From the NCBI RefSeq assembly GCF_943373825.1, contig NZ_CALSBP010000003.1, forward strand, positions 744,001 through 808,000: a stretch of 64,000 nucleotides of DNA, given 5' to 3'. Each line of letters begins with the position of its first letter. Position 1 is the first letter of the stretch. Of this stretch, positions 1 through 64,000 are shown in pieces. A model generated the notes under the pieces. It made no database searches. It worked only from the letters and a program-made list of their open reading frames with translations, and was not told the DNA's origin. Source of the stretch: Aquimarina spinulae. GTDB lineage: Bacteria; Bacteroidota; Bacteroidia; Flavobacteriales; Flavobacteriaceae. The position numbers and the translations under genes are program-made.

Positions 1-1
1 A

Positions 2-943
2 GGAGACGATAAACAACCTCCATTATCAGATTTCGAAGCAACTACAAACTGTTCGGTAGTAGAATTTCAAAGCACTTCTACCAATAGAATAAGTTCTTAT
101 TTATGGAATTTTGGAGATGGTCAAACATCTACAGAACAAAACCCAACACATACTTATGCAACTAATGGGGACTATACTGTATCCCTTACGACAACCAATG
201 ATTCTGGAAATAATACTAAAGAAAAATCAGATTTTATTTCTATAAATCTTCCGAATCTCCCGGTTGTAACAAATCAAAATGTTTGTGCCGGAGAATCTGT
301 GACGATAACTGTATCAGGAAATAGCGAATATAAGTGGTACACCACGGCAACCGGAGGTACCAGTATCGCATCTGGATTATCCTATGAGACTCCAGCACTC
401 GATGCTACTCAGACCTATTACATAGAAGGAGCTATTGGTAACTGTACTACAACAACAAGAACAGAAGTAAAAGCAATTGTATCAGAAAACCCAGAAGAAC
501 CAACAATAGCTGTTAATCAAAATCATATGCTATTTGTACCATCTCAATTCTCTTCTTACCAATGGTATTATAAAGATGAACCTATTGATGATGCTAATCA
601 AGCAGTATATTTACCCACAGAAGTAGGTGAATATTCTATAAAAGTATTTAACGAAGCTGGCTGTAGCATAACTTCTAAAGCATTTGAAGTTGATCAATCC
701 CTACTTAATTTGGGCCAGGAGAACAAAACGTTTACCTACTACCCAAACCCGGTTAATGATGATGAAATATTACATATTGATGGTATAACAACAAATGATT
801 ATTCTGTAAGAATTGTTAACATACAGGGGCAAGTATTAATTGATATGATTCCCACTCCCGAAATGGATATATCAGAACTTTCGCATGGGTTATATATCAT
901 TTTAATTAACAACAAACCTCTTGGTAAATTTGTAAGACAGTAA
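2..943 (+). CDS. PKD/Ig-like surface protein with T9SS sorting domain (5' end outside window)
   Basis: The reading frame is open from the first bases of the window, so the N-terminus lies upstream. The visible part opens with a PKD domain (motif YLWNFGDGQTS, then NPTHTYATNGDYTVSL), a beta-sandwich typical of extracellular adhesins and enzymes. An Ig-like segment follows (CAGESVTITV, then YKWYTTATGGTSI), then a second Ig-like region. The last 70 or so residues form a type A T9SS C-terminal sorting domain (YYPNPVNDDEILHI, IVNIQGQVL, SHGLYIILI), so export by T9SS and cell-surface attachment or release are expected. The catalytic or binding part, if any, cannot be seen. Family assignment of the visible domains is firm; the function of the whole protein is unknown. 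Confidence 0.85.
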   Translation, partial: GDDKQPPLSDFEATTNCSVVEFQSTSTNRISSYLWNFGDGQTSTEQNPTHTYATNGDYTVSLTTTNDSGNNTKEKSDFISINLPNLPVVTNQNVCAGESVTITVSGNSEYKWYTTATGGTSIASGLSYETPALDATQTYYIEGAIGNCTTTTRTEVKAIVSENPEEPTIAVNQNHMLFVPSQFSSYQWYYKDEPIDDANQAVYLPTEVGEYSIKVFNEAGCSITSKAFEVDQSLLNLGQENKTFTYYPNPVNDDEILHIDGITTNDYSVRIVNIQGQVLIDMIPTPEMDISELSHGLYIILINNKPLGKFVRQ

Positions 944-962
944 ACCTATAATAAGAATTATT

Positions 963-1002
963 AAAGCATATCTTTCTTAGTTTAGAGGGTATGCTTTTTT
1001 TG
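963..1002 (+). terminator. Rho-independent terminator
   Basis: AAAGCATA (963-970) pairs with TATGCTTT (990-997) and a T tract follows. It lies 20 bases after the stop codon of the T9SS protein. Confidence 0.7.
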
Positions 1003-1076
1003 TATAAAACATCAAAATAATATTTTAACTTTCCATTAATAGATTTTTGAATATCTTTAGATACAAAAATTAAAGC

Positions 1077-1616
1077 TTGAGAAACAGAATAGCATCCTAT
1101 ATTTTTATTTTACTTCCTTTTTTTATTTTTTCTCAACAAAAATCTAAGGAAGGTAAAATAATAACTGAATATGGCAAAACCTATACAGTTAGCGATCCAG
1201 ATTTTAAAACCAAAATGCAGCATGATTTAAAAGCTGTATTTGATGTTGGAAGAACATTTAAAGACAGCTCAAAAGTAAATCCTCTTTTTAATACCGCTGC
1301 GAGATATCTTAATATGCATGCTGGTGCTGGTGTGCCACTCGAAAAGTTAAAGGTTGCATTAGTAATTCATGGTTTGGCAGCAAATGATATCTTAAACAAT
1401 ACAAAGTATAAAGCCAAATACCATATTAACAACCCCAATGCTCCACTTCTTTCTGCTTTAGCAAAAAAAGGAGTCCAATTAATTTTGTGCGGGCAGACTG
1501 CAGCATATCGAGATATTTCTAAAGAAGATGTACTTCCCGAAATACAGATTGCATTATCTGCAATGACCGCATTGGTACAACTACAAAACGAAAACTACAG
1601 ACTTATTAATTTTTAA
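1077..1616 (+). CDS. Secreted DsrE/DsrF-like family protein
   Basis: A 179-residue protein with an N-terminal signal peptide (hydrophobic run SYIFILLPFFIFSQQ). The mature part matches the DsrE/YchN-like fold: strand LKVALVIHG, then NAPLLSALAKKGVQLILCGQTAA and a C-terminal helix. The Cys in LILCGQ sits where periplasmic DsrE proteins often keep one. Members are linked to sulfur relay or are of unknown role; the substrate cannot be told here. The start is a TTG: an in-frame TAA lies two codons upstream and no ATG precedes the signal peptide. It is followed after about 100 bases by an M20 hydrolase on the same strand. Confidence 0.75.
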   Translation: MRNRIASYIFILLPFFIFSQQKSKEGKIITEYGKTYTVSDPDFKTKMQHDLKAVFDVGRTFKDSSKVNPLFNTAARYLNMHAGAGVPLEKLKVALVIHGLAANDILNNTKYKAKYHINNPNAPLLSALAKKGVQLILCGQTAAYRDISKEDVLPEIQIALSAMTALVQLQNENYRLINF

Positions 1617-1717
1617 ACTTAATGAAACTAATATGATTATAACCCTCATATCACAACATGATTATTTTAATCGCCTTAAGTTATCTGTGGCCCTCTTCTA
1701 AACACTAAAACAAGCGC

Positions 1718-3010
1718 ATGAAAACACAACCATCATCTTTTTTATTTATTTTTTTAATGATCTTTTGTTCCATACAGGCACAACAAATTGATCCAGATAT
1801 TAATACTTCTGCAGAAAAAATAGAATCCAAAGTAATTGAATGGAGACGAGATTTCCATCAAAACCCAGAGCTTTCTAATCGAGAATTTAAAACTGCCAAG
1901 AAAATCGCAAAACACCTAAAAAGTCTTGGTTTAGAAGTAACCGAAAATATTGCTAAAACTGGTGTAGTAGCTATTCTTAAAGGAGAAAAAGAAGGCAAAA
2001 CTGTAGCACTAAGAGCAGATATTGATGCATTACCAGTAACCGAACGAGTAGATATACCTTTTAAATCTGTTGTAAAAACTACATTTCTGGACACCGAAGT
2101 TGGCGTTAGCCATGCTTGTGGTCATGATACTCATACTTCTATATTAATGGGAGTAGCAGAAATTCTAACAAAACATAAAGATAAAATAAATGGTACGGTT
2201 AAATTTATATTTCAACCGGCAGAAGAAGGACCGCCACCAGGAGAAGAAGGTGGTGCCAAATTAATGATCAAAGAGGGCGTTTTAAAAAATCCAGATGTAG
2301 ATGCAATCTTTGGTTTGCATATCAATTCGGGAACCGAAGTTGGAAAAATTCGTTACAAACCTGGGGGAACAATGGCGGCAGTAGAACGATTTGTTATTAC
2401 AGTAAAAGGAAAACAAACGCATGGTTCTGCTCCTTGGACGGGAGTAGATCCTATCCTGATTTCGGCCAAAATTATTGATGGTTTACAAACTATTATAAGT
2501 AGAGAATCCCCTCTGGTAAATGAAGCCGCAGTAATAACGGTAGGTAAAATTACTAGTGGTGTACGATTTAACATTATTCCTGAAAGTGCCGAAATGATTG
2601 GTACAGTACGAACTTTGGATCCAAAAATGAGAGCCCATATTATTCGCCGTATGAATGAAATGGTACCTACTATTGCTAAGGCATATGGTGGTGAAGCTAT
2701 TATTAAGTTTCAAAATAATACTTCTATAACATATAATGATCCCGACCTTGTAAAAAAGATGTTACCAACTATTGAAGGTATTGCTGGCAAAGAAAATGTT
2801 ATCCTATCAAAGGCAACTACAGGAGGAGAAGATTTTTCATATTTTCAGGAAGTAGTACCAGGATTTTATTTCTTTTTAGGAGGAAAAACACCTGGAACCA
2901 ATAAAGCAGCTTCTCATCATACACCTGATTTTTTTATAGACGAAAGCGGGTTACTATTAGGAGTTAAAGTAATGTCACAATTAACTATTGACTATCTTAA
3001 TGCACAATAG
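1718..3010 (+). CDS. Secreted M20 family amidohydrolase (peptidase M20D-like)
   Basis: A 430-residue metal-dependent amidohydrolase with a signal peptide (MKTQPSSFLFIFLMIFCSIQAQ), so it acts outside the cytoplasm. M20D hallmarks are visible: the first metal site HACGHDTHTSILMG around residue 140, the catalytic EEG in FQPAEEGPPPGEEGG around 168, the His of GLHINSG around 200, and the C-terminal GGEDFSYF. The lid domain contains KGKQTHGSAPWTGVDPI. The family hydrolyses N-acyl amino acids, hippurate-like amides or indole-acetyl amides; the substrate here is not predictable. It is followed after 10 bases by the FMN-binding protein gene and probably shares a transcript with it. Confidence 0.92.
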   Translation: MKTQPSSFLFIFLMIFCSIQAQQIDPDINTSAEKIESKVIEWRRDFHQNPELSNREFKTAKKIAKHLKSLGLEVTENIAKTGVVAILKGEKEGKTVALRADIDALPVTERVDIPFKSVVKTTFLDTEVGVSHACGHDTHTSILMGVAEILTKHKDKINGTVKFIFQPAEEGPPPGEEGGAKLMIKEGVLKNPDVDAIFGLHINSGTEVGKIRYKPGGTMAAVERFVITVKGKQTHGSAPWTGVDPILISAKIIDGLQTIISRESPLVNEAAVITVGKITSGVRFNIIPESAEMIGTVRTLDPKMRAHIIRRMNEMVPTIAKAYGGEAIIKFQNNTSITYNDPDLVKKMLPTIEGIAGKENVILSKATTGGEDFSYFQEVVPGFYFFLGGKTPGTNKAASHHTPDFFIDESGLLLGVKVMSQLTIDYLNAQ

Positions 3011-3020
3011 ATAAAATAAA

Positions 3021-4583
3021 ATGGAAAGTGTATTTAATTTTTTAGGTTCAATATCCTGGTGGATGTGGATCATTACTGCGTTTGTATTAGTTGCAATTCG
3101 CGATATATTTTTTAATAAAAAACATACCGTAAGCCATAATTTCCCTATTATAGGTCATCTAAGGTATTTGTTAGAAAGTATAGGTCCAGAGATAAGACAG
3201 TATTTTGTTGCTAATAATAGAGAAGAACTTCCATTTAATAGAATTGAAAGAGGTTGGGTATATGCTTCTTCTAAAAATGAAAATAATTATGAAGGTTTTG
3301 GTACAGATAGGGATATTTATTTGCACCAGCATATTTTTGTAAAAAACTGTATGATCCCTTATAAGATGGATAAGGATCATCCCAATAGAAAAGATAAATC
3401 TTTTCTTCCTTGCGCAAAGGTGATGGGTTTATACAACCAACGAGAAAAGCCTTATCGACCCGGGTCTGTTATTAATGTTTCTGCCATGAGTTTCGGATCC
3501 CTTTCTGCACGAGCTATAGAGTCTCTAAATATAGGGGTACAAAAAGGAAATGCTTATCATAATACAGGAGAAGGTGGACTTTCTCCTTATCATAGTAATG
3601 GAGGTGATGTTATTTTTCATTTTGGAACTGGATATTTTGGAGTTCGCGATGAGAATGGTAATTTTTCGATGAAAAAAATAAAAGATCTGGTGACTCGAAA
3701 TCCTTTTATTCGGGCTATTGAGATCAAATTATCACAGGGAGCAAAACCAGGAAAAGGAGGTGTATTACCTGGTGCTAAGATTACTCCAGAAATTGCAAAA
3801 ATAAGAGGTGTAGAAGTAGGTAAAGATGTATTATCTCCTTCTGCGCACAAAGCTTTTTCTGATGTCCCAGAACTATTACAATTTATTGAGGATATTGCCA
3901 AAGAGACAGGACTTCCTGTAGGGATCAAAGCTGCAATTGGTAAAACAGAACAGTGGGAACTCCTTGCAGAACTAATGGTAAAAACCAATAGAGGTCCGGA
4001 TTTTATTACTATTGATGGTGGCGAAGGTGGTACAGGAGCTGCACCACCAAGCTTTGCTGATCATGTGTCTCTTCCCTGGATATATGGATTTACAGCTATT
4101 TATAAAATTTTTCAAAAACATAATCTTACAGATCGGGTAGTTTTTATTGGTAGTGGAAAACTAGGTTTTCCTGCAAAAGCAGCAATGGCCTTTGCCATGG
4201 GTGTCGATTGTATCAATGTTGCTCGTGAAGCTATGATGAGTATTGGTTGTATCCAGGCACAGATATGTCATACTAATCGATGTCCTAGTGGCATAGCTAC
4301 CCAAAGTAAATGGTTACAAAAGGGAATTGATATCCCATTAAAATCTGATCGCCTGGCACAGTATTTTAAAACATTTAGAAAAGAATTTACAGAGATCACT
4401 CATGCTGCCGGATATGAGCATCCTTGTCAGTTTACAATGCAGGACATAGATCTTAACGTGGATGACGGAGAACTTACCAAGACATTAAGAGAATCTTTTA
4501 AATATAGTAAGACTGCTGTTGAATATACTTGTACTCAGGATCTAAAAGAATGTACATATCTTGGTGGTTATAACCAAAAATAG
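3021..4583 (+). CDS. Membrane-anchored FMN-binding glutamate synthase-like protein
   Basis: A 520-residue protein of the family related to the synthase domain of GltB, standing alone without the glutaminase domain. It begins with a transmembrane helix (SWWMWIITAFVLVAIRDIFF). The TIM barrel shows the FMN and substrate motifs INVSAMSFGSLS, GEGGLSPYH, IKLSQGAKPGKGG and the glycine-rich TIDGGEGGTGAAPP. The cysteine cluster CIQAQICHTNRCPSG matches the iron-sulfur ligand region of glutamate synthases. The actual reaction of these stand-alone proteins is not settled to my knowledge. The gene starts 10 bases after the M20 hydrolase, suggesting co-transcription. Confidence 0.9.
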   Translation: MESVFNFLGSISWWMWIITAFVLVAIRDIFFNKKHTVSHNFPIIGHLRYLLESIGPEIRQYFVANNREELPFNRIERGWVYASSKNENNYEGFGTDRDIYLHQHIFVKNCMIPYKMDKDHPNRKDKSFLPCAKVMGLYNQREKPYRPGSVINVSAMSFGSLSARAIESLNIGVQKGNAYHNTGEGGLSPYHSNGGDVIFHFGTGYFGVRDENGNFSMKKIKDLVTRNPFIRAIEIKLSQGAKPGKGGVLPGAKITPEIAKIRGVEVGKDVLSPSAHKAFSDVPELLQFIEDIAKETGLPVGIKAAIGKTEQWELLAELMVKTNRGPDFITIDGGEGGTGAAPPSFADHVSLPWIYGFTAIYKIFQKHNLTDRVVFIGSGKLGFPAKAAMAFAMGVDCINVAREAMMSIGCIQAQICHTNRCPSGIATQSKWLQKGIDIPLKSDRLAQYFKTFRKEFTEITHAAGYEHPCQFTMQDIDLNVDDGELTKTLRESFKYSKTAVEYTCTQDLKECTYLGGYNQK

Positions 4584-4592
4584 GATTCTCTT

Positions 4593-4634
4593 ATCATCTA
4601 AGCTAATTCAAACCAGAAAATAACATTAGATGAT
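4593..4634. terminator. Possible weak convergent terminator hairpin
   Basis: ATCATCTAA (4593-4601) is complementary to TTAGATGAT (4626-4634), with a 24-base loop between two converging genes. The loop is long and no clear T tract follows, so this is a weak call. Confidence 0.3.
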
Positions 4635-5725
4635 TAACTTACTTTTTTAGCATATGTACTCATAGTACAGCCATATTCCTCTACAAAGAAATCATCAAGA
4701 TCATCGGCTCTTAGTGCGAGTTCTTTTATTTTTAGTTTAATATCATTTTTGGTGGCTTCATCCTGAAATATATCGGTGATACTAATTCTATACGATATAA
4801 AAATAGTATTTTTATATACTCCTAATGTAAATTGTCCCTGGTCACTAGAAATCAAATATTCATATAACCTTTCAAGGTTTTGTTTTGGTAAATTATTTAA
4901 AGGAGAGGTTAGATAGAGATATTCTCTATTCATTACAAAAATCCTAATTTGAGAACTTCCTTGGTGAAATTCCCAAAACTCCTGACCCGTTCTTGTTAAA
5001 ACAGGATTAATATCTAATTGTTTCAAAGAATCTTCAATAAAGTTTGAAAATTCATTGAGTTCTAATTCATCAAATACATCCTTAGATAATGTTGCTCCAC
5101 AATTATTACAGTAATCTTGTGCGACATATGTGAGACCAGAACAAGATGAGCACTGCAGGGAAAACTTAAATTCAGGGTTATTTTCAATACTTTCGATAGC
5201 CTGCTCAATTTCAGAAATCGGAATTGCAAATCCCATATTATCTGCATTATTGAATTTTGAAGAATTAATACCTGCCAATCTTCCATCTTGTGTCACTAAA
5301 GGACCTCCACTATTTCCTGGATTTATAGCTGCATCTGTTTGCACAAAATATCTCCCATTCATATGTTGCTCGGGGTTCGAAACAATACCTTCTGTTATTG
5401 TAAATGGCATTCCGAATGGATACCCAAGAGCAAATACTTTTTCTTGCCTGGCTAGTTCTAAAGAATTATCTACAGAAAAACCATGATCTATATTCAACTC
5501 CCCTTCTACTTTGAGTATTGCAATATCAATATCTGGATTTGTCATAATAACTTTTGCCAGCATTCTGTTATGATGATCATCTTCGACAGCGACCTCTTTA
5601 CAACCGCTAATAACATGGTGGTTAGTAAGAATAATATTTTTACTTTTTATATAAAAGCCACTCCCCGTACCTCTTGGGGTAAGTATTTTAAATGTTGCTT
5701 CTTTTAACGAATCTAAATTGCTCAT
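4634..5725 (-). CDS. Cytoplasmic trypsin-like (HtrA/DegP-type) protease with zinc ribbon
   Basis: A 363-residue S1C-type serine protease with no signal peptide or membrane segment, unlike the usual periplasmic HtrA. The triad is visible: His37 in LTNHHV, Asp67 in PDIDIAILKV, Ser139 in NPGNSGGP. There is no PDZ domain. Instead a four-cysteine zinc ribbon follows (C192, C195, C206, C209 in CSSC and CNNCG). After it comes an acidic alpha/beta C-terminal domain of about 145 residues (FHQGSSQIRIFVMNREYLYL, then FFVEEYGC) that resembles YbjN or type III chaperone-like folds; that resemblance is inferred by eye. It lies 18 bases downstream of the unknown 385-residue gene and is surely co-transcribed with it. 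The protease call is firm; the biological role is unknown. Confidence 0.88.
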   Translation of the reverse strand: MSNLDSLKEATFKILTPRGTGSGFYIKSKNIILTNHHVISGCKEVAVEDDHHNRMLAKVIMTNPDIDIAILKVEGELNIDHGFSVDNSLELARQEKVFALGYPFGMPFTITEGIVSNPEQHMNGRYFVQTDAAINPGNSGGPLVTQDGRLAGINSSKFNNADNMGFAIPISEIEQAIESIENNPEFKFSLQCSSCSGLTYVAQDYCNNCGATLSKDVFDELELNEFSNFIEDSLKQLDINPVLTRTGQEFWEFHQGSSQIRIFVMNREYLYLTSPLNNLPKQNLERLYEYLISSDQGQFTLGVYKNTIFISYRISITDIFQDEATKNDIKLKIKELALRADDLDDFFVEEYGCTMSTYAKKVS

Positions 5726-5743
5726 ATTTTTTTCATTTATAAT

Positions 5744-6901
5744 CTAACCAAATAACTTAGAAAAGAATCCTTTCTTAGGAGTCGAAGTTTGTACTGCTTT
5801 ACCATTTAGAATACTATCCATCCCATTAAACAGTGATATCGCTGAAGCTTCCCACTCTTTACCCGCTGCATTTTTAAGCGAATTCACCATTTTTAAATTT
5901 ATATCTTCTGGGATGTTGTTATAGTAGTAAAAATCATAAAAAGCAACCAGTAGTGTTAATGTCGCGGCTGTATATTGTTTATTTTGAATTTCCTTTTTTG
6001 CATTTTCATAAGGTCGCTCCCAGCTTTGTTTTATATGCTCTAATTCACTTCGCATCTTTGTCGGCACGAATGATTCTGAGATATAGAAATCTGCTAAAAG
6101 TTCTTCCTTATTTTTATTTTTCAATGTATCCAAAAACTTTTTTCCTCTCTGAATTCGATTTTGCATATCATCCTGAGAATACAAATCATTTACTTGATTT
6201 TCGATATCTGTTCTCAACTTACCATGAGGAGCCATGAGATAATCTATACGTTTTAATGTAATATTAATAATATCCCAATTATAGTACCCTACTCTGGTCT
6301 GATCGAAGTATTCTATATATTGATCTGCTTCTTTTAAATAAGAATTGATTTTTTCCCAAATCGTATCCAAAACTTCCTGGCTATAATTCTCAATATGCGG
6401 ATCATGTAATTGTTCTACATCAAACAAGCTAATAAATTCATCATCAAAATTATCTGCATTGTGGCATATCTCTTTTAAAACGTAATATATTTTTAAAGGC
6501 TCACAAAGGTGTAAAGGAGTGCTATATAAAAAATTAAGCTGATCATTATCCAGTTTGATTTGCGATAAATTAAGGGGAGAAAAATTAACCTCAGCAATTT
6601 TTCTATATAGTGGTATTTTTTGATTTTCACCTACTTTTAGAAAAGGTGCTTTAACATTAAAATGTGTATCTGTAATACTAATTTCTACAATTATAGAGCC
6701 ATGAGGTATCTTAAAATAGGTTTCATCTGCATTGCCATATTTTTTTCTAATATCTAGATCCAGATAATCAAACAAGCTTAAAACAACATCTTTGTATCGT
6801 TTTTGATCATATGCTTCCTTGGTGTCATCCCATTTTGAAACCGTAATCTTAGTGTCTAAAGATGACATAAGGGTCTCGTCAAAACTTAAAGTTTCCTTCA
6901 T
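5744..6901 (-). CDS. Uncharacterised protein, operon partner of the HtrA-like protease
   Basis: A 385-residue soluble protein that I do not recognise as a named family. Residues from about 20 to 175 alternate strands and helices (FKIPHGSIIVEISI, HFNVKAPFLKV, KIAEVNFSPLNLS, then EPLKIYYVLKEIC) in an order that recalls YbjN or type III secretion chaperone folds. Residues 175-350 are helical and charged. The C-terminus after a polar linker is a short basic amphipathic tag, KKGFFSKLFG. No signal peptide is present. It is the first gene of a two-gene operon with the downstream protease, so it may be a substrate, adaptor or regulator of it. That role is inference from gene order and the apparent shared fold. 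Confidence 0.7.
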   Translation of the reverse strand: MKETLSFDETLMSSLDTKITVSKWDDTKEAYDQKRYKDVVLSLFDYLDLDIRKKYGNADETYFKIPHGSIIVEISITDTHFNVKAPFLKVGENQKIPLYRKIAEVNFSPLNLSQIKLDNDQLNFLYSTPLHLCEPLKIYYVLKEICHNADNFDDEFISLFDVEQLHDPHIENYSQEVLDTIWEKINSYLKEADQYIEYFDQTRVGYYNWDIINITLKRIDYLMAPHGKLRTDIENQVNDLYSQDDMQNRIQRGKKFLDTLKNKNKEELLADFYISESFVPTKMRSELEHIKQSWERPYENAKKEIQNKQYTAATLTLLVAFYDFYYYNNIPEDINLKMVNSLKNAAGKEWEASAISLFNGMDSILNGKAVQTSTPKKGFFSKLFG

Positions 6902-7281
6902 AAGAACAGATTAATAATTAATATTTATGTTATTCTCCCATTAGTAAAGAGTGCAACAAGTCTCTATTTTCTAAGAATTTAAATGTAAACAAAAAAACAA
7001 ACCTAACAAAAGAGTCATGAAAGCTTTATTTTTTTCTAAAAAGACATTGATATACACAAATTTGTTGTACTCTTTCTTACCAAACAAACTTAGAGTTTAT
7101 CTTTAGCATACACATCCCTATTTTCAGTGAAAAAATTACCTAACTACATATTTGCTTTTAGGAAGTAAAGTGTAAATTTTATGGAAAAAATAAATTTATT
7201 GTAAATCTAGATAGATAAATCAAAAAAGTTTGATTTATTTGTCTAGAGATAGTAATCTACACTTATATTTAATAACAACAT
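6902..7281. other. 380-base gene-free region between divergent genes
   Basis: Very AT-rich spacer separating the leftward protease operon from a rightward membrane protein gene. I found no convincing reading frame or tRNA. It must hold two divergent promoters, and it contains the long inverted repeat at 7206-7247 listed separately. Confidence 0.6.
7206..7247. repeat. 19-bp inverted repeat (hairpin or operator)
   Basis: The left arm 7206-7224 (begins TCTAGATAGA) and right arm 7229-7247 (begins TTTGATTTAT) match with two mismatches, both G-U compatible as RNA. The loop is AAAG. It ends 34 bases before the start codon at 7282. No T tract follows on the plus strand, so an operator or a 5' UTR hairpin is likelier than a terminator. 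Confidence 0.6.
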
Positions 7282-7800
7282 ATGGAATCCAAAATAGTTG
7301 ATCTTCTTTTTAATATTATTCCTGCAGTGATTGTGGGTGTTATTTCATTCTATTTTTTTAGTCTTCATACTCGTAATGAAGAAAAACGTCGTAGATTTCT
7401 TTTGCATAGAGAACATCAAAAGCAATCGTTACCACTTAGACTTCAAGCATATGAACGTATGGTTTTATTTTTAGAAAGAATCTCTCCTGGTAATCTATTA
7501 ACAAGAATTGCTCCTATTACAGAAGAAAAAAAAGACTATGAATCTTTATTGACTCATACGATTGATCAGGAATTTGAACATAATCTTACCCAACAAATCT
7601 ATGTTTCTGATGAATGCTGGAATACACTTAAGGCTTCCAAAAATGCAACTATTGCTTTAATTCGAAAAACTGCATTAAAAGAAGATGTAGATTCGGCAAA
7701 TAAAATGAGAGAAGTAATTCTTACCGAGCTTATAGAGAAAGGTGCTCCCAGTGATACTGCAATTGCAATTATTAAAGAAGAAATTGGCGATCTATTTTAA
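7282..7800 (+). CDS. Conserved Bacteroidota membrane-anchored protein (DUF7935-like)
   Basis: A 172-residue protein with one N-terminal transmembrane helix (LLFNIIPAVIVGVISFYFF) followed by a basic cytoplasmic stretch and a helical domain. The motif SLPLRLQAYERMVLFLERIS and the later EFEHNLTQQIYVSDE are features I associate with a widespread, functionally unknown Bacteroidota family (DUF7935 as I recall; the number should be confirmed). It stands alone, convergent with the patatin operon 23 bases downstream. Confidence 0.75.
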   Translation: MESKIVDLLFNIIPAVIVGVISFYFFSLHTRNEEKRRRFLLHREHQKQSLPLRLQAYERMVLFLERISPGNLLTRIAPITEEKKDYESLLTHTIDQEFEHNLTQQIYVSDECWNTLKASKNATIALIRKTALKEDVDSANKMREVILTELIEKGAPSDTAIAIIKEEIGDLF

Positions 7801-7823
7801 AATGTTGCCTTATTTCAGAAGGA

Positions 7824-8747
7824 TTATCCTGCAAGATCTATATTTTTAAGTTTATTTTCTTCTGCAGTTTTTGCTTTCTGAGCTGCGTATTCATAACCTT
7901 GTCTCCACCAGCTACTCATTAATTTTTTATTAAAAATCAATGAGTTCTCTGTAAGTTTGGATGGTGTGTAGTATAGATTTAAAGGAACTTCTTTATTAAT
8001 CGCTGCTAATTTACCTAATACAGTATCATGTCCTTCGACCTGGTCTAACATATAACTAAATAGGTTTACCATAAGTGAAAATGGGTTTTTACCCAATACT
8101 TTATTATGCTCCATATTTTCTGACTCCAAAATAATGGCATCAATCTCTGTTGCTCCTCTTCGTATCGCTTCCCGAATAGGTACCATACACCCAAAACCTC
8201 CATCTGCATATTCGCAACCATCTTTGGTAACCAAACTCATAAAAGGAACATAGTTACAGGATATCCAAACCCAATCACAGAAATCTTCATAAGAAAAATC
8301 ATTAATCGATTTATATTCTGTACTATTTTTAGTGAGGTTAGAAACGGTAACTACAACATCATCAACTTTTGTACGTGCCAGCTTAAATTCTTCTTCAGAA
8401 AAGTTTCTGCGTATAGCACGTCGTAAATTTTTACTTTCTCCGAATGTTCGTTTTCTTTTAATAAATTGCCACAGTGAAGAAAAAAAGTTAATCGATACAA
8501 ACTCTCTATTTCCTTTTTTTCTAACTACAAAAGGATTTACATTAAAAATTGTATGTTGGTTAACATTGGTATAGATATCATACATTTTCTCGATATTACC
8601 CAAAGCCAATTGTGAAATTAAAAGGCTTCCGGTAGAAGTCCCGAGAAACAGGTCATATTTCTTACCTTGCTCCTGAATTAAGTATTGCGCTACACCACCG
8701 GCATAAGCTCCTTTACTTCCTCCTCCTGAAATTACTAGTGCTCGCAT
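7824..8747 (-). CDS. Patatin-like phospholipase (second of tandem pair)
   Basis: About 307 residues, with the Ser-Asp dyad of patatin-like acyl hydrolases: oxyanion loop SGGGSKGAYAGG at the N-terminus, nucleophile elbow GTSTGS around residue 47, and the aspartate in YADGGFG near residue 180. No signal peptide is present, so the enzyme is expected in the cytoplasm. The family releases fatty acids from phospholipids or acylglycerols. A longer frame begins at 8783, but the ATG at 8747 is chosen: it puts the protein directly at MRALVISGGG as in the paralogue and leaves a single base after the upstream gene's stop codon. Confidence 0.9.
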   Translation of the reverse strand: MRALVISGGGSKGAYAGGVAQYLIQEQGKKYDLFLGTSTGSLLISQLALGNIEKMYDIYTNVNQHTIFNVNPFVVRKKGNREFVSINFFSSLWQFIKRKRTFGESKNLRRAIRRNFSEEEFKLARTKVDDVVVTVSNLTKNSTEYKSINDFSYEDFCDWVWISCNYVPFMSLVTKDGCEYADGGFGCMVPIREAIRRGATEIDAIILESENMEHNKVLGKNPFSLMVNLFSYMLDQVEGHDTVLGKLAAINKEVPLNLYYTPSKLTENSLIFNKKLMSSWWRQGYEYAAQKAKTAEENKLKNIDLAG

Positions 8748-8748
8748 A

Positions 8749-9642
8749 TTATAATGGGTTCGAAATGTTCTTTTTCTTTGCAAATTTATAACCTTTTGCC
8801 CACCATTGTGTCATTTTTTCCTTATCAAAAATTAATGAGTTCGTAGTCAGTACGGTAGGAGTATAATATAGATCCATTGCTACATCGTGTTCTATTGCCT
8901 TAAACTTACCTATCCGAATGTTTTGATGTTCGATCCTATCCATCATAAAATCGACCATACTTGTAATTAAGGTAAAGGGGTTTTTGGTAGGCATTCTATT
9001 TAAATAATTAATTTCTGTTTCCAACACAATAACATCGAGCTCTGTTGCTCCACGTTTTATTGCTTCTTCAATAGGAACCATCGATCCCAAACCACCATCA
9101 ACATAATCACAATGGTTTTTTCTAACCAAACTCATAAAAGGTGGGTAATTGCAAGATATCCATATCCAATCTAAAAAATCCTGATATGTACATTCTTTTA
9201 TTGATTTATATTCTACTTCATTAGTAGAAAGATTGGTTACTGTAATGACTATATCTTTTTCTCCAGATTTTAGTTCTTCAAAATATGATTCAGAAATAGC
9301 ACTCTCTACCAGATTTCTAAGGTTTTTACTATCTCCAAATGATTTTTTCCCTTTAATCAAATTATACAATACATTAAAATGATTGATATTGATACTTGTA
9401 TATCCTCTTTGCTTTTTAATAGTAAAAGGACAGCTTTTAAATATTGAAGATTGATTTACCGAGGTATAAAAAGTTTTTATCTCTTCGATTTTGGATAATG
9501 CCAGATGTGATACCAAAAGGCTTCCGGTAGAAGTACCAATAAACAGGTCATATTTTCTACCCAAATCCTGAATTAAGTACTGTGCAACACCACCTGCAAA
9601 AGCTCCTTTACTTCCACCACCAGAAATTACTAATGCACGCAT
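8749..9642 (-). CDS. Patatin-like phospholipase (first of tandem pair)
   Basis: A 297-residue paralogue of the next gene, aligned along its whole length, with the same N-terminus MRALVISGGGSKGA, the elbow GTSTGS and the dyad aspartate in YVDGGLG. It is cytoplasmic by lack of a signal peptide. It begins 8 bases after the M1 aminopeptidase stop and ends 1 base before the second patatin, so the three genes form one operon transcribed leftward. The pair arose by local duplication and has since diverged well outside the motifs. Confidence 0.9.
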   Translation of the reverse strand: MRALVISGGGSKGAFAGGVAQYLIQDLGRKYDLFIGTSTGSLLVSHLALSKIEEIKTFYTSVNQSSIFKSCPFTIKKQRGYTSININHFNVLYNLIKGKKSFGDSKNLRNLVESAISESYFEELKSGEKDIVITVTNLSTNEVEYKSIKECTYQDFLDWIWISCNYPPFMSLVRKNHCDYVDGGLGSMVPIEEAIKRGATELDVIVLETEINYLNRMPTKNPFTLITSMVDFMMDRIEHQNIRIGKFKAIEHDVAMDLYYTPTVLTTNSLIFDKEKMTQWWAKGYKFAKKKNISNPL

Positions 9643-9650
9643 GTTTTATG

Positions 9651-11771
9651 TTATGGGGTTAATTTTTTTCTCAAAAAATCTTGTTGATTCTTCGGTAAAC
9701 TATCCAATAAAACTACGTATTTCTTTTTATATTTTTCGTCCTTTAGTATTTTATCCAAAATTTTTCTACAAGAGTTCCTAAAACGCCAATTATGATGCGT
9801 AGCTCCATCAACTAGATCTATTAAGGAATGGTCAGAAAAAGCTTGTAAGCTTTCTAAATAAGTAAACGCATTCTCACGAGTACTGAATCCAAATTTTGAC
9901 GATGTGTAACCCGATAGCTCCAGATAAAATTTTTGATGTTCGCTGGTATAGTAATCCTTTGTGTTTAATGCTAAAACTAACCATAACATTCTAACATTTT
10001 TAGTATTAAAGCCTACAATTTCTTTGGTAAGATCCAGATACTCTTTTCTTTTTTCTGGAAAACTAGTCCATAAATGATAAAGTGCCGGTTCTATGGTAGC
10101 ATACGAGGCATCTTTTAGCAAAGATTCATATTGTTCTTGTAAATCCTTAGGTACTGTATTTAATGTATTGGCAATAGCCTGACGTACAAAAATGTTATTT
10201 GTCTCAAAAGCTTTATCATACAAGGCTATAACCTCTGGAGAGTTTTGCCCTTCTAATTGATATACAGCTTCCTGACCAATGTAATCATTTGTAGGGAAAT
10301 CTAATGCCTTAGCCAAAGTACCCCATTTTCCTGCCATAGGTTGAGTACGTTCTTGCGCCAGGCCAAGGTAGTTTTTAATGAAATCTGATTTTGCAAGTAT
10401 ATCTAATGCTTCTTGCGAAGGGAATTTTATATTCTCTAACCATAATTGCCTAAATGCTTTCAAATCTTTACCACTCACGGCCGAAGCTATCGCTATAAAA
10501 TCATTGGTTGTAACATTTTGAAATTTATGCTTTTCGAGATAATTATGAATTGTAATTTTAAAACTAGTATCGCCAATCAAATTTCTTAATGCATGAATAG
10601 CCCAGGCTCCTCTTTGATAAAATGTTAGAGAGCTTGCTTTGGGATTTAATAATGATGTTGCATTCTTTGTTTTGGATAGCTCGGTGAGTTGTTCTGCACT
10701 TTCATACAATTTGTATTGAAAATAATCATCTCCAAAAATTTCTTTTTCTGCTAATAATGCATAATATGTTGCAAACCCTTCTTGAAGCCAATGGTGTGTT
10801 CCTTCGGTTTCAGTTACCAAATCTCCAAACCATTGATGTGCCAACTCATGTGCATTGACATTAATATAATTTTGATCAATGAATGCTGTTTCATCAACCA
10901 TAAAGGCATCAGAAAAAATAGTTGTTCCTGTGTTTTCCATACCTGCATATAAAAAATCTTTAACAGGAATTTGCTTATAATTTTGCCAGGGAAACGAAAA
11001 CCCGATCTCTTTTTCTAAAAAATCAAAGATCTGTTTACTATGCTTATAGGTTGTCTCGAATTTATGCTTATCCTTTGGGTAATAATACATTTCTAAAGGA
11101 GTTCCATTTGCCGAAGTTTCTACTACTTTATCATATTTCCCAATGGCAAAAGCAACCAAATAGCTACTCATGGGACGTTGCATATCATACTGCCAACTTT
11201 GGATAGAATCATTTACCGATTCTGTTTTAGTGAGTTTTCCATTGGCAATAACTTCATAGCCTTTATAAAAACTAATCGTGAGATCATATTCGAGCTTTTC
11301 ATTCATATCATCAAAACTGGGAAGCCAGTTAGAGGTATATTTTCCTTGCCCTTGTGTCCATACCTGATCATTACCTTCATAATCTTTAACAAAATAAAGT
11401 GCTTTTTTAGGTTTAGCTTCATAGTAAATCACTAGTTGATACTCGTTTTCTCTTTTAAAGTCTGAATTAATGATAATCTTCTTATTATCATACTTAAAAT
11501 CCACATTTTTACCATTTAAAGATACTTTACTGATTATCATATGTTGAGCATCTACAAAAACAGATTTCACAGACTCTATTATTTTAAAAGTATATGTTAC
11601 TTTTCCTTTTATTTTTTTTGACTTAGAATCTACAGTCACATCGACTTTACCATTTTGAAAATCAACATCAGCTTGTTCCTTTTTAAAATTATGAGGTTCT
11701 GCAGAAGCCATTTCCTGAGCATTGCCTATTGAAGAAAAAACAAGTATTAAAAAGCTTAAAATAAATTTCAT
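9651..11771 (-). CDS. Secreted M1 family metallo-aminopeptidase
   Basis: A 706-residue zinc aminopeptidase with a signal peptide (MKFILSFLILVFSSIGNAQ). Motifs in order: the exopeptidase motif AGMENTG around residue 276, the zinc site HELAHQWFGD around 305, and the distal zinc ligand Glu in WLQEGFATYYA around 328. The N-terminal beta-saddle is present. The C-terminal half is a helical repeat region typical of M1 enzymes. It probably trims peptides in the periplasm or on the surface. It is the first gene of the operon with the two patatins. Confidence 0.93.
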   Translation of the reverse strand: MKFILSFLILVFSSIGNAQEMASAEPHNFKKEQADVDFQNGKVDVTVDSKSKKIKGKVTYTFKIIESVKSVFVDAQHMIISKVSLNGKNVDFKYDNKKIIINSDFKRENEYQLVIYYEAKPKKALYFVKDYEGNDQVWTQGQGKYTSNWLPSFDDMNEKLEYDLTISFYKGYEVIANGKLTKTESVNDSIQSWQYDMQRPMSSYLVAFAIGKYDKVVETSANGTPLEMYYYPKDKHKFETTYKHSKQIFDFLEKEIGFSFPWQNYKQIPVKDFLYAGMENTGTTIFSDAFMVDETAFIDQNYINVNAHELAHQWFGDLVTETEGTHHWLQEGFATYYALLAEKEIFGDDYFQYKLYESAEQLTELSKTKNATSLLNPKASSLTFYQRGAWAIHALRNLIGDTSFKITIHNYLEKHKFQNVTTNDFIAIASAVSGKDLKAFRQLWLENIKFPSQEALDILAKSDFIKNYLGLAQERTQPMAGKWGTLAKALDFPTNDYIGQEAVYQLEGQNSPEVIALYDKAFETNNIFVRQAIANTLNTVPKDLQEQYESLLKDASYATIEPALYHLWTSFPEKRKEYLDLTKEIVGFNTKNVRMLWLVLALNTKDYYTSEHQKFYLELSGYTSSKFGFSTRENAFTYLESLQAFSDHSLIDLVDGATHHNWRFRNSCRKILDKILKDEKYKKKYVVLLDSLPKNQQDFLRKKLTP

Positions 11772-11870
11772 ACTACACGTAAATCAAATGTTCTGCCAAA
11801 ATAACGAAATTAGTCTGTTTATGTTACAAATTTTAGATTGACAATATTTCTATAATATAGTATATTCGCT

Positions 11871-13979
11871 ATGATGAATCCTAATATTTTACAAACTCCC
11901 ATAGATTATCTAAAAGGTGTTGGCCCATCCCGTGCTACTTTGCTTCGGTCGGAGCTTGGGATTCATACGTACCAGGATTTGGTTAACTTTTTCCCGAATC
12001 GATATCTTGATAAAACACAATACTATAAGATCAACCAATTACAGCGTAATTCGGCAGAGGTACAAATTATAGGCAAGATTGTTAATATTAAAACTGTAGA
12101 GCAAAAAAGAGGAAAGCGATTAGTTGCCAAATTTGTAGATGATACGGGTTCTTCTATAGAGTTGGTTTGGTTTAGAGGGCATAAATGGATTCGCGAAAAT
12201 TTAAAAATCAATACTCCCTATGTCATTTTTGGAAAAACCAAATACTATAATGGTTTTAGTATGCCACACCCTGATATGGAACTATTAACCGAGCATCAAA
12301 AAAATCTAAGAACGGTAATGCAACCCATATACCCTTCTACCGAAAAACTCTCTAATAAGGGTATCACCAACCGCGTGATGAGTAAAATGATGCAACAGTT
12401 GTTTGTAGAGACCAAAGTACGTTTCTACGACACGTTGTCTAAGGAAATTCTTGAGGATCTTAAACTTATTTCAAAAAGTGAAGCTGTTTTTAATATTCAT
12501 TTTCCTAAAAGCCAGGAACTATTATCCAAAGCGCAATATCGGCTTAAATTTGAAGAGTTATTTTATATTCAGCTACAACTCATCACTAAAAAACTAATTC
12601 GAAAACAAAAAATAAAAGGGTTTCCATTTACTGAAGTTGGAGAGCATTTTAATAATTTCTACAAGGATCACCTTCCTTTTGATCTTACCAATGCGCAAAA
12701 ACGGGTGATCAAAGAAATTCGAAATGATATTGGAAGTAGTGCCCAAATGAATCGTCTTTTGCAGGGAGATGTAGGATCGGGAAAAACTATTGTGGGATTA
12801 ATGATCATGCTATTGGCTATCGATAATGGATTTCAAGCTTGTTTAATGGCTCCAACCGCAATCCTGGCAAATCAACATTACCAAGGGATTACTGCACTTA
12901 CCAAAGAGCTGGATGTTAATGTAAAACTATTAATGGGCAGTTCTAAAGCCAAAGAACGACGAAAAATCCACGAGGAACTAGAAGAAGGGTCATTACATAT
13001 CCTAATTGGTACTCATGCTGTATTAGAAGACAAAGTGCAGTTTAAAAATCTAGGATTAGCCATTATTGATGAGCAACATCGATTTGGAGTGGCACAGCGT
13101 GCTAAGTTATGGCATAAAAACACCTATCCACCACATATTTTGGTGATGACAGCAACCCCAATACCCAGAACATTAGCGATGAGTTTATATGGTGATCTGG
13201 ATATTTCGGTAATTGATGAACTCCCTCCAGGTCGTAAAGCTATTAAAACGGTACATCGATACGATAGCAACCGATTAAAAGTATTTAAGTTCATTTCTGA
13301 AGAAATACAAAAAGGAAGACAAATTTATATTGTTTATCCATTGATACAGGAATCAGAAGCTATGGATTATAAAGATCTTATGGACGGATATGAGAGTATT
13401 GCCCGCTCCTTCCCTGCTCCAGAGTATCAAATTTCTATTGTTCATGGTAAAATGAAACCTGCTGATAAAGATTATGAAATGGAACGCTTTGTAAAAGGGG
13501 AAACCCAAATTATGGTTGCTACTACTGTAATTGAAGTTGGCGTTAATGTACCAAATGCCAGTGTAATGATTATAGAGAGTGCAGAGCGTTTTGGTTTATC
13601 ACAATTACATCAATTACGAGGGCGTGTAGGTCGTGGAGCAGAACAAAGTTTTTGCATTCTTATGACCAGCTTTAAATTATCTGCAGACAGTAAGACCCGA
13701 TTAGAAACTATGGTACGCACCAATGATGGTTTTGATATTGCCGAGGTAGATCTAAAATTACGAGGTCCTGGAGATATTATGGGCACCCAACAAAGTGGTG
13801 TGCTTAATCTTAAAATAGCAGATATCGTAAGAGATAATGATATCTTAAAAACAGCAAGGCATTATGCTATGAAAATCCTAAATGAAGACCCTTCTTTATC
13901 CTTAGAGAAAAATAAAGTATTACTGTACACCTATCAGCAACTCGCCAAACATAAGAATATATGGAATTACATTTCTTAA
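11871..13979 (+). CDS. recG: ATP-dependent DNA helicase RecG
   Basis: A 702-residue superfamily 2 helicase that remodels stalled replication forks and Holliday junctions. The N-terminal wedge/OB domain starts with TPIDYLKGVGPSRATLL and includes a nucleic-acid-binding OB fold. Helicase motifs follow: Walker A GDVGSGKT near residue 300, the DEQH box (IIDEQHRFG) near 397, motif III TATPIPRT and motif VI QLRGRVGRG. Length is normal for the family. Two consecutive ATGs (11871 and 11874) are possible starts. It stands as a single gene divergent from the M1 peptidase operon. Confidence 0.97.
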   Translation: MMNPNILQTPIDYLKGVGPSRATLLRSELGIHTYQDLVNFFPNRYLDKTQYYKINQLQRNSAEVQIIGKIVNIKTVEQKRGKRLVAKFVDDTGSSIELVWFRGHKWIRENLKINTPYVIFGKTKYYNGFSMPHPDMELLTEHQKNLRTVMQPIYPSTEKLSNKGITNRVMSKMMQQLFVETKVRFYDTLSKEILEDLKLISKSEAVFNIHFPKSQELLSKAQYRLKFEELFYIQLQLITKKLIRKQKIKGFPFTEVGEHFNNFYKDHLPFDLTNAQKRVIKEIRNDIGSSAQMNRLLQGDVGSGKTIVGLMIMLLAIDNGFQACLMAPTAILANQHYQGITALTKELDVNVKLLMGSSKAKERRKIHEELEEGSLHILIGTHAVLEDKVQFKNLGLAIIDEQHRFGVAQRAKLWHKNTYPPHILVMTATPIPRTLAMSLYGDLDISVIDELPPGRKAIKTVHRYDSNRLKVFKFISEEIQKGRQIYIVYPLIQESEAMDYKDLMDGYESIARSFPAPEYQISIVHGKMKPADKDYEMERFVKGETQIMVATTVIEVGVNVPNASVMIIESAERFGLSQLHQLRGRVGRGAEQSFCILMTSFKLSADSKTRLETMVRTNDGFDIAEVDLKLRGPGDIMGTQQSGVLNLKIADIVRDNDILKTARHYAMKILNEDPSLSLEKNKVLLYTYQQLAKHKNIWNYIS

Positions 13980-14099
13980 TGTGTAATAAATACAATACTA
14001 TCATGTTTAGCTAATTTATAATCAAAAATAAGCACTGTATTATGATACCTTTGAAATTTCTAAACAAAGTAGTTAAAAATAAATAAAGACTTCTTAAAA

Positions 14100-14627
14100 A
14101 TGCCATATCAACAGATACCAGAATACCCAGAAAATTACTCCTCAGGTAACATAATTTCTAGACTTATAGATGGTCTTGGATATCGTTATTACTGGGCTAC
14201 AGATAATCTTGCAGATAGCGATCTAAAATATAAGCCATCTGCCGAAGGGTATAATACATATGAAACCATAGAACATATATATTGGCTTTCAATAATGATT
14301 ACTAATACTGCGCAAAATTTACCTAGTATCAGACTTACTCCAAATGATCTATCTCCTCTGAATTTTGATATCTTAAGAAAAAAAACGCTGTACAATCTAA
14401 AGAAGGCAAGTGAATTATATGCAAAAAACACAAAAGACGATATAGATAACTATATGATAGTTATACAAAGTGATGGGTATAAAGGAGAATTCCCTTTCTG
14501 GCATATGATCAATGGTCCAATATCTGATGCGCTCTACCACACAGGACAAATAGTATCGTTTAGGAGGACAACTGGCAATCCAATAGATCCAAAAGTTAAT
14601 GTATTTACAGGAAAAGCAAGGAGTTAA
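14100..14627 (+). CDS. DinB-like family protein
   Basis: A 175-residue soluble protein whose helices and histidine positions resemble the DinB/YfiT four-helix bundle: GLGYRYYWATDNL, then ETIEHIYWLS and the C-terminal ISDALYHTGQIVSFRR. His residues in EHIYW and ALYHTGQ are likely metal ligands. Many DinB-fold proteins are thiol-dependent transferases or of unknown function; the substrate is unknown. It lies alone 120 bases after recG. Confidence 0.7.
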   Translation: MPYQQIPEYPENYSSGNIISRLIDGLGYRYYWATDNLADSDLKYKPSAEGYNTYETIEHIYWLSIMITNTAQNLPSIRLTPNDLSPLNFDILRKKTLYNLKKASELYAKNTKDDIDNYMIVIQSDGYKGEFPFWHMINGPISDALYHTGQIVSFRRTTGNPIDPKVNVFTGKARS

Positions 14628-14772
14628 ATTTTGGTTAAGAAGAGATTTAAACGATTTTTTTACTCATATAATTATATTTTTATCTCTTGTAATACCAAGT
14701 TTTTAGATCTTTTAAAGCCTTTGGGTTACCTAAATTAATTTAAAATTCTACTATAAATTTTTAGCATTAATT

Positions 14773-15303
14773 ATGAGTAATGAGGAATATATTATAAAAG
14801 AAGCTACTCCAGATGAGTTTGCAAAAGTTGGAGAACTAATGGTTGATGTATATTCACAGTTAGAAGGTTTTCCTTCTAAAAAGGAACAACCCAACTATTA
14901 TAAAATGTTGGCTAATATCGGAAGTTTAACAGAGAACCCTAAAACGAAGTTGTTGATTGCTATTTCTTCAAATAAAAAAATAGGAGGAGGTGTTGTTTAT
15001 TTTGGTGATATGAAATATTATGGTTCTGGCGGTACGGCCACGACAGAAAAACATGCTTCTGGATTTAGGTTACTGGCAGTCGATCCAGCTACCAGAGGTA
15101 AAGGTTTAGGCAAACGTTTAACAAATGCTTGTATACAGATTGCAAAAGATGAAAAACAAAATCAAATGATAATTCATTCTACAAAAGCAATGCAGGTAGC
15201 ATGGAAAATGTATGAAAATATGGGATTTAAAAGATCAGAGGATTTAGATTTTATGCAAGGAGAACTTCCTGTTTTTGGTTTTAGATTAGTACTTCAAGAA
15301 TAA
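14773..15303 (+). CDS. GNAT family N-acetyltransferase
   Basis: A 176-residue acetyl-CoA-dependent acetyltransferase. The diagnostic acetyl-CoA-binding motif is FRLLAVDPATRGKGLGKRL near residues 98-115, followed by IIHSTKAMQVAWKMYENMGF, the standard end of the GNAT fold. The acceptor substrate cannot be inferred. It is spaced 45 bases from the LysE-type exporter gene on the same strand and might be co-transcribed with it. Confidence 0.9.
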   Translation: MSNEEYIIKEATPDEFAKVGELMVDVYSQLEGFPSKKEQPNYYKMLANIGSLTENPKTKLLIAISSNKKIGGGVVYFGDMKYYGSGGTATTEKHASGFRLLAVDPATRGKGLGKRLTNACIQIAKDEKQNQMIIHSTKAMQVAWKMYENMGFKRSEDLDFMQGELPVFGFRLVLQE

Positions 15304-15348
15304 TGAATCTCATTACAATAATTAGATATAATAAACTACACTACTACT

Positions 15349-16008
15349 ATGATACTACCAGATTTTGAAAATATTATATTTTTCTTGGCAGCTGCATCTA
15401 TATTAATTCTTATACCCGGCCCGTCTGTTCTTTATATTATGGCCAAAAGTGTCGAACAGGGTTATAAGGCAGGTATTGTTTCGGTTTTAGGAATAGGTAT
15501 TGGAAGCATGGTTCATGTTGCGGCCGCTGCAATTGGTATTTCTTCTATATTACTAACATCTTCTACTGCATTTTCGATTGTAAAGTATCTGGGGGCTATC
15601 TATCTTATTTATCTTGGTATCAAAAAATTATTAGAAAAAATACCTAGTAAGCAACCTGTAATCACAAATAAAAACAAGCGATTAGACAAAATTTTTTATG
15701 AAGGGATATTAGTAAACACCTTTAATCCTAAGACAGCGATATTCTTTTTTTCTTTTTTACCACAATTTATAAATATTGACAAAGGAGGTAATGCCAGTCA
15801 AATATTATTTCTTGGTATTTTATTTACTGTTTTTGCAATATTAAGTGATACATTATATGTTTTACTTTCTGTGAAAATATCAAAATGGTTTACCAGTTCT
15901 AAAAAGTACCTCAAAAGACAAAAAAACATTACAGGTTCTATTTACATAGCTCTTGGCCTAATAACATTGACTATTAATCAGCCTATAGAGCATTCTAATA
16001 CAAAATAG
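15349..16008 (+). CDS. LysE family amino-acid exporter
   Basis: A 219-residue inner-membrane protein with about six hydrophobic segments. The N-terminal signature ILILIPGPSVLYIMAKSVEQG and the following GIVSVLGIGIGSMVHVAAAA are classic for LysE/RhtB exporters of amino acids or their derivatives. The NTFNPKTAIFFFSFLPQFI motif in the middle is also diagnostic. The exported substrate is unknown. Confidence 0.92.
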   Translation: MILPDFENIIFFLAAASILILIPGPSVLYIMAKSVEQGYKAGIVSVLGIGIGSMVHVAAAAIGISSILLTSSTAFSIVKYLGAIYLIYLGIKKLLEKIPSKQPVITNKNKRLDKIFYEGILVNTFNPKTAIFFFSFLPQFINIDKGGNASQILFLGILFTVFAILSDTLYVLLSVKISKWFTSSKKYLKRQKNITGSIYIALGLITLTINQPIEHSNTK

Positions 16009-16137
16009 CAGGTATTTTATTATTATATAAATAGTCAAAAAACATATAATTTATTTGATGATTCGCTTTTTTGTAACTACACCTTAAAAACAAAGTCCTT
16101 TTACCGATAGTATAGTGCAAAATAATTAGTATTAGGT

Positions 16138-16917
16138 ATGGAAATAGTATGTTACGGTTGTGGAAGAGGTGAAAATCCTGAAAATACAATTAAAGGAATA
16201 CACCATTGTCAATCAATAAATCCAGATTGGTGGGTAGAAATGGATATTCAGATTACTAAAGATCAAAAATTAGTTCTATTTCATGATTATCAAACAAAAC
16301 GAATCACTGGAGTAAATAACAAAATTCACCTACTTACTCTAAAAGAAATACAACAGCTTAATGCAGGGTATAATTTTAATGTTGAAAATGAATTTATATA
16401 TCGTGAGAACCCTATACAAATTCCGACTGTAGAAGAGGTATTTCAAAAATTCCCAAAAGCTAAACTATTACTCGATCTTCATACAAATAATCTTATAGCC
16501 GTTACTCGGCTAATTACATTAATCAAAAAATATGCTATGGCTAACCAGATAATTATAGTTAGTCGATATGATGAAGTAATTTCTTCTTTCAAAAAGAAAC
16601 GGCCTAAATGGAGGTATGGTGTACCTACCAAAGAAGCAAAAAAAATGATTTATAGTAGTTTTCTATATTTAGATAAGCTCTTTCCTATTACATCAGATAT
16701 ACTAATGCTCCCTAAAAAAGCTGGTAAAGTCAATGTTTTAACAAAAAGAGTGGTTAAGCATGTTAAAAAACGAAACAAAACACTTTGGGCCTGGATGTAT
16801 GAAGGAGAAATTGTAGAAACTGTAGATAATGAAATGGAGCTAAATGAAATGAAAGAGCTTGGAGTAAATGGTATATTTACAGGTTATCCTAAAAAATTAG
16901 TGAATGAACTACAATAA
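16138..16917 (+). CDS. Glycerophosphodiester phosphodiesterase family protein, atypical catalytic motif
   Basis: A 259-residue TIM-barrel protein of the GDPD family, which hydrolyses glycerophosphodiesters to glycerol-3-phosphate and an alcohol. It retains the PENT motif, the metal ligands in WVEMDIQITKD and the second catalytic His in LVLFHD. The usual HRG at the N-terminus is altered: the sequence is CYGCGRGENPENT, so the first catalytic His is replaced by Gly. The end of the barrel, LGVNGIFTGYPKKLV, is normal. It has no signal peptide. Activity may be lost or changed. Confidence 0.82.
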   Translation: MEIVCYGCGRGENPENTIKGIHHCQSINPDWWVEMDIQITKDQKLVLFHDYQTKRITGVNNKIHLLTLKEIQQLNAGYNFNVENEFIYRENPIQIPTVEEVFQKFPKAKLLLDLHTNNLIAVTRLITLIKKYAMANQIIIVSRYDEVISSFKKKRPKWRYGVPTKEAKKMIYSSFLYLDKLFPITSDILMLPKKAGKVNVLTKRVVKHVKKRNKTLWAWMYEGEIVETVDNEMELNEMKELGVNGIFTGYPKKLVNELQ

Positions 16918-16978
16918 TTAACTTCAAACTTTAAAAAGATCCTATATAATCAATTGGCAAAATTATAATCATTCTATT

Positions 16979-18004
16979 ATGAAAATACTAAAGACTATTA
17001 CTCTATTATTAGGTGTTTTGATGTTATCCATATTTACCTTCTCTTTTGTAAATCAGAAACCAAAGAGTACTCCTCCTGGTAAAATAGTAGACATTGGTGG
17101 ATATAATTTACACTATATCTCTAAAGGAAAAGGGGATTACACTGTTCTTTTTATACATGGAGCAAATGATGTAGCTCAACTATGGAGTCCAATACTTAAT
17201 GAAGTAAGTAAATATACCAAAACAGTTGCGATAGACGAACTTGGTAGAGGGTGGAGCGATTGGGGGCATCATGATAAAACACGTAGACAACAAGCGTATG
17301 ATTTTCATAAGCTATTAAAAACAGAAGAAATAGAAGGTCCATATATTTTAGTTGCGCATTCATTAGGAGGCTTAATTGCGCAATCTTTTGTAAAGCAATT
17401 TAAGAATGAAGTAGCTGGAGTTGTATTTGTGGATGCTACACACCCTGATGAAGTTTTTAGATTCCCTGATGAAGAAGGAGTATTAAGGTTTAGAGCAGGG
17501 CATACTACAGCTAGAGATATAGAAGTACCAAAAATTCAAACAGGGAAAATAGACAAAAAGCAACATTTGGAAAAAGTAGAACGAGCAAAGAAAGTAACTG
17601 AATTTAAAAAGTATTTTTCTCCTTCAGAAGCCGTAATACTTCAAGAAGCATACAACAGACCACAATTTAGGCCAAAAGATATAACAACTGCTTATCCATA
17701 TTTATTTGAAGAACTTCGCGAAATGTCTAATCATAAAAGTATGTATACTTTTGGGAATATTCCGCTTATCATACTTAGTGCTCCTATAGACTATTCCTGG
17801 ATAAGTGATGATACGTTCTCTAAAGGAGAATTCTCCTCAAGGGAAAAATTAGTAGAATACTCTATTAAATTACAAAAAGATTTTTTGAATTATTCAACAG
17901 TAAGCAAACAGATTTCTATAAATTCAGGGCATTATATTCATTTAGAAAAACCCAATATTATTATAAAGTCAATTAAAGAAATTTTGGACTCTTTAAAAAA
18001 GTAA
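16979..18004 (+). CDS. Secreted or membrane-anchored alpha/beta hydrolase
   Basis: A 341-residue alpha/beta-hydrolase with an N-terminal hydrophobic export segment (TITLLLGVLMLSIFTFSFV). Key motifs are the oxyanion HG (VLFIHGAND) near residue 60, the DELGRGWSDWG loop, the nucleophile elbow VAHSLGGL near 126, and the catalytic His in NSGHYIHLEKP near the C-terminus. It belongs to the large esterase, lipase and epoxide hydrolase group; the substrate is unknown. The next small hydrolase-like gene starts 19 bases later and is likely co-transcribed. Confidence 0.88.
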   Translation: MKILKTITLLLGVLMLSIFTFSFVNQKPKSTPPGKIVDIGGYNLHYISKGKGDYTVLFIHGANDVAQLWSPILNEVSKYTKTVAIDELGRGWSDWGHHDKTRRQQAYDFHKLLKTEEIEGPYILVAHSLGGLIAQSFVKQFKNEVAGVVFVDATHPDEVFRFPDEEGVLRFRAGHTTARDIEVPKIQTGKIDKKQHLEKVERAKKVTEFKKYFSPSEAVILQEAYNRPQFRPKDITTAYPYLFEELREMSNHKSMYTFGNIPLIILSAPIDYSWISDDTFSKGEFSSREKLVEYSIKLQKDFLNYSTVSKQISINSGHYIHLEKPNIIIKSIKEILDSLKK

Positions 18005-18023
18005 GCAAAAAGCAAAACAACCA

Positions 18024-18554
18024 ATGAAACCAAAACTAATCATTTTGTCTGACCTATGGGGAAAGAAAAAATCGGATTGGGTTGCTTATTATACCAAAGA
18101 GCTTCAAGATCATTTTGTGTTACAATATTATGACTGTTGTGAATTAGGAATGTTAGACATATCGACATACACCGAAGAAAACCTTCATAAACAATTTACT
18201 AAAGGAGGAATTGATCGGGCAGTGCAAAACTTACTTACCCTAGAAAAAGGAAAAATACATATCCTTGCGTTTAGTGTTGGTGGGGTCATTGGCTGGAAAT
18301 CGGCTATAAAAAACCAGAATATAGTATCACTGCACGCGGTTTCATCAACAAGGTTACGATATGAAACAAATAAACCCAAAACAAAAATAAAGCTCTATTT
18401 TGGAGAGAATGATATCTATTCTCCAAAAAACGAATGGTATGCTCTAATGGGTATTAATGCCATTATAGAAAAAGAAAAAAAACATCAACTATACATCGAA
18501 CCAGAATTTGCTATACAACTAAGCAATAGAATAAAAAATAGTATAAATCATTAA
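18024..18554 (+). CDS. Small alpha/beta hydrolase-fold protein
   Basis: A 176-residue cytoplasmic protein reading as a minimal alpha/beta-hydrolase: first strand LIILSDLWGKKKSDW, then the elbow ILAFSVGGVIGWKSA with a Ser in the FSVGG position, and KIKLYFGENDIYSP as the strand bearing the acidic residue. It is shorter than usual and lacks an obvious cap. A His near the C-terminus (EKKHQLYIEPEF) may complete the triad. It is paired with the larger hydrolase upstream. Function unknown. Confidence 0.7.
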   Translation: MKPKLIILSDLWGKKKSDWVAYYTKELQDHFVLQYYDCCELGMLDISTYTEENLHKQFTKGGIDRAVQNLLTLEKGKIHILAFSVGGVIGWKSAIKNQNIVSLHAVSSTRLRYETNKPKTKIKLYFGENDIYSPKNEWYALMGINAIIEKEKKHQLYIEPEFAIQLSNRIKNSINH

Positions 18555-18556
18555 AT

Positions 18557-18594
18557 AAAAAAAGCCTCACAATACTACAATACTGTAAGGCTTT
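18557..18594 (-). terminator. Terminator for the leftward nuclease gene
   Basis: AAAGCCTCAC (18561-18570) pairs with GTAAGGCTTT (18585-18594) with one mismatch. On the minus strand seven T residues follow (18563-18557), so it terminates the nuclease gene. It may also stop plus-strand transcription less efficiently. Confidence 0.7.
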
Positions 18595-18616
18595 AGTAAT
18601 TACACTTGCAAAAAAA

Positions 18617-21190
18617 TTATTTAATCATTATTTTTTCTGAAACACTTCGACTTCCATCAGATATTGTTATAAAATAAATACCCGATGTTATTCCCTCTAA
18701 AGAAATTTTGTTATCGGTTACTACTCCAGATTTTATTATGCTGCCTTGCATATTAGCTAATGTAAAACTACTGTCACGATTGTTTCTCAAGCTAATTTGA
18801 ATATAAGTTGTAGCTGGATTAGGGTATACTTTGGCCAAGAACACTTTATCTTCCTGTTCTAATTTTCTATCAACTTTTATTGATGATGCTCCTTTAGCTC
18901 CCATGGTTGACCCTATATTTACAGTATAATCTTCTACTTCTCCATATCCAAAAGTTTCACAAGATGTTGGTACTCCGTTCCATTTCATAGCAACTCGCAT
19001 TCGAGTATTTCCTAATACTGCTGTAGATGGTATATCAAAATTATATGATAGGTTGCTTGTCTCTGATGTAGATGCACTAACTACTTTTTCAGTCCCTTCA
19101 AAAGTTCCGTTTTTATTAAAATCAATCCATACCGCCCAATGTTCTGTATAAGATGCACTTGCAAACCCAACACTTAATATAATAGTATTAGCTCCATAGT
19201 TAAGATTTGCTACCTGAGCGGTAAAATCTCCATAACCGCCATTAGCTAATGTGGTGTTAGAGATCCCTCCTATTCCCACATAGTCAATATATTCATACTT
19301 TACAGTATTTCCTTTTGACGTACAATAGGAAACTACAGTATCAAGAGTAGTAACGGTTACGGTATTACTAGATGCGGAGGCATTTCCTGCTGCATCAAAT
19401 GCAGATATTTTAAATGAATAGTTCGTTCCTGCTGCCAAGCCAGATACATTATACGAAACTCCGGTAGTTGTCGTTAGTACTGCTCCATCTTGATAAATCG
19501 TATATCCTGTAACCCCAATATTATCGGTAGAGGCTGTCCAGGAAAGCTGTGTGCTATTTTCTGTGATATTAGCAACTGTTACATTGGTAGGGGTTGTAGG
19601 AGTTTCAGTATCTGAACCAGTATTACCTCCTCCATTGAATGTATGCTTTCCCAGGCCATCAAAGGTATTTTGGGGATATGACTCCCACTCAGATGTGTTA
19701 TATGTTGCAGATGGTGATGATACATCTGCTTTTCTTCTTAAAGTAGCATCCTTAGCAAAGTTAGACGATCCTCCATTAAAGGTTCCTATCACATCTATTA
19801 AAACTCCATCCTTAAATAAGCCTACGGGGTCATTACCATTAAAAGTCAATTCTGAAGCTCCCGAAACCAGATCTGCTTCATTTTTTATAGTATTCGAAGC
19901 CGAACTATTGGCAGCTACATAAACATCATTAGTAGCCAAAACACCAGAAAGGTTTAATCCTCCCGACCAAGATCCAGAGCCATTGGTTTGCCTTTTGATT
20001 GTATACCCTGAAAGATTAACCGATACGCCTGTATAGTTTGCTATTTCTAAAGCCTTATTATTTGAAGATCCTTCTATATACTCCGAAAAAAACAATGCCG
20101 TAGCATCACCACCAGGTGAAGTATTTTGAGTCGTAACATTAATCGTAGTACTAGCTGCAGATATATTACCTGCTGCATCTTTCGCTTTTACAGAAAATGA
20201 ATACGTAGTGTTAGCGGTTAATCCCGAAACGCTATAACTGTTCATTAATGAAGAACTTAAAAATGCTCCATTTCTATATACATCATATCCTGTTACACCA
20301 ACATTATCTGTTGATGCACTCCATGATAATACTGTAGATGTCTGAGTTGTATTTGTTGCTATGAGATTAGCAGGAATACTTGGTGCCTGCGTATCATTAC
20401 CTCCTGTATCCCCAAACCTGTCTTCGGCTTGAGGTCCTCCCCAAATCTGAGTAGCAAATGCAGGATTATCTATAAATGGGTTTCTGTTACCTTGTATATT
20501 TTCAAGAATTGGATTACGTTGTAATTCTAATGGCGAAACAGGATCCTCTGCATTCCATTCTAAAAATAATTGTAGCATATTACTATCACCAGTTGCTGCT
20601 GCCCCTACTCCAACATTCTTTGGCAAACAACGATTGTTATAGCGTATATACATATACATCATCATACGTGCTACATCTCCTTTCCATTCATCACCAGGAT
20701 ACCAATGTCCTTGAGAAGTAGGTCCAGAATTACCCGATCCATCTGCAAACTTTCTATTTCCTCTTGATGAATTGCGCTGTACATCTGATGGTCGTAAGTG
20801 ATGTGCATCTGCTCCTGGCCCTTGTGTTCCCAGATTCGGGTTACCCAATGATTTTGGATATACGTGCTCCCTGTTCCAGTCAGTAGATCCTCCCCCATTA
20901 TTATTTACTCCTCGTGTTCTATCTGTACTCGAATTTCCATCCGTATCACTATATCCATATACTAAAACAACTTTTGAAGGATCAGAAGGTTCTAAATCGG
21001 TCTGCTTTAATGCATCCCACACCCCTGGTGTATAACTAAGAAATGTGGTATGTGTATTTGTCACCTTATCACTTAATTCATTTTTTAAAGCAGTTCCTGA
21101 TAAGGTTAGGTTTACATCATTGTAATATGATGGTATCTGGCTATACCCCATAACAGGTATAAACAGAAGTAAGAGTATTATTTTTTTCAT
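18617..21190 (-). CDS. T9SS-secreted multidomain endonuclease I
   Basis: About 857 residues if started at MKKIILLLLFIPVMGYSQ (ATG at 21190); the frame extends to 21217, but the signal peptide argues for the later start. Order of domains: endonuclease I domain with NREHVYPKSLG (catalytic His) and DAHHLRPSD around residues 110-150; a fibronectin type III domain; a lamin-tail domain (LFFSEYIEGSSNNKALEI); a second fibronectin type III; a GEVED domain (WAVWIDFNKNG, GYGEVEDYTVNI); and a type A T9SS sorting domain (VYPNPATTYIQI). It is expected to be exported to the surface or medium, probably to degrade extracellular DNA or RNA for nutrients or biofilm turnover. Confidence 0.95.
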   Translation of the reverse strand: MKKIILLLLFIPVMGYSQIPSYYNDVNLTLSGTALKNELSDKVTNTHTTFLSYTPGVWDALKQTDLEPSDPSKVVLVYGYSDTDGNSSTDRTRGVNNNGGGSTDWNREHVYPKSLGNPNLGTQGPGADAHHLRPSDVQRNSSRGNRKFADGSGNSGPTSQGHWYPGDEWKGDVARMMMYMYIRYNNRCLPKNVGVGAAATGDSNMLQLFLEWNAEDPVSPLELQRNPILENIQGNRNPFIDNPAFATQIWGGPQAEDRFGDTGGNDTQAPSIPANLIATNTTQTSTVLSWSASTDNVGVTGYDVYRNGAFLSSSLMNSYSVSGLTANTTYSFSVKAKDAAGNISAASTTINVTTQNTSPGGDATALFFSEYIEGSSNNKALEIANYTGVSVNLSGYTIKRQTNGSGSWSGGLNLSGVLATNDVYVAANSSASNTIKNEADLVSGASELTFNGNDPVGLFKDGVLIDVIGTFNGGSSNFAKDATLRRKADVSSPSATYNTSEWESYPQNTFDGLGKHTFNGGGNTGSDTETPTTPTNVTVANITENSTQLSWTASTDNIGVTGYTIYQDGAVLTTTTGVSYNVSGLAAGTNYSFKISAFDAAGNASASSNTVTVTTLDTVVSYCTSKGNTVKYEYIDYVGIGGISNTTLANGGYGDFTAQVANLNYGANTIILSVGFASASYTEHWAVWIDFNKNGTFEGTEKVVSASTSETSNLSYNFDIPSTAVLGNTRMRVAMKWNGVPTSCETFGYGEVEDYTVNIGSTMGAKGASSIKVDRKLEQEDKVFLAKVYPNPATTYIQISLRNNRDSSFTLANMQGSIIKSGVVTDNKISLEGITSGIYFITISDGSRSVSEKIMIK

Positions 21191-21577
21191 TATGTTATAA
21201 GTTAGTTTATTAAGCATAATTACGTGATCTCGAATCTAAAATTATTTTGTTAGACTTACTATAGTAAAACGTTATCAAATAGTTACCTAGTATGTTGACA
21301 ATCCACTATTTACACAAAAAAACATATTCAAATCGCTACAATTCAATCAATTACTACCCCTAACGATTGTTAATAAGTTATTTCTTACAAAAAACAAGAG
21401 TGTCATTTACAACAAATTTCTGTAAAAAAACACAAAATCATAAACATGATTTTTGCTCATAATACTACTAATAGTCAATACTCTTAGCATTTTCTCTTAT
21501 AAAATTTTATTCTTTGAGTGATTTAATCCAAAGTCATAAACAAGATCAATACCTTACTTTTTTAGTGGTTTTCATGT
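21191..21577. other. Gene-free AT-rich spacer before the peptide array
   Basis: About 390 bases upstream of the first peptide gene and its conserved upstream block, and upstream of the divergent nuclease. I see no reading frame or structured RNA. It should contain the nuclease promoter. Confidence 0.5.
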
Positions 21578-21625
21578 AACTGACTTACAATATTTTAAAT
21601 TAAATTTAAACCATAACTTAAATAT
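21578..21625 (+). promoter_or_regulatory. Class 1 upstream element of peptide gene A1
   Basis: The block AACTGACTTACAATATTTTA, then ATTTAAA and TAACTTAAATATAT, recurs almost unchanged before peptide gene B1 (21914-21960) at the same distance from the ATG. Conservation outside the coding region implies promoter or operator function. Confidence 0.55.
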
Positions 21626-21633
21626 ATTACACG

Positions 21634-21819
21634 ATGAAAAAAATCTTGAATGTTACAGGAGTTCAGAAGTTAAGTAAAGACCAACAACAAAATATTAAAG
21701 GAGCATGGGGGCGTGCAACTTGCTGCCCTAGTGGAAGAGGATGCCTTATTAGCTTTGGAAATCAAAGTTTTTGTGAGCCTGGTCGTTGTGACCGTTGGGG
21801 GCGTTGTATCTTTTTCTAA
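21634..21819 (+). CDS. Six-cysteine leader peptide A1 (bacteriocin/defensin-like)
   Basis: A 61-residue precursor. The leader, residues 1-23 (ends QKLSKDQQQNIKG), has the amphipathic helix plus terminal Gly expected of peptides cut by C39 peptidases of double-glycine type; the likely cut is near Gly23-Ala24. The core has six cysteines at 30, 31, 37, 47, 52 and 58 (CC-x5-C-x9-C-x4-C-x5-C), is net positive (about +3) and ends in IFF. The core is identical to that of A2. I do not recognise a named family beyond bacteriocin-like peptides of Bacteroidota. No transporter or modification gene lies in the window. Role unknown: antimicrobial or signal. Confidence 0.8.
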   Translation: MKKILNVTGVQKLSKDQQQNIKGAWGRATCCPSGRGCLISFGNQSFCEPGRCDRWGRCIFF

Positions 21820-21837
21820 GAAAATTCAAAACCATAC

Positions 21838-21868
21838 AAAAGGCAAACTTTCTGGTTTGCCTTTTTTT
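21838..21868 (+). terminator. Terminator of peptide gene A1
   Basis: AGGCAAAC (21841-21848) pairs with GTTTGCCT (21855-21862), flanked by AAA and a run of seven T. B1 must therefore have its own promoter. Confidence 0.85.
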
Positions 21869-21913
21869 GTGCTACATTTTTAATTAAAAACAATGTTATT
21901 TAACGTTTTAAAA

Positions 21914-21960
21914 AACTGACTCACACTATTTTAAAGTATATTTAAATACTAACTTAAATA
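21914..21960 (+). promoter_or_regulatory. Class 1 upstream element of peptide gene B1
   Basis: Copy of the block before A1: AACTGACTCACACTATTTTA, then ATTTAAA and TAACTTAAATATAT just before the start codon at 21969. Confidence 0.55.
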
Positions 21961-21968
21961 TATATATA

Positions 21969-22145
21969 ATGAAAACTATTTTAGAATTAACTGGTGTTCA
22001 AAAATTAAGTAAAGAACAACAACAACAAATTAAAGGAACATGGGGACGAGCCACCTGTTGCGGGCCAAAAAAGTGTCGTATTCCTGGAACAAGTTTTTGT
22101 GATTATGGATATTGCCGATCTAACGGAAGTTGTATGTGGGCATAA
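21969..22145 (+). CDS. Six-cysteine leader peptide B1
   Basis: A 58-residue peptide that a 60-residue ORF cutoff would miss. The translated leader is MKTILELTGV then QKLSKEQQQQIKG, followed by a core with cysteines at 30, 31, 36, 44, 49 and 55 (CC-x4-C-x7-C-x4-C-x5-C). The core ends FCDYGYC then SNGSCMWA, which defines the B type, in contrast to FCEPGRC..WG.C of the A type. Net charge is about +4. It sits between A1 and A2 and has its own upstream block. Existence as a gene is supported by the leader and cysteine pattern shared with four neighbours. Function unknown. Confidence 0.8.
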   Translation: MKTILELTGVQKLSKEQQQQIKGTWGRATCCGPKKCRIPGTSFCDYGYCRSNGSCMWA

Positions 22146-22329
22146 CCAAAATAACACTGTGTGAAAGTATTAAAAGATAATAGCGAATCTCTATGTTATT
22201 CTATTAAAAATAACCCAATTTATAAGTTGAAATTTATAAATCTCAAGAATATGGTGTTGTATTTTACTACATGATCCAATATTTTTAATGGAGAAAATCT
22301 GAATTATTAACTTTTAAAACTTTCACACA
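22146..22329 (+). repeat. Duplicated 184-base spacer, copy 1 (B1 to A2)
   Basis: This spacer and the one at 22836-23019 have exactly the same length, and the stretch from 22219 on is nearly identical (TATAAGTTGAAATTTATAAA, then CTCAAGAATATGGTGTTGTA). Each runs from a B-type stop codon to an A-type start codon, so a B-A unit was duplicated. Confidence 0.85.
22300..22329 (+). promoter_or_regulatory. Class 2 upstream element of peptide gene A2
   Basis: TGAATTATTAACTTTTAAAA then CTTTCACACA directly before the start codon. Similar blocks precede B2 (22614-22646) and A3 (22989-23019), but not A1 or B1. Confidence 0.5.
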
Positions 22330-22515
22330 ATGAAAAACATTTTGGAATTAACCGGTGTTCAAAAACTATCTAAACAACAACAACAAAATATTAAAGGAGC
22401 ATGGGGGCGTGCAACTTGCTGCCCTAGTGGAAGAGGATGTCTCATTAGCTTTGGAAATCAAAGTTTTTGTGAACCTGGTCGTTGTGACCGTTGGGGGCGT
22501 TGTATCTTTTTCTAA
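22330..22515 (+). CDS. Six-cysteine leader peptide A2
   Basis: A 61-residue precursor. The leader (MKNILELTGV, QKLSKQQQQNIKG) differs from A1 at four positions, but the 38-residue core is identical, with cysteines at 30, 31, 37, 47, 52 and 58. At the nucleotide level the cores differ only by a few synonymous changes, and identity runs on into the 3' flank (GAAAATTCAAAACCATAC), which points to recent duplication or gene conversion. It has its own class 2 upstream block and a terminator just downstream. Function unknown. Confidence 0.8.
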   Translation: MKNILELTGVQKLSKQQQQNIKGAWGRATCCPSGRGCLISFGNQSFCEPGRCDRWGRCIFF

Positions 22516-22535
22516 GAAAATTCAAAACCATACGT

Positions 22536-22567
22536 AAAGACAAACTTTTAGGTTTGTCATTTTTTTG
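22536..22567 (+). terminator. Terminator of peptide gene A2
   Basis: GACAAAC (22539-22545) pairs with GTTTGTC (22552-22558), and a T tract follows. It is homologous in position and sequence to the A1 terminator. Confidence 0.8.
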
Positions 22568-22613
22568 ATCATTACTAATTGGTTCTGGTAAAGCAGCATC
22601 ATTGTACTCAAAA

Positions 22614-22646
22614 TTGAATTATTAACTTTTTTAAATATTTTACAAA
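22614..22646 (+). promoter_or_regulatory. Class 2 upstream element of peptide gene B2
   Basis: TTGAATTATTAACTTTTTTA then AATATTTTACAAA before the ATG, the same block type as before A2 and A3. Confidence 0.5.
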
Positions 22647-22835
22647 ATGAAGAATATCTTAAATTTAACTGGAGTTCAAAAATTATCCAAAAAAGAGCAA
22701 CAAGACATCAAAGGTTCCTGGGGTCGCAGAGTATATTGTGGCGGACCAAAAAGATGTTGTTTCCGTCTTCCTAATGGAGCAGAATTTTGCGATTATGGAT
22801 ATTGTCAATCCAATGGAAACTGTATTTGGGCATAA
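22647..22835 (+). CDS. Six-cysteine leader peptide B2
   Basis: A 62-residue precursor with leader MKNILNLTGV, QKLSKKEQQDIKG and likely cleavage near Gly23-Ser24. Cysteines are at 31, 37, 38, 48, 53 and 59. The adjacent pair is now the second and third cysteine, not the first and second, so the N-terminal half of the core is rearranged while C-x4-C-x5-C at the end is kept. The ending FCDYGYC then SNGNCIWA places it with B1. Net charge is about +3. Function unknown. Confidence 0.8.
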   Translation: MKNILNLTGVQKLSKKEQQDIKGSWGRRVYCGGPKRCCFRLPNGAEFCDYGYCQSNGNCIWA

Positions 22836-23019
22836 CCAAAACAGTATTGGGTATCATCACTAAAAGATGATAGTGAATCTCCAATTATTACTCTTTTAAA
22901 ACAGTTTTTTATAAGTTGAAATTTATAAATCTCAAGAATATGGTGTTGTATTTCACTACATGATCCAATATTTTTAACAAGAGATAATCTCAATTATTAA
23001 CTTTTAAAACTTTCATACA
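22836..23019 (+). repeat. Duplicated 184-base spacer, copy 2 (B2 to A3)
   Basis: Second copy of the spacer at 22146-22329, same length, with near identity from 22908 onward up to and into the leader of A3. Confidence 0.85.
22989..23019 (+). promoter_or_regulatory. Class 2 upstream element of peptide gene A3
   Basis: TCAATTATTAACTTTTAAAA then CTTTCATACA immediately before the start codon, matching the A2 element at all but a few positions. Confidence 0.5.
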
Positions 23020-23202
23020 ATGAAAAACATTTTGGAATTAACTGGAGTTCAAAAACTATCCAAACAACAACAACGTAATATTAAAGGAGCTATGGCGAGC
23101 ATATCGTGTTGTGGACGTAACAAATGTCGAATTAGTTATCCTGGAGGAAGTTTTTGTGAACCAGGTAGATGTAACACATGGGGACAATGTATTTTATATT
23201 AA
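23020..23202 (+). CDS. Six-cysteine leader peptide A3
   Basis: A 60-residue precursor. The leader MKNILELTGV, QKLSKQQQRNIKG is close to A2. Cysteines are at 30, 31, 36, 46, 51 and 57 (CC-x4-C-x9-C-x4-C-x5-C). The core ends FCEPGRC then TWGQCILY, so it is A type. It alone lacks the WGR after the putative cleavage site, having AMASIS. Net charge is about +3. It is the last gene of the array and is followed by a strong terminator. Function unknown. Confidence 0.8.
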   Translation: MKNILELTGVQKLSKQQQRNIKGAMASISCCGRNKCRISYPGGSFCEPGRCNTWGQCILY

Positions 23203-23230
23203 CAATATTTTAAATCTTAAAGTATTGGAT

Positions 23231-23262
23231 AAAGGATGTGCTTAAAAAGCCATCCTTTTTTT
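23231..23262 (+). terminator. Terminator at the end of the peptide array
   Basis: AAAGGATG (23231-23238) pairs with CATCCTTT (23251-23258), and a T tract continues to 23262. Confidence 0.8.
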
Positions 23263-23427
23263 ATGGGTATGGTCAATCAATCGATAGTAAACAGATATTA
23301 GATATATACAAACTCTTTTAGAGTATAATATTATAGAAATACTCTAGATTTGTAAATAAACATACATGAGAGAGATATAAGGTATATCCTCTATTTAATT
23401 GTTGTATTTAATATTAGATAACGAAAT

Positions 23428-23919
23428 ATGAAATATCAAAAATTTCCTCAACACTATTATTACGTAGTTTTTCTTCTTCTATTTAATTCTGCTTTTGGTC
23501 AAAACTTAAAGCAAGAAAAAATGGAGCAATTAAACTTTATGATTGGAGAATGGATCGGTACAACCAAAGTTTATGAAAATGGAATTGTTTCGAAGCAAGG
23601 ATCAGCCCATCAAAAAATTACTTATGACCTAGATAAGAGTATTTTAGTCATTGAATTGAATACTGAGTTCTTACAACTTCATACCATAATTTATTATGAT
23701 GAAAAAGATAAAAAATATTATTACTACCCTTTTTCTAAAAAAGGGGTAAATAGATATCCTGCAGAGTATAAAGATGGACAACTCATTGTACAAAGCAATG
23801 AAAAAAACAGATTTATTTTCAGTAAAACTCCAGAGGGAGGCTTTCGAGAGTATGGAGAACAATTAATTAACGGGAAGTGGATAAAATATTTTGAAGACAA
23901 CTTTAAAAATACGCAGTAA
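23428..23919 (+). CDS. Secreted beta-barrel-like protein of unknown function
   Basis: A 163-residue protein with a signal peptide (YYYVVFLLLFNSAFGQ). The mature part starts with LNFMIGEWIGTTKVYENG, a motif shared by lipocalin or nitrobindin-like and DUF1579-type barrels, and continues with many short strands (HTIIYYDEKDKKYYYYPF, GGFREYGEQL). This suggests a small ligand-binding barrel in the periplasm. The exact family is uncertain. It lies just after the peptide array on the same strand, but terminator 23231-23262 separates them. Confidence 0.65.
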   Translation: MKYQKFPQHYYYVVFLLLFNSAFGQNLKQEKMEQLNFMIGEWIGTTKVYENGIVSKQGSAHQKITYDLDKSILVIELNTEFLQLHTIIYYDEKDKKYYYYPFSKKGVNRYPAEYKDGQLIVQSNEKNRFIFSKTPEGGFREYGEQLINGKWIKYFEDNFKNTQ

Positions 23920-23940
23920 ATAAAATGCTAAGCACAACTA

Positions 23941-24040
23941 TGTGTATAATTTATTACATCGTAAATTCCTCGCATTTTTGTTATCTTTCCTTCTTGATCC
24001 TAAAAATTTTACCCATTTTTCCATAATGAAATTATACACA
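23941..24040. repeat. 100-base segment with 12-bp terminal inverted repeats
   Basis: TGTGTATAATTT (23941-23952) is exactly complementary to AAATTATACACA (24029-24040). The segment lies between converging genes. No target duplication is evident, so it may be a miniature element remnant or a long-looped terminator. Confidence 0.35.
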
Positions 24041-24130
24041 AAACCGCCAGACTGTCTCAGAACTTACTAAAAAAATATTTAGATTAGAAGAGTTAACTGC
24101 AGTCACGATAAATTTGATTATCCTTCAGGC

Positions 24131-24868
24131 TTATTTCTTAATAAACCTTTCCTTAAAATAATGAGAATAATTACTTCCCAATGGTAGCGTAATATCCCCT
24201 ATTTGTATTCTATTAGCATCTATTTTGTTAACGTGTTTTAAGTTTATCAGGTAGCTTTTATGGATTCGACAAAATTCAAACAAGGATAATTCTTTATCAA
24301 TTTTAGAGATCGTATTTCTAATAATTTTTATTTCTCCATCGGTAAGGAATAGCTTTAAATAATTACCATAAGATTGAATATACAGTAAAGATTCATATGT
24401 GATCTTATGAATAATCTTTCCTTCTTTTATACAAAAATAAGTCGAATTAGTACTAGCAGTATTAGTTTCTAAATTTTGAGAAGTTTCGTTTTTCTCTAGT
24501 GTAATCACTTTTTTCACTCGTTCTAAGGCCTTAACAAAACGAACAAATTTTATTGGTTTCAATAAATAATCTACCACTAAATCATAATTGTACGTTTCTA
24601 TAGCATAATCAGAATAAGCCGTAACCATTATCACTTTTATATCTTCTTTTTGAAGAGTATCTAATAACTCAATTCCAGAGATTTCTGGCATTTGTATATC
24701 CAAAAGAATAATATCTACCCGCTGTTTATTAATTTCGTTAAGTGCTTCTAAACCATTATAGCAGTTTCCTACTATTTTTATGTAATCTAGTTTATTACAA
24801 TAACTTTCTAATAAATTATGCGCGTAAGGCTCATCATCGATAATAAGTATGTTATAGATAGCATTCAT
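24131..24868 (-). CDS. LytTR family response regulator
   Basis: A 245-residue response regulator. The receiver domain has the acidic pair DD (11-12), phospho-acceptor Asp57 in IILLDIQMPE, Thr in MVTAYSD and Lys104 in YLLKPIKF. The C-terminal LytTR DNA-binding domain runs from about 140 (KIIHKITYESLLYIQSYGNY, then FCRIHKSYLINLKHV). LytTR regulators typically bind short direct repeats. Its gene overlaps the upstream kinase gene by four bases, so the two form a dedicated pair. In Firmicutes such pairs often sense peptides; here only proximity to the peptide array suggests that. Confidence 0.95.
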   Translation of the reverse strand: MNAIYNILIIDDEPYAHNLLESYCNKLDYIKIVGNCYNGLEALNEINKQRVDIILLDIQMPEISGIELLDTLQKEDIKVIMVTAYSDYAIETYNYDLVVDYLLKPIKFVRFVKALERVKKVITLEKNETSQNLETNTASTNSTYFCIKEGKIIHKITYESLLYIQSYGNYLKLFLTDGEIKIIRNTISKIDKELSLFEFCRIHKSYLINLKHVNKIDANRIQIGDITLPLGSNYSHYFKERFIKK

Positions 24869-25860
24869 AAGTTAATATTTAAATAAACGCGATAAGTTTT
24901 ATCCTTTTCTTCGATCATTAGTTCGTGCCTATCTGGGTAAATAAGTTGCAAACGCTTTATGGTATTTATTTGTCCGATATAATTTTTAGACACTTTTTGA
25001 TTTTTGAACAGACTATTTTCTATAATTAACTCAAGCTTAAATTGGTCATAAAACAGCTTAATATTTATAAAACTAGGAAGTGAGGTATGAGTTCCGTGTT
25101 TAAATGCATTTTCGACAAAAGGCAAAAGAAGAAGCGGTGCTATAGAAGTTTTAATATCTGTTTTAGGTCGCTTAAACTCTACCGAACAATTATCTCGTAA
25201 TCTCATCTTCTCTAATTCTATAAAAGCTTCTATTAACTGAATTTCTTTACGAACCGGAATTCTCTGAGCAGTTGAAAATTCTAAATGATATCTAAGCAAT
25301 TCAGCTAAGTTAATAAGCATTTCGGTACTTTTCTCTGAATCAACCTGATTAACACCGCAAATATTATTGATAGTATTAAACAAAAAATGAGGGTTGAGTT
25401 GAGCTTTCAATACATGGATTTCCATTTTCAGCTTATCTACCTGAAGTTTTTGGAGTTCTAATTGGCTTATAATACCTCTCTTTGCTATTCGAGACATTAT
25501 AACAATAAAGGTTATTATAAATATATTTTGGATCCATTGTCTAATATCTACTTCAGCTCCTTCACCGTATAAATAAGCACCAAAATATGCGGCACAATAT
25601 CCTATAATTATAGTAAGTGTAATAGCAACAATACTAAAATAGATATACTGTTTTTTAGGAAAAAAATAATCTTGAAAAAAGAACAGAAGATACGTTAGGA
25701 TAATAGAAGGGATAATAATCGTAGTTGTATCCAGAATCTTTTCTAGTATGTCTGTATTTTCTGAAGACCAAAAAGCAAAAATCACGAGTATAGCGAGCAC
25801 CCAAATTAAACAGTGATAATACCATCGCTTTTTTAGTATTTTTTCTACCATTTTCATCAA
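24865..25860 (-). CDS. LytS-type sensor histidine kinase
   Basis: A 331-residue membrane kinase of the His_kinase (LytS/YehU-like) family. About four transmembrane segments occupy the first 130 residues (YHCLIWVLAILVIFAFW, IIPSIILTYLLFFF, YFSIVAITLTIIIGYCAAYF, NIFIITFIVIMS). The dimerisation and phospho-acceptor motif is LKAQLNPHFLFNTINN near residue 157. The ATPase domain has the N-box PFVENAFKHG. No separate extracellular sensor domain is present, so the signal is likely sensed in or near the membrane. Its last four bases overlap the response regulator start. Confidence 0.94.
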   Translation of the reverse strand: MMKMVEKILKKRWYYHCLIWVLAILVIFAFWSSENTDILEKILDTTTIIIPSIILTYLLFFFQDYFFPKKQYIYFSIVAITLTIIIGYCAAYFGAYLYGEGAEVDIRQWIQNIFIITFIVIMSRIAKRGIISQLELQKLQVDKLKMEIHVLKAQLNPHFLFNTINNICGVNQVDSEKSTEMLINLAELLRYHLEFSTAQRIPVRKEIQLIEAFIELEKMRLRDNCSVEFKRPKTDIKTSIAPLLLLPFVENAFKHGTHTSLPSFINIKLFYDQFKLELIIENSLFKNQKVSKNYIGQINTIKRLQLIYPDRHELMIEEKDKTYRVYLNINL

Positions 25861-26039
25861 GTGTAAAGGTAAGGATTACTTTAGTTGTACTTCTTTTTTT
25901 GTGATCAACACGGTTCATCACATTTTTAATAAATCATATCACATATACACCTACGCCTATCACAATTATTTTAATCTGTCTTTTTTCGCATCTAGTTTTG
26001 AGAGATAGCAAATATTTTTCTCAATCAAAAAATTAAAAA

Positions 26040-27281
26040 ATGTCAAGTAAAAAAAAGTATATACTTCTTATTTTAAACCTATTAATTAGTCTAACATTAT
26101 TAGGGCAAACACAATTTAAACAACTATCTCAATCTGAAAAATTAGATGATTTCAACTATTTATATAGCGAACTTCGGGCTTCTTATCCTTATTTTGGAAT
26201 CAATAAAAGAGTACATAATCTCGATTGGCTTTCAAATAAAAGGAAGTATAGCAAACAAATAAAGGAAACAAAGAATAACAAAGAGTTTTTTAAAGTTCTT
26301 AATGGAGTTTTTAATGATTTAAATAATGGCCATACAGATGCTTACCCAACAATAATTTATAACTATTTTTATGATGCATATAAACAAGGAGTAGCTCAAG
26401 ATTCTATATATTCAGTTTATGTAGAAGAATTAGAAAAATCAGATGTTATTCGTTCTGCATACTGGAAAAAGATTAATCGCGAACTTTTCTTTCCAGAACG
26501 TAACAATAATGCTAATAAGAACAACATTAACGAAATCAAGACAGATACAGAAACGCCTAAAAATGTTGAAATCGATTTTATAGATTCATTATCAACTGCA
26601 ATTATCAATGTAAAATCATTTAGCTATGATTATGTAGAGAAAGATGCTGATACATTAAAGCATTTTTTTAACAAAGCATATAATTATAAAAACCTAATAA
26701 TAGATATACAAGGTAATGATGGTGGTAGTACAGAATATTGGTTGCAAAATATGATTCCCTATTTAATTGATGATACCATTACCTACCCTATAGTCTATGG
26801 TTTTAAGAATTGTGATAGGTTAAAAAAATTTAAACCAAACTATTTTGAAAATACTATCGCTTATGAAGAAATTGGATTACCCAATATGCCAAAAGAATTA
26901 AAAGATGGTAGTTATTTATTTAGAAGAGAACATATAACAATAGATCCTGTTTCTAACAAAAGAAAATATTCGGGTAAGATTTATCTTTTGGTAGATGGTA
27001 AAGTATTTTCTAGTTCAGAAGCATTGGCATATTTCTGTAAGGCAACTAACTTTGCAACTGTTGCTGGGGAAAAAACAAGTGGAGATGGAGTCGGGACAGA
27101 CCCATTACTATTAACGCTTCCTAATAGTGGAATTGTTATTAGATTTACCGGAGAAATGGGATTAAACCCTGATGGAAGCGCTAATGATGAAACAAAAACA
27201 GTTCCTGATCTAATTATAAAAGCTTTTAGTGAGAAGGAAAGACGAAAAAAACTTCTTAATTACATTAAGCATAAAGAATAA
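26040..27281 (+). CDS. Secreted S41 family (tail-specific-like) protease
   Basis: A 413-residue protein with a signal peptide (KKYILLILNLLISLTLLGQ). The S41 core is visible: LIIDIQGNDGGSTEYW, then KIYLLVDGKVFSSSEALAY, where the Ser in FSSSEA is the likely nucleophile, and VAGEKTSGDGVGTDP. It has no PDZ domain that I can see, unlike CtpA. It starts 179 bases from the divergent kinase gene, so the two-component system could control it. Substrate unknown. Confidence 0.85.
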   Translation: MSSKKKYILLILNLLISLTLLGQTQFKQLSQSEKLDDFNYLYSELRASYPYFGINKRVHNLDWLSNKRKYSKQIKETKNNKEFFKVLNGVFNDLNNGHTDAYPTIIYNYFYDAYKQGVAQDSIYSVYVEELEKSDVIRSAYWKKINRELFFPERNNNANKNNINEIKTDTETPKNVEIDFIDSLSTAIINVKSFSYDYVEKDADTLKHFFNKAYNYKNLIIDIQGNDGGSTEYWLQNMIPYLIDDTITYPIVYGFKNCDRLKKFKPNYFENTIAYEEIGLPNMPKELKDGSYLFRREHITIDPVSNKRKYSGKIYLLVDGKVFSSSEALAYFCKATNFATVAGEKTSGDGVGTDPLLLTLPNSGIVIRFTGEMGLNPDGSANDETKTVPDLIIKAFSEKERRKKLLNYIKHKE

Positions 27282-27361
27282 AACCAACTTGCAACAATTG
27301 GCTATACAATAATGATAAACAAAGACCAGAGTGTTATAGCATTTGGAAAAATGAAACAAAA

Positions 27362-28774
27362 ATGCAAACCGAAATAAACAAAACAAGACGAGAATATATT
27401 AAACGAATTAGTTATGTGTTGGATTTCATAGAAAAGAATCTCGATACAAACTTATCACTCGAACGGCTATCCCAAAAAGCTCATTATTCATCGTATCATT
27501 TTCATAGAGTTTTTTCAACAATTATTGGTGAAAATTTAAATCAATATATTAATAGAAAACGAATAGAACGTATTGCTTCGATCCTGCTTGTCGACGCTAA
27601 TAAACCTATAAAGGAACTTGCCTACAACTATGGTTTTAATAGTGAAAGTTCATTTTCAAGAGCATTTAAAAAGTATTACGGAGTTAGCCCTACCAGGTTT
27701 ACAACCCAGGGAAAAAATATACTTAGCAAGATTGGTATAGAACCTTTTACAACCGAAAAATACATTTGTAGCATTGATAACATTAAAAAATGGATTGAAA
27801 TGAATGCACAAATAACCGTAAAAGAACTACAAGAAATAAAACTTGCTGGCATAATGCATATAGGAGAGTTTGATAAAATTGGCAATATGTACCAGAAATT
27901 GATAGAATGGGGGAGCAAAAAAGAAATGTTTCCAATCTCAGATTTTAAAGCTATTACCATTTATCATGATAATCCAAGCGTTACCCATACTTCAAAAGTA
28001 AGGTATAGTGCATGTGTAACAATTAATAGAGAATTTAAAGCCGAAGGAGAAATTAGACCTCTTGTGATCCAAAAAGGGAACTACGCCGTTGGAAATTTTG
28101 AGATTGAAGCAAAAGATTTCTCAAAAGCATGGAAAACTATGTCTTTATGGGTACTAGATAACGATTATAGGTTTAGAGATGGAGATTATTTTGAAGTGTA
28201 CCTTAACGATCATAAAACGCATCCTGAACAAAAATTTATAGTAGATATATGTATTCCTATCGAAAAACATGGTAAAAATATCAAGACATCTGGCAAAGAG
28301 GATCTTTCTAATCACAGCAGATCAGCCAAGCAAGATCAGGTACAATTAGATTATCACCAACTTATAGGGTACATGAAAAAATTAAGAACTTTTTTTCATA
28401 GAGAATATGCTACGGTCTTTAGATTAGGGACCATTTATCAAGGTAATCCAGATTTTTCCTATTTTTCTTTAACTACCGAGGAGTTAAAAAAACAAAAATT
28501 GAAATTTGTTATCATCTTTAATCATAAAATGATGTGTTTTACAATATGCTTATCTGGTCAAAATAAAAGTATCCGAAAAAAGTATTGGGAGATGTTTAAA
28601 GGTAGTAGCTGGAATACCTATCATCTAGCAGAATCAATTAATGACAGTCTTTTGATTATCGATCATAAAATAGTGGAAAAGCCTAATTTTGACAATACCA
28701 ATATTTTAACAAAACAAATTGAAACTGAATCCTTAAAATTTATAAACGAAATCAGAGAGATTCTCGAAGGATAA
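27362..28774 (+). CDS. AraC-type regulator fused to GyrI-like and DUF7000-like domains
   Basis: A 470-residue three-part protein. Residues 1-115 are an AraC DNA-binding domain with two HTH units (LSLERLSQKAHYSSYHFHRV and IKELAYNYGFNSESSFSRAF). Residues 140-300 are a GyrI-like/AraC effector-binding domain (KLAGIMHIGEFDKIGNMYQK, ending FIVDICIPIEK). After a polar linker, residues 330-470 resemble a DUF7000-like domain (LGTIYQGNPDFSYFSLT, then KLKFVIIFNHKMMCF). The first two domains are a common fusion; the third addition is unusual to my knowledge. It follows the S41 gene by 80 bases. Likely a ligand-responsive activator. Confidence 0.85.
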   Translation: MQTEINKTRREYIKRISYVLDFIEKNLDTNLSLERLSQKAHYSSYHFHRVFSTIIGENLNQYINRKRIERIASILLVDANKPIKELAYNYGFNSESSFSRAFKKYYGVSPTRFTTQGKNILSKIGIEPFTTEKYICSIDNIKKWIEMNAQITVKELQEIKLAGIMHIGEFDKIGNMYQKLIEWGSKKEMFPISDFKAITIYHDNPSVTHTSKVRYSACVTINREFKAEGEIRPLVIQKGNYAVGNFEIEAKDFSKAWKTMSLWVLDNDYRFRDGDYFEVYLNDHKTHPEQKFIVDICIPIEKHGKNIKTSGKEDLSNHSRSAKQDQVQLDYHQLIGYMKKLRTFFHREYATVFRLGTIYQGNPDFSYFSLTTEELKKQKLKFVIIFNHKMMCFTICLSGQNKSIRKKYWEMFKGSSWNTYHLAESINDSLLIIDHKIVEKPNFDNTNILTKQIETESLKFINEIREILEG

Positions 28775-28939
28775 AAAACGACATATCACAACGTATACGA
28801 TTAATTGCTCCACTTTCGAAGGAAGTCAAACAAACAAGTATTATAAAGACAATCATTAGGAATAGCTAAAGAGATTTTACCGTATATGTACTTATATATT
28901 AAGGTACTTATACTAATGTAAGATTGATTTTGGGTTAGT

Positions 28940-28965
28940 ATATTGGTTCATACAATAACCAATAT
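28940..28965. promoter_or_regulatory. Perfect 9-bp inverted repeat before the GH72-like gene
   Basis: ATATTGGTT (28940-28948) and AACCAATAT (28957-28965) are exact complements with an 8-base spacer, 12 bases before the start codon. This fits a repressor operator or a translation-blocking hairpin. Confidence 0.5.
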
Positions 28966-28977
28966 TAAAACCAAACT

Positions 28978-30375
28978 ATGACACAAAGCATCAATTCATC
29001 AAACATTACGCCTATTACGATTTCTAATAATCTATTTATGTGCGGTACAGATCAGTGGGCACCTAAAGGAGTTTGCTACCAACCTACAGATTTTGTAGAT
29101 CCAATTTCAGACAATAATCTAACTACAATTCAAGATTTATTGAAAGCTACAACAACTTATGGGTTCACTAATATGAAAATAAACGCCATTCGTGTGTATC
29201 AAGTTGATCCAACAAAAGATCACACACAAGTAATGAATGCCCTGGCTGCTGCAGGAATTTATGTGTTAGTAGGAGCTGTGGATCATACCACAGTACATGA
29301 CGGTCCTACAATTTATAATGCCAGGCTGAAGGCGGTTGCTGATGAATTCAGTAAATACCAGAATGTTCTGGGGTTTTCAATAGGAAACGAAACAATTGAT
29401 CCTGGTACAGGAGGTCAAAATCCAGGTTATGATATTCCAAACAAAATTAGAGCCGGAGCCAAATACTTGAAAGCCTATATGGCAAAAAGCAGCCCTCGTG
29501 TTGTTCCTGTTACAGCGGCACTTCGTGATGATCCTGATTTCACTATACCAGCAGCTAAGGCATATATGTGTGGGGATTCTTCTGAGCGTCTTGATTTCTT
29601 GGGTTACAATTGTGAGCGATGGGCAGGAGGAACACTTGCAGCAAAAGTTGGTGCTTACTATACTTTAACAAAAGCATTTGAAGGTACCAACCCTGTACCG
29701 ATAACTTTTACCGAAATGGGGTCAAACCCCAGGGCTGTCTCTCCAAGAACTTGGAAACAAGTTGATTATTTGTATGGAGGTACGAAACTCACTCCGCAAT
29801 CGGGATCGGGTTCGCCAATAAATATGGCAGATGTCGTTTCGGGTGGCTTTGCATTTAGATATTACGAACGAAATGCGGGATGGGGAATGCTCACAACAAG
29901 CGGTGACGAAATTCCTGGTCATGGTGCAAATTCGATAATTACCGAATATTCTAAAATAACATCTTTTAGTAGTACAGGAAATACAATGGGAACTGCTCCT
30001 TGTGATCAAAATAACCCATATGTAAAAGGATCTGCTATTCCATCATCAGGATTACCAACAGCTGTAAAAGTAACATTAACAAATTCTATTACAACGCCTC
30101 CTTCAGGAAGAAATATTAAATTTAATTATACTTCGAATTTGAATGCTGCTAATCCGACTTGGATAGAAGCGGTTGCGATTAAAGCCAATGGCCCAAAAAC
30201 AACATTCACTTTTCCTAAAGGGACAAATGGGATTTCAATGATATATGAAGTTGATTCTAAATGGAATCAAGGCTGTCAATTAAAAGGACAAGCTTTACTT
30301 CAACTCGCAGATGGAGATACTATCGAAGGTAATTGGATGAGTCCGGATGGTAATGGAAATTGTAAGATTAGCTAA
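28978..30375 (+). CDS. GH72-like beta-1,3-glucanosyltransferase
   Basis: A 465-residue glycoside hydrolase resembling the fungal Gas/Gel family (GH72), which cuts and re-joins beta-1,3-glucan. Matching landmarks in order: APKGVCYQPTDFVDPIS, INAIRVYQVDPTKDH, AAAGIYVLVGAVD, then the acid/base Glu138 in FSIGNETID, MCGDSSERLDFLGYNCERW, and nucleophile Glu246 in ITFTEMGSNPRAV. A C-terminal beta-rich domain (from about 360) may bind carbohydrate. No signal peptide is visible, which is odd for a wall-active enzyme. The gene is less AT-rich than its neighbours and stands alone, suggesting horizontal transfer. Confidence 0.8.
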   Translation: MTQSINSSNITPITISNNLFMCGTDQWAPKGVCYQPTDFVDPISDNNLTTIQDLLKATTTYGFTNMKINAIRVYQVDPTKDHTQVMNALAAAGIYVLVGAVDHTTVHDGPTIYNARLKAVADEFSKYQNVLGFSIGNETIDPGTGGQNPGYDIPNKIRAGAKYLKAYMAKSSPRVVPVTAALRDDPDFTIPAAKAYMCGDSSERLDFLGYNCERWAGGTLAAKVGAYYTLTKAFEGTNPVPITFTEMGSNPRAVSPRTWKQVDYLYGGTKLTPQSGSGSPINMADVVSGGFAFRYYERNAGWGMLTTSGDEIPGHGANSIITEYSKITSFSSTGNTMGTAPCDQNNPYVKGSAIPSSGLPTAVKVTLTNSITTPPSGRNIKFNYTSNLNAANPTWIEAVAIKANGPKTTFTFPKGTNGISMIYEVDSKWNQGCQLKGQALLQLADGDTIEGNWMSPDGNGNCKIS

Positions 30376-30422
30376 AGTTTAATATCCATCATTCAAAAAT
30401 ATAGTAAAGAGTGTTACTCACA

Positions 30423-30459
30423 AACATAAACACCATTAATGCTGGTGTTTATGTTTTTT
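30423..30459 (+). terminator. Terminator of the GH72-like gene
   Basis: AACATAAACACC (30423-30434) pairs exactly with GGTGTTTATGTT (30444-30455), and Ts follow. Confidence 0.85.
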
Positions 30460-30727
30460 GAATTCTCAAAATGTATCCCTAATCATTTCTATGATTAATA
30501 TTATCCTTTCTTCCCTTGGTATTTTTCATAACATCAATTTTAATTTCGGTTATATCACAAGTATTTCAATAATCAATTTGGGAACATAACTTTTGTGAAT
30601 AGATTTGTTGATCCTCTAAACTATGTGATAATACAAGATTATAGTATTTTTGCTATATAGAAAAGGGTTTAAAGATTAAAAGAGCTAACTGTCGCAGTAT
30701 TATTGAACAAAATCATTAAAGTAAGAT
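30460..30727. other. Gene-free spacer
   Basis: The 352 bases between the GH72-like gene and the next gene hold the terminator at 30423-30459 and, after it, only AT-rich sequence in which I see no reading frame or RNA. Confidence 0.4.
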
Positions 30728-31219
30728 ATGAAATATACTCCCGAAGCTGGATTCCCATATTATTATGACCTTGTAAAGGATATGAATTATCGATCACTCT
30801 TTGCTTCGTCATCAACAATTATATTCCTAAATTCTATCAGTGAAGAAAAAGCTGTTTATCGCTATGCTCCTACTAAATGGAGTATTAAACAAATTGTTGG
30901 ACATATAACTGATCATGAAAGGATAAAAATATTTCGAGCATTTTTAATGAGCAGGAATGAATCAATAGAACTATGGGGCTATGATCAAAATCTGTTAGTA
31001 AATAATAGTCGTTTTGAAGAACTAACTCTGAAACAATTAATAACTGACTTTGTTAATGTACGGAATGCATCTGCTAGTTTTATTGAGACATTGTCTGAAA
31101 ATCAATTACTAATAAAAGGTATGGCTAGACAATATGAAATTACTCTTGAAGACTTTCTAAAATCTATTATTGGTCATGAAAAGCATCATATAAATAGTAT
31201 TAAAGAAAGATACATTTAA
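30728..31219 (+). CDS. DinB family protein
   Basis: A 163-residue protein with the DinB four-helix-bundle pattern: KAVYRYAPTKWSIKQIVGHI followed by TDHERI and, near the end, IIGHEKHHINSIKERY. Three histidines (GHITDHE and GHEKHH) form the expected metal site. The family includes mycothiol- or bacillithiol-dependent transferases and proteins of unknown role. It stands alone. It is a better match to the family than the protein at 14100. Confidence 0.87.
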   Translation: MKYTPEAGFPYYYDLVKDMNYRSLFASSSTIIFLNSISEEKAVYRYAPTKWSIKQIVGHITDHERIKIFRAFLMSRNESIELWGYDQNLLVNNSRFEELTLKQLITDFVNVRNASASFIETLSENQLLIKGMARQYEITLEDFLKSIIGHEKHHINSIKERYI

Positions 31220-31365
31220 TAAAGACTGTAACAATACGTTTCTATAATGTGTAAAAAGCAAAACATAAAAAACGAAAATAGCTATACCATATAAAAATAG
31301 CCTTATTAGATCTTAGAGTCGCAAAAATCTTATTCCCTGAAAGAGGTTGAATTATGCGATGACTT

Positions 31366-32220
31366 ATGAAATACTATCATATGCCAATAGACAACATACC
31401 AGAATTATATATTAATACCCCTAAACTCAAACCAGATCTTTTTGTTTACGACTTTAAAATGACCGAAGATACTATTAAAACTAAGGTCAATTTAAATATG
31501 CACATGTTTAGTTTCTTACAAGTTGGAAAAAAGCAAGTGCACTTTGCAGGAACATCAGTTACTGTAAATAAAGATCAATCACTACTTCTTAAAAAAGGAA
31601 ATTGGATTTGGACAGAATTATTAGATACAGATGCTATTTATTATTGTAAACTTTTATTTTTTTCTGAAAAAATACTTGAGGATTTTTTAGAAAAACACAT
31701 TCAACACCAACAAATAGTAAAGGAAGAAGTACCATATTTTGCAATTAGGAATGATGCATACATAACTTCATATTTAAACTCATTATCAACAATTAGTGAT
31801 GCACCAACAGTTTTTATAGAAAACCTACTTTCTGTAAAATTTGAAGAAATTATGCTGTACCTTATTCATAAATACGGAAAAAAGTTTGAGCTATATCTAA
31901 AATCATTAATAGTTAAGGAAACTTCTCCCTTTAAAAAAATTGTCGAAAGTAAAATACATTCGAATTTAAAACTAGAAGAAATTGCATTTTTATGTAATAT
32001 GAGTTTATCGACTTTCAAACGTCATTTTATTAGTGAATATAAAACATCTCCCGGAAAATGGCTACAAGACAAGAGACTTCAAAAAGCAAAAGAAACGTTA
32101 GAACTAGGCAAACTAACACCATCAGACATATATCTTGATTTTGGGTATAATAATCTTTCAAACTTCAGCATAGCTTTCAAAAATAAATTTGGGGTCAGCC
32201 CCAAAGAAATTTCTAAATGA
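31366..32220 (+). CDS. AraC family transcriptional regulator (ExsA-like layout)
   Basis: A 284-residue regulator with an N-terminal cupin-like sensing domain (MHMFSFLQVGKKQVHFAG, QSLLLKKGNWIW) and a C-terminal AraC DNA-binding domain from about residue 185 (LKLEEIAFLCNMSLSTFKRH and PSDIYLDFGYNNLSNFSIAF, ending NKFGVSPKEIS). It is 134 bases upstream of the GlcG-like gene on the same strand and may regulate it; that link is from position only. The inducing ligand is unknown. Confidence 0.9.
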   Translation: MKYYHMPIDNIPELYINTPKLKPDLFVYDFKMTEDTIKTKVNLNMHMFSFLQVGKKQVHFAGTSVTVNKDQSLLLKKGNWIWTELLDTDAIYYCKLLFFSEKILEDFLEKHIQHQQIVKEEVPYFAIRNDAYITSYLNSLSTISDAPTVFIENLLSVKFEEIMLYLIHKYGKKFELYLKSLIVKETSPFKKIVESKIHSNLKLEEIAFLCNMSLSTFKRHFISEYKTSPGKWLQDKRLQKAKETLELGKLTPSDIYLDFGYNNLSNFSIAFKNKFGVSPKEISK

Positions 32221-32353
32221 TATTTCATTTTTTTCGTTTCATTTTTACACTTGACCTTTTTTCATAAGTTATTGAACTGTTTTAGTAATTGAGTAAGACC
32301 ATCTACACTGTACATTTGTACTAAGATTATAACAAAAATTAAAACATAAAATA

Positions 32354-32752
32354 ATGAATATTACATTGTCACAGGCTGAAAAAATCATTTCAGTAGCAAA
32401 AGAAAAATCTATAGCAATAGATACAAAAATGAATATTGCAATTGTAGATGCAGGAGCAAACTTAGTAGCATTTGCTCGTATGGATGGAGCTTGGTTAGGT
32501 TCTTTAGACATATCAATCAAAAAAGCAAAGACAGCCCGTTATTTTGATATGAATACGGGAATCATTGGAGAATTATCTCAACCTGGAGGTGCTTTGTACA
32601 ACATCGAACATTCTAATAACGGTTTAATTACTTTTCCTGGAGGTGTACCAATTAAAAACGCGGCCGGTGAAATTATTGGTGCTATTGGGGTAAGTGGAAG
32701 TTCTGTTGAGAATGACCATGCAGTTGCAGAAGCTGGAGCATCAGCAATCTAA
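32354..32752 (+). CDS. GlcG/HbpS family protein (heme-binding-like)
   Basis: A 132-residue cytoplasmic protein covering the whole GlcG/DUF336 domain: [18 protein letters not shown] at the start, [30 protein letters not shown] and [20 protein letters not shown] at the end. Relatives bind heme or corrinoid cofactors (HbpS) or sit in glycolate or diol utilisation loci, but the role of single-domain copies is unclear. The neighbours give no pathway. Confidence 0.9.
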
Positions 32753-32774
32753 AATCTTAAGTAGTGTACTAAAA

Positions 32775-32815
32775 AGAGGAGAATTAGCATGCTAGTTCTC
32801 CTCTCTTCTTTTTAA
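32775..32815 (+). terminator. Strong terminator after the GlcG-like gene
   Basis: AGAGGAGAA (32775-32783) pairs with TTCTCCTCT (32796-32804), and the inner TAGCATGCTA extends the stem. A T-rich tract follows. Confidence 0.8.
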
Positions 32816-32822
32816 AAATAAT

Positions 32823-32921
32823 ATGAAAAAATATATTGCCGAATTTATTGGCACGTTTGCTTTAGTCTTTTGCGGTACAGGAGCAATGCAAGCCTGGAAA
32901 ACATATAACAAAACGAAATAA
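32823..32921 (+). pseudogene. Aquaporin (MIP family) N-terminal remnant
   Basis: A 32-codon frame with the start of an aquaporin or glycerol facilitator: MKKYIAEFIGTFALVFCGTG, then AMQAWKTYNKTK and a stop. MIP channels are about 230 residues with two NPA motifs. Neither is present, and I see no continuation in the following bases. It is most likely what remains after deletion of the gene body. Confidence 0.65.
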
Positions 32922-33293
32922 AAGCATCAGTTAATAATTCTGTTTGGTAAATAAAATGGTTACTGTTTAATCAAAAAATTATTTAAATCCATCGTTCGCA
33001 TATAATGAACCTTCACATTATAGAAATTGGAAAAACCAGAATACCGCATTTCTACCCATATAGAACACTTTTAAACATTCTTAAACTCAAATAAAAAAAT
33101 ATCTATAGGATACTTCGTTATACCCATATCGTATTGTAGTTTGGTTAAGTTAGACTCTGAATTCTATTTCCACACATTGATTTGATCGGTAAAAGAAAGC
33201 TTATTATCAACATCTTATAAAAATTAATTACTAAATTAGGTGTTTAACCATGCAATTAATGTATACAAGTATGTTACTACACATGTCTAAAAA
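32922..33293. other. Gene-free spacer after the aquaporin remnant
   Basis: About 370 bases with no supported reading frame or RNA. It may include decayed sequence from the event that truncated the aquaporin gene. Confidence 0.45.
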
Positions 33294-34091
33294 ATGAAGC
33301 CTATGATCAAAATTCATCATTTAAACTGTGTTCAAATCGAATCACCAATGGGATCTGCAATTGGGCATTGTTTACTCCTTGAGGGAATAAACCAATTAGT
33401 GCTAATTGATTCTGGGATTGGATTATCAGAGACCAAAGACCCTGAAAAAAAACTTGGAAAGGAATTGATAGAGCTTACAGGTTTTAAATTTGACGAAAAA
33501 CGTACTGCCATAGCACAAATACAAAAGTTAGGATTTTGTCCTGAAAAAATTAAAGATTGTATCGTTTCTCATCTTGATCCCGATCACATTGGGGGGCTTG
33601 CCGATTTTCCTGATATGAAAATTCATATTGCTAAAGAAGAGTACGAAAGTTTTAAAAGTGGAAACGAAAGGTATCTTCCCCAACAATTGGCACATAATCC
33701 GGAAATAAAATTGTACGAAAAAAGTAATAGCAAATGGTTTGGACTCCCTGCCCGAAAAGTTGATTTAGATTTTGAAACCGAAATTTACTTAATCCCTTTG
33801 TTTGGCCATACACTAGGACATTGCGGAGTAACATTTAAAGAAAACGAAAAGTGGATTTTTTATGTAGGAGATGCGTATTACCTGAGAGATGAGATATCTG
33901 ATTTGAATCATCCCGTAGATGAATTAGCACGGATAAGAGCTGTCGATAATGAAATGAGAAAAGAAAGCCTTCAAAAAATAAGGGAAATAGTGAAAAAACA
34001 TGGAAAAGAAATTGAATATTTTGGTTATCATGATCCTACAGAGTTTCAGGCAACTAAAGAAAACTTAGCAGATAACGATGTTTATTATTAA
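33294..34091 (+). CDS. MBL-fold metallo-hydrolase
   Basis: A 265-residue metallo-beta-lactamase-fold enzyme, probably a lactonase or related hydrolase. The first metal motif is VSHLDPDHIGGL around residue 93 (HxDxDH form), followed by the His in LFGHTLGHCGV, the bridging Asp in FYVGDAYY and the terminal His in FGYHDPTEF. The HLDPDH form resembles AHL lactonase-type and related enzymes, but the substrate is unproven. A second ATG at 33303 is an alternative start. It is followed 21 bases later by a membrane protein gene. Confidence 0.9.
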   Translation: MKPMIKIHHLNCVQIESPMGSAIGHCLLLEGINQLVLIDSGIGLSETKDPEKKLGKELIELTGFKFDEKRTAIAQIQKLGFCPEKIKDCIVSHLDPDHIGGLADFPDMKIHIAKEEYESFKSGNERYLPQQLAHNPEIKLYEKSNSKWFGLPARKVDLDFETEIYLIPLFGHTLGHCGVTFKENEKWIFYVGDAYYLRDEISDLNHPVDELARIRAVDNEMRKESLQKIREIVKKHGKEIEYFGYHDPTEFQATKENLADNDVYY

Positions 34092-34112
34092 TGCATACCA
34101 CAAAAGACAACT

Positions 34113-34544
34113 ATGAATTCAATACTTAAAAATATTCTAGCTGTTATTGCCGCATGGTTAGGAGGTAGTATTATCAATATAGCTCTCATCAAAGCTGGTC
34201 ATAAATTAATTCCTATACAAGGAATTGATCCCAATGATATGGATGCTCTCACAGCCGTTATGCCATCTTTAGGGTTCGAACATTTTATTTTTCCTTTTTT
34301 GGCTCATGCTCTGGGTACTCTTACCGGTGCAACGATTGCTGGTTTAATAGCTGCAAGCCATAAAATGAAATTCTCATTAGGTATTGGTGGATTATTCTTA
34401 TTTGGCGGAATCATGGTTAATTATATGCTACCCGGCCCTACCTGGTTTGCCGTTGCAGATATAGTTATCGCTTATATTCCTATGGCATGGATCGGTGGAA
34501 AAATAGCTATGAAGATATCAGAAAATAAAAAAAGAGGGGAATAG
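34113..34544 (+). CDS. Conserved four-helix membrane protein
   Basis: A 143-residue protein with about four transmembrane helices (ILAVIAAWLGGSIINIALI, FIFPFLAHALGTLTGATIAG, FSLGIGGLFLFGGIMVNYML, FAVADIVIAYIPMAWIGG). It has no catalytic motif and I do not know its function. It lies between the MBL hydrolase and the MarR gene and is probably co-transcribed with the former. Confidence 0.7.
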   Translation: MNSILKNILAVIAAWLGGSIINIALIKAGHKLIPIQGIDPNDMDALTAVMPSLGFEHFIFPFLAHALGTLTGATIAGLIAASHKMKFSLGIGGLFLFGGIMVNYMLPGPTWFAVADIVIAYIPMAWIGGKIAMKISENKKRGE

Positions 34545-34600
34545 AAAACTTTACTTAATCTAATACAGTGTATAAATAAAAGTAATTGCATCTGGTTTAT

Positions 34601-34622
34601 TTTATTTGATATATCAAATAAA
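34601..34622. promoter_or_regulatory. 22-bp perfect palindrome at the MarR start codon
   Basis: The palindrome is centred on GATATATC; its core is TTTGATATATCAAA and the arms extend to 34601 and 34622, overlapping the first base of the start codon. MarR dimers bind palindromes of this size, so autoregulation is likely. Confidence 0.65.
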
Positions 34623-35059
34623 TGAAAGTTAATACTCCCACAACCACTACATTATATTCTATTGAACAAGCCATTAAAGCTTATAGAAGACTGTGCAACA
34701 GAAATATTTCGAAAGTCATTGAAGACATCACGGTTGATCAAGCTTTAATCCTAATTATTTTAAATGACAATAGCAGTTTAACCCAAATGGAAATCGGTGA
34801 TTTAGTCTTTAAAGATTATGCTTCTATTACAAGGATTTTAAATTTGATGGAGAAAAAAGGGTACATTAAAAAAGGAATCAACAATAAAGACAAAAGACGT
34901 TCATCACTTGAAATTACAACTAAAGGAAAAGAAACATTAACTATTTTAAGTCCAACCATACAACTTAACAGAAATACCGCCCTTAGGAATATCACAGAGG
35001 ATGAGTTGAACCAATTATATACAATACTTAATAAAATAACAATCAACTGTAATCAATAA
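34622..35059 (+). CDS. MarR family transcriptional regulator
   Basis: A 145-residue winged-helix regulator. The helix-turn-helix is SLTQMEIGDLVFKDYASITRI, followed by the wing YIKKGINNKDKRRSSLEITTKG, the most conserved MarR motif (DKRR). It is followed immediately by a serine hydrolase gene whose start lies two bases after the stop, so it probably regulates that gene and itself through the palindrome at its start codon. Confidence 0.94.
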   Translation: MKVNTPTTTTLYSIEQAIKAYRRLCNRNISKVIEDITVDQALILIILNDNSSLTQMEIGDLVFKDYASITRILNLMEKKGYIKKGINNKDKRRSSLEITTKGKETLTILSPTIQLNRNTALRNITEDELNQLYTILNKITINCNQ

Positions 35060-35061
35060 AA

Positions 35062-36498
35062 ATGAAAAAGATAATTCTATTTACTATTACTTTTATTCTA
35101 CTCTCTTGTAAACAAGAAAACAAAACAATATCAAAAGATTTTGACACTATAGGAATAACAAAATATCTCGATTCTTTAGATGGATTTAGCGGAGCTGTTT
35201 TAATAGCAAAAAATGATAGCATAGTAGTAAAGAAAGCATATGGTTTTGCTCATTTAGGTCATAAAATACCGAACAATATAGATACAAAATTTTCGTATGC
35301 TTCTATTGGAAAATCATTTACATCTGTATCAATTTTTCAGTTAATCCAGGCTAGAAAGCTTTCTCTTGATGATACTGTAGGTAAATTTATTCCTAACTAT
35401 CCAAATCAAATTGTAAGAGATTCTGTTACAATTAGGCTTCTGCTAACTCATAGAAGTGGTATACCTAACTATTTTGCTTCTGAAGAACTAAAAAAAACAT
35501 CTAAAGATTTATATCGAAGCATGCAAGATTTGGCTCCATTATATGAAAACAAACCGATGGAGTCGATGCCTAATGAAACATTTTCTTATAGGAACACAAA
35601 TTATATTTTACTTGCCAGAATTATAGAAATAGTTTCACAGCTATCGTATGAACAGTACATAAAAAAGAATATATTTTCTATTGCTAAAATGTCTAATTCT
35701 GGGCTTTATGATATTGATCATCCTATAGAAAATGCAGCAGAAGGTTATACTTTATCTGATATATACCCAAATAAGTTAAAAAAAAATACTTTCATGGGTA
35801 CTGTTAGAGGAAGCGCTGCAGGTGGTGGTTATACAACTATTGAAGACTTATATAGATTTACCTACGCCTTTAGGAAAAACAAATTATTAGATATAAAGCA
35901 TACTAACCTAATGAAAACTCAAAAATCTGATGAGGAGTGGTATGGCTATGGTATGCAATTTCCTGGTTTAGTTGATTCAAAAATGTATGGTCATAGTGGA
36001 GGGCATTTTGGAGTAGGAAGTGAATGGCGAATTTATGAGAAGCAAAATTATACGGTTATCATTTTAACAAATAAAGATGCAGATCAAGGTTTTTTAGACG
36101 CTCGATTCTATATACAAAAAACTCTTGCCGGATCAACACCAATGACCGATAGTTATTTTTATACAAAAAAAGTTGTACGTAATTGTTTTGAAAAGAGTTT
36201 TGAATACGCAAAAAATATGATTAAAGATACAGCAGAAAAGTTATCTGAAAGGGATTTAAATTCCAAAGGTTATGAAATGATAAAAAGAGGTTATTACAAG
36301 AAAGCAATTCAGCTTTTTAAACTAGAAGTATATGCTTTTCCTAAATCATATGATGCCTATGATTCTCTTGGTGAAGCTTATATGAAAAATGGAGATACAG
36401 AAAAAGCCATAACAAGCTATGAAAAAAGCTTGAAACTGAATCCCAAAAACGAAAACGCAAAAGAAAAACTAAAAGTATTATCAGAAAATAACATCTAA
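35062..36498 (+). CDS. Class C beta-lactamase-like serine hydrolase lipoprotein with TPR tail
   Basis: A 478-residue lipoprotein; the signal peptide ends in the lipobox LLSCKQ. The serine hydrolase domain carries SxxK in ASIGKSFTS near residue 80, YxN in SYRNTNY and HSG in YGHSGGHFG. Residues 410-475 form TPR repeats (KAIQLFKLEVYAFPKSYDAY, KAITSYEKSLKLNPKNENA). The family includes DD-peptidases, esterases and beta-lactamases, so the actual reaction is unknown. The gene follows the MarR regulator by two bases and likely forms an operon with it. Confidence 0.92.
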   Translation: MKKIILFTITFILLSCKQENKTISKDFDTIGITKYLDSLDGFSGAVLIAKNDSIVVKKAYGFAHLGHKIPNNIDTKFSYASIGKSFTSVSIFQLIQARKLSLDDTVGKFIPNYPNQIVRDSVTIRLLLTHRSGIPNYFASEELKKTSKDLYRSMQDLAPLYENKPMESMPNETFSYRNTNYILLARIIEIVSQLSYEQYIKKNIFSIAKMSNSGLYDIDHPIENAAEGYTLSDIYPNKLKKNTFMGTVRGSAAGGGYTTIEDLYRFTYAFRKNKLLDIKHTNLMKTQKSDEEWYGYGMQFPGLVDSKMYGHSGGHFGVGSEWRIYEKQNYTVIILTNKDADQGFLDARFYIQKTLAGSTPMTDSYFYTKKVVRNCFEKSFEYAKNMIKDTAEKLSERDLNSKGYEMIKRGYYKKAIQLFKLEVYAFPKSYDAYDSLGEAYMKNGDTEKAITSYEKSLKLNPKNENAKEKLKVLSENNI

Positions 36499-36568
36499 AC
36501 CTCTCTGAATTCTCATAGAAAACATAAAATTTATTTCAGATCTTAAAAAGTATTTTCCAATTTGAAAA

Positions 36569-36586
36569 CGTATAAAATTTTATACG
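36569..36586. repeat. 18-bp perfect palindrome
   Basis: CGTATAAAATTTTATACG lies between the serine hydrolase and the next gene, 130 bases upstream of the latter. It may be a regulator site. Confidence 0.4.
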
Positions 36587-36622
36587 GTTAACAAGAAATG
36601 AAATGCTAAAAACAACTAATTT

Positions 36623-36652
36623 AGCGTAAGCCTCCAAAGCTTACGCTTTTTT
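36623..36652 (+). terminator. Terminator of the MarR-hydrolase operon
   Basis: AGCGTAAG (36623-36630) pairs with CTTACGCT (36640-36647), and a T tract follows. Confidence 0.85.
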
Positions 36653-36718
36653 AATACATTTATAGTAAAAGACTTCAATTATCAAGATGTTACTTTATAT
36701 ATAACACCGTTGACAATT

Positions 36719-37237
36719 ATGAAAAAAACAATAATTATATCGACTCTTTTGCTTTTTGGGTTAGAATTGATTTCTGCACAATCCAAAGAAACGATCTTGG
36801 AGGAAATAAGATCTGAGTATAAGACGATAAGAAACAATATAACTTCTTATGTAAAAAAATCCCCTGAAATTGAATTAAATACGACAGAAGGAGGGCTTGT
36901 AACTGCATATTTAGATAACAAAGATTTAAGGCTAATCGAAATCATTGAATTTGGAGAAACAGGAAAAAATATAACTCAATATTATTTTAAAAACAGAAAG
37001 TTATTTTTTGCATTTGACCAGCAATATCGCTACAACATACCTATCTATAATGAAGAATTTGATGCAAACAAAACTATAATAATTGAAGATCGATATTATT
37101 TTCACAAAGAGAAACTCTTTCTTTGGTTAGATACTGATAAAAATAAAGTTGATTTGACTTTAAAAGCAAATAAGATGATGGGAAAAAAGTTTGTTGATTA
37201 TACCAAAAAATTAAAACACGAATTAAAAAAAGAGTAA
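36719..37237 (+). CDS. Secreted protein of unknown function
   Basis: A protein of about 172 residues starting at MKKTIIISTLLLFGLELISAQ, a clear signal peptide; the frame can be extended three codons to 36710, but the chosen start fits the signal better. The rest is a charged alpha/beta domain (EIELNTTEGGLVTAYLDNKD, ITQYYFKNRKLFFAFDQQY, YYFHKEKLFLWLD). I do not recognise the family. It lies 26 bases before the DUF1697 gene. Confidence 0.7.
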   Translation: MKKTIIISTLLLFGLELISAQSKETILEEIRSEYKTIRNNITSYVKKSPEIELNTTEGGLVTAYLDNKDLRLIEIIEFGETGKNITQYYFKNRKLFFAFDQQYRYNIPIYNEEFDANKTIIIEDRYYFHKEKLFLWLDTDKNKVDLTLKANKMMGKKFVDYTKKLKHELKKE

Positions 37238-37262
37238 AAACACTAACATAAAATTCGAATAA

Positions 37263-37811
37263 ATGAATACATATGTTGCTTTTCTACGAGGAATTAATGT
37301 AAGTGGTCATCACAAAGTTCCTATGGCCGACCTTCGCAAAGAAATAGAAAAACTGAATTTCGAAAAAGTGATTACAATTCTTAACTCGGGAAATATAATA
37401 TTTGACTCGGCAAAAGATGATGTAAAGAGTCTTGAAAAAATGGTATCTGATCATTTAGAAAAAACCTTTGGTTTTCCTATCCCTACTATCATAAGAAAAT
37501 CTGAAACAATCTATCATTTATTAGATAAAGATCCTTTTAAGGATATATTATTAACGAAAGACATTCGATTGTATGTTTCATTCCTGAAGGAAGATGTTAA
37601 AACCGATTTGCAGTTACCATGGACAAATGATAATAATGCTTTCAAAATTATTGATAAGATCGACAAAACAATAATAAGTGTCTTAGATCTTTCGGTAACC
37701 AAGACACCAAAAGGAATGGAAGCCCTCGAACGATATTTTGGCAAACAGATCACAACTCGTAACTGGAATACTATCAAACGAATAGAAAAAAAACTTGAAA
37801 TTAATTCTTAA
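37263..37811 (+). CDS. DUF1697 family protein
   Basis: A 182-residue cytoplasmic protein of the widely distributed DUF1697 family, recognised by the N-terminal MNTYVAFLRGINVSGHHKVP, the following VITILNSGNIIFDS, and the C-terminal KTPKGMEALERYFGK, TTRNWNTIKRI. The function is unknown. Members are scattered and monocistronic in many bacteria. Confidence 0.93.
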   Translation: MNTYVAFLRGINVSGHHKVPMADLRKEIEKLNFEKVITILNSGNIIFDSAKDDVKSLEKMVSDHLEKTFGFPIPTIIRKSETIYHLLDKDPFKDILLTKDIRLYVSFLKEDVKTDLQLPWTNDNNAFKIIDKIDKTIISVLDLSVTKTPKGMEALERYFGKQITTRNWNTIKRIEKKLEINS

Positions 37812-37958
37812 GTCTCGAATAAAGAATAATATTAATTATCTTGTTACAATTTAAAACTAAATTGATATGAAATGAGCCATAACAATTGAGTTGATACCAA
37901 CCTAGATGTTCAATGGCGTAATTCCATCTGACATTTAAAAAACAATAAAAAAGAACAG

Positions 37959-38399
37959 ATGAAACATAAAGGTTATATAGAGATTGATCAATCTTTACAT
38001 AAAGTGGCTGAGCTTTTTGCGAACCCAGATAATCTTAAAGAATATCAGGATGGATTTATTAGAAAAGAGTTGATTAGTGGAGAAAACGGTAAAGTTGGCG
38101 CTGTTTCTAAAATGTATTACAAACACGGAAAACATGATATGGAGTTGACTGAAACAATTACCAAAAATGAACTCCCGCATTCATTTGAAGCCAGTTATCA
38201 TCATAAACATATGGACAATACCATGAAATGTAATTTTATTGCCTTAGACGATAAAAAAACAAAATATGAATTCGAATACGAATACACTCGTATAAACTGG
38301 GTTATGCCAAAATTGATGGCTATTTTATTTCCGAGTATGTATCGAAAACCAGCAGAAAAATGGCTTAGACAATTTAAAGAGTTTGCTGAACGACAATAA
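37959..38399 (+). CDS. SRPBCC (START-like) family protein
   Basis: A 146-residue helix-grip protein. It starts MKHKGYIEIDQSLHKVAELF, with FANPDNLKEYQDGF as the first helix region, and ends with EFEYEYTRINWVMPKLMAIL and a long C-terminal helix (AEKWLRQFKEFAE). The fold binds hydrophobic ligands or acts as a cyclase or dehydratase; no catalytic residues can be assigned. It is a single gene. Confidence 0.8.
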   Translation: MKHKGYIEIDQSLHKVAELFANPDNLKEYQDGFIRKELISGENGKVGAVSKMYYKHGKHDMELTETITKNELPHSFEASYHHKHMDNTMKCNFIALDDKKTKYEFEYEYTRINWVMPKLMAILFPSMYRKPAEKWLRQFKEFAERQ

Positions 38400-38425
38400 T
38401 GTTAATTTTCTTTTTTATACTGCTC

Positions 38426-38531
38426 TTATGCTAATAATTCGAAGGATTGTTTGGCAATCTCTAATTCTTCATTAGTAGGAATAACTAATATTTTCACCTC
38501 TGAAGAAGGTAAACTTATATCCCTTATTTCT
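38426..38531 (-). other. Detached C-terminal segment of ackA in a shifted frame
   Basis: In another frame the minus strand reads NNIRSKEIRDISLPSSEV then KILVIPTNEELEIAKQS and FELLA before a stop at 38426. This is the usual end of acetate kinase. It joins the main frame if one A is removed from the A8 run at 38547-38554. Confidence 0.8.
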
Positions 38532-39611
38532 TTAGATCGAATATTGTTTTTTTTCTTCATCTAATCGAATGCCCAAAAACTCTTGATCTTTACACACCAA
38601 ATTTCTAATCAAAGCAGAGTTCTCTCCTATTCCGGCAGTAAATACAATAGCATCTAAGCCATTCATAACCGAAGCATATGCTCCTATAAACTTTTTGATA
38701 CGATATGCATTCATTTGTAGTGCTAACTGGCAATCTTTATTTCCGTTTTCTGCTGCAGATTCAATATCTCGTAAATCACTATATCCTGTTAACCCTAACA
38801 TTCCACTTTCTTTTTGTAAAAGATCGTTCACTTCTTCTAGAGAGTATCCTAAGGAGTTAACCATATAAAAGATTACTGCAGGATCAATATCTCCTGATCG
38901 TGTTCCCATAATCAATCCATTCATGGGTGCAAATCCCAAAGTATGATCTATACTTTTACCATCCCGAACCGCAGTCATACTACATCCATTTCCTAAGTGA
39001 ATTGTAATAACCTTGGATTTCTCTTTCCTTAAAAATTCTATAGCTTTTTCTGAAACGTATTTATGGCTGGTACCGTGAAAACCATATACTCTAATATTAT
39101 GTTTCTCTAAAAATTTATTCGGAATCGCATATTTATAAGCTTCTACAGGGATAGTTTGATGAAAAGCTGTATCAAACACGGCTACTTGTTGTGCATTAGA
39201 AAAAATTTCTTCGGCAACCAAAATTCCTTCCAGGTTTGCAGGGTTATGTAATGGCGCCAATGCAGAAAGTTTCTTGATTTTTTGTTTTACTTCTTCAGTG
39301 ATTTCAACCGTTTCTGCAAAAGTGCTTCCCCCATGAACTACTCTATGACCAACAGTATGAATTTCTGATGCCGATCGGATCACTCCTACTTTATCATCCA
39401 TCAAGTAGCTGGCAATTAATTGTAGCCCATCTTTGTGAGTATTAACAGTCACAGTTTTTTCAATGTCATGTATCTCGGATGCATAAGAAATTTTAGCATT
39501 ATCTAAACCAATACGTTCTACTAACCCAGAACAAACTACTTTTGCATAGGGCATTGTAAATAGTTGAAATTTTATAGACGAACTTCCAGAATTTAGTACA
39601 AGTATTTGCAT
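38532..39611 (-). CDS. ackA: Acetate kinase, frameshifted near the C-terminus
   Basis: Acetate kinase converts acetyl phosphate and ADP to acetate and ATP. The frame gives 359 residues, about 35 short of the family. Motifs are intact: VLNSGSSSIKFQLF at the N-terminus, VVHGG, VYGFHGTSHKYVS, HLGNGCS, GLMMGTRSGD-like LIMGTRSGDIDP and FTAGIGENS. The frame ends in DEEKKQYSI after an A8 run, while the expected tail continues in another frame to 38426, giving 394 residues if repaired. Either sequence error, a disabling mutation, or slippage is possible. It is preceded by pta at 49 bases, as a normal pta-ackA operon. Confidence 0.93.
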   Translation of the reverse strand: MQILVLNSGSSSIKFQLFTMPYAKVVCSGLVERIGLDNAKISYASEIHDIEKTVTVNTHKDGLQLIASYLMDDKVGVIRSASEIHTVGHRVVHGGSTFAETVEITEEVKQKIKKLSALAPLHNPANLEGILVAEEIFSNAQQVAVFDTAFHQTIPVEAYKYAIPNKFLEKHNIRVYGFHGTSHKYVSEKAIEFLRKEKSKVITIHLGNGCSMTAVRDGKSIDHTLGFAPMNGLIMGTRSGDIDPAVIFYMVNSLGYSLEEVNDLLQKESGMLGLTGYSDLRDIESAAENGNKDCQLALQMNAYRIKKFIGAYASVMNGLDAIVFTAGIGENSALIRNLVCKDQEFLGIRLDEEKKQYSI

Positions 39612-39660
39612 ATTTTTTAATAATTAAGAGTATCAAAAATCAGATATTTCTTTACTCTGT

Positions 39661-41754
39661 TTATAATCCCTGAGCTTGAATTGCTGTTATAATTACGGTA
39701 TTATACACATCATCAACAGTACATCCCCTGCTTAGATCATTAACGGGTTTATTTAATCCTTGTAACATGGGGCCAATAGCTAATGCTCCTGTTTCTCGTT
39801 GAATAGCTTTATAGGTATTATTTCCTGTATTTAAATCTGGAAATATCAAAACACTTGCCTGACCTGCTACCTCAGAATTTGGTAATTTACTTTGTCCAAC
39901 TTCTAAATCTACTGCTGCATCATATTGTATCGGTCCCTCTATTTTTAGATCAGGATGTTTTTCCTTTACAATGGCAGTTGCTTCTCTAACTATTTCTACA
40001 TCTTCTCCTTTACCAGAGGTTCCCGACGAATATGATAACATAGCTACTTTTGGTTCGATCCCAAAAGCTGCTGCCGATTCTGAAGAAGAAATTGCTATTT
40101 CTGCCAATTGTTCTGCATTAGGATTAGGGTTAATTGCACAATCACCAAAGACTGATACCCGATCTGCTAAGCACATAAAGAATACAGAAGAAACAACTTT
40201 TACTCCTGGTTTGGTCTTTATAAATTGTAACGCTGGTCTAATTGTATGTTGTGTAGTATGTACCGCTCCCGATACCATTCCGTCTGCATGCCCTTTGTAT
40301 ATCATCATCGTACCAAAATAGGATACGTCTGCCATCATATCTTTGGCCATATCCAGATTTACGTTTTTGTGCTTTCTTAGCTCATAAAATGTTTGTACAT
40401 ACTCATCATAATAAGGAGATTCTGTAGGGAAAACAATCTGTATTTTATCAAAATCTATCGGAATATCCAGTTTTGTAGCTTTACTCTTTATTTTCTTTTC
40501 GTTTCCGATTAAAGTAATATCCACAACTCCAGAAGCTAATAGTCTAGAGGTAGCTCTTAAAATTCTTTCATCAGATCCTTCTGGAAGAACAATATGCTTT
40601 TTATGTTTTAGAGCACGTCTTAATAAATTATATTGAAACATTCGGGGGGTTAACCCTTCTGACTTAAATGTAATTAGTTTATCTGCTAATCGATCCTCAT
40701 TAACATATTTTTCGAATATGCTAATCGAAGTATTTATCTTTTGTAGATTATCCAGATAGATTTTAGACTTAATTGCTCCTATTTTATTGGTAATAGAAAA
40801 TGTACCACTAGGTACCGATATAATGGGAAAAGATAAGGAAACACCCTCTATTAATTTAAGTATTGGTGGTTCGGGAATAATTCCTCCGGTAAGTATAATC
40901 CCCGAAATCTTAGGATAATTATCAGAGATATTTGCTTGCAATACCCCTAAAATGATATCTGCACGATCTCCGGGAGTAATGACAAGACTATTATCTTTAA
41001 GATGTGTAAGATAGTTACGTAATTGCATAGCTCCTACTCCAAAACTACCAGCCTGATTATTTAGGTATTCTTTACCAAACAACACATTCCCTTCTAATTC
41101 GTTTACAATCTCTTTGATAGTAGGATTAATCAAAGAATTAATTTTGGGGATAATAATACGATCGACATTATTCCCAAAATCTTTTTCAAAACTATTTTCT
41201 AATTGCTTTTCACAACCTTGGGTAACCTTATTTGCTACCATAGCCAAAACTTCTACATCTTTACTATTAAAAGTATCATATGCCAGTTTTAGATTACTAA
41301 CAATTTCATCATTTTGCTTATCAATTCCGCTTGCTACTATAACTGCCGGGATACCCAGGTTTTTTGCTATAATAACATTAATATCAAATTCAATAATATT
41401 ACCTTCATCAGAAAAATCAGTACCTTCTACTAATATAAAATCAAATCTTTCTTCAAGGTTTTTATACTTCCTGATAATCTCATCTATAATTTCTCCTGAT
41501 TTACCCTGGTTGTATTTTTGAAGTACTTCACTTCTAGTATACGCATAGGCCTTTTTGAAGTTAATATCTAATTCAAAATGCGATATTACAGTATTAATAT
41601 GATTATCAACTTCTCCTTCTTTAGGATCGTCGATAATTGGTCTAAAATACCCTACTCTGGCTACTTTACCCAGAAGCATACGCATCATACCTAAAACAAC
41701 AATAGATTTACCACTATTAGGTTCTATAGTAGCAATATAAACGGCTTTACTCAT
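39661..41754 (-). CDS. pta: Phosphate acetyltransferase
   Basis: A protein of 697 residues converting acetyl-CoA and phosphate to acetyl phosphate. The start at ATG 41754 (MSKAVYIATIEPNSGKS) is preferred over the TTG at 41763. Domains in order: a BioD-like P-loop domain with the Walker motif in EPNSGKSIVVL, a DRTGG middle domain, and the catalytic C-terminal domain with PEGSDERILRA, GAVHTTQHTIRPAL, SYSSGTSGKGEDVE and AIGPMLQGLNKPVNDLSRG. The length is normal for the long bacterial form. It is transcribed with ackA. Confidence 0.97.
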   Translation of the reverse strand: MSKAVYIATIEPNSGKSIVVLGMMRMLLGKVARVGYFRPIIDDPKEGEVDNHINTVISHFELDINFKKAYAYTRSEVLQKYNQGKSGEIIDEIIRKYKNLEERFDFILVEGTDFSDEGNIIEFDINVIIAKNLGIPAVIVASGIDKQNDEIVSNLKLAYDTFNSKDVEVLAMVANKVTQGCEKQLENSFEKDFGNNVDRIIIPKINSLINPTIKEIVNELEGNVLFGKEYLNNQAGSFGVGAMQLRNYLTHLKDNSLVITPGDRADIILGVLQANISDNYPKISGIILTGGIIPEPPILKLIEGVSLSFPIISVPSGTFSITNKIGAIKSKIYLDNLQKINTSISIFEKYVNEDRLADKLITFKSEGLTPRMFQYNLLRRALKHKKHIVLPEGSDERILRATSRLLASGVVDITLIGNEKKIKSKATKLDIPIDFDKIQIVFPTESPYYDEYVQTFYELRKHKNVNLDMAKDMMADVSYFGTMMIYKGHADGMVSGAVHTTQHTIRPALQFIKTKPGVKVVSSVFFMCLADRVSVFGDCAINPNPNAEQLAEIAISSSESAAAFGIEPKVAMLSYSSGTSGKGEDVEIVREATAIVKEKHPDLKIEGPIQYDAAVDLEVGQSKLPNSEVAGQASVLIFPDLNTGNNTYKAIQRETGALAIGPMLQGLNKPVNDLSRGCTVDDVYNTVIITAIQAQGL

Positions 41755-41874
41755 GTATAACAATTTGGTAGTACAAAGATACGTTAATACCGTAATTTAA
41801 CATAAGATCATTGTATAATAAAACTTCTTTCTATCATAGTCTTATAATATTAACAATTCGATTTTCATTTCAAC

Positions 41875-41904
41875 AAAAAAGGTTTAGAATTACACTAAAC
41901 CTTT
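41875..41904 (-). terminator. Terminator of the outer-membrane protein operon
   Basis: AGGTTTAG and its complement CTAAACCT pair across a short loop, flanked by A and T tracts (AAAAAGGTTTAG, then CTAAACCTTTT). It lies downstream of the leftward porin-like gene. Confidence 0.75.
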
Positions 41905-42024
41905 TATTATATCCTATAACTTTTTGACACCTTAATTCATGTCTTTTCTGCTTTTAAAGCCTTTATACAATACATGCTATAACATATGCTACGATTAATT
42001 TGATCAATCCAATCATTATACATA

Positions 42025-42582
42025 TTACAATTTAAAAGATATACCTGCTTGAAACACAGAGTTTTTAAGCGATGTATTATTTTGTTTGGTAATATCTGCC
42101 AATCCAAGGTTATATCTAATTCCAACTTCTAAATTATCAGTTAACAAATACCCTATACCCAAAGCTACTCCGTAATCGATTTTCTTAAAGTTACTTTTAA
42201 CAAAACCTCCTCCTTTGCCCCCTAACAAATATCCTACATGAGGTCCCGCTTCGAGGCTTAACTTATTAATGGGATAGAATTTTATCAATGCAGGTAACAC
42301 ATTAATATAGTTTAATTTTATTTTTCCAGAATTATTTTTTGATTTAGCTCCTTGGGCAGAATACAGTATTTCGGACCGAATTGCTAATTTTTCGGATAGT
42401 CTATATTGAGAAAACACTCCTCCCATTATTCCTATTTTAAATTTAGAAGATGTATTCCTAAATTCCGTTAGATTAGCCCCTGCTTTAATTCCAAATTCTA
42501 TCCCATTTTGCTTTTCCTGTGCACTTATAGTTATTATCCCCAATAACACTGTACATAACATTAATTTAATTGTTTTCTTCAT
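42025..42582 (-). CDS. Outer membrane beta-barrel protein (porin family)
   Basis: About 185 residues starting at MKKTIKLMLCTVLLGIITIS, a signal peptide; a longer frame reaches 42612 but adds a polar stretch before it. The mature sequence alternates strands (IEFGIKAGANLTEF, IMGGVFSQYRL, YGVALGIGYLLTDNLEVGIR) and ends SVFQAGISFKL, with the aromatic or hydrophobic terminal residue typical of outer membrane barrels of the PF13568 type. It is the last gene of a three-gene leftward group. Confidence 0.85.
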   Translation of the reverse strand: MKKTIKLMLCTVLLGIITISAQEKQNGIEFGIKAGANLTEFRNTSSKFKIGIMGGVFSQYRLSEKLAIRSEILYSAQGAKSKNNSGKIKLNYINVLPALIKFYPINKLSLEAGPHVGYLLGGKGGGFVKSNFKKIDYGVALGIGYLLTDNLEVGIRYNLGLADITKQNNTSLKNSVFQAGISFKL

Positions 42583-42637
42583 TTTTGATTTATTTGTTTT
42601 AATTGAATACATTATTGTTCTGAAAGTGATTTTCAGA

Positions 42638-43720
42638 TTAAAAATTAACCCCTAGTTCGAGCTCAAACCCAAAGTTTTTGGTGTACACCTTAGAAGTTTG
42701 TATTTGTTGAAAAACACCTGCTCCAATCACAATACCATACTCTTTCCATGGGATAATTTTTATTCCCTGTCTAGAGCTTATCCCGATAAGAAAATTATGT
42801 CGTTTTTTGCCTTCTATTTTTTTGGTGATTTCAAGCCCTAAAGGTACTTCTACACCTATATTAGCATATAAGCCAGGTATTATTTTTAAATACCCATCAA
42901 AACCACCTCCTATACTAAAGGCATCAACAGATGTGTAATTCTTGTTGAGTAATGAACTCCGTTTTATACTATATTTATCATAAGATATTACAAAGGGCAT
43001 GATGAAGTCTTTATCACTATCGGCAAAACCGATATAACTCATTTTCCACCCCTCTTTATGTTTGCTGTATACTTTCCTATATGTTAACATATCAAACCAT
43101 TTCCCTAATCGTTTTGCTTTCTTCATTTCTGATTTCTTATAAAAAACATCTTCTACACTGGTTTGTAGATTTCCTGATATAGATTCTGGTTTGCTTCTTT
43201 TTTTATAAGTATTGATAAAACTTAAGGAGCAATATTCTAATGCAGCTCTGATTCTTTGTTCGTAGGTTTCGAATATTTTTGATGTATTAGATATAGCAAA
43301 AGTTTCATCTTCATAATGCTGTACATCAAAAAGCTTTTGCAGTTTATCATTTTCTTTTTCATAAAAAATCAAGTTAATATACACCCTCGTTGTTATATGG
43401 CTTATACTACTTTGTGATTGCTGAATTTCTAAATCTTTAATTTTTATAAATATTGGTTTTGCGTCTTTGGTTTGCGAAAAAGAAGTTTTCATAAAATTCA
43501 GAATAGCCGTTGGTGCATCTGGGTACAATTGAAAAATGACTTTTTCTCCATGTCTATTAGTTCCTAGTCCTAAGTTTTTCTTTTTTCTAATATCAAAAAC
43601 CTGTGCTATAGATATCGATACGTTTTCTGTATGAAAAGGAATGGTTTTTAAGGTTATGTTTTCCTGAGACAATACTATAGAAGACAAGAAAAACATTGAT
43701 ATATTCCAGATATGCTTCAT
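42638..43720 (-). CDS. Secreted protein of unknown function, C-terminal barrel-like region
   Basis: A 360-residue protein with a signal peptide (IWNISMFFLSSIVLSQ). The N-terminal half is alpha/beta with a Gly-rich loop (KKNLGLGTNRHGEKV). The C-terminal third has repeated amphipathic strands (GLYANIGVEVPLGLEI, NFLIGISSRQGIKIIPW, FGFELELGVNF) and ends with an aromatic residue, suggesting an outer membrane barrel. I do not recognise the family. It is co-directional with the porin-like gene 55 bases downstream. Confidence 0.65.
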   Translation of the reverse strand: MKHIWNISMFFLSSIVLSQENITLKTIPFHTENVSISIAQVFDIRKKKNLGLGTNRHGEKVIFQLYPDAPTAILNFMKTSFSQTKDAKPIFIKIKDLEIQQSQSSISHITTRVYINLIFYEKENDKLQKLFDVQHYEDETFAISNTSKIFETYEQRIRAALEYCSLSFINTYKKRSKPESISGNLQTSVEDVFYKKSEMKKAKRLGKWFDMLTYRKVYSKHKEGWKMSYIGFADSDKDFIMPFVISYDKYSIKRSSLLNKNYTSVDAFSIGGGFDGYLKIIPGLYANIGVEVPLGLEITKKIEGKKRHNFLIGISSRQGIKIIPWKEYGIVIGAGVFQQIQTSKVYTKNFGFELELGVNF

Positions 43721-43733
43721 TATAAACTTGATT

Positions 43734-44129
43734 TTATAAATTAGAACTATAATGAACCTCTATTCCCCTAATCTCCTCAATATCAAAATACAACACTAAA
43801 TCTCTGGATGTTAAAGTGATGATGTATGCCTTTACGGTCTCTCTTTTGTCATCAGTCATCATTATGTAACCTCCATTAGTATTTAGCATCCAGACACCAC
43901 TCTCTTTTTTTCCTTCAGACATAGAGATAAAGGTCATATCCTTTTTAAAAAGGATATAATCATTTCTTTCTTTTTTGGATGGTGGGTATTTCTTAACTCC
44001 GGTCTTATAAGTATCCAGATTCCATTTCTTTAGGAAAGCATTCTTATTCAGGGTTTGTGCACCGATATTATGAAACGAAAAAGTGAATAATATCGTCGTT
44101 AGAATTGTTATGTTTATTTTGCTGTTCAT
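43734..44129 (-). CDS. Secreted lipocalin-like small protein
   Basis: A 131-residue protein with a signal peptide (NITILTTILFTFSFHNIGAQ). The mature part (FLKKWNLDTYKTGVKKYPP, DYILFKKDMTFISMSEG, SGVWMLNTNGGYIMM) has the pattern of lipocalin-like domains common in Bacteroidota. It is the first gene of the leftward group and ends 13 bases before the unknown barrel-like protein. The ligand is unknown. Confidence 0.65.
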   Translation of the reverse strand: MNSKINITILTTILFTFSFHNIGAQTLNKNAFLKKWNLDTYKTGVKKYPPSKKERNDYILFKKDMTFISMSEGKKESGVWMLNTNGGYIMMTDDKRETVKAYIITLTSRDLVLYFDIEEIRGIEVHYSSNL

Positions 44130-44180
44130 ATCTTACTCTTAAAATTTTAGCCAAAACTAGTAAGCATGAATCGTATGTTG

Positions 44181-44199
44181 TTTGTCCTGTTAAGACAAA
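44181..44199. promoter_or_regulatory. Operator-like inverted repeat, copy 1
   Basis: TTTGTC-N7-GACAAA (44181-44199, spacer CTGTTAA). It lies in the intergenic region between the leftward envelope genes and the rightward AraC gene, and the TTGTC-N7-GACAA core recurs at 44270-44286. Confidence 0.55.
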
Positions 44200-44269
44200 A
44201 AAATATGACCTGTATATGATCTTAAAATTCTTATTTTACTCTAGAAATAACATATTTAATTGTCCTAAA

Positions 44270-44286
44270 AAGACAACTCAAAAATT
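44270..44286. promoter_or_regulatory. Operator-like inverted repeat, copy 2
   Basis: TTGTC-N7-GACAA (spacer CTAAAAA), the same arms and the same 7-base spacing as copy 1, 88 bases apart. It ends 37 bases before the AraC start codon. Confidence 0.55.
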
Positions 44287-44323
44287 ACTATTTCGTAGTA
44301 CCTTTCCTCTAAAATGATAAAAC

Positions 44324-45193
44324 ATGGGAAATCCAACACAACTGGAACGTTATAAAAAACTAATTCTCTATATAGAAGAAAGGTTTAAAAATGAAATCAG
44401 TAAAAAAGAAATAGAAGACATATCGTTTTATTCGTATCGAAATATAAATAGAATATTTCTTGCATTACATCACGAAACTATAGGACAATACATAAAGAGG
44501 ATAAAACTAGAAAAGGCAGCAGAATATCTAAAATTTTCAACCGAGAATATCTCGGATATTGCCCATGAAATTGGATATAGTGACATTGCCGCTTTTAGTA
44601 AAGCCTTCAAAAAGCAGTTTAAAAGCTCTCCTTCTTCTTTTCGAAATTCGAACAAAATCAAAGAATACATTACTCAAAAAGCCATCTTCCCATTAGAAAA
44701 TACTCAAGAACAAATTCTTAAGTATGAAATCGAAGAAATTCCTGGTTTTGATATTTTATATTTAACTTATCAAGGGTCCTATGAAAATATTAAAGGAATA
44801 GAGAAAACCTGGAAACAATTGATCTCATATGCGTCAAAACATAGCTTATTAAAAGATGAAACAATTATATTGGGAGAAATACTAGATGATGACGCAATCA
44901 CCGATACTTTACATTGCCGATATAATGCCGGAATTATACTAGAAAAAGAAATAGATTTTTCTCTAAAAGGGTTATTTAAAACCAAACATATACCCAAGCA
45001 AAAATATGCTAAGTTCATACACAAAGGTAGTCATGAGAGCTCTACAGACACCTATAATTTGATCTATGGGTACTGGATAACCGAAGTACAGTTAGAGTTT
45101 GAAGACAAACCAACTTTAGAGTTTTATCTTAATGACGAATCTAATACTCCTAAAAAAGAACTCCTTACCGAGATTTATATTCCTGTAAAATAA
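44324..45193 (+). CDS. AraC family regulator with GyrI-like effector domain
   Basis: A 289-residue regulator. Residues 1-105 hold the AraC DNA-binding domain (ISKKEIEDISFYSYRNINRI and ISDIAHEIGYSDIAAFSKAF, ending FKSSPSSFR). Residues 130-289 form a GyrI-like effector-binding domain (EIEEIPGFDILYLTYQGSY, ending LLTEIYIPVK). Proteins with this layout often respond to small hydrophobic compounds. It is divergent from the envelope gene group; the two inverted repeats between them are candidate operators. The target is inferred. Confidence 0.9.
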   Translation: MGNPTQLERYKKLILYIEERFKNEISKKEIEDISFYSYRNINRIFLALHHETIGQYIKRIKLEKAAEYLKFSTENISDIAHEIGYSDIAAFSKAFKKQFKSSPSSFRNSNKIKEYITQKAIFPLENTQEQILKYEIEEIPGFDILYLTYQGSYENIKGIEKTWKQLISYASKHSLLKDETIILGEILDDDAITDTLHCRYNAGIILEKEIDFSLKGLFKTKHIPKQKYAKFIHKGSHESSTDTYNLIYGYWITEVQLEFEDKPTLEFYLNDESNTPKKELLTEIYIPVK

Positions 45194-45262
45194 TAATTGT
45201 CTGTATTGAACAATAACGCTTCGAAGCTGCTCATCTAAATTTGTTTGCAAAAACAGAGTGCT

Positions 45263-46339
45263 ATGCAAAAAAGAATTATCGGAATAGATGTAGCAAGAGC
45301 ATTGGCTATTTTTGGGATGATTATCGTTAATTTTAAAATGGTATTTGGAAATCATGGCAACCTTCTCTTGAATACTTTTTTAGGAGTATTAGATGGAAAA
45401 GCAGCCGCAACTTTTGTAGTTCTGGCAGGTGTAGGAATTTCATTACTAACAAAAAATGCGATACATCAAAATAATGAAGAAGCGTTAAACAGAAACAAAA
45501 ATAAACTTCTTAAAAGAGCTCTATTTCTTTTCTTAATTGGTATATCCTATTCAACAATCTGGCAAGCAGATATTTTACACTTTTATGCGATATACATATT
45601 GCTGGCAATATTTTTAATAAAAAGTAATCCAAAAACACTAGTATCAATAGCAATAGGAATGATTATATTATATCCTATACTCATGATATTATGGAATTAT
45701 GATAGTGGATGGGATTATACTAAAATGGAGTATACAAATCTATGGACAGTAAAAGGTTTTTTAAAAAATCTTTTTTTTAATGGTTTCCATCCTGTCATTC
45801 CATGGAGTGCATTTATGATTATAGGAATGTGGTTTGGTAAAATGGAATTAGATAATACTAGAGTAGTTACAAAAGCATTGTGGGTTAGTCTTTCTGTATT
45901 TATAGTAGTACAGATAATGTCATATTTCTCAATTGTATTCTTTTCTATGGGAGATCAAGAAATTATCACAGAATTAACTCCAATTCTTGGAACAGATCCT
46001 ATGCCTCCATTACCTCTATACATGGTTTCTGGGAGTAGTATAGCCATATTTCTTATTTCTTTTTGTATTCTAATTTCAAAAAAATATGAGAGTACTACTT
46101 TTATAGGTATTCTAAAAAACACAGGACAACTTGCTTTAACTTTTTATATAGCACATGTTATCATAGGAATGGGATGTATAGAAATTATCAATCCTTCAAA
46201 AATGGGAGAGTATACTATAAACTTTTCGTTTTTATACGCCTTGTTCTTTTGTATAGCATGTGTTATTTTTTCAATGATTAGTAAAAAATATGCAAAATAT
46301 GGTCCTGTTGAATGGATAATGCGAAAATTAACCGATTAA
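45263..46339 (+). CDS. DUF418/DUF1624-like membrane protein
   Basis: About 358 residues with eight or more hydrophobic segments. It starts at ATG 45263 (MQKRIIGIDVARALAIFGMI); the frame could begin at a TTG at 45245, but the ATG matches the family's N-terminal RIIGIDVARALA motif. Further family features are GKAAATFVVLAGVGISLL and PVIPWSAFMIIGMWFG. Such proteins resemble acyltransferase-type membrane proteins (HGSNAT-like); the substrate is unknown. It lies 69 bases after the AraC gene and could be its target. Confidence 0.85.
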   Translation: MQKRIIGIDVARALAIFGMIIVNFKMVFGNHGNLLLNTFLGVLDGKAAATFVVLAGVGISLLTKNAIHQNNEEALNRNKNKLLKRALFLFLIGISYSTIWQADILHFYAIYILLAIFLIKSNPKTLVSIAIGMIILYPILMILWNYDSGWDYTKMEYTNLWTVKGFLKNLFFNGFHPVIPWSAFMIIGMWFGKMELDNTRVVTKALWVSLSVFIVVQIMSYFSIVFFSMGDQEIITELTPILGTDPMPPLPLYMVSGSSIAIFLISFCILISKKYESTTFIGILKNTGQLALTFYIAHVIIGMGCIEIINPSKMGEYTINFSFLYALFFCIACVIFSMISKKYAKYGPVEWIMRKLTD

Positions 46340-46360
46340 GGGTCTATAGAATAAAAATAT

Positions 46361-46392
46361 AAAGACCGTCTAATAAAACTTAGACGGTCTTT
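46361..46392. terminator. Bidirectional terminator between convergent genes
   Basis: AAAGACCGTCTAA (46361-46373) pairs exactly with TTAGACGGTCTTT (46380-46392), with A and T flanks on both sides. Confidence 0.85.
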
Positions 46393-46413
46393 ATTGTTTG
46401 TTATAGATTAATC

Positions 46414-47514
46414 CTAATTTATATCCTGGCCTTTTTTAAGTTTTTCTAAATCGCCGTTAAGTCTTCCTTTAAATCGATCAGGAGCGTTACCTAGTGATGT
46501 GTTTATCGCTTTTATAGCATTTTTATAATCTCCCGTTGCCGAATATGCTTTTGCTAATCCATAGTTAGATGGCCATGCACCTTTACTATTTTTTACATTA
46601 TCTTTTAAAATGACAAGTGCCTTATCTTTTTGTCCTAAGGTTATTAACCCTGTCCCTAATCTAAAAATCTGTGCAGTGCTTCCTAGTTTAGCTGCTTTAT
46701 CTACAAAAGTCATAGCTTCACCTGTTTTTCCTTGCTTAGCCAAAATTTGTGATTTAAGAGATAGGTTAGCAAAAGTTTCTTTACTAAAAAAATTACCCGA
46801 TATAGATGCATTAACCCATTCTAATGCCCGATCTAACTCACCTGCATTAAAAGCATAATTCGCAGCGTTATCCCAGCTTGTTTGAGTAAAACCAGCAGAA
46901 TTACGAAGATCATTTTTAATACCTTTCATTACTACATTTTTCACATCGACTTCGATCTTGAAAGGAATTTCCTTTTTCTCCCATCTCAATGCTGCTATAG
47001 CACTATTAGCTTCAACTTTAGGAAATAAAAAGGTTAACATTTCTGTATGTGCTGTTTCTTTGGTTTTAACATCTACACGCAAAGCATCTTCTTTTTCATC
47101 ATAAAAATAACTTCCCCAGGACGTAGAATTATTAGAAAATATAACCGTAGCCCCGCCATCTTCTTTTAACGCAACATGAAGCCCGTAAGTCCCTGCTTTA
47201 ATGTCTTTTCCTTCGATTTTAACATCGTGAGTAAACGTTATTGTCGAATTGCTGTTAGCCCCAGCTCTCCAAGGTGCTGCTTTAGATGTTCCAAACCCCA
47301 GGTTATTATATCCATAAGGAACTAGTTTCCCCCAGATTTCACGTTCCTTTACACTTGGCCTCCCATAATCAATGGTGATATTAGTAATCCCTACACGTTG
47401 CATTACCTGTGCTCGCTGACTTCCTTCTGGAGTGGTAAGTTGTGCATTTGTTTGAATTGAGAGCAACATCATTGCGCTCACAATACAAGTTGTAATTAAG
47501 TTGAATTGTTTCAT
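46414..47514 (-). CDS. DUF2911 domain protein with TPR repeats
   Basis: A 366-residue secreted protein (signal peptide ITTCIVSAMMLLSIQTNAQ). The DUF2911 domain covers residues 25-190 (VGITNITIDYGRPSVKER, GKLVPYGYNNLGFGTSKAAP, KAGTYGLHVAL). The C-terminal half has TPR units (ELDRALEWVNASI, KTGEAMTFVDKAAKLGS, GDYKNAIKAINTSLGNAP). DUF2911 is widespread in Bacteroidota and without known function. It is a single gene. Confidence 0.92.
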   Translation of the reverse strand: MKQFNLITTCIVSAMMLLSIQTNAQLTTPEGSQRAQVMQRVGITNITIDYGRPSVKEREIWGKLVPYGYNNLGFGTSKAAPWRAGANSNSTITFTHDVKIEGKDIKAGTYGLHVALKEDGGATVIFSNNSTSWGSYFYDEKEDALRVDVKTKETAHTEMLTFLFPKVEANSAIAALRWEKKEIPFKIEVDVKNVVMKGIKNDLRNSAGFTQTSWDNAANYAFNAGELDRALEWVNASISGNFFSKETFANLSLKSQILAKQGKTGEAMTFVDKAAKLGSTAQIFRLGTGLITLGQKDKALVILKDNVKNSKGAWPSNYGLAKAYSATGDYKNAIKAINTSLGNAPDRFKGRLNGDLEKLKKGQDIN

Positions 47515-47652
47515 GACTGTTTTTTTTGATTAATTATTATCACTTAGAGAAATTAAATTTCTAACCTAAACAATGTAAGAGGTATATCTCAATCCTAATG
47601 TTACGGTAGTGTTAAACTCAAAAAGAAAGTCATAATTGATTGTTAAACCATG

Positions 47653-48882
47653 TTATTCTTTTAACAGCTGATTAACAAAGTCTTCAAAATCTTTTTTAAA
47701 ATCTATATATTTCTGACCTGTAGCCGGGCCATTGAATCCTGTATGTATTTTGCGTACCTTCCCTTTTTTATCAATAAAAATAGTTGTCGGATATGACAAC
47801 ACATGGTTTAGCATTGGCAGTTTCTCTTGTGCTTTTTGCTTATCTGAAGTTCCATATTGAGCCAAAAGAATTGGGTAGGTTATGTTCAATTTTTGTTGTA
47901 ATCTTTTTATCGATTTAAATGCTTTTTCTTTGGTCTTTGCATATTCAAAAGCTAATGCTACAAATTCGGCTCCATTATTTTTATTTTTATTCTGATACTC
48001 TACATAATATTTGGTTTCATCCATACAATTAGGGCACCAGGTTCCCATAACTTGTACGATGACTACTTTATTTTTAAACCGATCATCTGTAAGTGAAATT
48101 TGATTTCCTTCGACATCAGGAAAACTAAATTCTAATGTATCATGTCCTTCTTTCAGAAAAGTTAATGAATCTTCAGAAGGTAACTTAAAGTTTTCATTTC
48201 TTTTAGCTACAAAAGGTTCTTTCCAGTGATTGCCAGAATAAAAGTAACCGCTTAGTGTACTATCTGTTACCTGTGCAGTAAATAAGAAAGCATGAGCTCC
48301 GTCAAAAGTTGATAATTGTAGTTGGTCTTTATTTAAAACACCTTCCAAATAACGATAGTCTCCTGTAGTTGTTCTAAATGTACCTGTAACCATATTTCCA
48401 TTTTGTTTAAAAGTACCTTTGGCAATATACCTGTCTTCTTCATTGTCTTTACTAAAAACTGTCTCCCAATTTCCCGTAATATCATAATTCGATTTTGAAA
48501 CAATTTCAAATCGATCCTGCTCACCATATTTTGCTGTAAATGGTACTACTCTATCCAGGCTTTTTTTAATAAAACTTCCGGAAATTGTCATAGAGTCTAT
48601 AAATCGACCGGCAATATATCCCTCAAAAACAGGAAGCTTAATTAGTATAGAATCTTTATTAATTATAACTTCATCAACACTAATTGTTTCTTCGGCATTA
48701 AAAATTCTTAAGGTCTGATCATCCATTACTTCGATCAGAAAAGGAAGCTTTTTATTATCCTTAACTTCTAGTGTTGCTTTCCATGGGCCACTTTTAAACT
48801 CAACCAAATCAGATGGTTTATCTTTCTTACAAGAAGAAAAAATAGTGACAACAAGTAGAATAAGTACGGCTGTTTTTCTCAT
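47653..48882 (-). CDS. TlpA-like thioredoxin-fold lipoprotein
   Basis: About 409 residues. The chosen start ATG 48882 (MRKTAVLILLVVTIFSSCKK) gives a lipoprotein signal ending in SSCKK; the longer frame to 48918 adds a non-signal stretch. The N-terminal half is a beta-rich domain found in Bacteroidota TlpA proteins. The C-terminal half is a thioredoxin fold with the redox motif WCPNC in VMGTWCPNCMDE and the cis-Pro region SYPTTIFIDKKGKVR. It is likely a periplasmic disulfide reductase. Confidence 0.93.
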   Translation of the reverse strand: MRKTAVLILLVVTIFSSCKKDKPSDLVEFKSGPWKATLEVKDNKKLPFLIEVMDDQTLRIFNAEETISVDEVIINKDSILIKLPVFEGYIAGRFIDSMTISGSFIKKSLDRVVPFTAKYGEQDRFEIVSKSNYDITGNWETVFSKDNEEDRYIAKGTFKQNGNMVTGTFRTTTGDYRYLEGVLNKDQLQLSTFDGAHAFLFTAQVTDSTLSGYFYSGNHWKEPFVAKRNENFKLPSEDSLTFLKEGHDTLEFSFPDVEGNQISLTDDRFKNKVVIVQVMGTWCPNCMDETKYYVEYQNKNKNNGAEFVALAFEYAKTKEKAFKSIKRLQQKLNITYPILLAQYGTSDKQKAQEKLPMLNHVLSYPTTIFIDKKGKVRKIHTGFNGPATGQKYIDFKKDFEDFVNQLLKE

Positions 48883-48900
48883 TATTTGATAGTATAAAAA

Positions 48901-48930
48901 GTCCGGAAAGTTACTCAAAACTTACCGGAC
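48901..48930 (-). terminator. Terminator of the coiled-coil protein gene
   Basis: GTCCGG and CCGGAC close a stem of about 11 pairs (AAGTT with AACTT, one A-A mismatch). On the minus strand a T tract follows, so it ends the leftward gene at 48960-49622. Confidence 0.8.
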
Positions 48931-48959
48931 GATTCTCTTTTTATAATTTTATTAAGTTT

Positions 48960-49622
48960 TTATTGCTCCTTTGCATATAATTTCTCTAATTTTTCTTTTC
49001 CTTCTTTCACCTTTTCTTTTCCATTTTTTATTGATTTTTCTAAGGCTTTTAGCTTTTCTTCGGCTTTATTGATTTTAGCTTCTTTTTCTGCAATTTCTTC
49101 TGGAGTTAAAGCTTCTTCTCCTTCTTTTTCCTTTGCTCTTACCAGACGTTCTTTTGCAGCTTCAATTTTTGCTTTGCCTCTGGTAATTCTTTCTTCATTC
49201 TTTTTCAGTACTTCGCTACGTTCTTTTACCATGTCTTTAGCCTCTTCGGCTCTGGCCATTCCAAATTCTTTACCTGTTAATCCCTCTTTATTTTTTCCAT
49301 ATGCCTTCCCTTTTATTTTCTTTTCAGCTTTTTCTATGGCTTTTTCGGCTTTTTCTTCTGCTTTTTCAGCCTTTTCAATAGCTTTATCCTTAGCTTCTTC
49401 TGCTTTCTCTTCTAGTTTTTCAACTTTTTTCTCTGCTTTTTCTCTAGCTTTCTCTGCCTTCTCTTGGGCTTTCTCTGCTTTTTTTTCTGCCTTTTCCTGA
49501 ACTTTTTCTTTTTTCTTAGCTATTTTTTCTTTTGCTTCTTGAGATTTTCCCTGAGCAATTACCACCTGATTTCCTAAAGTGAAAATCAAAACAAATACCA
49601 ATATTAGTTTTATAAATTTCAT
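48960..49622 (-). CDS. Secreted Lys/Glu/Ala-rich coiled-coil protein
   Basis: A 220-residue protein with a signal peptide (KLILVFVLIFTLGNQVVIAQ). The mature part is a near-continuous charged helix with degenerate units of the type EKAEKA and EKAEEKA, broken by a short GKAYGKNKEGLTGKEFGMA segment around residue 110. It probably forms an extended coiled coil in the periplasm. The Lys/Glu/Ala bias makes homology searching unreliable. Function unknown. Confidence 0.75.
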   Translation of the reverse strand: MKFIKLILVFVLIFTLGNQVVIAQGKSQEAKEKIAKKKEKVQEKAEKKAEKAQEKAEKAREKAEKKVEKLEEKAEEAKDKAIEKAEKAEEKAEKAIEKAEKKIKGKAYGKNKEGLTGKEFGMARAEEAKDMVKERSEVLKKNEERITRGKAKIEAAKERLVRAKEKEGEEALTPEEIAEKEAKINKAEEKLKALEKSIKNGKEKVKEGKEKLEKLYAKEQ

Positions 49623-49687
49623 GTTAGTTTTTTTTTAGTTAGTGTTAAAATGATTAAGGGTATGAAGGTTTATTACTAGAAGACTTT

Positions 49688-49891
49688 TTAAATATCATCC
49701 AAATCTTCTAAAGATTCTTCTAATTCTTCTACTTTGGTCTCGACTTCTTCAGAAACCTGATCCAATTCAGACTCAATCGCTTCTATTTTTTCTACAACTG
49801 CTTTGGTTTCTTCCTCTTCTTTTTTCTTATCTGTACAAGAAATAATTCCGAAAAGGAACATGATCGTAAGTAACTTAATTCCTGTTTTCAT
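49688..49891 (-). CDS. Small acidic lipoprotein
   Basis: A 67-residue protein with a lipobox (MFLFGIISCTDKK) followed by an acidic helix rich in Glu and Asp (EELEESLEDLDDI at the end). The heptad spacing suggests a short coiled coil. It lies upstream of the Lys/Glu/Ala-rich coiled-coil gene on the same strand, and the two could interact electrostatically or as coils; that is inference. Confidence 0.65.
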   Translation of the reverse strand: MKTGIKLLTIMFLFGIISCTDKKKEEEETKAVVEKIEAIESELDQVSEEVETKVEELEESLEDLDDI

Positions 49892-50020
49892 AATATTAAA
49901 ATTTGGTTAGAATAAAACTATTATAAATATACCACAATTTTGTTTATAGATATACTTACAACTATTTGTATCCTCTGCCCAATATATTATCTTTACCAAC
50001 TGAATTTAGAAAGATCACAA

Positions 50021-52447
50021 ATGAAGATTTCATATAACTGGCTGAAGCAATTTATTAATATCGATTGGGATGCAGAGAAAACCGGAGAGCTCCTTACCGA
50101 TCTGGGGTTAGAGGTAGAAGGAATAGAATCCTATCAAAGTGTAAAAGGAGGATTAGAAGGTGTTGTTATAGGGCAAGTTCTTAATTGCGAGAAACATCCA
50201 AATGCAGATAAGCTTAAAGTTACCAAAGTAGACTTAGGTAATGGTGAACCGGTTCAGATTGTTTGTGGTGCTCCTAACGTTGCCGCTGGGCAAAAAGTCC
50301 CTGTTGCTACTATTGGCACAAAACTTTATAATGATAAAGGTGAAGAATGGGTCATAAAAAAAGGAAAAATAAGAGGTGAAGAAAGCCATGGTATGATCTG
50401 TGCCGAAGATGAATTAGGGTTAGGAAAAAGTCATGACGGGATTATGGTCTTAAGTACTGATATCACTGTAGGGACTAAAGCTGCAGACATATTTGATATT
50501 GAAAATGATTATGTGTTTGAAATTGGATTAACTCCAAATCGTGCAGACGCAATGAGTCATTTGGGTACTGCACGTGATCTCAAAGCAGGGCTACTACAAA
50601 AAGACCTTAATCTAGAACTTATTACTCCTTCTGTAAGTAATTTCAGAGTAGAAAACAGGCTAAATAAAATTGATATCGAAGTCAAAAATAATGAGATGGC
50701 ACCCAGATATTGCGGTGTAACGATTTCTGATATTAAAGTAGCAGAATCTCCTGCCTGGTTGCAACATAGATTAAAAGCGATAGGAATTACTCCCAAAAAT
50801 AATGTTGTAGATGTTACCAATTATGTTTTACATGAGTTAGGACAACCTTTACATGCATTTGATGCACACTATATTGAAGGGAATAAAATTGAAGTAAAAA
50901 CTGTTGATGCCGGTACCAAATTTACAACTCTAGATGAAGTAGAAAGAGAATTACACCAAGAAGATCTTATGATCTGTGATGCTGTAAAACCACTTTGTAT
51001 TGCTGGTGTATTTGGAGGGGTAAACTCTGGTGTTACAGAAAGAACAACATCAATTTTCTTAGAAAGTGCTTACTTTGATCCTATTAGTATTCGTAAAACT
51101 GCAAAACGACATGGTCTAAACACAGATGCTTCTTTTAGATTTGAAAGAGGTATTGATCCAAATATCACCGAATACGCATTGAAAAGAGCCGCTCTACTAA
51201 TACAGGAGCTGGCAGGAGGTAATATTTCTAGTGAAATCATGGATTTATATCCTAAAAAGATTGAAGATTTCCAGGTGATTTTATCTTTTGAAAATACTAC
51301 AAAGTTAATTGGTGAAGAAATACCTCAAGATACTATTAAAAGGATTCTCACTTCATTAGATATTAAAATCAATAGCGTGACCGAGACAGGAATAGGTCTT
51401 ACCATTCCGGCATACAGAAATGATGTACAAAGAGAAGTTGATGTAATAGAAGAAATTCTTAGAGTATACGGTTATAATACTATTGGTTTTACTCAAAAAT
51501 TGAATGCTTCGATATCAAATATTGATAGGTTCTCTGATTATAATGTGCAAAATACCATATCAAATCAACTTGTTGGTCTGGGATTTTATGAGATGTTAGC
51601 CAACTCGCTTACTTCTCCTGATTATATTGCCTTGAGTGAACAGCTTAAAAATGAGAATAATGTAGAAATGCTAAATCCACTTAGTAATGATTTGGCAGTA
51701 ATGAGGCAATCCATGTTATTTTCGGGATTAGAGGCTGTATCCTATAATAGTAATAGAAAACGATCAGATCTTAAATTGTTTGAGTTTGGAAAAACATATC
51801 ATAACTATGAAGATAAAAGAATAGAGAATAAACATCTAAGTATTATTGTTTCTGGAAGTAGGTCTAAAGAAACCTGGACTGCAAGCCCGCAAGCAAGTGA
51901 TTTCTTTTATTTAAAAGGAATAGTATTTTCTGTTTTAGAACGTTTAGGGCTAACAAGATTAAAAACATCTCCTATAAAGAACGATGTTTTTACTGAAGGG
52001 CTTTCTTTAAGTATTGGTAAAGCGCAATTAGTAGATTTTGGAATACTAAAAAAATCTGTACTTAAACATTTCTCTATTTCTCAGGAAGTATTGTATGCCG
52101 ATTTTAACTGGGATGTTATTTTAGAATATGCGAAACACAATAAACTAAAGTATAAAGGTATTCCTAAATTTCCTGAAGTACGTCGTGATTTTGCTTTGCT
52201 ATTAGACGATTCTATAAAGTTTGAAGAAATTCATACTATCGCCAAGCAAACCGAAAAACAAATTCTAAAAGATGTAAACTTATTTGACGTGTACCAGGGT
52301 AAAAACCTTCCTAAAGGAAAAAAATCGTATGCTGTAAGTTTCATTTTACAGGACGACAATAAAACACTTACCGATAAACAAATCGATAAGATCATGAACA
52401 AATTGCAGTACAATTTTGAAAATAAATTAGGCGCTGAACTTAGGTAA
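50021..52447 (+). CDS. pheT: Phenylalanine-tRNA ligase beta subunit
   Basis: An 808-residue beta subunit that, with PheS, charges tRNA-Phe. The start at ATG 50021 (MKISYNWLKQFINIDW) fits the family; the frame can be extended to 49940 but adds a hydrophobic stretch not seen in PheT. Domains in order: tRNA-binding domain (NCEKHPNADKLKVTKVDLG), B3/B4 (RYCGVTISDIKV), B5 and the FDX-ACB domain at the C-terminus (FPEVRRDFALLLDD, GKKSYAVSFILQDDNKTLTD). pheS is not in the window. Confidence 0.97.
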   Translation: MKISYNWLKQFINIDWDAEKTGELLTDLGLEVEGIESYQSVKGGLEGVVIGQVLNCEKHPNADKLKVTKVDLGNGEPVQIVCGAPNVAAGQKVPVATIGTKLYNDKGEEWVIKKGKIRGEESHGMICAEDELGLGKSHDGIMVLSTDITVGTKAADIFDIENDYVFEIGLTPNRADAMSHLGTARDLKAGLLQKDLNLELITPSVSNFRVENRLNKIDIEVKNNEMAPRYCGVTISDIKVAESPAWLQHRLKAIGITPKNNVVDVTNYVLHELGQPLHAFDAHYIEGNKIEVKTVDAGTKFTTLDEVERELHQEDLMICDAVKPLCIAGVFGGVNSGVTERTTSIFLESAYFDPISIRKTAKRHGLNTDASFRFERGIDPNITEYALKRAALLIQELAGGNISSEIMDLYPKKIEDFQVILSFENTTKLIGEEIPQDTIKRILTSLDIKINSVTETGIGLTIPAYRNDVQREVDVIEEILRVYGYNTIGFTQKLNASISNIDRFSDYNVQNTISNQLVGLGFYEMLANSLTSPDYIALSEQLKNENNVEMLNPLSNDLAVMRQSMLFSGLEAVSYNSNRKRSDLKLFEFGKTYHNYEDKRIENKHLSIIVSGSRSKETWTASPQASDFFYLKGIVFSVLERLGLTRLKTSPIKNDVFTEGLSLSIGKAQLVDFGILKKSVLKHFSISQEVLYADFNWDVILEYAKHNKLKYKGIPKFPEVRRDFALLLDDSIKFEEIHTIAKQTEKQILKDVNLFDVYQGKNLPKGKKSYAVSFILQDDNKTLTDKQIDKIMNKLQYNFENKLGAELR

Positions 52448-52502
52448 GTAACAGTGTCGAATTTAAGATACTATTCTACAAATACTATTTAAAATATATC
52501 AT

Positions 52503-52534
52503 AAAAAAACCGGAATGTACATTCCGGTTTTTTT
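52503..52534. terminator. Bidirectional terminator between pheT and a TPR gene
   Basis: A perfect palindrome: AAAAAAACCGGAATGT (52503-52518) and its complement ACATTCCGGTTTTTTT (52519-52534). It serves both converging genes. Confidence 0.88.
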
Positions 52535-52565
52535 ATGATATTGTAATATTGAAAAGTTCTTATTA

Positions 52566-53855
52566 CTAGTTGCCTCCTTCTAAAGCTTTAAGTCTGTCTT
52601 TCATTTCGCCAGCCTTAGGATCATCTAACTGATAAAATATATTCATCAATGTACGAATAGCTTCTACATTATCAGGACTACTTTTTAGAGCTCCTTCAAG
52701 GTAAGGAACTGCCGTTTTATATAATTCTGATCTCTTTTTTGTTAGTTCATCATATCTTCTATTATCGCTTGAAGATGTTCCTAATCCATTCATTTCATCT
52801 ACAATCTTAGTTTCTCCACTTAAAATTATAGAAGCAATATTGATTTGAGCAGCGGTATAATCTGGTTTTAGCTCTAAAGCTTTCTTATAGTAACCCAGTG
52901 CCTGATCATTATCACCAAGGCGAGATGCACTAACTCCTAAATTATATAGTAAATCTGGATTTTCAGGATCGTTAGCTACGATCTGCTCCATGATTTCTTT
53001 ATACTTAGCAATATTTCCTAATTTATAGTATACATCAGCTTCTGCTTGCTTTAATGCAGAATCTTCTGGGTTCTCTTTTTTAGCATCTTCAATAGCAGCT
53101 ATTGCTTCTTCATCTTTTCCTTGACTCATATAAATCAAAGCAATATTTTTTGCAATCTCTCCTTTTCTAGATTCAGAAGTTTTAATTTCTGGCTTAATAT
53201 AATCTCCAGTTTTTACAGAAAGGTCTCTTATTTGTTTCGATTCAAAAACATCAACCTTACCTGTTTCTTTATGCGTTGCAACAAATTCCTTTTTTACTCC
53301 GCTAAAACCAAGGCTTTTTAATTCCTTATAGTATTTTAGAGCAGTATCATAATCTTTATCATTAACAGCATTACTTGCTGCATAATATAAATATGTTGTA
53401 TCAGCTTTATTGGTTGTATATCCTAAATAAAGTTTTTCTGATGCTCCTTTATAGTTTTTTGCATTCTGATCTTTAATTGCGTTTTCAACTAAGGATTGGC
53501 GTAACAATTGTAATTTTTGAGAAGCATCAGCAGTATATTTAGATCCTCCTGCGGCTTTTTCAATTTCGATTGTTTTACTATAAGCACTCGCTGCACTTTC
53601 AATTTTCTCTAAAGATTCACCTGCAGAAGCAGCTACAACCTGGCCTTTAAAAAAATAATATTGCGCTTTCATTTTTTCATCAGCAGCGTTTAACTGTCCT
53701 TCAGCAGCTTTCAATGCTTCACTAGCTACATCCATGTTACCAGATTTCAAGGCTTTGTTTGCCGCTTTTAATGCTTGTTTTGGAGTACTCTCCTTCTGAG
53801 AAAATCCAAAAGCACTAACAGCTAGAAATAGTACTACGATAAATTTAGTCTTCAT
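52566..53855 (-). CDS. Secreted TPR protein
   Basis: A 429-residue protein with a signal peptide (FIVVLFLAVSAFGFSQ) and many TPR-like units (DEEAIAAIEDAKKENPEDS, LGDNDQALGYYKKALELKPDY, TAVPYLEGALKSSPDNVEA). It is a protein-interaction scaffold in the periplasm; partners are unknown. It starts 27 bases after the gyrA stop, so read-through from gyrA is likely. Confidence 0.9.
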   Translation of the reverse strand: MKTKFIVVLFLAVSAFGFSQKESTPKQALKAANKALKSGNMDVASEALKAAEGQLNAADEKMKAQYYFFKGQVVAASAGESLEKIESAASAYSKTIEIEKAAGGSKYTADASQKLQLLRQSLVENAIKDQNAKNYKGASEKLYLGYTTNKADTTYLYYAASNAVNDKDYDTALKYYKELKSLGFSGVKKEFVATHKETGKVDVFESKQIRDLSVKTGDYIKPEIKTSESRKGEIAKNIALIYMSQGKDEEAIAAIEDAKKENPEDSALKQAEADVYYKLGNIAKYKEIMEQIVANDPENPDLLYNLGVSASRLGDNDQALGYYKKALELKPDYTAAQINIASIILSGETKIVDEMNGLGTSSSDNRRYDELTKKRSELYKTAVPYLEGALKSSPDNVEAIRTLMNIFYQLDDPKAGEMKDRLKALEGGN

Positions 53856-53882
53856 TACTTGAGTTTTTAAAATGGGATTTAA

Positions 53883-56426
53883 TTATTGTTTTGTTTCATT
53901 ATCAATATTCGTGCCATCTGAAGTGTTATCAGCATCTGTTGTAGAAGAATCAACATCTTCTATATCTTCATCCTGATCTATATCATCTTCGTCGTGCATA
54001 ACTTTTGCTACTGCGGCAATAGAATCTTTACCTTTTAAATTAATAAGACGTACACCTTGTGTTGCTCGTCCCATCACACGTAAATCTTCTACAGAAAGTC
54101 GAATAGCAATTCCTGATTTATTTATAATCATAAGATCATCTAAATCGGTAACATTTTTAATTGCCACCAGAGATCCTGTTTTATCAGTAACAGAAATGGT
54201 TTTAACACCTTTTCCTCCTCTATTCGTTATTCTATAATCTTCTAATTTCGAGCGCTTTCCATAACCATTTTCTGAAACTACTAAGATATTACTTTCCATT
54301 TCATTAACGGCTACCATACCAATCACTTCATCTTTATCATCGGCAAGTCTGATTCCTCTTACTCCCGAGGCTCCACGTCCCATTGGTCTGGTTTTCTCTT
54401 CTTCGAATCGAATTGCTTTACCCGATTTTACAGCCAACATTACCTGGCTTTTACCATCGGTTAATTTAGCTTCGAGAAGTTCATCATTATCCTTTATAGT
54501 AATAGCGTTAATACCATTTGTTCTCGGTCTCGAATATTGCTCTAAAGATGTCTTTTTGACCTGACCTTTTTTCGTTGCCATAATGACATAGTGCGAATTA
54601 ATGTACTCTTCGTCTTTAAGATCCTGGGTACAGATAAAAGCTTTCACTTTATCATCACTATGTATATTAATTAGATTTTGAATAGCTCTTCCTTTAGAAG
54701 TTTTACTTCCTTCCGGAATTTCATATACTCTCATCCAGAAACATTTTCCTTTCTGAGTAAAGAACAGCATATATTGATGATTGGTTCCTACAAATAAATG
54801 TTCAAGAAAATCCTCATTACGTGTTGTACTTCCTTTTTGTCCTACTCCTCCTCTATTTTGTTTCTTATATTCATTAAGAGAAGTTCTTTTTATATATCCA
54901 GCATGTGAAATCGTAATTACTACTTTTTCATCCGGGATCATATCTTCTATACTAAGATCTCCTCCTGCATATTCTATTTGAGAACGACGCTCATCGCCAT
55001 ATTTTTCTTTTACTTCTGCTAGCTCGTCCTTAATGATTTGCATTCTACGCTCCTTCTTTTCCAAAATATCCTTAAGGTCTTCGATAGTCTTCATCAACTC
55101 ATCATACTCAGCACGTAATTTATCTTGCTCCAGACCTGTTAATTGACGCAGACGCATCTCTACGATTGCTTTTGCCTGTATTTCAGAAAGTTCAAAACGT
55201 TTTATCAATTTTTCGCGTGCCTCTTCTGTATTCGCAGAAGAACGAATTAAAGCAATTACTTCATCAATATTATCTGAAGCTATGATTAAACCTTCAAGAA
55301 TATGAGCTCTTTCTTCAGCTTTTCTCAATTCATATTTTGTACGACGAACAACAACTTCATGTCTGTGTTCTACAAAATAATGAATCATTTCTTTTACATT
55401 CAACAACTGTGGTCTTCCATTAACCAGTGCTATATTATTTACACTAAAAGAAGATTGTAAAGCTGTATACTTATATAAAAGATTTAGTACTATATTAGGT
55501 ATTGCATCTCGTTTAAGGACATATACAATACGCATACCATTTCTATCAGACTCATCACGTATTGTAGAAATTCCTTCGATTTTCTTATCATTAACAAGAT
55601 CAGCAGTCTTTTTAATCATATCTGCTTTATTCACCTGATAAGGGATCTCGGTAACGATTATGCTTTCTCTACCGTTTACTTCTTCAAAACTTGCTTTAGC
55701 TCGTATAACGACTCTTCCTCTACCCGTTTTAAAAGCTTCTCTAACACCATCATACCCATAAATTGTTCCTCCTGTAGGAAAATCCGGGGCTTTAATATGT
55801 TGTATTAATTCATCAATTTCGATATCATTATTCTCAATATAAGCAACTGTACCATCAACAACTTCACTTAAATTATGAGGAGGCATATTTGTTGCCATAC
55901 CAACTGCAATTCCTGAAGCTCCATTTATTAATAATCCTGGAACCCTTGTTGGCAGAACTGTTGGTTCTTGTAAAGTATCATCAAAATTAAATGTATGATC
56001 TACAGTGTCTTTTTCGATATCTGCCAGCATATCCTCTGATATCTTTCGCATTCTTGCTTCTGTATAACGCATAGCCGCAGGGCTATCTCCATCTACAGAA
56101 CCAAAGTTACCCTGGCCATCAACTAACATATATCTCAAACTCCATTCTTGCGCCATACGAACCATCGTATCATATACAGATGTATCACCATGAGGGTGAT
56201 ATTTACCAAGAACTTCACCTACAATTCTTGCAGATTTTTTGTGGGCACTACTCGCTTTAACACCCAATTCATACATACCGTATAAAACACGCCTATGTAC
56301 GGGCTTAAGACCATCCCTAACATCAGGAAGTGCACGAGATACAATAACAGACATTGAATAATCAATGTATGCAGATTTCATCTCATCTTCTATATTGATA
56401 GGTATAAGCTTTTCTCCATCAGCCAT
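53883..56426 (-). CDS. gyrA: DNA gyrase subunit A
   Basis: An 847-residue type IIA topoisomerase subunit. The catalytic Tyr121 is in [10 protein letters not shown]. The quinolone-determining region reads [17 protein letters not shown]: Thr82 is at the E. coli Ser83 position and Asp86 at Asp87; Thr here is usual for flavobacteria as I recall. The C-terminal beta-pinwheel (NRGGVGQKG and NRGGKGVKT motifs) and a long acidic tail are present. It is divergent from clpC. Confidence 0.97.
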
Positions 56427-56782
56427 AAAAAATTATTTTATTCTAAAATTGATTAATTAAACGCGCTAATTTAAGTAAATTAAGACGGTTTTAACAGCCA
56501 ATTACCCTGTAATATACGGAATTTATTAACAATAGTATGGGCAGATGTCGTTAATAAGTCTGTGATCTTAGGTTTTGATTATTAATGCATTTTTTGTCTA
56601 TTTACCAATACAAGCAAAAAAAACCATAATAGACACTGTCTCAGAGCTGGTGTGTGTATTTTTAAAGCTTGAAATTGCATGACAAAATATCCCAATGTCA
56701 AAATATCTAATTAAAAGGAATAGTTTTTGTCAATTTAATTCTAAAAATTACTATTTTAGTTATAAAGAAAGAGAATAATTTT
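56427..56782. other. Gene-free region between gyrA and clpC
   Basis: 356 bases between divergent housekeeping genes. No reading frame is supported. It must hold both promoters. A CTGTCTCAGA string near 56637 also occurs near 24053, but no element is resolved. Confidence 0.5.
56726..56759 (+). promoter_or_regulatory. Possible Bacteroidota-type promoter of clpC
   Basis: TTTG (56726-56729) and TATTTTAG (56752-56759) resemble the TTTG / TAnnTTTG boxes of Bacteroidota promoters with 22 bases between them; the second box has one mismatch. The start codon follows 23 bases later. Confidence 0.35.
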
Positions 56783-59341
56783 ATGGATGATAATTTTTCG
56801 CCCAGAGTAAAGGATGTGATTGCGTACAGTAAAGAAGAAGCTCTTAGATTAGGGCATGACTTTATTGGCACAGAACACCTTATGTTAGGGTTACTACGTG
56901 ACGGAAGTGGTAAAGCTATTAATATTCTAGATGCGCTAGATATCGATTTAACAAATTTAAGAAGGAAGGTTGAAATCCTAAGTCCCGCAAATCCAAATAT
57001 AGCTGTCGCCTCGAACGAGAAAAAAAATTTACATTTAACTAGACAAGCAGAAAGAGCATTAAAAACTACTTTTTTGGAAGCTAAGCTATTTCAAAGTTCT
57101 TCTATTAACACTGCTCATCTTCTGTTATGTATCCTAAGAAATGAAAATGACCCAACTACAAAACTTTTAAATCGTTTAAAAGTAGATTATGATAATGTTA
57201 AAGACCAATTTAAGTTTATGATTGCTAACGAAGAAGAATATATAGATAACCCAAAAGCAGAATCTTTCTCTGAAGATGATGATGATTTAACAGGTGATTC
57301 ATCTAAGGAAAATCCTTTTAACTCTCCTTCTGGAGGAAGTAAAGCAGGCAAAAAATCTAAAACTCCTGTTTTAGACAACTTTGGCCGTGATTTAACTGCA
57401 ATGGCAGAAGAAGGAAAACTCGACCCCGTAGTGGGACGATCCAAAGAGATAGAGCGTGTATCCCAAATATTAAGTAGACGTAAAAAGAACAACCCACTAC
57501 TCATAGGAGAACCTGGAGTTGGTAAATCTGCTATTGCAGAAGGGCTTGCTCTAAGAATAGTAAAACGTAAAGTTTCTAGAATTTTATTTGACAAAAGAGT
57601 CGTTACTCTTGATTTGGCAAGCTTAGTTGCAGGAACCAAATATCGTGGACAATTCGAAGAGCGAATGAAAGCAGTAATGAACGAATTAGAAAAAAACGAT
57701 GATATCATTCTTTTTATAGATGAGATTCATACTATTGTCGGTGCAGGTGGTGCTACAGGAAGTTTAGACGCTTCTAACATGTTTAAACCAGCCTTGGCAA
57801 GAGGTGAAATCCAATGTATTGGTGCCACAACCTTAGATGAATATCGCCAATACATAGAAAAAGATGGTGCCTTAGAGAGACGTTTTCAAAAAGTAATTGT
57901 AGAACCTACAAATATTGAAGAAACTATAGAAATCCTTAACAACATCAAGGAAAAATATGAAGAACATCACAATGTTAGTTATACACCAGATGCTATTGAA
58001 GCTTGTGTAAAATTAACCAATAGATATATGACAGATCGCTTTTTACCAGACAAAGCTATTGATGCGTTGGATGAAGCGGGTTCTAGAGTACATATTACCA
58101 ATATTGATGTTCCTAAAAAAGTACTCGATCTTGAGAAAAAACTTGAAGAAGTAAGAGAACTTAAAAATAGTGTAGTCAAAAAACAAAAATACGAAGAAGC
58201 CGCAAAGCTTAGAGATGACGAAAAGAATCTCGAGAAAGAGCTTGGTGTTGCACAAGAACAATGGGAAAAAGAATCCAAGCTACATAAAGAAACCGTTGAT
58301 GAAGAAAACGTAGCAGATGTGGTTTCTATGATGACCGGTATACCTGTTAATCGTATAGCGCAAACTGAAAGTAATAAACTAGCCGAATTACCCAACCTAA
58401 TTATGGGTAAAGTTATAGGTCAGGATGAAGCCGTTACCAAAGTCGTAAAAGCAATACAACGTAATCGTGCCGGACTTAAAGATCCTAATAAACCCATTGG
58501 ATCGTTTATATTTCTAGGACAAACTGGAGTTGGTAAAACACAATTAGCCAAAGTTTTGGCCAGAGAACTCTTTGATAGTGAAGACACACTTATTCGTATC
58601 GATATGAGTGAGTATATGGAGAAATTTGCAGTTTCCAGACTTATTGGAGCACCTCCTGGATATGTTGGTTATGAAGAAGGAGGCCAACTTACCGAGAAAG
58701 TAAGAAGAAAGCCATATGCAGTTATTCTATTAGATGAAATCGAAAAAGCGCATCCCGATGTCTTTAATATGATGCTTCAAGTATTAGATGATGGATATCT
58801 TACCGATAGCCTTGGACGTAAAATTGATTTTAGAAATGCCATAATCATTATGACCTCTAATATTGGAGCTCGTAAACTGAAAGATTTTGGACAAGGAGTT
58901 GGCTTTGGAACTTCTGCCAAAAAGACCCAGGCAGAAGATTATGCTAAAGGAGTAATAGAAAATGCATTAAAAAAAGCATTTGCTCCTGAGTTTCTAAACC
59001 GAGTAGATGATGTTGTTGTATTTAATGCATTAGAACGAGAGGATATCCATAAAATTATCGATATTGAACTTGATAAACTATACGGACGAATTAAAGATCT
59101 TGGATACGACCTTTCCTTAAGTGAAAAAGCTAAGGATTATATTACCGAAAAAGGTTTTGATAGACAGTATGGCGCAAGACCTTTAAAAAGAGCTATTCAA
59201 AAATATATAGAAGATGCTTTAGCAGAAGAGATTATAAACTCTCAACTTGAAGAAGGTGATAGTATATTTATGGATATGGATGATGATTCTGGCGAATTAA
59301 CAATTACTATTAAAAAAGCTGAAGAATCAACCGAATCTTAA
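56783..59341 (+). CDS. clpC: ATP-dependent Clp protease ATP-binding subunit ClpC
   Basis: An 852-residue AAA+ unfoldase that works with ClpP. Domains in order: Clp N repeat (residues 1-145), AAA1 with Walker [10 protein letters not shown] near 242, a middle region with a UVR-like coiled segment ([19 protein letters not shown]), and AAA2 with GQTGVGKTQ near 580 and DEIEKAH. The UVR-like segment favours ClpC over ClpB or ClpA. It is expected to handle stress-damaged and regulatory substrates. Confidence 0.95.
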
Positions 59342-59367
59342 CTTAATTTTTATAAAACAACAAATAC

Positions 59368-59404
59368 AAAAGAGACTGTTATCTATACGTAACAGTCTCT
59401 TTTA
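59368..59404 (+). terminator. Terminator of clpC
   Basis: AAAAGAGACTGTTA and TAACAGTCTCTTTT form a 14-bp stem with a short loop, followed by TTAA. Confidence 0.85.
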
Positions 59405-59611
59405 ATATAGATCAAAAACCTGTAACAGTCTTAAACCCAATCATGCAAGAATTATAAAAAAAACAATAATAAGATAACCTTAGAACTTTCCTAATCCCTT
59501 TCTAATTTATGTTTTTTTCATACCTTATACCGATAATAAAATAAGAAAGAGAGCCCTATTTCTATCCTATTCCATATCTAAAACACGTACTAAAATGCTA
59601 ACAAATAATAG

Positions 59612-60001
59612 ATGATCACTTCATATAATTTCTATTTCTGTCATATAGAGATATATGAAGATTATGTAAAGGCTATAATGAAAGAAGGAATTACAGTCTT
59701 ACCAGAACATAACGATGTTTTGCTACTGATTACAGAAAAACATTTCAAAAACAAACCTTTTGTTTATATCACACATCGCATTAACTCTTATGCCGTAAAT
59801 CCAACGGTATATCTAGAAACTGCCAAAATTTCAAATGTGATTGGTTTTGCGGTAGTATCTGCCGATCATAGACAAAAAATACAAACAAAGCTTGAAAAAG
59901 CCTTCTTTAACAAAGAGCTTAAACAGTTTGACACTATGGAGTTAGCTCTAAAATGGAAAGATAATATGATCAAAAAATATAGGAATCAAAAAATAGTATA
60001 A
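59612..60001 (+). CDS. SpoIIAA/STAS-like small protein
   Basis: A 129-residue soluble alpha/beta protein. The start (YNFYFCHIEIYEDYVKAIM), the following VLLLITEKHFKNKPFVYITH and the helix after ISNVIGFAVVS fit SpoIIAA- or STAS-like proteins common in Flavobacteriia. The partner and function are unknown. It is a single gene between clpC and rny, convergent with rny. Confidence 0.7.
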   Translation: MITSYNFYFCHIEIYEDYVKAIMKEGITVLPEHNDVLLLITEKHFKNKPFVYITHRINSYAVNPTVYLETAKISNVIGFAVVSADHRQKIQTKLEKAFFNKELKQFDTMELALKWKDNMIKKYRNQKIV

Positions 60002-60008
60002 AAGCTAT

Positions 60009-60041
60009 AAAGCGATACTTGTAATAATACAGTATCGCTTT
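60009..60041. terminator. Terminator between convergent genes
   Basis: AAAGCGATACT (60009-60019) pairs exactly with AGTATCGCTTT (60031-60041) with an 11-base loop. The T tract is short. Confidence 0.7.
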
Positions 60042-60066
60042 ATTATGTTATTAAGTTCTATAAATA

Positions 60067-61635
60067 TTATTTAGCAATATTTACTGCTCTTGTCTCTCGT
60101 ATTACAGTCACTTTAACCTGACCAGGATATGTCATATCTGTCTGTACTTTTTGAGAAATCTCGAAAGAAAGGCTAGCTGCTTTTTCGTCATTCACTTTTT
60201 CACTTTCAACAATCACACGAAGCTCTCTACCTGCCTGAATCGCATAAGCTTTTTTCACTCCATCAAATCCAAAAGCGATTCCTTCTAAATCTTTCAGCCT
60301 TTGTATATAAGAATCCAATACCTGACGTCTAGCACCGGGTCTGGCACCACTAATTGCATCACACACCTGAACGATAGGAGAAATTAACGATGTCATCTCT
60401 ACTTCATCATGATGCGCCCCTATAGCATTACAGACTTCTTGTTTTTCACCATATTTTTCTGCCCATTGCATTCCAAGGATAGCATGCGGCACTTCCGTTT
60501 CTGTATCCGGAACCTTACCAATGTCATGTAGTAAACCTGCTCTTTTTGCTAGTTTAGGATTTAACCCTAATTCTGAAGCCATTACGCCGCATAACTTAGC
60601 AACTTCTCTCGAGTGTTGTAGAAGATTCTGACCATAAGAAGATCTATATTTCATTCTACCTATAGTCTTAATTAGTTCTGGATGCAATCCATGTATCCCG
60701 AGATCAATTACGGTACGCTTACCAACTTCAATAATCTCTTCGTCAATTTGTTTCCTTGTTTTTCTTACTACTTCTTCTATTCGTGCAGGGTGAATCCTTC
60801 CATCGGTCACTAATTTATGAAGTGACAATCGAGCCACTTCTCTTCTTACAGAATCAAAACAAGATAAAATTATTGCTTCAGGAGTATCATCCACTATAAT
60901 CTCAACCCCTGTAGCGGCCTCAATAGCTCTAATATTTCTACCTTCACGACCAATAATCCTACCTTTTACATCATCACTTTCAATATTAAAAACCGAAACA
61001 CAGTTCTCAATTGCTTCTTCTGTGCCTATTCTTTGAATAGTATTAATAATTACCTTCTTAGCCTCCTGTTGTGCGGTTAGCTTGGCTTCTTCAATAGTAT
61101 CTTGAATAAGTGCCATAGCATCGGTCTTTGCCTGTCCTTTTAAAGACTCTACAAGTTGTTCTTTTGCTTCTTCTGCAGATAATCCCGATATAACTTCAAG
61201 TTGTTGTACCTGACTTTTATGAAGTTTTTTAAGTTCGCTTTGTTTCTTTTCTAAATAGTCCTTGCGTTGCTCTCCTTCTTTAATTTTTTCCTCGAGCTCT
61301 ATATTTAGTTTTTTGTTTTTAGATAATTCATTAGAAACTTGAGATTCCTTATCTCTTGTTCGTTTTTCTGCTTCGGCCATTTTTTTATCTCGCGACAATA
61401 TTACCTTTTCATGTTCTGATTTTAATTCAATAAATTTTTCTTTGGCCTGAAGTATCTTGTCTTTTTTAATTGTCTCTCCCTCATTTTTAGCATCTCTTAA
61501 AATGCTTTCGGAAGTTTTTTTAGCATTTCTAATAATCTCTGAAGCTTTATTACGTTCCAGAACTTTGGCAATGATAAATCCTATCATTAGTCCTGCTACC
61601 CCAGCAACTATTAAAAATATAATATTATTATCCAT
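60067..61635 (-). CDS. rny: Ribonuclease Y
   Basis: A 522-residue membrane-anchored endoribonuclease that starts mRNA decay. The N-terminal helix ([22 protein letters not shown]) anchors it. A long coiled coil follows to about residue 200, then the KH domain ([19 protein letters not shown]) and the HD domain ([11 protein letters not shown], then [12 protein letters not shown]). Length and order are normal for RNase Y. It lies downstream of the 6S-like RNA and zapA. Confidence 0.97.
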
Positions 61636-61656
61636 AATTTGTGTTAGTATTTATAT

Positions 61657-61821
61657 AAAAAAAGCCTGCACTAGCAAAGGTTTTGTATAAACTCTGTAAA
61701 AACAGGTTTAGGGCTAACAAATTGCTCAAGAATCCGCTCAAGGCGGCGCGCTTTTACAACTTAAACTCACCCTTTTTAATTAATTCTTGTTGAGTTTATC
61801 AAAATAACAACTAGTGCAGGC
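61657..61821 (-). ncRNA. ssrS: 6S RNA-like structured RNA (ssrS candidate)
   Basis: Read on the minus strand, an RNA of about 160 bases starts GCCTGCACTAG (61821-61811) and closes with CTAGTGCAGGC (61674-61664), an exact 11-bp closing stem, followed by seven T as a terminator. TAAACTC near the 5' side can pair with either of two GAGTTTA copies further on, which would frame a central bubble. The length, closed long-hairpin shape and position directly after zapA are as for 6S RNA, which binds and restrains RNA polymerase. Identity is inferred from shape and gene order; the inner sequence was not compared with a model. Confidence 0.7.
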
Positions 61822-61847
61822 AGTAACCTTATTTATTTTAAAGAACG

Positions 61848-62138
61848 TTATGATAAATGTTCATGTAGCAAATTATTTAATTCATTTAATCTATTAGCCA
61901 CATTAACCGTGTCATCATCTTTATCTATAGTTTTTTGTTCTACTTGTGCAGCAAACTGTAAAGCACACATTGCCAATACATCTTGCTTATCTCTAACTGC
62001 ATAACTTTGCTCAAATTGCTTTATCATGGCTTCTATCTTTTTTGCTGCTTTCCGTAAACCTTCTTCCTGATCCGGATTAATGGTTAACGGGTATACACGA
62101 TCTGCAATAGATAATTTAATTTTAAGCTTATCTGCCAT
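61848..62138 (-). CDS. zapA: Cell division protein ZapA
   Basis: A 96-residue protein that bundles FtsZ filaments at midcell. It has the N-terminal strand region KLKIKLSIADRVYPLTI, then EGLRKAAKKIEAMIKQFEQ and a helical coiled tail (ALQFAAQVEQKTIDKDDD). It follows the coiled-coil gene by 7 bases and precedes the 6S-like RNA. Confidence 0.93.
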   Translation of the reverse strand: MADKLKIKLSIADRVYPLTINPDQEEGLRKAAKKIEAMIKQFEQSYAVRDKQDVLAMCALQFAAQVEQKTIDKDDDTVNVANRLNELNNLLHEHLS

Positions 62139-62145
62139 ATTTTAC

Positions 62146-62436
62146 TTATTCAGAAAGTTGTGCGATGCACATATCAATCTCTCTTATTAAAGCGTTTATT
62201 TTGAGCTTGGTTTCCCTTTTATATTCGTCACTGCCTAATATTGCGTTTGCATTTTTGAGTGCACTGAATTTTTCTTCCCACTGCTTTAATTGATCTATTT
62301 GAAGTTCTGAATTAGACTCCAAATCCGATATTTTCTCTTTTAAACTTAAATTTTGTTGCTTAATTAATTCATATTTATGAAGCAACTTACTTATTCTATT
62401 TTCAAGAGAATCAATAATTTCAATTAAATCACTCAT
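62146..62436 (-). CDS. Small coiled-coil protein upstream of zapA
   Basis: A 96-residue protein that is almost entirely coiled coil (IIDSLENRISKLLHKYELI, LSLKEKISDLESNSELQID). It lies 7 bases before zapA on the same strand, a conserved pairing in Flavobacteriia as I recall, so a cell-division role similar to ZapB is possible. That role is inferred from position and shape. Confidence 0.75.
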   Translation of the reverse strand: MSDLIEIIDSLENRISKLLHKYELIKQQNLSLKEKISDLESNSELQIDQLKQWEEKFSALKNANAILGSDEYKRETKLKINALIREIDMCIAQLSE

Positions 62437-62525
62437 TGTAAATTTTACACAATACTTCGTTACACAAAGTTAACATACCAATTGAAAAAACCCAATAGTT
62501 TTACAACTAATTTTAAACCCTTTCT

Positions 62526-63647
62526 TTATTGTGGTTTAATCCTCGATATTTCTTCTACTTTAACCAAAGACGATGCGATTATCTGGTGCATATCATAATA
62601 ACGATATTCTGCCAGCCTTCCTCCAAAAATCACACCTTCTAATTGTTGTGATTCTTCTTTATACTTTTTAAAAATTTCTTGATTTCTACCGTTATTAATA
62701 GGATAATATGCCTCTTTGCTTCTATCCCAATTTTCGGGATATTCTTTTGTTATAATTGTTTTATCCTGCTTTCCAAATTCAAAATGTTTATGCTCGATAA
62801 TTCTGGTAAATGCATAACTTTCATCATTATAGTTTACTACTGCATTACCCTGGTAATTTTCAATATTATGAAGCTCATGTTCAAATCGTAATGATCTGTA
62901 TTCTAAATGTCCATGCTTGTATTCAAAAAACTCATCTATCTTGCCAGTATATACAATCTTATCGGCTAGAGATTCAAGCTCTTTTCTATCTTCAAAAAAA
63001 TCCACTCCTGTTTTGGTATCAATACCGTCTAGTAAACCATTAATAATTACATTGTAACCCCCGACAGGAATTCCTTGATAAATGTCATTAAAATAATTGT
63101 TGTTATATGTATATCTAACCGGAAGTCTTTTAATGATAAACGCAGGGAGTTCTGTAGCTTTTTTACCCCATTGTTTTTCTGTATAGGCTTTAATAAAAGT
63201 TTCATAAATATCTTTCCCGACCAAAGATAAAGCTTGTTCTTCAAGATTTTGTGGAGACTTTACTCCATATTGCGCTACTTGCTCATCAATAATCTTTTTT
63301 GCTTCCTGCGGTGTCTTGGTTCCCCACAGTTGATAAAAAGTATTCATATTAAAAGGCAGGTTATACAGTTTACCTTTTGACAATGATAGTGGAGAATTTA
63401 TATAATTATTAAAAGTTGCAAATTGATTTACATAATCCCAGATTTTTTTATCATTAGTATGAAAAATGTGAGCTCCATATTTATGTATATTAATTCCTTC
63501 CTTTTCCTCGCAATATACATTTCCACCTAAATGATCTCGTTTATCTATCACAAGACATTTTTTACCTCGATTAGTCATTTCGTGAGCAAAAACACTTCCA
63601 AACAATCCGGCTCCTACAATTAGATAATCATATCTCTTTTCTTTCAC
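62526..63647 (-). CDS. glf: UDP-galactopyranose mutase
   Basis: A 373-residue FAD enzyme converting UDP-galactopyranose to UDP-galactofuranose. The N-terminal FAD motif is LIVGAGLFGSVFAHEM, followed by KRDHLGGNVY and the family's KYGAHIFHTND. Later motifs include EKQWGKKATELP, IPVGGYN and the C-terminal FGGRLAEYRYYDMHQ. Its product feeds galactofuranose-containing glycans of the cell surface. The divergent gene that follows appears to be a galactofuranosyltransferase, which fits. Confidence 0.96.
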   Translation of the reverse strand: MKEKRYDYLIVGAGLFGSVFAHEMTNRGKKCLVIDKRDHLGGNVYCEEKEGINIHKYGAHIFHTNDKKIWDYVNQFATFNNYINSPLSLSKGKLYNLPFNMNTFYQLWGTKTPQEAKKIIDEQVAQYGVKSPQNLEEQALSLVGKDIYETFIKAYTEKQWGKKATELPAFIIKRLPVRYTYNNNYFNDIYQGIPVGGYNVIINGLLDGIDTKTGVDFFEDRKELESLADKIVYTGKIDEFFEYKHGHLEYRSLRFEHELHNIENYQGNAVVNYNDESYAFTRIIEHKHFEFGKQDKTIITKEYPENWDRSKEAYYPINNGRNQEIFKKYKEESQQLEGVIFGGRLAEYRYYDMHQIIASSLVKVEEISRIKPQ

Positions 63648-63825
63648 TAGTATATTTTTTTATTCGAAATAGTTTCTAAAAAATTCAGTTGTCAAAACTA
63701 CTATTTTTAAAAGGATTTTATAGGTAATAATTGCACATCAAAAAATCACAATTGATAATCTTCTTAAAATAGGGTATAAAAAATAAAATGTGTGTATCTT
63801 TCCCACGATAAATTTACATATTCAT

Positions 63826-64000
63826 ATGAAAGGATATTTCATTTCCAGAAATTACAAATCTCTTTTTAACGCAGCTGGTAAAGCAAAAACTGATTGTGAG
63901 TCTATTCTAACCGAAATGGGATTTAAAAACCTGGGATTCAAACAATCTTCAATCCCAAACTCTGCAATTGGTGCTCTAAAAAACTTTTTTGGCATTACCT
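63826..64000 (+). CDS. Start of a probable galactofuranosyltransferase (3' end outside window)
   Basis: An open frame of 58 codons running off the window, starting MKGYFISRNYKSLFNAAGKA. The following KTDCESILTEMGFKNLGF resembles the N-terminal part of beta-1,6-galactofuranosyltransferases such as WbbI, where an early lysine/alanine-rich helix precedes a strand. Its position divergent from glf supports the reading. With only the N-terminus visible the call is tentative. Confidence 0.5.
   Translation, partial: MKGYFISRNYKSLFNAAGKAKTDCESILTEMGFKNLGFKQSSIPNSAIGALKNFFGIT

Follow-up and report, generated by a model that had tools for sequence, protein, structure and literature searches.

A five-gene array of six-cysteine leader peptides in Aquimarina spinulae belongs to a repertoire spread over the genome

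Introduction

What do five short consecutive genes produce, when each encodes a leader followed by a cationic core with six cysteines, and what would the products be for? Most of the familiar disulfide-rich peptides come from animals, plants and fungi; to our knowledge few bacterial ones are accompanied by a dedicated oxidase. The genes lie in a stretch of 64,000 nucleotides of Aquimarina spinulae (assembly GCF_943373825.1, contig NZ_CALSBP010000003.1, positions 744,001 to 808,000 of the forward strand), hereafter the window. The explanation that we hold with somewhat more belief than doubt is that the array encodes secreted three-disulfide peptides of a shared-leader repertoire, exported by a C39 transporter, oxidized by a VKOR protein and used in antagonism, and that it grew by duplication.

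Results

The array spans 21634-23202 of the window on the forward strand and comprises A1 (21634-21819, 61 residues), B1 (21969-22145, 58 residues), A2 (22330-22515, 61 residues), B2 (22647-22835, 62 residues) and A3 (23020-23202, 60 residues). A check of reading frames and translations located all five, the short B1 included, where the initial annotation had placed them, and all five precursors contain exactly the six cysteines that it reported. Each has a 23-residue leader (residues 1-23 in A1) and a cationic core; the predicted mature peptides are 35-39 residues long, counted after the leader glycine, and an alignment of the five precursors has 24 invariant columns. The leader motif is common to all five as described, with the correction that the spacer from QQ/EQ to IKG has two residues and not three. 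The pattern is MKxIL..TGVQKLSK.[QE]Q..IKG, followed by A, S or T.

The A1 core begins AWGRATCC and ends GRCIFF. A1 and A3 present the framework CC-C-C-C-C with a CEPG tail, and the A2 core is identical to that of A1 in protein and 98% identical in DNA. B2, with relatives in Tenacibaculum, presents C-CC-C-C-C with a CDYG tail. The grouping of B1 and B2 as a single core type does not survive inspection, as their cysteine spacings differ: that of B2 is C-x5-CC-x9-C-x4-C-x5-C, while B1 (labelled 'h') joins the A-type framework CC-x4-C-x7-C-x4-C-x5-C to a B-type (CDYG) C-terminal half. In that half B1 and B2 share 83% DNA identity; the N-terminal core of B1 is only 60-67% identical to that of the other four genes. 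The tail motifs FCEPGRC and FCDYGYC do alternate along the window, as had been noted. By simple arithmetic, three A and two B genes fall into strict alternation by chance one time in 10.

A 70-nt intergenic element (repeat family D5), present also in relatives, occurs in the B1-A2 gap (22219-22288, forward strand) and again in the B2-A3 gap (22908-22977, forward strand). The two copies are 99% identical and 689 nt apart, and the intergenic regions of the duplicated unit are 84% identical. We infer that a B+A unit was duplicated in tandem, with gene conversion and half-swapping, as the array expanded; duplication of this two-gene unit would account for the A-B-A-B-A order, which would be a by-product of such growth. 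A terminator scan gave three sites, two of which are the same hairpin read on either strand, compared with a mean of 0.8 (sd 1.0) in shuffled sequence. Two terminator-like hairpins are thus distinct on the forward strand, downstream of A1 (21838-21865, the hairpin detected on both strands) and of A2 (22539-22558), and their positions suggest the transcription units A1, B1-A2 and B2-A3. A third hairpin, downstream of A3, was seen by eye only.

Related arrays, which the initial annotation proposed to look for, do exist. They occupy a single syntenic locus across Aquimarina: in 21 of the 23 loci fetched, a homologue of the endonuclease I that serves as our syntenic marker adjoins the array. In the window this divergent neighbor (18617-21217, reverse strand) carries Fn3, lamin-tail, GEVED and T9SS sorting domains by Pfam. 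Purifying selection is evident in both cores, with dN/dS of 0.06 for A (18 unique A-type proteins) and 0.16 for B (11 unique B-type proteins), values that are rough with synonymous sites near saturation. Because the locus recurs in synteny and is under such selection, the five genes are not chance open reading frames. The six window neighbors that we scanned are other things than transport, modification or immunity genes. Between the array and ackA there is no open reading frame of at least 40 residues in 11 of 14 relatives, and therefore no immunity gene in that interval of those loci.

Gene order is not kept among the relatives. Alternation is seen in five of the 15 arrays with at least three genes and not in the other 10 (AABBB in L015 and AAA in L010, for example), which rules out strict alternation as a functional code. 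The same comparison bears on the suggestion that A and B act as a two-peptide pair. An obligate class IIb-like toxin of this kind would agree with the probable co-transcription of B1-A2 and B2-A3 that the hairpins suggest, and with the presence of both kinds in 18/21 syntenic loci. However, three loci of the 21 have A only (L010, L014 and L016), the six Tenacibaculum-named proteins inspected are all B-type, B1 itself has an A-type framework, and the order is free; pairing is not supported by this distribution, and we regard an obligate pair as improbable. Gallocin A, a two-peptide class IIb bacteriocin (PMC10100652), resembles the array in that its peptides come in pairs and in having intramolecular disulfides, which are predicted for the array peptides; it differs in that the array family has no fixed pairing and the window neighbors scanned include no immunity gene.

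The wider genome places the array in context. Searched with a profile of the leader superfamily, the window's genome yields 61 matches, from genes mostly of 45-71 codons scattered across it. The array is one locus of this repertoire of about 60 genes, which combines a shared leader with many cysteine frameworks. From the window by itself the initial annotation could see neither this repertoire nor the likely exporter and oxidase encoded elsewhere. The core clusters seen display 15 cysteine patterns, some in cystine-knot-like order. Cysteine numbers are even in 55 of the 59 own-genome members having any cysteine and in 43/46 core clusters (26/29 once the A and B frameworks are removed), and even numbers fit disulfide pairing. 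Leaders of C39-exported class II-like peptides end in G-[GAS] before the core; among 77 unique six-cysteine members the leader ends in GA or GS in 69, in GT in five (B1 of the window among them) and otherwise in three. The core carries net positive charge in 74 of these 77. Parity, leader ends, charge and the C39 transporters described below support the initial picture of disulfide-compatible, leader-bearing cationic peptides, and C39 processing is probable.

A C39 transporter was to be looked for elsewhere in the genome, and three C39 peptidase-ABC transporters score above cut-off. The candidate exporter (G000:C2:404873) adjoins an HlyD adaptor and keeps the motif DCG..C, which we take to be catalytic. 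The candidate oxidase is a membrane VKOR-thioredoxin protein (G000:C2:3439919), whose own C39-like part is devoid of the DCG motif. Across 52 genomes of the genus the peptide family is present in 40/41 genomes with an orthologue of the transporter (counted at 83% identity or more) versus 2/11 without (p 1.4e-7, kinship ignored), and in 41/42 with VKOR versus 1/10 without (p 2.7e-8, kinship ignored). This co-occurrence may be partly phylogeny. Four genomes scored as C39-negative have homologues of 67-74% identity and two scored as VKOR-negative have matches of 23-27%; one genome (G062) holds both machinery genes and no family match.

Linkage of these genes is partial. In the window's genome neither the C39-ABC gene nor the VKOR gene lies near the array, and the two are also far apart. 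They are direct neighbors in eight of 41 genomes and within 3 kb of each other in only nine of 41; in L098-L103, L105 and L106 the VKOR, C39-ABC and HlyD matches are adjacent, 7-433 bp apart. Repertoire peptides adjoin VKOR in L057 and L097 and a C39-ABC homologue in L096. Two other transporters were rejected as exporters. That of L041, on the same contig about 72 kb from the array, has no family association (p 0.18; orthologues of at least 70% identity in 10/52 genomes), and that of L044 sits in a LanB cluster.

The array precursors might instead undergo modification, as those of lanthipeptides and graspetides do, and the genome has a LanB cluster and a LanC-like gene elsewhere. Leader similarity is weak: one lanthipeptide leader model matches four of 57 family members (best E 0.34), another matches three (best E 0.046), and a grasp-with-spasm model matches two (best E 0.019); the leader style also resembles that of PF14406 (Bacteroid_pep) and of class I lanthipeptides, PF14406 matching nine of 57 members (best E 0.018). 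None of the five array members matches PF14406 or the lant_leader models at E <=10. No maturase occurs among the six window neighbors, nor between the array and ackA in 11/14 relatives, while even cysteine numbers fit disulfides and the oxidase co-occurs with the family. A modified peptide is very improbable on this evidence. A lanthipeptide in particular was rejected, as no lanthionine enzyme or LanB was found at the locus among the six neighbors scanned, the LanB of this genome being at C2:2211000-2231000.

Discussion

In the model that we favor, the array leader would dock on the remotely encoded C39 peptidase-ABC transporter (C2:404873) and be cut after the glycine of the G-A/S/T junction during export. 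The VKOR-thioredoxin oxidase would then form three disulfides in each peptide before its release. Antagonism of competing microbes in surface communities, in a bacteriocin- or defensin-like manner, is the likeliest role that the sequences suggest. Against a toxin, one that evolves fast would not usually show conservation as strong as that seen in the A core.

Conotoxin precursors combine one conserved leader with many cysteine frameworks in a multigene repertoire. The likeness is one of analogy only: organism, leader and export route differ, and no homology is shown. It is nearly an even prospect, in our judgment, that Aquimarina has the bacterial equivalent of a venom repertoire, which in the window's species would comprise about 60 disulfide-rich cores per genome, knottin-like patterns included, made from scattered genes behind one leader and all served by one C39-ABC/VKOR-thioredoxin pathway of export and oxidation, not by a cluster for each peptide. 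The common leader and the candidate shared exporter and oxidase define a testable route of export and folding, and the repertoire offers many small, probably stable cores. As its genes are short and scattered, genome mining that looks for clusters by their maturation enzymes would tend to miss it. The array offers an example of how repertoires of this kind may expand, through unit duplication, conversion and half-swapping.

The strong selection on the A core also suits secreted signals, by which conserved A and B peptides would be pheromone-like cues that the producer or its kin sense, in the manner of ComC-type peptides. The lack of an immunity gene before ackA in most loci and a LytTR regulator with a histidine kinase near the array in the window point the same way. 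Yet that pair is found in a single one of the 23 fetched loci (L002; L003 ends too soon past its array to show it), so that a quorum-sensing link to it is ruled out as a conserved feature, and six-cysteine cores with some 60 divergent paralogues in one genome exceed the needs of signaling. We consider signals unlikely.

Rather less likely still are effectors of defensin or knottin type aimed at eukaryotes (algae, protists or invertebrate hosts). The genus is host-associated, and three of seven scanned C-C-CC-C-C paralogues have Pfam animal-toxin matches (E 3.5e-4 to 0.37), but these lie below the curated cut-offs, the other four paralogues have none, and the five array members match no Pfam family. 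Two AlphaFold models, both of moderate confidence (pLDDT 69 and 72), gave no match to a known fold. A sequence search of the PDB with the alignment labelled A2 (not the gene A2) gave weak matches, the best to an insulin-like growth factor (E 0.057) and one to a putative late nodulin (E 0.19); that labelled A5 gave none.

The initial annotation knew of no named family with this pattern, and no array member attains the cut-off of a Pfam or NCBIfam model. The nearest curated model, NF047798 (leader_Chryseo, 'bacteriocin-like protein'), gives 8.3-14.3 bits with array members against a cut-off of 23.5, and two of 28 repertoire members resemble NF047792 (CCPGW; best E 9.5e-5). These putative bacteriocins have leaders of like kind, and their names imply secreted bacteriocin-like peptides; we know of no tested function for either. 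In the open-licence PMC literature, judged mostly from listings and abstract openings, no paper was identifiable as describing the array peptides. Bacteroidetocins, the class IIf bacteriocins of Bacteroidetes, are defined by a 15-16 residue leader ending in GG and at least two, typically four, cysteines (PMC6671954). In bacteroidetocins A and B the leader has 15 residues and ends in GG, there are four cysteines, the mature peptides are 42 residues long, and the genes form a compact four-gene region (PMC6671954). Compared with that description, the array leader is longer, at 23 residues, and its final G precedes A, S or T, outside the GG definition; the six cysteines of each array peptide lie within 'at least two' and differ from the four of those two bacteroidetocins; and the candidate machinery, absent from the six window neighbors, is remote and would serve dozens of cores. 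In UniRef, some array relatives have records that bear the name Bacteriocin or Natural product.

A five-gene array of leader peptides

Five ORFs at positions 21634-23202 (forward strand) encode proteins of 58-62 residues with a common 23-residue leader and six-cysteine cores; counted from residue 24, these have 35-39 residues and a net charge of +3 to +4. The initial annotation saw two types alternating strictly, A1-B1-A2-B2-A3. The tails do alternate between CEPG and CDYG, but the B1 core carries an A-type framework. The A type combines a CC-C-C-C-C framework with a CEPG tail, the B type a C-CC-C-C-C framework with a CDYG tail, and B1 (hereafter h) the A-type framework with a CDYG tail; typed by cysteine framework, the gene order is A-h-A-B-A. 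The cores of A1 and A2 are the same in protein sequence (98% identical in DNA), and the spacers between h and A2 and between B and A3 share 84% identity. Most simply, the array arose by duplication of a pair of genes, B-type followed by A-type, giving the units A1 / h-A2 / B-A3, which makes the alternation a by-product.

Terminator-like hairpins lie 3' of A1 and of A2, and a hairpin with a T run was seen by eye 3' of A3. An intergenic element of about 70 nt (TTTATAAGTTGAAATTTATAAAT..CAAGAATATGG.GTTGTATT) occurs at 22219-22288 and 22908-22977, once in each of these two spacers. The two copies, spaced by 689 nt, are 99% identical, more alike than the adjacent repeat, and the element is also found in the relatives' loci L001-L006, L011 (at 10589) and L021 (at 9714). 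It may act as a common promoter or regulatory site.

Conservation of the locus and selection on its genes

A single-query scan of one genome per species (84,980 species), which reaches close relatives only, recovered 23 loci, of which 21 bear the label Aquimarina. An endonuclease I gene, the same one throughout, adjoins the array in 21 of the 23, and ackA and pta come after it in 14; the array site is therefore an old fixed locus. A genes occur together with B or h genes in 18 of the 21 endonuclease-flanked loci and by themselves in three (L010, L014, L016). Strict alternation is not a conserved pattern: it is seen in 5 of the 15 relative arrays with three or more genes (L002, L005, L006, L009, L013) and not in the other 10, in a count that omits a frameshifted A copy and a leaderless remnant. 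The L002 proteins match the five of the window save one residue in B1 and so are not independent; without them, 4 of 14 arrays alternate. Gene turnover is suggested by these two decayed copies, of which L011:10287-10488 has a shifted start run and L006:11132-11254 lacks the leader.

Searching 5.8 billion proteins placed 118 of 174 candidates at E <= 0.01, the named relatives being Aquimarina and some Tenacibaculum, with a few UniRef names reading Bacteriocin or Natural product. Among 26 fetched proteins, all six Tenacibaculum-named sequences examined are B-type. These and the three A-only loci speak against the earlier proposal that A and B act as a two-peptide pair. At family level, matches at E <= 1e-6 occur in 10 of 299 sampled genomes, including two from the genus.

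For 18 unique A-type proteins (including L020, from another locus), mean identity and dN/dS are 0.81 and 0.06 in the core and 0.68 and 0.16 in the leader; for 11 B-type proteins they are 0.71 and 0.16 in the core and 0.72 and 0.12 in the leader, synonymous sites being close to saturation in these whole-set values. Restricted to close pairs, pN/pS is 0.20 in the core and 0.31 in the leader for the A type, and 0.33 and 0.24, respectively, for the B type. These low ratios indicate that the array genes are real and under purifying selection; A cores in particular are not of the fast-evolving kind.

A genome-wide repertoire with mostly even cysteine numbers

A profile from 28 leader-sharing proteins finds 61 matches in the A. 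spinulae genome at E <= 0.01. Cysteine number is even in 55 of the 59 repertoire ORFs having any; the two set aside are a repeat protein lacking cysteine and, at C3:720222, a misread ORF of five residues where another reading gives a four-cysteine core. Among 119 non-redundant cores, drawn from part of the fetched loci, 116 are even and 3 odd. The 46 core clusters fall into 15 cysteine patterns (43 even, 3 odd), and without the A and B frameworks 26 clusters are even and 3 odd (p 1.5e-5). Six-cysteine proteins went into the profiles in part, which selects to some extent for cysteine number, though not directly for parity, and the members are related by descent.

Seven paralogues that keep the repertoire leader, at C1:884478 and C1:884764 (L058), C1:483263 (L061) and C2:3441988-3443643 (L057), have their cysteines ordered C-C-CC-C-C, as in cystine-knot peptides; three of the seven give sub-threshold matches to Pfam animal toxin families. 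The superfamily profile at E <= 1e-4 matches 27 of 249 sampled family genomes, two in the genus. One genome outside the genus (G252) has at least 22 matches, copy numbers here being lower bounds as no more than 25 candidates were scored in each genome.

Candidate exporter and oxidase

The initial annotation had suggested looking elsewhere in the genome for a C39 ABC transporter, and three stand above the cut-off. The one at C2:404873 (L045) is followed by an HlyD gene and keeps the DCG..C motif; no leader peptides were found within its 20-kb locus. The gene at C2:3439919-3441505 (L057:7917-9506), surrounded by seven repertoire peptides, fuses a degenerate C39-like part, devoid of the DCG motif, to VKOR and thioredoxin domains. 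The other two transporters belong to separate peptide systems of the same genome: that of L041 (C3:685000-705000) adjoins an HlyD gene, with a LanC-like gene a few kb off, and that of L044 (C2:2211000-2231000) lies within a LanB cluster with a VKOR homologue and GG peptides.

Across 52 genus genomes, with family presence called by the A2 profile at E <= 1e-5, an L045 orthologue (>=83% identity) occurs in 41, of which 40 have the family; 2 of the 11 others have it, both as weak matches (p 1.4e-7; the co-occurrence p values were computed without a tree, and shared descent may inflate them). At E <= 1e-10 the family is in 39 of 41 vs 0 of 11. VKOR was counted present in 42 genomes: 39 reach >=47% identity, and G016, G022 and G060 have only a 31-34% paralogue, beside the transporter; G002 and G012, with 23-27% matches, were scored absent though passing E <= 1e-20 (44 of 52 pass). 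The family is in 41 of 42 genomes with VKOR vs 1 of 10 without (p 2.7e-8). For the 46 genomes >=90% complete, the transporter and VKOR tables both read 39, 1, 0, 6 (p 7.5e-7). For the L041 transporter, presence is not associated with the family (p 0.18). Four genomes scored without the L045 transporter (G002, G004, G006, G012) have 67-74% identical homologues, partial in G004; we read this copy as a paralogue, because G056 and G010 carry one in addition to the orthologue.

A VKOR homologue lies <=3 kb from the C39 orthologue in 9 of 41 genomes. In eight of these nine loci, chosen for fetching by closeness of the two hits, VKOR, C39-ABC and HlyD matches are adjacent with gaps of 7-433 bp (L098-L103, L105, L106); in the ninth, L107, VKOR is divergent and 2.7 kb from the orthologue. 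L104 has VKOR and C39-ABC paralogues near four-cysteine leader peptides, L096 a C39-ABC homologue (46%) followed by two six-cysteine peptides, one B-like, and L097 a VKOR gene adjoining three six-cysteine peptides. In the window's genome the array and the two machinery genes sit at separate places. From the neighbour arrangements in L096-L107, the leader family, putative exporter and putative oxidase are tied together by linkage elsewhere and apart here. In the pathway that we propose, the C39-ABC transporter would recognise and then cut the leader, the VKOR-thioredoxin protein would oxidise the peptide, and release would follow oxidation.

Novelty and possible function

All five array members score below the Pfam and NCBIfam cut-offs; A2 and B2 were also tried against PADLOC, with no match. 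The earlier statement that no named family fits holds at that level, but NCBI already has this style of leader under a bacteriocin-like label; the kind of peptide is thus already known. Among 57 family members, leader_Chryseo ranks first of the NCBIfam matches (29 of 57, best E 9.3e-4) and PF14406 first of the widely shared Pfam matches (9 of 57, best E 0.018). In searches of the open-licence PMC library, we found no description of the six-cysteine A and B frameworks, of the repertoire size or of the shared exporter-oxidase reading. AlphaFold models of A2 (pLDDT 69) and B2 (pLDDT 72), both of moderate confidence, show small beta-strand cores, for which no match was found among solved folds.

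Antagonism is our first choice of function, given the size, charge and multiplicity of the peptides and their likeness in style to bacteroidetocins, which likewise come without an obvious immunity gene (PMC6671954). Strong A-core conservation and the empty flank (no ORF >= 40 aa between array and ackA in 11 of 14 loci) stand against antagonism, and a signalling role is its main rival.

Other features of the window

A LytTR response regulator and histidine kinase lie near the array at 24131-25860; the pair is present in L002 and was seen in none of the 22 remaining loci that were fetched, of which L003 ends too early to tell. At 7824-9642, two similar patatin-like proteins stand side by side with GGGSKGA and GTSTGS motifs (by eye). 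The gene at 28978-30375 matches strongly the glucanosyltransferase family GH72 (PF03198, E 6.5e-43), a mainly fungal family.
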